From NCBI GenBank assembly GCA_020283715.1, contig JAIQCW010000015.1, positions 1-16,684 on the forward strand: a DNA stretch of 16,684 bases. Reading direction: 5' to 3'. The position numbers were made by a program, and so were the translations under genes. The notes beneath the pieces were generated by a model. It was given only the letters and a program-made list of their open reading frames with translations, had not been told where the DNA came from and ran no database searches. The number at the start of each line of letters is the position of its first letter. Position 1 is the first letter of the stretch. Origin of the DNA: Cytauxzoon felis. Its lineage: Eukaryota > Apicomplexa > Aconoidasida > Piroplasmida > Theileriidae. Below are positions 1 through 16,684 of this stretch, piece after piece.

Positions 1-360
1 TACTGGACCTCAAGTGGAACCCGAAGCTGATCTCAGGGAAGCGGAGGGGGAAATAAATAGAGAAGGCACCACGACAGTGGAAAGACGAGGTGGATTGGAC
101 CTCAAGTGGAAAACTCGGAAGGACGAAGATAATCAACCATAAGAACAAAGATATCTACCCGGAGGAACAGAGAGTGTCTACCCCTAAGAACAGGTCTCTG
201 GCCTAGTAGATGTAACCTCAAGTGGAACCCGTAGCTGATCTCAGGGAAGCGAAGGGGGAAGTAAATAGAAGAAGCTGTCTGCAAGACGACCTCGGGTGGA
301 GAGCTGATGGCAGGATGAAGAGAGTTGGATTGGACTTCAAGTGGATTGGATTTCGAATGG
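1..360 (+). repeat. Interspersed inverted-repeat element, right-hand part (cut by window start)
   Basis: The sequence is GC-richer than its surroundings. It carries three clear copies of the core CCTCAAGTGGA (from about 8, 101 and 212), two copies of the module CTGATCTCAGGGAAGCG, the module TGTCTGCAAGACGA near 276, and spacer units of the type ACCCGGAGGAACAG near 157-206. The right end is GGATTGGACTTCAAGTGG (327-344), matching the right terminus of other copies, followed by a decayed second copy to about 360. All modules point the same way, so the left arm is presumably outside the window. It lies just downstream of the stop of the minus-strand gene at 378. Short open frames across it look incidental. 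Confidence 0.9.
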
Positions 361-377
361 AATGTAATATGAATAGA

Positions 378-3300
378 TTAGAGAATGAGATTGATGGATT
401 GTGTGAAAGATTGTATATCATGTTTTAATTGATTATATTTAGATGCGGTGAATTGTTTGATGGTGAATAATAATGATTTCCAGAGTCTTTTAGAATAGGG
501 TGCATGTTGTTTAATAATTGATATAATAGTAAGTGGATTAAGATTATTATTAGTATTAATATAATTTTGTATAGTATTAATTAATGGTATAGTCATTGGT
601 AGATTGTAATTAAATAAATTAATAATATTAATATTTAATTTATTTAATATTAATAATTTTATAGAAGAAATTATATAAAAATTATTTAATTTATAATCAA
701 ATTTTATAAAATTCATTAATTGTATAGTAATATTAGATAAATTTGGTAATAATATTTCTATACTTAACCATTTCATTAATAAATTTTTATTAATTTTATT
801 ATTATTATACATAAAATTCAAATATAATAATATAATCTCTTCATTATCAGTATATTTACATAATATACATTCAAATATTTTATTACATCTTAATGGTATC
901 AATTTTATACAAATTTTCATATAATATATTAATTCATATTCATTCAATATTAATATTAATTCATATAATAATTTCATATCAATATTTATATAATTCTTAT
1001 ATAACCATATCATACCAATTATTAATATATTCGATATACCATCATTCTATAAATTATTCTCATTCTTAATATAATATAAACTCACCCTATCATCAATCAT
1101 AGATAACCATTCAATATTATCATAATCTATCATCAAATCCATTGATATCCTCTCTATCAAATCATACGTCTATAATATTTATATACATTATTTGATGTCT
1201 ACTCCACTTGAGGTCCAATCCACTTGAGGTCCAATCATTATCTTCGTCTTTAACTTCCACCGTAGGTTGTCTTGCAGACAGCTTCTTCTATTTACCTCCC
1301 CCTCCGCTTCCCTGAGATCAGCTACGGGTCTTCCACTTGAGGTCGACTCTATATAGATACATCACATGTGTATCCATCCTTCAAACAGTTTTTAGTGTCT
1401 TGTTTGCAGCATGGGCATGGTATTGATCGTATGTGTTTTAATGAGGATATGCCATTAACGTTATCAGTTAGAATAATTAACGTACTTCCAGAAGTAAATG
1501 AGCGTCGTATTATATTAGGATTACTGGAATCTGCGTAAATTGATTTACAAATACACATATTACGATATGATTTCTCAGTATACACTTCAACGAGTTTGAT
1601 GTAACCTCAAGTGGATTACCCGCAGCTGATCTCAGGGAAGCGGAGGGGGAAGTAATTAGAGGAAGCTGTCTGCAAGACGACCTCAAGTGGAACGGCGAGT
1701 GGAAGAATAGTAGGATTGAACTTCAAGTGGAGCAGTAGCAACATTCATTGGTATAAACATACTTGTGTATGATCATCATTGATGATTGATTGGAAGAGGT
1801 AGATACCGAGTATGGGTGTATAATTTGGAAGTGTATTGATGATTTCATCAAGTGTTGATTTAGATTTTTGATAGTTATTATTTGTAATTATAAGAGTATA
1901 TTTTTCCCAAATTTTAGGTTCATTATAGAATAATTTGATTATTAACTTTGAAATTTCATCATCATTACATGCTTCCATTAGTAATGATGCATATTCTACA
2001 TTTAAATTTAACATTGAAAAGAATAACATTATAATTAAAATAATTTTTGATTCTTTAGTTTCAATTACTGTAGATTTTATAAAATTATACCAACGATCAT
2101 TACTACTCAATCTAATTATACTCTTACAACCATATAATTCTAATACCCTAAAAACAAACTCCCTCCATACAACATCATTAAACTTTACACCACTCATAAT
2201 CACCGAATCCCATTCAGGTATCAATGAATTGTAGATCATATTATCATCCATATCAGAAGATTCTCCACTTGAGGTCTTGTCGTTGCCACTCGGCATTCCA
2301 CCTGAGGTCGTCTTGCAGACAGCTCTTTTAATTACTTCCCCCTCCGCTTCCCTGAGATCAGCTGCGGGTAATCCACTTGAGATTATATCAGTAGTTTCTC
2401 GTTCTTCCGGGTTGACAGTTTTCGTTCCTCCGGGTAGAATTCCTGTTCTTAGGGGTTGAACATCTTTGTTCTTCCGGGTAGACATTTCCTGTTCTTCCGA
2501 GTTAACTCCATTTGTGGTCTTAACCTTGTCTTGCAGACTGCTCTCCACCTGAGGTCTTCCACTAGGCGTGGTGCCTCTTCTATTTACTTCCCCTTCCAGC
2601 TCCCGTAGATCGCTTCCAGGTATTCCACTTGAGGTTACATTCAACACATCCTTAGCACCATCTTCCATCATTCCCATGATGGATGATCCATCACTATCTT
2701 CACCACGATCTCCGGGAGTGGCTTTACTCTTTAGAGATAGGTAATTAGAAGAAGGCTCCACGCCAAGTGGAACAGAGTTGGATTGGACCTCGAGTGGATT
2801 GGATTGGACTTCAGGTGGAGGATATTTGAATTCTATAGAGAGTAATGTGATGATTTTAGAGAGTATAATATTGAGTGTATGATTATTGATAAATTTTGTG
2901 ATTTGTGGTGAGTAGAGATTGAAGATGATGGATGGATGTAATTTATTTAGATGATTGATATGATAGAAATATCTGATAGTATTGATAGCGATATTATTAT
3001 AACCCATTTCGATCATTCTAGGTAGATAGCATTCTGTTAATAATATTAATAATGATAATTGTATATTATGATTATTAATATTAATTAATAATTTATTATA
3101 TAAATAATTAAAATAAATAATAATATTTTATTAAACCATTTTAAATTATAATTAGATTTTAATAATAAACTAGATATAAATTGCCAAAAAACAAGGTTCA
3201 ATAGAAATAATTTCATGTATATTAATATTAATATTAAATTGTATATTATTAATATTTAAATAATCATTAGACCAACATAATAACCATTTTGTAGTATCTA

Positions 3301-4102
3301 ATAAAATATTAAATTTATTAATAATTAATAATTTATAATATAATATTATTATAAAATAATATGATAATGATGTATTAATTGTATTATTATACCATTTTAT
3401 ATTATTAAAATTTATATTATTAGAAAATTTTTGTAATATTTCTATAATTTGTATATATAATTTATATAATTCATTATTATTTAATTTACGTAATAATAAC
3501 CATTCTGGTATATCTAAATTATTATTATTATATATAATATTCATTAATTCATATGTTTTATAATTTATATAATATAACCAATCATATATATATGGTGAAT
3601 CCCATATATATATATTTGATATTGTTGGTGATCTTTCTATATATTTAAATATATCTATACCATATCTTCTACCTATTATATGATTTAATTTTATATCTAT
3701 AGGTATATTAAAACCAATATTTATATTACTATTTCTATAATCATATGATATTATATTATTATATTCTATATTATAATAACGATTTATATTATTATCTTTA
3801 TCATTAGATATCTATTATATCATTATCAAATTTATAAATCAATACTAACCTTCTTCTTTTTATAATGACCATCTTCTAATTTATCTAATAATTCCTCTTG
3901 TAATTCATCATCTATACCAACTATATATTGTAATCTAAAAATAATTATATAATATTTATAAAATTATTACATCATACCTAGAATATTTTGGTGGCTTATC
4001 ATTATAAGATTCAAATGGATCATACTTTATCCTAGGAGGTGATTTAGATTCTTTATATTCTATAGCAGGTTGATACGATTTGCCAATCGTCTTCCAATCC
4101 AT
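378..4102 (-). CDS. Five-exon gene of unknown function, with an in-frame repeat insertion and two apparent frameshifts
   Basis: I do not recognise the product. The exon model on the minus strand is 4102-3978, 3934-3850, 3811-1763, 1169-1086 and 1046-378, and every junction is GT..AG and in phase. It starts MDWKTIGKSY and encodes about 1003 residues. The first 70 are charged and Pro-containing. Most of the rest is Asn/Ile/Leu/Tyr-rich and looks helical, possibly a helical-repeat scaffold. Residues about 402-586 come from an inserted element read in frame (2265-2818). Exon 3 needs a one-base deletion in the T6 run (3186-3191) and a compensating one-base insertion near the A4 run (3126-3129) to stay open. 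These could be homopolymer errors, real damage, or an intron I did not recognise. The 593-nt third intron holds a repeat-flanked Cys-rich fragment; the other introns are 38-43 nt. The start follows TTTTAG, so an upstream exon is possible. Confidence 0.75.
1204..1730. mobile_element. Composite inverted-repeat element carrying a Cys-rich coding fragment, inside an intron
   Basis: The left arm (1204-1345) begins CCACTTGAGGTCCAATC and runs in reverse orientation through TCTTGCAGACAGC and CTTCCCTGAGATCAGC. The right arm (about 1598-1730) runs forward through CTGATCTCAGGGAAGCG and TGTCTGCAAGACGA and ends GGATTGAACTTCAAGTGG. The arms are thus inverted relative to each other, with about 250 bp of unrelated AT-richer sequence between them that encodes a Cys-rich peptide on the minus strand. 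The whole unit lies in the 593-nt intron (1170-1762) of the minus-strand gene. I saw no clear target-site duplication and no transposase. Confidence 0.7.
1349..1597 (-). pseudogene. Cys-rich protein fragment (3' end only) between inverted repeat arms
   Basis: An open frame on the minus strand runs from the edge of the right arm to a stop at 1349 and has no ATG near its start. It contains CICKSIYADSSNP and ends CPCCKQDTKNCLKDG followed by a short tail. The motif C-x-C-C-x5-N-C-L-K-D-G is shared with the Cys-rich frame at 12180-13097, and in both the coding sequence runs straight into a repeat arm just after it. I therefore read it as the carboxyl end of a member of the same family, captured with the element. 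It lies in sense orientation within an intron of the host gene, so an alternative exon cannot be excluded. The function is unknown. Confidence 0.5.
2265..2818. repeat. Inverted-repeat element inside an exon, translated in frame
   Basis: The ends are CCACTTGAGGTC (from 2265) and GGATTGGACTTCAGGTGG (to 2818). On the host's minus strand it reads PPEVQS, SVPLGVEPSSNYLSLK, KATPGDRGE, VTSSGIPGSDLREL, several (N/S)PEE/SEEQ units, and SSGLPAADLREAEGEV, with no stop. No GT donor or AG acceptor sits neatly at its edges, so it appears to be kept in the mRNA rather than spliced. The peptide is hydrophilic, Ser/Thr/Gly/Glu-rich and probably disordered. Confidence 0.85.
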
Positions 4103-4447
4103 CTAAAATGTCTATTAAAATCAATGCGTAATATTAAAATTCAACCAATACGAAATTTATACTCCATTATATACACATCCTCCAACATTATGAGTTATGT
4201 CAAAGTCGCTGCGTTAAAATCCTGAATCATCGAGGCATTATTTGTGGTTTTATAGGACCATACATTACCTAATGGGGGCTGTTATAGAAAATTTGAAGGA
4301 ATGACAAAAATCATATAGTATTTACTATAGATGTTGTTGTAAAATCGAATATTAAATATTTATAAATGATTGTAATAGAATTCATGGCGTATAACCGCTA
4401 CATTATATCAGGAAAAGCGGTTAGTCACAACATTTATCTCATTAGAT
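4103..4447. other. Divergent intergenic region, putative shared promoter
   Basis: It separates the start codons of the minus-strand gene (4102) and the plus-strand kinase (4448). It is less extremely AT-biased than the surrounding introns, with patches such as GTCGCTGCG and AATGGGGGCTG around 4206-4270. It contains no repeat element and no convincing open frame. A promoter role is inferred from position only; I could not identify a specific motif. Confidence 0.4.
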
Positions 4448-5756
4448 ATGGAATCATACAAGGAAAATCACAACTCCCCTGCTCCAAATGATGTTAATAA
4501 AATAGATTATTTAAAATTATGTGCCATTTGCTGTTCCAACTTCAAGTGCAATTGTTATAGTAAAAGTGATGCAGGCTCCTCATCCTGTGATGATGATGAC
4601 GATGTTAACGAGATTGAAAAGTTCGTTGATACGAATGCATGTCTAACTGATGCATTGGATTTGGCTGAAATTAAGGATCTATGTATACGTAATGTACCAT
4701 TTTGGGATGATTTAAAGAGGGAGGATATATGTATAAGGAGGATAAAGACAGCATTGACTAATGTAGTTTTTAAAGTTGAATTGAATATGGGTGATGATGG
4801 TTCATTACGTGTACGTAAAGTATTATTGAGGATAATATTACCTCATATATCAAGTTTATATGATGTAGAAAGTCAAAGTGATGTATTGGAGATATTAGCA
4901 ATGCATAATTGTGCTCCGAAATTATTAGCAAAATGTGATGGAGCAAGGATGGAACAATGGTTAGATGGTTATATTTTAAGATCAGATTGTATTAATAATC
5001 CATCAGTATTAACATCAATGGCTAGTTTAATCGCAAAATTTCATAAACGTGCTACACTTGCAGCACCTGCACATTGGGATAGAACACCTTTTGTAATTCG
5101 TACATGTAAGAAATGGATTAATAAAGTTGCTGATATAATTAAAAAAAAGAATCTAAATGTAGATTTAGATAGTAGAATTGAAGCATTTAATAAATATGAA
5201 AAAGTTTTATCGAAATATGTCAAAGGTAAATCTTTTGCTAATGAAATTATGTTTTGTCATAACGATGTTCATTTAAAAAATGTCATTGTTACTTATCATG
5301 GGTATAGATTAATAGATTTTGAATATAGTGCTTTCAATTATGTTGGTTATGATATCGGTAATATGTTAGATGAGATAATTACAAGATATGATATATTCAC
5401 TCCACCATACTTTGAAATTGATGATAAATACGATATTTCTAATGAGTTAAAATGTTTATTCGCTAGCGTTTATTTATCAGAAGTTACATCAACTAATGTA
5501 TTACCATCAGATAAAGATATTATTAATGAATTTCTTAATTCTGTTTATGTACATTCATTAGGCCCTTGTATATTTTGGTCTCTTTGGGGATTAATAATGT
5601 AAGTTTTACTGCAATTATTTATTTAAATTATTCAGTGACTTGGAATTTAATATCCAAGATGCGTTCGATTATCATATTTTTAGCGATAAAAAATTAGAGT
5701 TGTTCAATAAAATATTTAATAAGCTTGTAAATGATAAGATTATCGATGATGTGTAA
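4448..5756 (+). CDS. Choline/ethanolamine kinase
   Basis: It phosphorylates choline and/or ethanolamine with ATP in the first step of the Kennedy pathway for phosphatidylcholine/phosphatidylethanolamine, a cytosolic reaction. The Brenner-type catalytic motif is FCHNDVHLKN (His about 271, Asp 273, Asn 278). The metal-binding choline-kinase motif is LIDFEYSAFNYVGYDIGN (Asp about 290). A conserved carboxyl segment FWSLWGLI follows. The unspliced frame stops at once after this segment, but a 37-nt intron (GTAAGT..TTCAG, 5599-5635) restores the frame and adds a 40-residue tail, giving 423 residues. The start is the first ATG. Residues about 24-52 form an unusual patch of six Cys followed by DDDDD that the catalytic core does not need. 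Choline versus ethanolamine preference cannot be read from the sequence. The gene contains no repeat element. Confidence 0.93.
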
Positions 5757-5924
5757 TTATAATTTAATTTTACTGTATTTTTAATAAATAATTTAATTTA
5801 TGGGGAATTTTTTACATTTTGTATGTATTATACGTCAGTATTTATGTCAAGTTGGAGTATTCTTGAATTATTGTTGGTTAGTAGTACATAACTTCAAATG
5901 TCTATATGCACCATAAATTGGACA

Positions 5925-5945
5925 AACCCCATTAATGTTGGGGTT
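5925..5945. other. Hairpin, 7-bp stem and 7-nt loop
   Basis: AACCCCA (5925-5931) pairs with TGGGGTT (5939-5945) around the loop TTAATGT. It stands out in AT-rich sequence about 170 bp past the kinase stop. It could be a 3'-UTR element or part of a small RNA; there is no further support for either. Confidence 0.35.
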
Positions 5946-6254
5946 AATGCACCATTCACCCTATAGTATTAATGTCTGTTGAAGATTTCTCTATGAATAT
6001 AACATATACTACTATATTAATACAATTGAAGGATGAAGTATAGTTGTGTGAAGATATTTATGTAATTATATAAATAATTATTATAATATATATACTATAA
6101 AACTATTAACATGAATTGAAGTATAGTAACTATATATGGTTGTAATAATACTAGATATATATACTTTTATAAATTATTAAAATATTATAAGAAGATTGTA
6201 AGTGATTGAAGGAAGATATTTATTGTATTAGAATTTGTATATTATTAGAGTATT

Positions 6255-6415
6255 GACCTCAAGTGGAACCCGTAGCTGATCTCAGGGAAGCGTAGGGGGA
6301 GGTAAATAGAAGAGGCTCCACGCCTAGTGGAACAGAGCGCAGGATTGTAACCTCAGGTGGATGGACATCAGGTGTAGAGGTATATGTAAGATGAAGAGGT
6401 TATAACCTCGGGTGG
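6255..6415 (+). repeat. Inverted-repeat element family, partial copy (right-arm modules only)
   Basis: The order is GACCTCAAGTGGAACCC, CTGATCTCAGGGAAGCG, GGTAAATAGAAGAGGC, CCACGCCTAGTGG (a small hairpin module), then CCTCAGGTGGA, GACATCAGGTG and CCTCGGGTGG. All modules face one way. It abuts the TFIIS stop codon region (6454), so it may fall in the TFIIS 3' UTR. Confidence 0.85.
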
Positions 6416-6453
6416 ATATGTGTATTATATTACAGTGTGTGTTATAAATGTGT

Positions 6454-7396
6454 TTAGAATTTCCATCGATTTTGGCAATTGAGGCAGTTGACGAATGTGG
6501 TCATGGGTTCATCTGATGATCTGGTTTGCATTTGATAATACATTGTATTTGAGGATTTGCATTTGGTGCAATGGAATTGTCCTTTATTATTTTTATTTTG
6601 TGAGAAGATATTTTTGACGGCCCAATCGGATTGGCATGCTTGTATAGATTCTTGTAGTATAGAATTACGTTGTAATTTTTTTTCATCAGATGCCATATCG
6701 ATAGATTTCATGGTAGTTAATTGTAGAGGTGTAATTATACCATTATATATTTTAGTATTAAAGAGTGGATTATTAATATCTTTAAGATTAAATGCAATAG
6801 CTTTAAGTTGAGAATTATATTCTTTTTGTGAAGGATTATTTAAAATATGATGATTATATAATTCAAATTCGATATTAAATATTAAATCATAAACTTTATT
6901 AATATCAACATTAATATTATGTCCAATCATAAATGCTTTAAATAAATAATTTAATGCTTTATCTCTAATATCATCATTATGTAATTTACCTTTATATATA
7001 ATATTATCATTAATATTATCTAATATATTTGATTGATTTTTATTATCATCTGATGATAATAATTCTAATTTACGTCTTTTTGATTGATTTAAATCATTTC
7101 TTAATATATCTTTCCATTTATTAATTAAATAATTTGATAATTTTATTATATCATTATTATATACTTTTGTTAATTTTGATAATATTATACCAATCTTTGT
7201 ACTAGATAATATATCTTTATTAACATTTATATTATTTAATTCTTCTAAACAATTAATAGCTAATTCATTCTTTAATTATTATATATTATTATTATATATT
7301 ATATATTAAACTTACATCTAATTCATCATTATTATTATTAGATACTTTATTTAAATATACTTCTAATTTTTCTTTAATCTCTAATATCTTACTCAT
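6454..7396 (-). CDS. TFIIS: Transcription elongation factor TFIIS
   Basis: TFIIS is a nuclear factor that stimulates RNA cleavage by stalled, backtracked RNA polymerase II. Exon 1 (7396-7316) starts MSKILEIKEK; a 46-nt intron (7315-7270, GTAAGT..AAAG) joins in phase to exon 2 (7269-6454), giving 298 residues, a normal size. Residues about 28-80 fit the N-terminal TFIIS/LW helical domain (CLEELNNINVNKDIL ... LSNYLINKWKDIL). A Lys/Arg-Ser linker and the central domain starting DDIRDKALNYLFKAF follow. The C-terminal zinc ribbon has CTKC (261-264), the acidic catalytic pair Asp280-Glu281 in SSDEPMTTF, and NCLNC (Cys289, Cys292), ending RWKF. All catalytic and zinc residues are present. It is divergent from the gene at 7584. 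Confidence 0.95.
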
Positions 7397-7583
7397 AATT
7401 TATATATCATTAATAAATCATATAATAATTTATATTCAATTATAATCTACAATAAATAATATATATATATATATATAATTTATAATATTCCATCATATAT
7501 ATATATAAAAAATTTCTCCTACGTCTATCAATCAAATGGGGAATAATATAATTAAATAATAAATTATATAATAATCTATACAT
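7397..7583. other. Divergent intergenic region with (AT)n microsatellite
   Basis: It separates the start codons of TFIIS and the gene at 7584, so it probably holds both promoters. It contains an AT dinucleotide run at about 7459-7477 and a second TA-rich run at about 7495-7508. I see no defined motif. Confidence 0.4.
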
Positions 7584-8969
7584 ATGGAATCAATTATGAA
7601 TAATATCTTAACAGATGAATTAACATCTATAGCATTACTTATAGGAGGAGCATGGTTATTAGGATTCACCAATAAAAAACATAGCCGCAGCTGGATCAGA
7701 TTCCTATATAATCGATATAATCGTATAGATAATATCTACCAATTATTACCAATACTACAAAAAAATGCCAAAGCACTGTTTTTAATCTTTAATGATATAG
7801 CAACGTTAGTTTCATTCACAATTCCATCATCAATGTCTACTTCAGAGCTGTCAATAGCCTCAAGAATTCATTAGATAATAATAATGATTCACATGTACCC
7901 AGAGATGTCATTAAAGCAATAATATCGCAAGATTACTACAGAAATAAAATCAATGATACACAAAATGCAGTACTAAATGAATTCGGTACAGATGTACACG
8001 AACTCAATCTCGCTCTACAAAAATTCTCACACGTATGTTACCACACCGAAGGTTCAACATCTCCACCTGAAGTCCAATCCAAGTCTCTTCGTCCTGCCGT
8101 CAGCTTCTTCTATTTACTTCCCCCTTCGCTTCCCTGAGATCAGCTACGGGTTCCACTTGAGGTCCATTAACTACATTAGAGATCTGTTCTTCCGGGTTGA
8201 CATCGCCACGATCTCTGGGAGTGGCTATACTCTTTAGAGATAAGTAAATAGAAGAAGCTGACGGCAGGACGATGAGAGTTGGATTGGACTTCAGGTGTAA
8301 TGCTCACTACGTTTAATGGTGTAAATATTGATATTATAGGATGATCAGGTTCAGATATATTTGATGGGTGTTGAGATGATGTATAATAGTGTATTGGATG
8401 GTGGTTATCCTCAGTGTCCTGGTGTAGATGTATGTAGTGATTTATCTCGTGAGTGTGTGATAGAGGTATTAGAGCGTGTAATGACATTGAGATTGAAGAA
8501 TGGTGATATATATAATGATGAGATGGAGAGGAATTTTATAATGGATCAGATGATGAAATATGGTTGTATGACAAGTTTTGATGCATTGGTATTATTTAGA
8601 AATGCAGAGAATTTATATAATTATGATTTTAATTTTATAAAAGAAAAGTCTAAGATGATAGAAAAGTTTAAGAGTATAAAGAGTTATGAATTTATACAAA
8701 GGGTTACAGAGAATGAATTAGAGATAATAAAGGATTCAATTGAGGATAATAATAAGATATACTTACTTGTATTTGATGATTTGATTATATTTGATTATTT
8801 TATATCATTATCTAATATTAATAAAAGGAATGATAAATCTGTAATGCTTTGGTTATTTAAATCTGATATTATAGATGGAAAATATCCTTGTTTATTATAT
8901 CCTTGTGTTATTAAGTTTTCTAAAGATAAAATTGAGGTAATTTTATATAAATTTATTGAGATTTATTAA
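7584..8969 (+). CDS. Unknown protein with N-terminal hydrophobic segment, three exons
   Basis: I do not recognise the family. The exons are 7584-7804, 7846-8032 and 8340-8969, encoding 345 residues, and all joins keep phase. Intron 1 is GTTAGT..TTCAG (41 nt). Intron 2 is GTATGT..TATAG (307 nt) and holds a complete repeat element. Without splicing, the frame stops at 7874 and again inside the element. Residues about 13-28 (TSIALLIGGAWLLGF) form one likely membrane segment, followed by a basic stretch (KKHSRSWIRFLYNRYNR), as in a tail or anchor with its bulk on one side of a membrane. The remainder is soluble-looking, with a Cys-Pro-Gly-containing patch (YPQCPGVDVC) early in exon 3 and a mixed helical/strand C-terminus. 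It is divergent from TFIIS. Confidence 0.75.
8064..8297. repeat. Complete inverted-repeat element within an intron
   Basis: This is the clearest intact copy. The first ~55 bases (CACCTGAAGTCCAATCC..., through CGTCCTGCCGTCAGC and TTCTTCTATTTACTT) and the last ~55 (AAGTAAATAGAAGAAGCTG..., to GGATTGGACTTCAGGTG) are near-perfect reverse complements. Between them are a second reverse module (CTTCCCTGAGATCAGC, CCACTTGAGGTCC), a spacer with TTCTTCCGGGTTGACA, and GCCACGATCTCTGGGAGTGGC, itself a stem-loop. It begins 31 nt after the splice donor and ends 42 nt before the end of the intron. Confidence 0.92.
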
Positions 8970-9624
8970 ATTATAGGCCATTTACACTAGTGCTGATGAT
9001 ATTAAATGAAGTTGTTGATTACTATCGATTTTTTTAATGGAATTATGTCATTTTATATAGTAAAAGTGTATTTTCATAAAATCTAATCTCGATGACTTAA
9101 GAATAATGTAAAATGTCGAATTAAAGGGTAAAATGTATAAAAATCTCACATAATGAACTGGAGATGGTGAAGATTGATCGCGTACGAGGTTGAATAATAA
9201 TTTTATAATAACATATCATATAAAAATTAAATTTATTGATTAATTATATGTATATATGAATGATATATATATGAAGATGATTGAAAGTATAGTAGAGTTT
9301 AAATGTATAATAAACGGACATGAATTGAAATGATATATAACATATATTATATGGATATAATGGTATAATATGATTAATTATAAGATTATATTTAATAGAA
9401 TATTATGGAAGGATGGAATATATTAAAGGAATATATAAAAATAGATGTAATAATGTTGAAATGGCTAGGTAATATTAATTCGTTGGGCAGAATAGTGCGT
9501 AAGACACACAATAAAATTTCTATATGAATATTGCAAATTATAATAATCTGAATTGAATTAATATTTATTTTTATATATTAATATTTATTTTGTAATAATC
9601 TATGAATTTTAATAGTTATATGAA
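8970..9624. other. Intergenic region, nothing identified
   Basis: This is 655 bases of AT-rich sequence between two plus-strand genes. GC-containing islands occur at 9158-9192 (GAACTGGAGATGG ... GATCGCGTACGAGG) and 9480-9512 (TCGTTGGGCAGAATAGTGCG). I see no open frame, tRNA fold or repeat element. The second island could be part of the 5' UTR of the next gene or a small RNA; I cannot support either. Confidence 0.4.
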
Positions 9625-10145
9625 ATGTCACCATCAATGAATCGCGCAAAGGGGGTAGGTATATATATTGATTATAAATTTATAAATTAATATTATAGAG
9701 ATCACGTCAAGGTGGTACACCAAGGGATACCCCTAGAGATAGGGATACCCCTAGAGATAGGGATACTCCTAGAGATAGAGATTTGCCAAGGGATACATAT
9801 CATAATGTACCTGTACATTATCAAACATATGGTGCTACACCAGTAGCTACAAAAATCGCAAGTCATAAACCACTTGGTACAGTTGGTTTATCTACAAGTA
9901 CTGAACAATTAGCACCTGGTTTAAATAAACCATTAGTTACAAGCGCATTTCCACATAATGTTGGTGAAACAAAGAAGAGGACATATGAAGAAACACTTCA
10001 TGTAGAAAAAAATGTTAGCGCTGTTAAGAAAGTTAAGACTGAACATGGTGCTGTATATAAATTCGTTAAAGATTTTAGACATAAGACTGTAACATGGATG
10101 CAAAATGTAGCAAATACATTTAAAAGTTTATTTTGGAAAAAGTGA
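9625..10145 (+). CDS. Small basic protein with TPRDRD tandem repeat, function unknown
   Basis: There are two exons. Exon 1 is 9625-9654, encoding MSPSMNRAKG. A 44-nt intron (GTAGGT..TATAG, 9655-9698) joins in phase to 9699-10145, giving 158 residues. Exon 2 opens RSRQGGTPRDTPRDRDTPRD, an Arg/Asp-rich low-complexity stretch built on 18-nt tandem repeats. A middle region rich in Thr/Pro/Val follows, then KKRTYEETLHVEKN, which includes a basic cluster, and a basic, aromatic C-terminus (KDFRHKTVTW ... FKSLFWKK) that could form an amphipathic helix. I recognise no enzyme motif and no membrane segment. It lies about 100 bp from the convergent 3' end of EMG1. Confidence 0.7.
9724..9777 (+). repeat. 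18-nt tandem repeat, three units
   Basis: There are three head-to-tail copies of GGGATACCCCTAGAGATA (9724, 9742, 9760). The third has one C-to-T change that is silent in the reading frame. The unit encodes (D)TPRDR. It is likely length-variable between strains. Confidence 0.9.
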
Positions 10146-10248
10146 TTAAATTTTATGGATACCTAGGATTTATTCTCCTTCTATCCATATTAATATGCTT
10201 TATACGCTCTCTTTTTTAAAAAAAACCCCATCTTTAATAATATTTATC

Positions 10249-11643
10249 TCATGTAATGTTATACAATAGTTCCAATTCATTACATAACTTTGCACAACAA
10301 TGTGCCGCTGTTAAGTTATATGGAGATATCGATATAACATCCAATACATCATTTATAGTACCATAAGCTTGATCAGTTGATATTGCACCGATATGAAATA
10401 TCAAATTACACTCGTCCTTATGTTTATATAAATATTCCCTCAATCTTACCAATTCACCCGTATTAGATAAACCTATGCGATAACCACCAACAGGTAATAC
10501 AGACTCCATCTCATTCTTTATAACCTATAACATTTTATCCATACATATATATAAGAATACAATCGATTGAAGATAGTGATCCACATATTCTTCCACATCC
10601 ACCTGAGGTTATAACCTTGTCTTCCACTCGCCGTGGAGGCCTTTCTATTTACATCCCCTTCCAGCTCCCAGAGATCGCTTCCAGGTATTCCACTTGAGTT
10701 CTGTTCTTCCGGGTAATATTCCTGTTCTTAGGGTTGACATACCGAGGATGATCTCAGGGAATACGAGGGGAAGTAAATAGAAGAAGCCTCCACGGCGAGT
10801 GGAAAAAGAGGCGGATTGGACCTCGAGTAGAACACCTAGTGGAAAGGAGACCAGTACTTAATCTCAATTGGAAAAGAAAATATTGGATTGTACTTCATTT
10901 GGTATGTAAAGTTACCTTGAGAAGTATATTATTATTACCGATGGATTTAATTTTTCTTTTATCAATTAGATCATTTAATAGTATGTTGAACTTTTCTATG
11001 GATTTCGGTACTTGCAACGTAGGTGATACTTCAATTAACTCGTTAGTATTCGTACGAACATATACCTTCAACTTTCCACTCTATAGGAAGTAAATATTTA
11101 TATAACACAAAGACAGAGAGCAATGTCAACAACACTTGAGATCCAATCCAACTCTTCTCTTCCAACCCTCTTCGTCCTGCCGTCAGCTCTTCTAATTACC
11201 TATCTCTAAAGAGTATAGCCACTCCCAGAGATCGTGGCGATGAAGAAGGTAGTATTGGACCTCAAGTGGAAGTGGACTACCCGAAAGTGATTTACGGGAA
11301 CTTGAGGGGGAAGTAAATAGAGAAGGCCACCACTCCTAGTGGGAGGACCTCAGGTGGAGAAGCTGTCTGCAAGACGAAGGAACGTTGAGTGGAAGTGGTG
11401 AGATAAGGATTGGATCTAAAGTGGAGTTGAAAACAACTCGTTATGCTTCGTTGGATGAATAACGTTGTATGAGTATTTTTTACCTTATTGAGAGGTCGAT
11501 CTTGAAGTACAATTAGACATTGATGTAGTATATCGATTCTTGAATCCTATAGTTATAGGTGATGATCCCACAAGGTTGGAGCGTACGGGTGTATTAACAA
11601 TTGATGCATCTTCGAGTATTATAAAAATTTTTAAATTTGTCAT
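10249..11643 (-). CDS. EMG1: Ribosome biogenesis methyltransferase EMG1/NEP1, N-terminal exon structure uncertain
   Basis: EMG1/NEP1 is a SPOUT-class enzyme that N1-methylates a pseudouridine of 18S rRNA and helps small-subunit assembly in the nucleolus. Exons on the minus strand are a start exon from 11643 (MTNLKIFIILEDAS), then 11546-11484, 11080-10916 and 10524-10249. Recognisable family segments in order are ILHQCLIVLQDRPLNK, LKVYVRTNTNELIEV, LLKVIKN, LPVGGYRIGLSN, FHIGA and ISISPYNLTAAHCCAKLCNE near the end. The last three form the cofactor-binding knot region. The 403-nt and 391-nt introns each hold a repeat element. The segment of about 30 residues with the conserved DDH region, normally between the first strand and ILHQC, is not visible. 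With a donor at 11586 the protein would be about 186 residues, shorter than usual. It is divergent from the POT1-like gene, about 80 bp away. Confidence 0.88.
10599..10902. repeat. Inverted-repeat element in EMG1 last intron, decayed right end
   Basis: The left arm starts CCACCTGAGG and contains CCACTCGCCGTGG, TCTATTTACATCCCC and GATCGCTTCCAGG. The centre has TTCTTCCGGGTAATATTCC. The right arm has GATGATCTCAGGGAA, AGTAAATAGAAGAAGC and CCACGGCGAGTGG, then a degenerate terminus GGATTGTACTTCATTTGG (10885-10902). The terminus reaches within about 13 nt of the EMG1 splice donor. The many substitutions suggest an old copy. Confidence 0.85.
11132..11425. repeat. Inverted-repeat element in an EMG1 intron
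   Basis: The ends are ACACTTGAGATCCAATCC and GGATTGGATCTAAAGTGG, inverted relative to each other with few mismatches. The interior includes CGTCCTGCCGTCAGC, CTCTAAAGAG, GCCACTCCCAGAGATCGTGGC (stem-loop), CCCGAAAGTGATTTACGGG (stem-loop), CCACCACTCCTAGTGGG and TGTCTGCAAGACGA. It lies within the 403-nt intron 11081-11483. Confidence 0.9.
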
Positions 11644-11724
11644 TTTAAAATATGTAAATTAATAATATGAATAGTCATTTTTTATTTAAAATTTTTGTTT
11701 TTGTTAAATAGTGTTTTGTATTCT

Positions 11725-14700
11725 ATGGGACAGGAGATTTTTGATACGTTCAATAAATTTCTAGATGATTTGTATAATTTAGATATATCGCATATACATT
11801 GGAAACCACGGCTTATATTAATCAAACGTATACTCAATGATTCAAGAATTAATATAGACTCTTCCCAAGATCCCTTTGTCGAAGGCCTCTCTACACTACT
11901 CAATGCAGCCATATCTACAAGTACGTACTCACACATACTTACACATCATACACAAACAGGGAATATTTTCAACTCATCACCCGATGCATACCAAAATATC
12001 AATTTCAACACAGGTTTGCATACTCGAAGTAACATAATTACTCCACTTGAGGTTACATCTAATTCCTTTCCACTAGGCGTGGAGCCTCTTCTATTTACTT
12101 CCCCCTCAAGCTCCCGTAGATCACTTTCGGGTTCCACTCGAGGTCCATCTTTCCCATTGGATAGAGGTTTTCCAACTGCTTGAGGTTTCTTGATAAGGAG
12201 GAGGCAAAGAAATGTGATGTTAGAGTGTTCGATACTAATTACGAAACTCGTAAGAATCAATATGGATGTCTTTCTAATAAAAATTTCTGCTGCGTTACTA
12301 ATGTGAAGAATAAATATGATGAGATGATTAAATCGGCTAACGGATTGAGTGGAGTTCAGGATGAATCTGTTGTACAAAATAATGGTGTAGAGAGTTGTAG
12401 TAATCTTCAATCATGTCCTACAACTACTGGAGGTTCGAATACTGCTGATTGTTCAGGTAAAGATTGCGAATGTGATGATAAATGTAATTGTACACCTACT
12501 CCTACGGATAATCCCAACGGTGTCTTTAAGAATCTATGCAATATGATGTGTTGTAATGGAAAAGAAAAATGTTCATGTACTGATGGGAATTGTCAGTCCA
12601 TAAAAACATTTTGTACTCAAGTGAAGAGTTTCACGGATCTAGTGAAGGAGGTTAAAAATGGAACGGCAACTACATCTCCTACTACAACTACTCCTTGCGA
12701 CTGCAAGGATAAAAATTGTGATTTCTGTAAAACATGTCGCTTCATTAAACTCATTGAGGAGTATACGAAGGAGTTGGGGAAGGAACATAAATGTAGATGC
12801 AATAAACCTGATTTGATTGATGCAGTCATTGATATAACACTAGACGTAGGCTTTACCGCTACAAAATACTTCTTCAATAAGTTTGCTGATTTAATTTCTG
12901 GTAATGGTGAGCAAAAAAATAGCCAAGGAACAGATGGAACTGCTCAAGGATCCAATCCAAAATTTTATGAGTGCAAGTGTTGTATAGACAAAAACGATAA
13001 CTGCTTGAAGGATGGAAGATATATGACATATACCATATATAGTAGACCTAGAGTGAATTACCCGCAGCTGATCTCAGGGAAGCGGAGGGGGAGATAAATG
13101 GAAGAGCTCCATGCAATGGAAAAGATGGACCTTCGGTGGAATAGTTATCTGTAAGAATTATTTAAATATTTCTATTGTTATAGGTCGTATGGGTGTGGAT
13201 TATTCTGGTATATTGGAATCGGTGATATCTCAGATGAATGTATTGGCTAATCAGTTATCTTTATTTAATAGTTTGACGAATAGGAGTAGGAATAGTTATA
13301 CGGGTATTGGTGTGACGAATAATATCGATGGTCAGCATGTATTATTACCTCCATCTTATAGAAGTGTATATGATCCATTGATTTCTGTTAGATCATTTAA
13401 TGAAAATTCCACCCCGAAGAACGAAGATTTGAATAGAGATAATGATAATTTTGATTCTGATGTTAATGTTCCAAGTTTAGATTTAACTAAAATACAACAA
13501 TATTTTCAATTACAAAATAAATCCTTTGATCAACAAAGTTATTCACACTCTGTTGATGGAGGTAGTTATCTTCCCTCTATAGATGAAGGAGTATACCATG
13601 ATGATAATTTAATTGATGACGCAGGAGGAAGTTATGAACCTCCTCCATTGGAAGGAGGAGGAAATAATGAACTTCCTCCAGTTGACGGAAGAAATGATAT
13701 TGTTTCAGTTGATGTAGGAAATGATATAGTTCCAGTGGATCCAATTGAACCTCCTTCAGTGGAAGGAAGTGGAAATGAACCTCCATCAATAACATCGGAT
13801 ACATCTAATGTGATAAATAGAAATATATCATCACCTCCATCTTCAATGTATAAAGAGTTGGTGAATATAGAAGTTGATATGGAGAATTTCAATACATTTG
13901 TTATAGCAATAGAAATGACAAGTGCTAGATTAAGATATACAAGATTTAAAAGAGATATAATAAATTATAGAGTAATAGATCCATCAATATATATAGAAGG
14001 ATATAATAATCATATTTATACTATACAAGTTATGCAATCAAATTCAATAGAACAATATCATGTTGGATTTGGTGATATATTAAGATTACATCGATTCAAT
14101 TCTAAAAATGGTTATAATAAATCTGGTAATAAATCAATAGATCTTATACTTTCAAGAAATAATCCAACCATTAGATTATGGCCATATCAACCTGATGATA
14201 CCATCATCTATCAAAATAATAATCATATACAAGATAACAATATTGAACATGAAATACTTTATACAGGAAGATCCAATCATTCACTACCCGATATCAATTT
14301 TAACATCAATCACTCATATGATATCAATTCCAATGTCCCACCTGAGGTCCAATCCACATCTGTTCCACTCGGCGTGGAGCCTTCTTCCAATTACCTATCC
14401 CTGAAGGGTAAAGCCACTCCCGGAGATCGTGGCGAAGAATCCGAGACGATCCATGGGAGTCGAGGTGAGGTAAATAGAGAGGCCACCACGGCGAGTGGAA
14501 AAGAGGTTGTAGCATCGAGTGGAAGCCATCTGCAAGACAAGGAAATGACCTCAGATGTAACGCCTACTGGAACAGAAAATGTAAACCCGGAAGAACAGAA
14601 AATATCAACCCGGAAGAGCAGGTATTTTACCCGGAGTAACGTAAAAAGTATCAACTCGGAAGAACAGGATTTACCTGGAAGAACAAAAGATATCTACCCG

Positions 14701-15965
14701 GAAGAACGAACATCTGGTATAGTAGATGTAACCTCAAGTGGAATACCCGAAAGTGATCTACGGGAACTTGAGAGGGATGTAAATAGAGAAGGCTCCACTC
14801 CTAGTGGAAGAGGAGTTGAAGACAAGGAAAGGACTTCAGGTGGTGAAGTTGATGTTATAGAATTGGATGATTATGTATCTGTGAATTCTGTGGATGGATT
14901 GACAGATAAGCAATTATTAGAATCACAGGGTATAACAATATGTGGTCCTGGTGAATTGAAGGTATATGATGAGGATATATCTATAATATATAGATTGAGG
15001 AAATGGATAAATGATAATTTAGATCCTATAGAATGTATAACAAATAATGAATATACTAAAAATTTATCAGATTTAATATCAACTCCTGGTGATTTTATTG
15101 TTAATGTTATTAAAGTATCACCTGAAAATGGTATTAATTTAATTGTTAGAGATTCAACTGATATAGCAGCTGTTATTAATCTTGAAATGATATTATTAAC
15201 TAATCTTATTGAATCTAAAAATCATTTAATACCTGGTGATTGGATCAAACTTAGAGCATTCAATAGATTCTATCATCATATCACACTCAAAAATGGCTTT
15301 AAAATAATCGCATTACACCCAACAGATTCATCCACAATCACCAGATTACCATACGCCAATATCAAACTCAAAGATATACCCGATGATCTATTCGCCAATC
15401 ATAGGTAAGCTTACATTAATGAAGTTACTGCTCCACTTGAGGTCCTGTAGTTCCACTCGCCGTGGTGGCTCTCCACCTGAGGTCCAATCCTACTCTTCAT
15501 TCCACTCGCCGTGGTGGCCTTCTCTATTTATCTCCCTCTAAAGAGTAAAGCCACTCCCAGAGATCGTGGCGGAGGTTGTTACTGGACCTCAAGTGGAACC
15601 TGGAAGCGATCTACGGGAGCTGGAAGGGGAGATAAATAGAGAAGCTGACGGCAGGACTGACCTCAAGTGGAGAAGGCCACCACGGCGAGTGGGAAGACCT
15701 CAGGTGTGGTGTCTACTACATTGTTTCGTAATGGTTATTTATTTCTTGTTATATTATAATATATAGGAATGTTGTGAAGAAGGTTCGTATGAAGGTATGG
15801 AATGATATATCGATGATGAATAGTTTATTTCCAAAAAAATTAAAGAAGGATCCGGGTTATATAGAGCGTGTATTACAATTACGTACGAATGATTTAGTTA
15901 GGGTTGCTAGAGAAGAGAATAGATATTCATCACAAGAAGAGGGTGAAATATATTCATCACAGTAA
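11725..15965 (+). CDS. POT1: POT1-like telomere end-binding protein with two OB folds
   Basis: POT1/TEBP-alpha proteins bind the single-stranded telomeric G-strand in the nucleus through paired OB folds. The exons are 11725-11920, 13184-15404 and 15767-15965, encoding 871 residues; both junctions (GTACGT..TATAG, GTAAGC..TATAG) keep phase. Residues 1 to about 290 are acidic and low-complexity, with Pro-Pro-rich repeats such as EPPSVEGSGNEPP. The first OB fold is about 300-400 and contains VGFGDILRLHR (GDI about 362), a hallmark of this family. The second is about 640-790, with GDFIVNVIKV, GDWIKLR (about 750) and TRLPY. The linker between them (about 450-618) is an element read in frame. Intron 1 (1263 nt) holds a Cys-rich cassette and intron 2 (362 nt) another element. 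The OB-fold reading is good; the POT1 assignment is weaker because the N-terminal extension is unusual. The start ATG follows a possible acceptor, so an earlier exon is possible. Confidence 0.65.
12043..13139. mobile_element. Composite inverted-repeat element carrying a long Cys-rich frame, inside an intron
   Basis: The left arm (12043-12150, reverse orientation) starts CCACTTGAGGTTACATC and includes CCACTAGGCGTGG, TCTATTTACTTCCCCCTC, GATCACTTTCGGG and CCACTCGAGGTCC. The right arm (about 13055-13139, forward) includes CCCGCAGCTGATCTCAGG and GAAGCGGAGGGGG and ends GGACCTTCGGTGG. About 900 bp of non-element sequence encoding a Cys-rich polypeptide lies between the arms. The unit sits wholly inside intron 1 (11921-13183) of the POT1-like gene. 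The layout matches the smaller cassette at 1204-1730. Confidence 0.7.
12180..13097 (+). CDS. Cys-rich open frame without start codon (captured gene fragment?)
   Basis: The frame is open for about 300 codons but its first ATG is about 50 codons in, and no splice-in is obvious, so it looks 5'-truncated. It is rich in Cys, Lys, Thr and Asn, with clusters CSGKDCECDDKCNC, CCNGKEKCSC, CDCKDKNCDFCKTC and KCRC, two Thr/Pro spacers (TPTPTDNP, TSPTTTTP), a short hydrophobic stretch (DAVIDITLDVGFTATKYFF), and ECKCCIDKNDNCLKDG. The last ~15 residues come from the repeat arm. The composition resembles parasite surface multigene families, but I recognise no named one. There is no signal peptide or anchor. 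It is sense-oriented inside a POT1-like intron, so it could be an alternative exon, a fragment or a pseudogene. Confidence 0.5.
   Translation: MRFLDKEEAKKCDVRVFDTNYETRKNQYGCLSNKNFCCVTNVKNKYDEMIKSANGLSGVQDESVVQNNGVESCSNLQSCPTTTGGSNTADCSGKDCECDDKCNCTPTPTDNPNGVFKNLCNMMCCNGKEKCSCTDGNCQSIKTFCTQVKSFTDLVKEVKNGTATTSPTTTTPCDCKDKNCDFCKTCRFIKLIEEYTKELGKEHKCRCNKPDLIDAVIDITLDVGFTATKYFFNKFADLISGNGEQKNSQGTDGTAQGSNPKFYECKCCIDKNDNCLKDGRYMTYTIYSRPRVNYPQLISGKRRGR
14338..14843. repeat. Inverted-repeat element inside an exon, translated in frame
   Basis: It starts CCACCTGAGGTCCAATCC and ends GGACTTCAGGTGG. It reads through without a stop as PPEVQS, SVPLGVEPSSNYLSLK, KATPGDRGE, then NPEEQ/TRKSR/SEEQ-type units, VTSSGIPESDLREL, VNREGSTPSGR and TSGG. 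It is the same order and frame as the copy in the exon of the gene at 378-4102. It replaces or extends the linker between the two OB folds. Confidence 0.88.
15433..15706. repeat. Inverted-repeat element in the last intron of the POT1-like gene
   Basis: The ends are CCACTTGAGGTCC and GACCTCAGGTG. Two CCACTCGCCGTGG hairpin modules on the left face a CCACGGCGAGTGG on the right. The interior has CTCTAAAGAG, GCCACTCCCAGAGATCGTGGC, GATCTACGGGAGCTGG and CTGACGGCAGGAC. It lies within intron 15405-15766. Confidence 0.9.
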
Positions 15966-16520
15966 TAAAGTGTAAATATAATGAGTTCATTTATATATAT
16001 TATTAGATATGATTACTGACAATTTATATATGTAAATTAAAGTTTATAAAACCTTGACGACTATAATATTAATATATATGATATACAACTATACTAAATT
16101 AGTAGGTAAAAAAAATTATAAAGATTCAAAGTACATCAACTCTTAAAAGATGAAAAAAAATTAGAGTCATCAAGTAAATGGGATTATAACCCATTCAATT
16201 AGGGTATAGAAATAATAATCTATTGTTTATAGATTAAATCAACCCTGGAAATTTATAAATTAATTTCCATTAACGAAAAAAAAAGAACAGATAATAGACA
16301 TTTTTACAACTTTAGAAGAAAAAAAAATCCACCTTAACCATTCATTAACATAACATCAATACAACACTGCATTTGCAATATTAACATTAATTTATATAAA
16401 CCCTATAATACAATCATACAAATACAACCTTATTATACACAATTATAAACCTACACCAATACCAAATAAATACATCTTACACCCATCATTCAAAGTCAAG
16501 GTTATATCACTACCTTCACT
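15966..16520. other. Intergenic region downstream of the POT1-like gene, nothing identified
   Basis: It is AT-rich with several A runs (for example near 16109-16115, 16152-16160, 16275-16285 and 16319-16328). A small inverted repeat TGGGATTATAACCCA lies near 16179-16193. I see no open frame of substance and no tRNA-like fold. Confidence 0.4.
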
Positions 16521-16684
16521 CCACTTGAGGTAAGTCCACCTCTTATTCTCTTGCAGAGAGCTTCCTTATTTACTTCCCCCTTCGCTTCCCTGAGATCAGC
16601 TGCGGGTTCCACTCGAGGTCTAGTACTACTACCTTCCTTCGTCTTGCAGACAGCTTCCTTATTTACTTCCCCCTCCGCTTCCCT
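16521..16684 (-). repeat. Interspersed inverted-repeat element, left-hand part (cut by window end)
   Basis: It begins CCACTTGAGG at 16521 and runs in reverse orientation with two successive module pairs: TCTTGCAGAGAGC, TTATTTACTTCCCCC and CTTCCCTGAGATCAGC; then CCACTCGAGGTC, TCTTGCAGACAGC and TTATTTACTTCCCCC, ending in CGCTTCCCT at the window edge. The right arm should follow beyond the window. Confidence 0.9.

What the first reader, a model, noticed from the sequence alone, without database searches (positions are those of the whole stretch)
8064..8297. An interspersed inverted-repeat element family with termini near CCACYTGARGTCCAATCC
Seen: complete copies at 1204, 2265, 8064, 10599, 11132, 12043, 14338 and 15433 start with CCACTTGAGG-like sequence and end with its reverse complement, often extended to about 18 bases. 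The copy at 8064-8297 has ~55-bp near-perfect inverted ends. Eleven occurrences cover very roughly a fifth of the window. Known: short elements with inverted ends and no coding capacity are typical of MITE-like non-autonomous transposons. Inference: this is an abundant mobile family. Such elements are considered scarce in apicomplexans, so it would be notable. I found no target-site duplication and no transposase, so the mechanism is open.
Basis: partly seen in the sequence, partly recalled or inferred. Interest (0 to 1): 0.85.

Follow-up and report, generated by a model that had tools for sequence, protein, structure and literature searches.

The report
Protein-coding hairpin repeats in a piroplasm
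A blood parasite related to Theileria carries a large family of short, hairpin-built repeated DNA elements, many of which sit inside genes in the correct reading frame and add extra stretches to the proteins, something known from Rickettsia bacteria but not, as far as we could find, from a eukaryotic nuclear genome.

Summary
The repeats are real and abundant but are not simple inverted-repeat MITEs. They are chains of short hairpin modules in a regular order (T-X-M2-T-M1-X-T in coding orientation). The long inverted arms of the 8064 copy are exceptional: the two arm cassettes are chosen almost independently. Copies lie between genes, in introns (8064, 15433, probably two in EMG1) and inside exons (2265-2818, 14338-14843). 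Modules deep in long ORFs read in one frame and orientation (37 of 37). Of 104 cores, 20 of 20 with coding flanks are in phase and stop-free, against 37 of 84 others (p=9e-7). Host ORFs include valyl-tRNA synthetase, RIO1 and a PREX-like enzyme; Theileria ValRS lacks the three inserts. The Cytauxzoon felis antigen cf76 contains two such segments, and its single-exon ORF was amplified from cDNA (PMC3748084), so there they stay in the mRNA. Module stems covary. The genome is probably C. felis (inferred). Best reading: a translated, non-autonomous element family that works like Rickettsia palindromic elements, in a eukaryotic nucleus. No target-site duplication, empty DNA site or transposase was established.

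The parts
7..344 (+). Element cluster, T< M1< T< D< D2< T< M1< S2< T< S1< T<; at the contig start, 3' of ORF 378-1046(-). (Here and below 'strand' is the strand on which the element's own frame reads.)
   Evidence: ORF
1204..1343 (-). Half element T> T> T> S2> M1> T>; context unresolved
1604..1730 (+). Half element T< M1< S2< T< T<; context unresolved
2265..2818 (-). In-frame coding element inside ORF 1748-3127(-): PPEVQSN..YLSLKSKATPGDRGE..VTSSGIPGSDLRELEGEVNRRGTTPSG..
6256..6415 (+). Element T< M1< C2< T< T< T<, 3' of the TFIIS gene 6454-7275(-)
8063..8298 (-). The flagged copy: T> S1> M1> T> D> M2< S1< T<; antisense to its gene, inside predicted intron 8033-8339(+)
8033..8339 (+). Predicted host intron GTATGT...TATAG; removing it joins two ORFs in frame
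10599..10903 (-). Element (parsed 10599-10802: T> C1> M1b> T> D> D2> C1<; degenerate end to 10903 read by eye) in the predicted EMG1 intron 10525-10915(-)
11130..11425 (+). Element (parsed 11175-11374: S1> M2> T< M1b< C2< T< S2<; degenerate ends read by eye) in the predicted EMG1 intron 11079-11483(-), the less certain of the two EMG1 introns
12043..12168 (-). Half element T> C2> M1b> T> C3>; context unresolved
13060..13156 (+). Half element M1< C3< T< S2< at the junction of ORFs 12165-13097 and 13189-15404
14338..14843 (+). In-frame coding element inside ORF 13189-15404(+): PPEVQSTSVPLGVEPSSNYLSLKGKATPGDRG..VTSSGIPESDLRELERDVNREGSTPSG..TSGG
15433..15707 (+). Element T> C1> T> C1> M2> T< M1b< S1< T< C1< T< in predicted intron 15405-15766 of the same gene
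16521..16684 (-). Element T> S2> M1> T> S2> (parsed to 16655), running off the contig end

Best explanation
A selfish, non-autonomous interspersed element family that has invaded a piroplasm nuclear genome. Each element is a chain of short hairpin modules in a regular order. The modules share one open frame on one strand, so a copy that lands in an exon in the right orientation, phase and length is translated as a polar, probably disordered insert and is tolerated; other copies survive in introns and between genes. Shown: interspersion, modular grammar, the single frame, in-frame use inside ORFs of essential enzymes, absence of the inserts from ValRS orthologues, covarying module stems. Supported by published cDNA work on one gene, cf76: the segments stay in the mRNA. 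Inferred: that it spreads as DNA, that hairpins matter for spreading, that it is selfish, and that modules swap by recombination between copies. It works like Rickettsia palindromic elements but is not shown to be related to them.
For: Genome-wide copies; 53 clusters in 170 kb of C94, 29 in 30 kb of C37, 13 in the window. One strand and frame in 37 of 37 module hits deep in long ORFs and in 18 of 18 long ORFs. Phase test not conditioned on openness: 12 of 13 same phase, 13 of 13 sense. Cores: 20 of 20 coding-flanked in phase and stop-free, against 37 of 84 others. Complete copies: length 2 mod 3 in 8 of 8 coding, 6 of 20 non-coding. Third-position excess in coding M2 copies, p 0.0005. Known parts kept on both sides of elements: ValRS, RIO1 kinase domain and basic tail, the PREX-like helicase and exonuclease. 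cf76 carries two segments and its single-exon 2172-bp ORF was amplified from cDNA (PMC3748084). Stem covariation.
Against: No target-site duplication stands out (best z 2.8 among 54 tests). No DNA-level empty site was seen; the empty sites are at protein level only. No transposase was found, and none was searched for genome-wide. Non-coding copies also keep more phase than chance (46 of 84), which a coding-first origin would explain equally well. M1 shows no significant codon-position effect (p 0.10). M2 is open in one frame only, so its frame in open ORFs is expected and is no independent evidence. Mobility now is not shown: scored copies are mostly 74-88% identical to the 8064 copy. Whether the species is C. 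felis, on which the cDNA argument leans, is inferred.
Confidence: 0.72

Rival explanations
1. An ordinary MITE family: two terminal inverted repeats moved by a host or lost transposase, non-coding; in-frame copies are accidents.
For: Inverted YTCCAC-type termini; copies in introns and between genes.
Against: A shared frame in every long ORF found, 20 of 20 cores in phase, module-level covariation, nearly independent arms, no clear TSD.
Confidence: 0.12
2. Introner-like elements: copies in genes are introns carrying splice sites in their termini.
For: Termini read ...GAG|GT... and ...CTCAG|G..., and several copies lie in introns.
Against: In the two introns with read-through evidence the splice sites lie about 26-59 nt outside the element. 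Splicing at the terminal GT and AG would remove L-13 bases, not a multiple of 3, in the 8 complete coding copies (lengths 2 mod 3; arithmetic by hand). cf76 was amplified from cDNA unspliced (PMC3748084).
Confidence: 0.04
3. A co-opted host function: hairpin elements kept as regulatory, insulator or recombination sites, with exon copies a by-product.
For: Many module positions are nearly invariant, others covary in stems, and stem pairs are rarely broken in the pooled copies, most of which are non-coding (139 of 168 M1 hits). G-T and C-A mismatches are similar (18 and 13), as expected for a DNA-level constraint.
Against: Copies occur in many unrelated contexts and many are partial. Young age plus diverse source copies could give the same pattern.
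Confidence: 0.08
4. Module stems were made complementary by template-switch repair at quasi-palindromes, not by selection on a hairpin.
For: Strand symmetry of mismatches (18 G-T, 13 C-A); whole C-G to G-C flips. Compatible with the best explanation; it concerns the covariation only.
Against: Between-arm palindromes, which such repair should also perfect, are hardly better within a copy than between copies.
Confidence: 0.3

Closest known systems
Rickettsia palindromic elements (RPE)
   Same: Palindromic or hairpin elements found in and between genes, inserted in frame in unrelated genes and adding a conserved peptide (PMC10969869, passages seen; Ogata 2000 and 2002 known only from citations there and recall; 2002 was not held).
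   Different: Bacterial, about 150 bp, ten families; here a piroplasm nuclear genome, roughly 100-600 bp modular chains, hundreds of coding copies by extrapolation, no sequence relative found in bacterial and archaeal genomes (one short pattern) or plasmids (one peptide).
MITEs
   Same: Short interspersed copies, inverted termini, no transposase gene in the element.
   Different: One frame open through the modules; arms are not copy-specific palindromes; no TSD established.
Introner elements (e.g. Amoebophrya, PMC7789003, passages seen)
   Same: Alveolate genome, inverted repeats, stem-loops, many copies in genes.
   Different: Not introns themselves: exonic copies stay in frame, intronic copies lie within larger introns.
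PARCELs (PMC2996958, abstract and outline seen)
   Same: Coding sequences with dyad symmetry dispersed in genomes.
   Different: PARCELs are tandem 25-residue amphipathic repeats in ORFs without assigned function; these are insertions into unrelated genes, housekeeping ones among them.
Coding palindromes in nematomorph mitochondria (PMC6649704, passages seen); Magnusiomyces byp elements (mentioned there)
   Same: Hairpins inside coding sequence.
   Different: Organellar; the first are perfect inverted repeats, the second untranslated.
BOX elements of pneumococcus (recalled)
   Same: Modular repeated elements with variable subunits.
   Different: Bacterial; no comparison was made here.

Membership tests
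Rickettsia palindromic elements | In-frame insertion in unrelated ORFs with a conserved peptide | tested here: met
Rickettsia palindromic elements | Also present in non-coding DNA | tested here: met
Rickettsia palindromic elements | Bacterial (Rickettsia) genome | tested here: not met
   Piroplasm:
Rickettsia palindromic elements | Sequence relationship to RPE families | tested here: inconclusive
   No relative in bacterial/archaeal genomes (one short peptide pattern, 16 stretches, none confirmed); no RPE sequence was compared directly
MITE | Terminal inverted repeats | tested here: met
   28 complete copies, base outside CCAC is T in 51 of 56 ends
MITE | Target-site duplication | tested here: inconclusive
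   No clear signal in 28 copies; no empty DNA site available
MITE | Cognate transposase in the genome | not tested
   The genome search unreachable
MITE | No coding capacity | tested here: not met
   cf76
Introner element | Element ends coincide with splice sites | tested here: not met
   introns predicted, no RNA data of this assembly
PARCEL | Tandem 25-residue amphipathic repeat | tested here: inconclusive
   Not seen by eye in the peptides; no PARCEL profile was run; no Pfam family in 7 members

The most novel reading that the evidence does not exclude
A self-spreading coding element whose hairpin cassettes are exchanged between genomic copies in frame, so that hundreds of unrelated parasite proteins share the same tag; the published seroreactivity of cf76's C-terminal region would then partly reflect this shared tag, not the antigen itself. 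Against the immune part: only 38 of 673 arrayed C. felis proteins were seroreactive (PMC6310948, passages; which of them carry elements is unknown), and cf76 raised no antibody in a later vaccine trial (PMC10058880, passages). The odds were lowered from 0.15 to 0.12 for these.
Probability: 0.12. Interest if true: 0.95.

Novelty: new variant of a known kind. Interest (0 to 1): 0.85.

Why it matters
In-frame palindromic insertions are known as a Rickettsia speciality (PMC10969869). The same way of life on a larger scale in a eukaryotic nucleus would show that essential proteins can be tagged repeatedly by mobile DNA and keep working, and gives a natural experiment on how proteins tolerate insertions. 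It also bears on practice: the Cytauxzoon vaccine candidate cf76 contains two such segments, so serology or vaccine work may be measuring in part a peptide shared by many parasite proteins.

Tried and rejected
Introner reading: rejected on lengths, intron positions and published cDNA. Long-palindrome reading: rejected as general anatomy, though same-copy arms are slightly more alike than chance (16, 31, 4 and 18 of 1000 shuffles reach the observed value at 12, 30, 45 and 60 nt). Target-site duplications: no clear signal. Known RNA family: none at gathering scores in the window or up to E 5 at 8000-8400. Pfam family for the peptide: none in 7 members. Homologues of the peptide in plasmids, bacterial and archaeal genomes and viral contigs: none (one to two short patterns or one peptide each). 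First protein search with the window protein: nothing (it also missed cf76, so its silence says little). Window taken as Babesia at first because of a Cys-rich ORF: dropped. A transposase search and a check that cf76 lies in this genome were planned but could not be run; a tblastn of cf76 against the fetched stretches showed element-type matches only, in an output that I cut at 4,000 characters.

Weak points of my own tests: the 'coding' set is open by construction, so its zero stops mean nothing; 8 of 139 non-coding M1 hits and 5 of 91 M2 hits have a stop in the frame. In one search the weaker class (summed length 250 codons or more) holds 7 of 23 hits in other frames, probably exons running into elements. 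M2's consensus is open in one frame only and M1's in three of six (read by hand), so M2 hits add little to the frame count. In one search the score cut-off of 8 was my choice, the codon table was trained on the same stretches, and four of the 13 clusters come from two genes; at least two of the five 'opposite strand' clusters (C37 6600 and 12393) are in-frame copies, so strand calls from 150-nt flanks err. The counts 8 of 8 against 6 of 20 and 18 against 13 were made by hand. The stem pairs were picked from the covariation table, so their shuffles overstate the contrast; its parsimony counts are inflated by module recombination and short alignments. Some M2 arms are counted twice (87 arm pairs from 110 M2-M1 pairings). 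Clusters come from about 217 kb (window, C94, part of C37), one piece of which is element-rich; add loci brought in because they match the element.

Full report
WHAT WAS CHECKED. The window is a whole contig (C10) of an 8.62-Mb, 181-contig assembly. Non-repeat DNA is very AT-rich and the repeats are near 45-50% GC. Repeats cover 18.8% of the window. The flagged copy has 56-nt arms, 96% complementary, and folds very stably (z -13.4). A search of the genome with it gave 3066 first-look candidates, of which 40 were scored, with 86 matches reported.

ORGANISM. The choline kinase (4442-5602) finds Theileria equi proteins first (48% and 44%), then T. orientalis (42%) (120 of 524 hits listed). An ORF with helicase, 3'-5' exonuclease and part of a DNA polymerase A domain is of the PREX type, an apicoplast enzyme of apicomplexans (recalled). 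A search with a valyl-tRNA synthetase ORF returned, besides Theileria ValRS, the Cytauxzoon felis antigen cf76 (P0206), matched through element-encoded sequence. The published C. felis assembly has 361 contigs, 9.1 Mb and 31.8% GC (PMC3748084, section read); the window is 30.8% GC and the fetched stretches 29.8 and 31.8%. The genome is therefore probably C. felis; this was not confirmed, because the genome search stayed unreachable, and the smaller size and contig number here are not explained.

ANATOMY. Parsing gives 13 clusters in the window, 53 in 170 kb of contig C94 and 29 in 30 kb of C37, with a regular grammar. In coding orientation it is T X M2 T M1 X T, where T is the YTCCACYTGARGTCC terminus, M1 and M2 are conserved modules, and X is one of several small cassettes (S1, S2, C1, C2, C3). 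Partial copies, extra T-X pairs and D units are common. Over 87 arm pairs the X types of the two arms agree in 23 cases against 20.1 expected, and arms within a copy are barely more complementary than arms between copies (0.596 against 0.567 over 30 nt, reached by 31 of 1000 shuffles). The long inverted ends of the 8064 copy are thus a matching pair of S1 arms, not the rule. In 28 complete copies the base outside CCAC is T in 51 of 56 ends, and no target-site duplication stands out.

STRUCTURE. In 175 M1 copies the stem pairs 6-30, 10-26, 11-25 and 12-24 covary, including C-G to G-C exchange at 11-25 (112 and 48 copies). In 117 M2 copies 19-26 and 20-25 do the same, 21-24 in three copies. The M1 stem is interrupted: 7-29, 8-28 and 13-23 do not pair regularly. 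Watson-Crick fraction is 0.95 against 0.58 shuffled (M1) and 0.989 against 0.79 (M2); the pairs were chosen from the data. Parsimony gives 10-16 changes per pair for M1 and for 19-26, and 4 and 3 for the other two M2 pairs, though module recombination makes the trees unsure. G-T and C-A mismatches in the M1 and M2 stems are similarly rare (18 and 13, hand count, p 0.47), so the constraint looks strand-symmetric, as for DNA hairpins or template-switch repair; this is weak evidence.

CODING. All 37 module hits (23 M1, 14 M2) lying at least 120 codons inside an open frame on both sides use one strand and frame, although M1's consensus is also open in two antisense frames (in the weaker class 16 of 23). 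All 18 ORFs of 200 codons or more that hold a module use it. A test that does not ask for an open element: of 84 clusters, 13 have coding signal on both sides on the same strand; 12 of 13 are in the same phase and these 12 are open, and 13 of 13 are sense (p 1.7e-5 and 1.2e-4). Five more have signal on opposite strands (at least two of them misjudged, see weak points), 25 on one side, 41 on neither. Of 104 M2-M1 cores, 20 have coding flanks, and 20 of 20 are in phase without a stop between, against 37 of 84 others (p 9e-7). Variation sits at third positions in coding M2 copies (ratio 1.88 against 0.94, p 0.0005), but not significantly in M1 (1.25 against 1.11, p 0.10).

HOSTS. Of the 18 ORFs, 7 have Pfam matches: ValRS-type synthetase, RIO, Sec23/24, formin FH2, PHD finger, Noc2 and the PREX-like enzyme; 11, the two window ORFs among them, have none. 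In ValRS three elements fall into three long gaps of three Theileria orthologues and one unnamed relative (a few orthologue residues are strewn through the first two), the first inside the catalytic core between the WWG and DTWF motifs, and KMSKS is kept. In RIO1 the kinase domain and the conserved basic tail are both kept, with the elements between them. In the PREX-like ORF the elements lie between helicase and exonuclease. For Sec24 the part before the element matches only weakly (2.5 bits), and for formin only the FH2 domain is sure.

TRANSCRIPTION. cf76 (723 aa) holds two element segments, about residues 178-272 and 574-661. Tarigo et al. 2013 report a single exon and amplification of the 2172-bp ORF from cDNA, strong reaction of infected-cat sera with the C-terminal region, a length difference between isolates and a 30-bp tandem repeat that varies (PMC3748084; abstract, passages and results section seen). 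The C-terminal region contains the second segment. Whether the sera see the element part is unknown; 38 of 673 arrayed proteins were seroreactive (PMC6310948, passages), and a later trial found no cf76 antibody after vaccination (PMC10058880, passages).

INTRONS. Copies at 8064 and 15433 lie within introns whose removal joins the reading frames. Two more lie in predicted introns of EMG1; the full EMG1 model was not completed (its first exon did not read through). Splicing at the GT and AG of the element termini would shift the frame in the eight complete coding copies, so they are not introners.

MECHANISM. The best reading is an element that spreads as DNA, with hairpins important for spreading or kept by repair, and whose modules share one open frame so that sense, in-phase insertions in exons are tolerated. 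Mobility, the enzyme and the exact ends are inferred or unknown. By extrapolation from C94 (53 clusters in 170 kb) the genome would hold some 2,700 clusters, and with 12 of 84 clearly exonic, several hundred coding copies; these are rough estimates from a small, not random, sample.

LITERATURE. Nine searches of the open library showed no report of such elements in an apicomplexan or of in-frame palindromic elements in a eukaryotic nuclear genome. Only the top of each listing was seen (for instance 20 of 143, 15 of 38, 10 of 13,647), the C. felis papers were seen in passages or single sections, and the library lacks most subscription papers, so this is not proof of novelty.

Noticed in passing
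P0206 (cf76), residues 636-657: An 11-residue unit (EADGRNVTSGG) is repeated in tandem at the end of the second element segment; the cf76 paper reports a 30-bp tandem repeat that differs between isolates.
   Followed up: partly
window 2640-2700; L039, L048, L049: A further recurring module encoding SDGSSIMGMMEDGAKDVLDV, palindromic in DNA by eye, sits in the middle of several coding elements.
   Followed up: no
L049, L048, L005: Another recurring stretch, GYGDKKHYNYNLPHD..NKPHYELG, follows several coding elements, mostly on contig C37.
   Followed up: no
C37:120001-150000 (L048-L050): Element density is about three times that of C94 (29 clusters in 30 kb against 53 in 170 kb); possibly subtelomeric.
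   Followed up: no
window 12165-13097: Cys-rich ORF of 310 aa without a Pfam match, possibly a surface-antigen type gene; half elements at both ends.
   Followed up: no
window 9705-9794: 18-bp tandem repeat encoding PRDRDT units in ORF 9699-10145.
   Followed up: no
   Followed up: no
non-coding cores: Non-coding copies are in phase more often than one third (46 of 84), suggesting recent origin from, or through, coding copies.
   Followed up: partly
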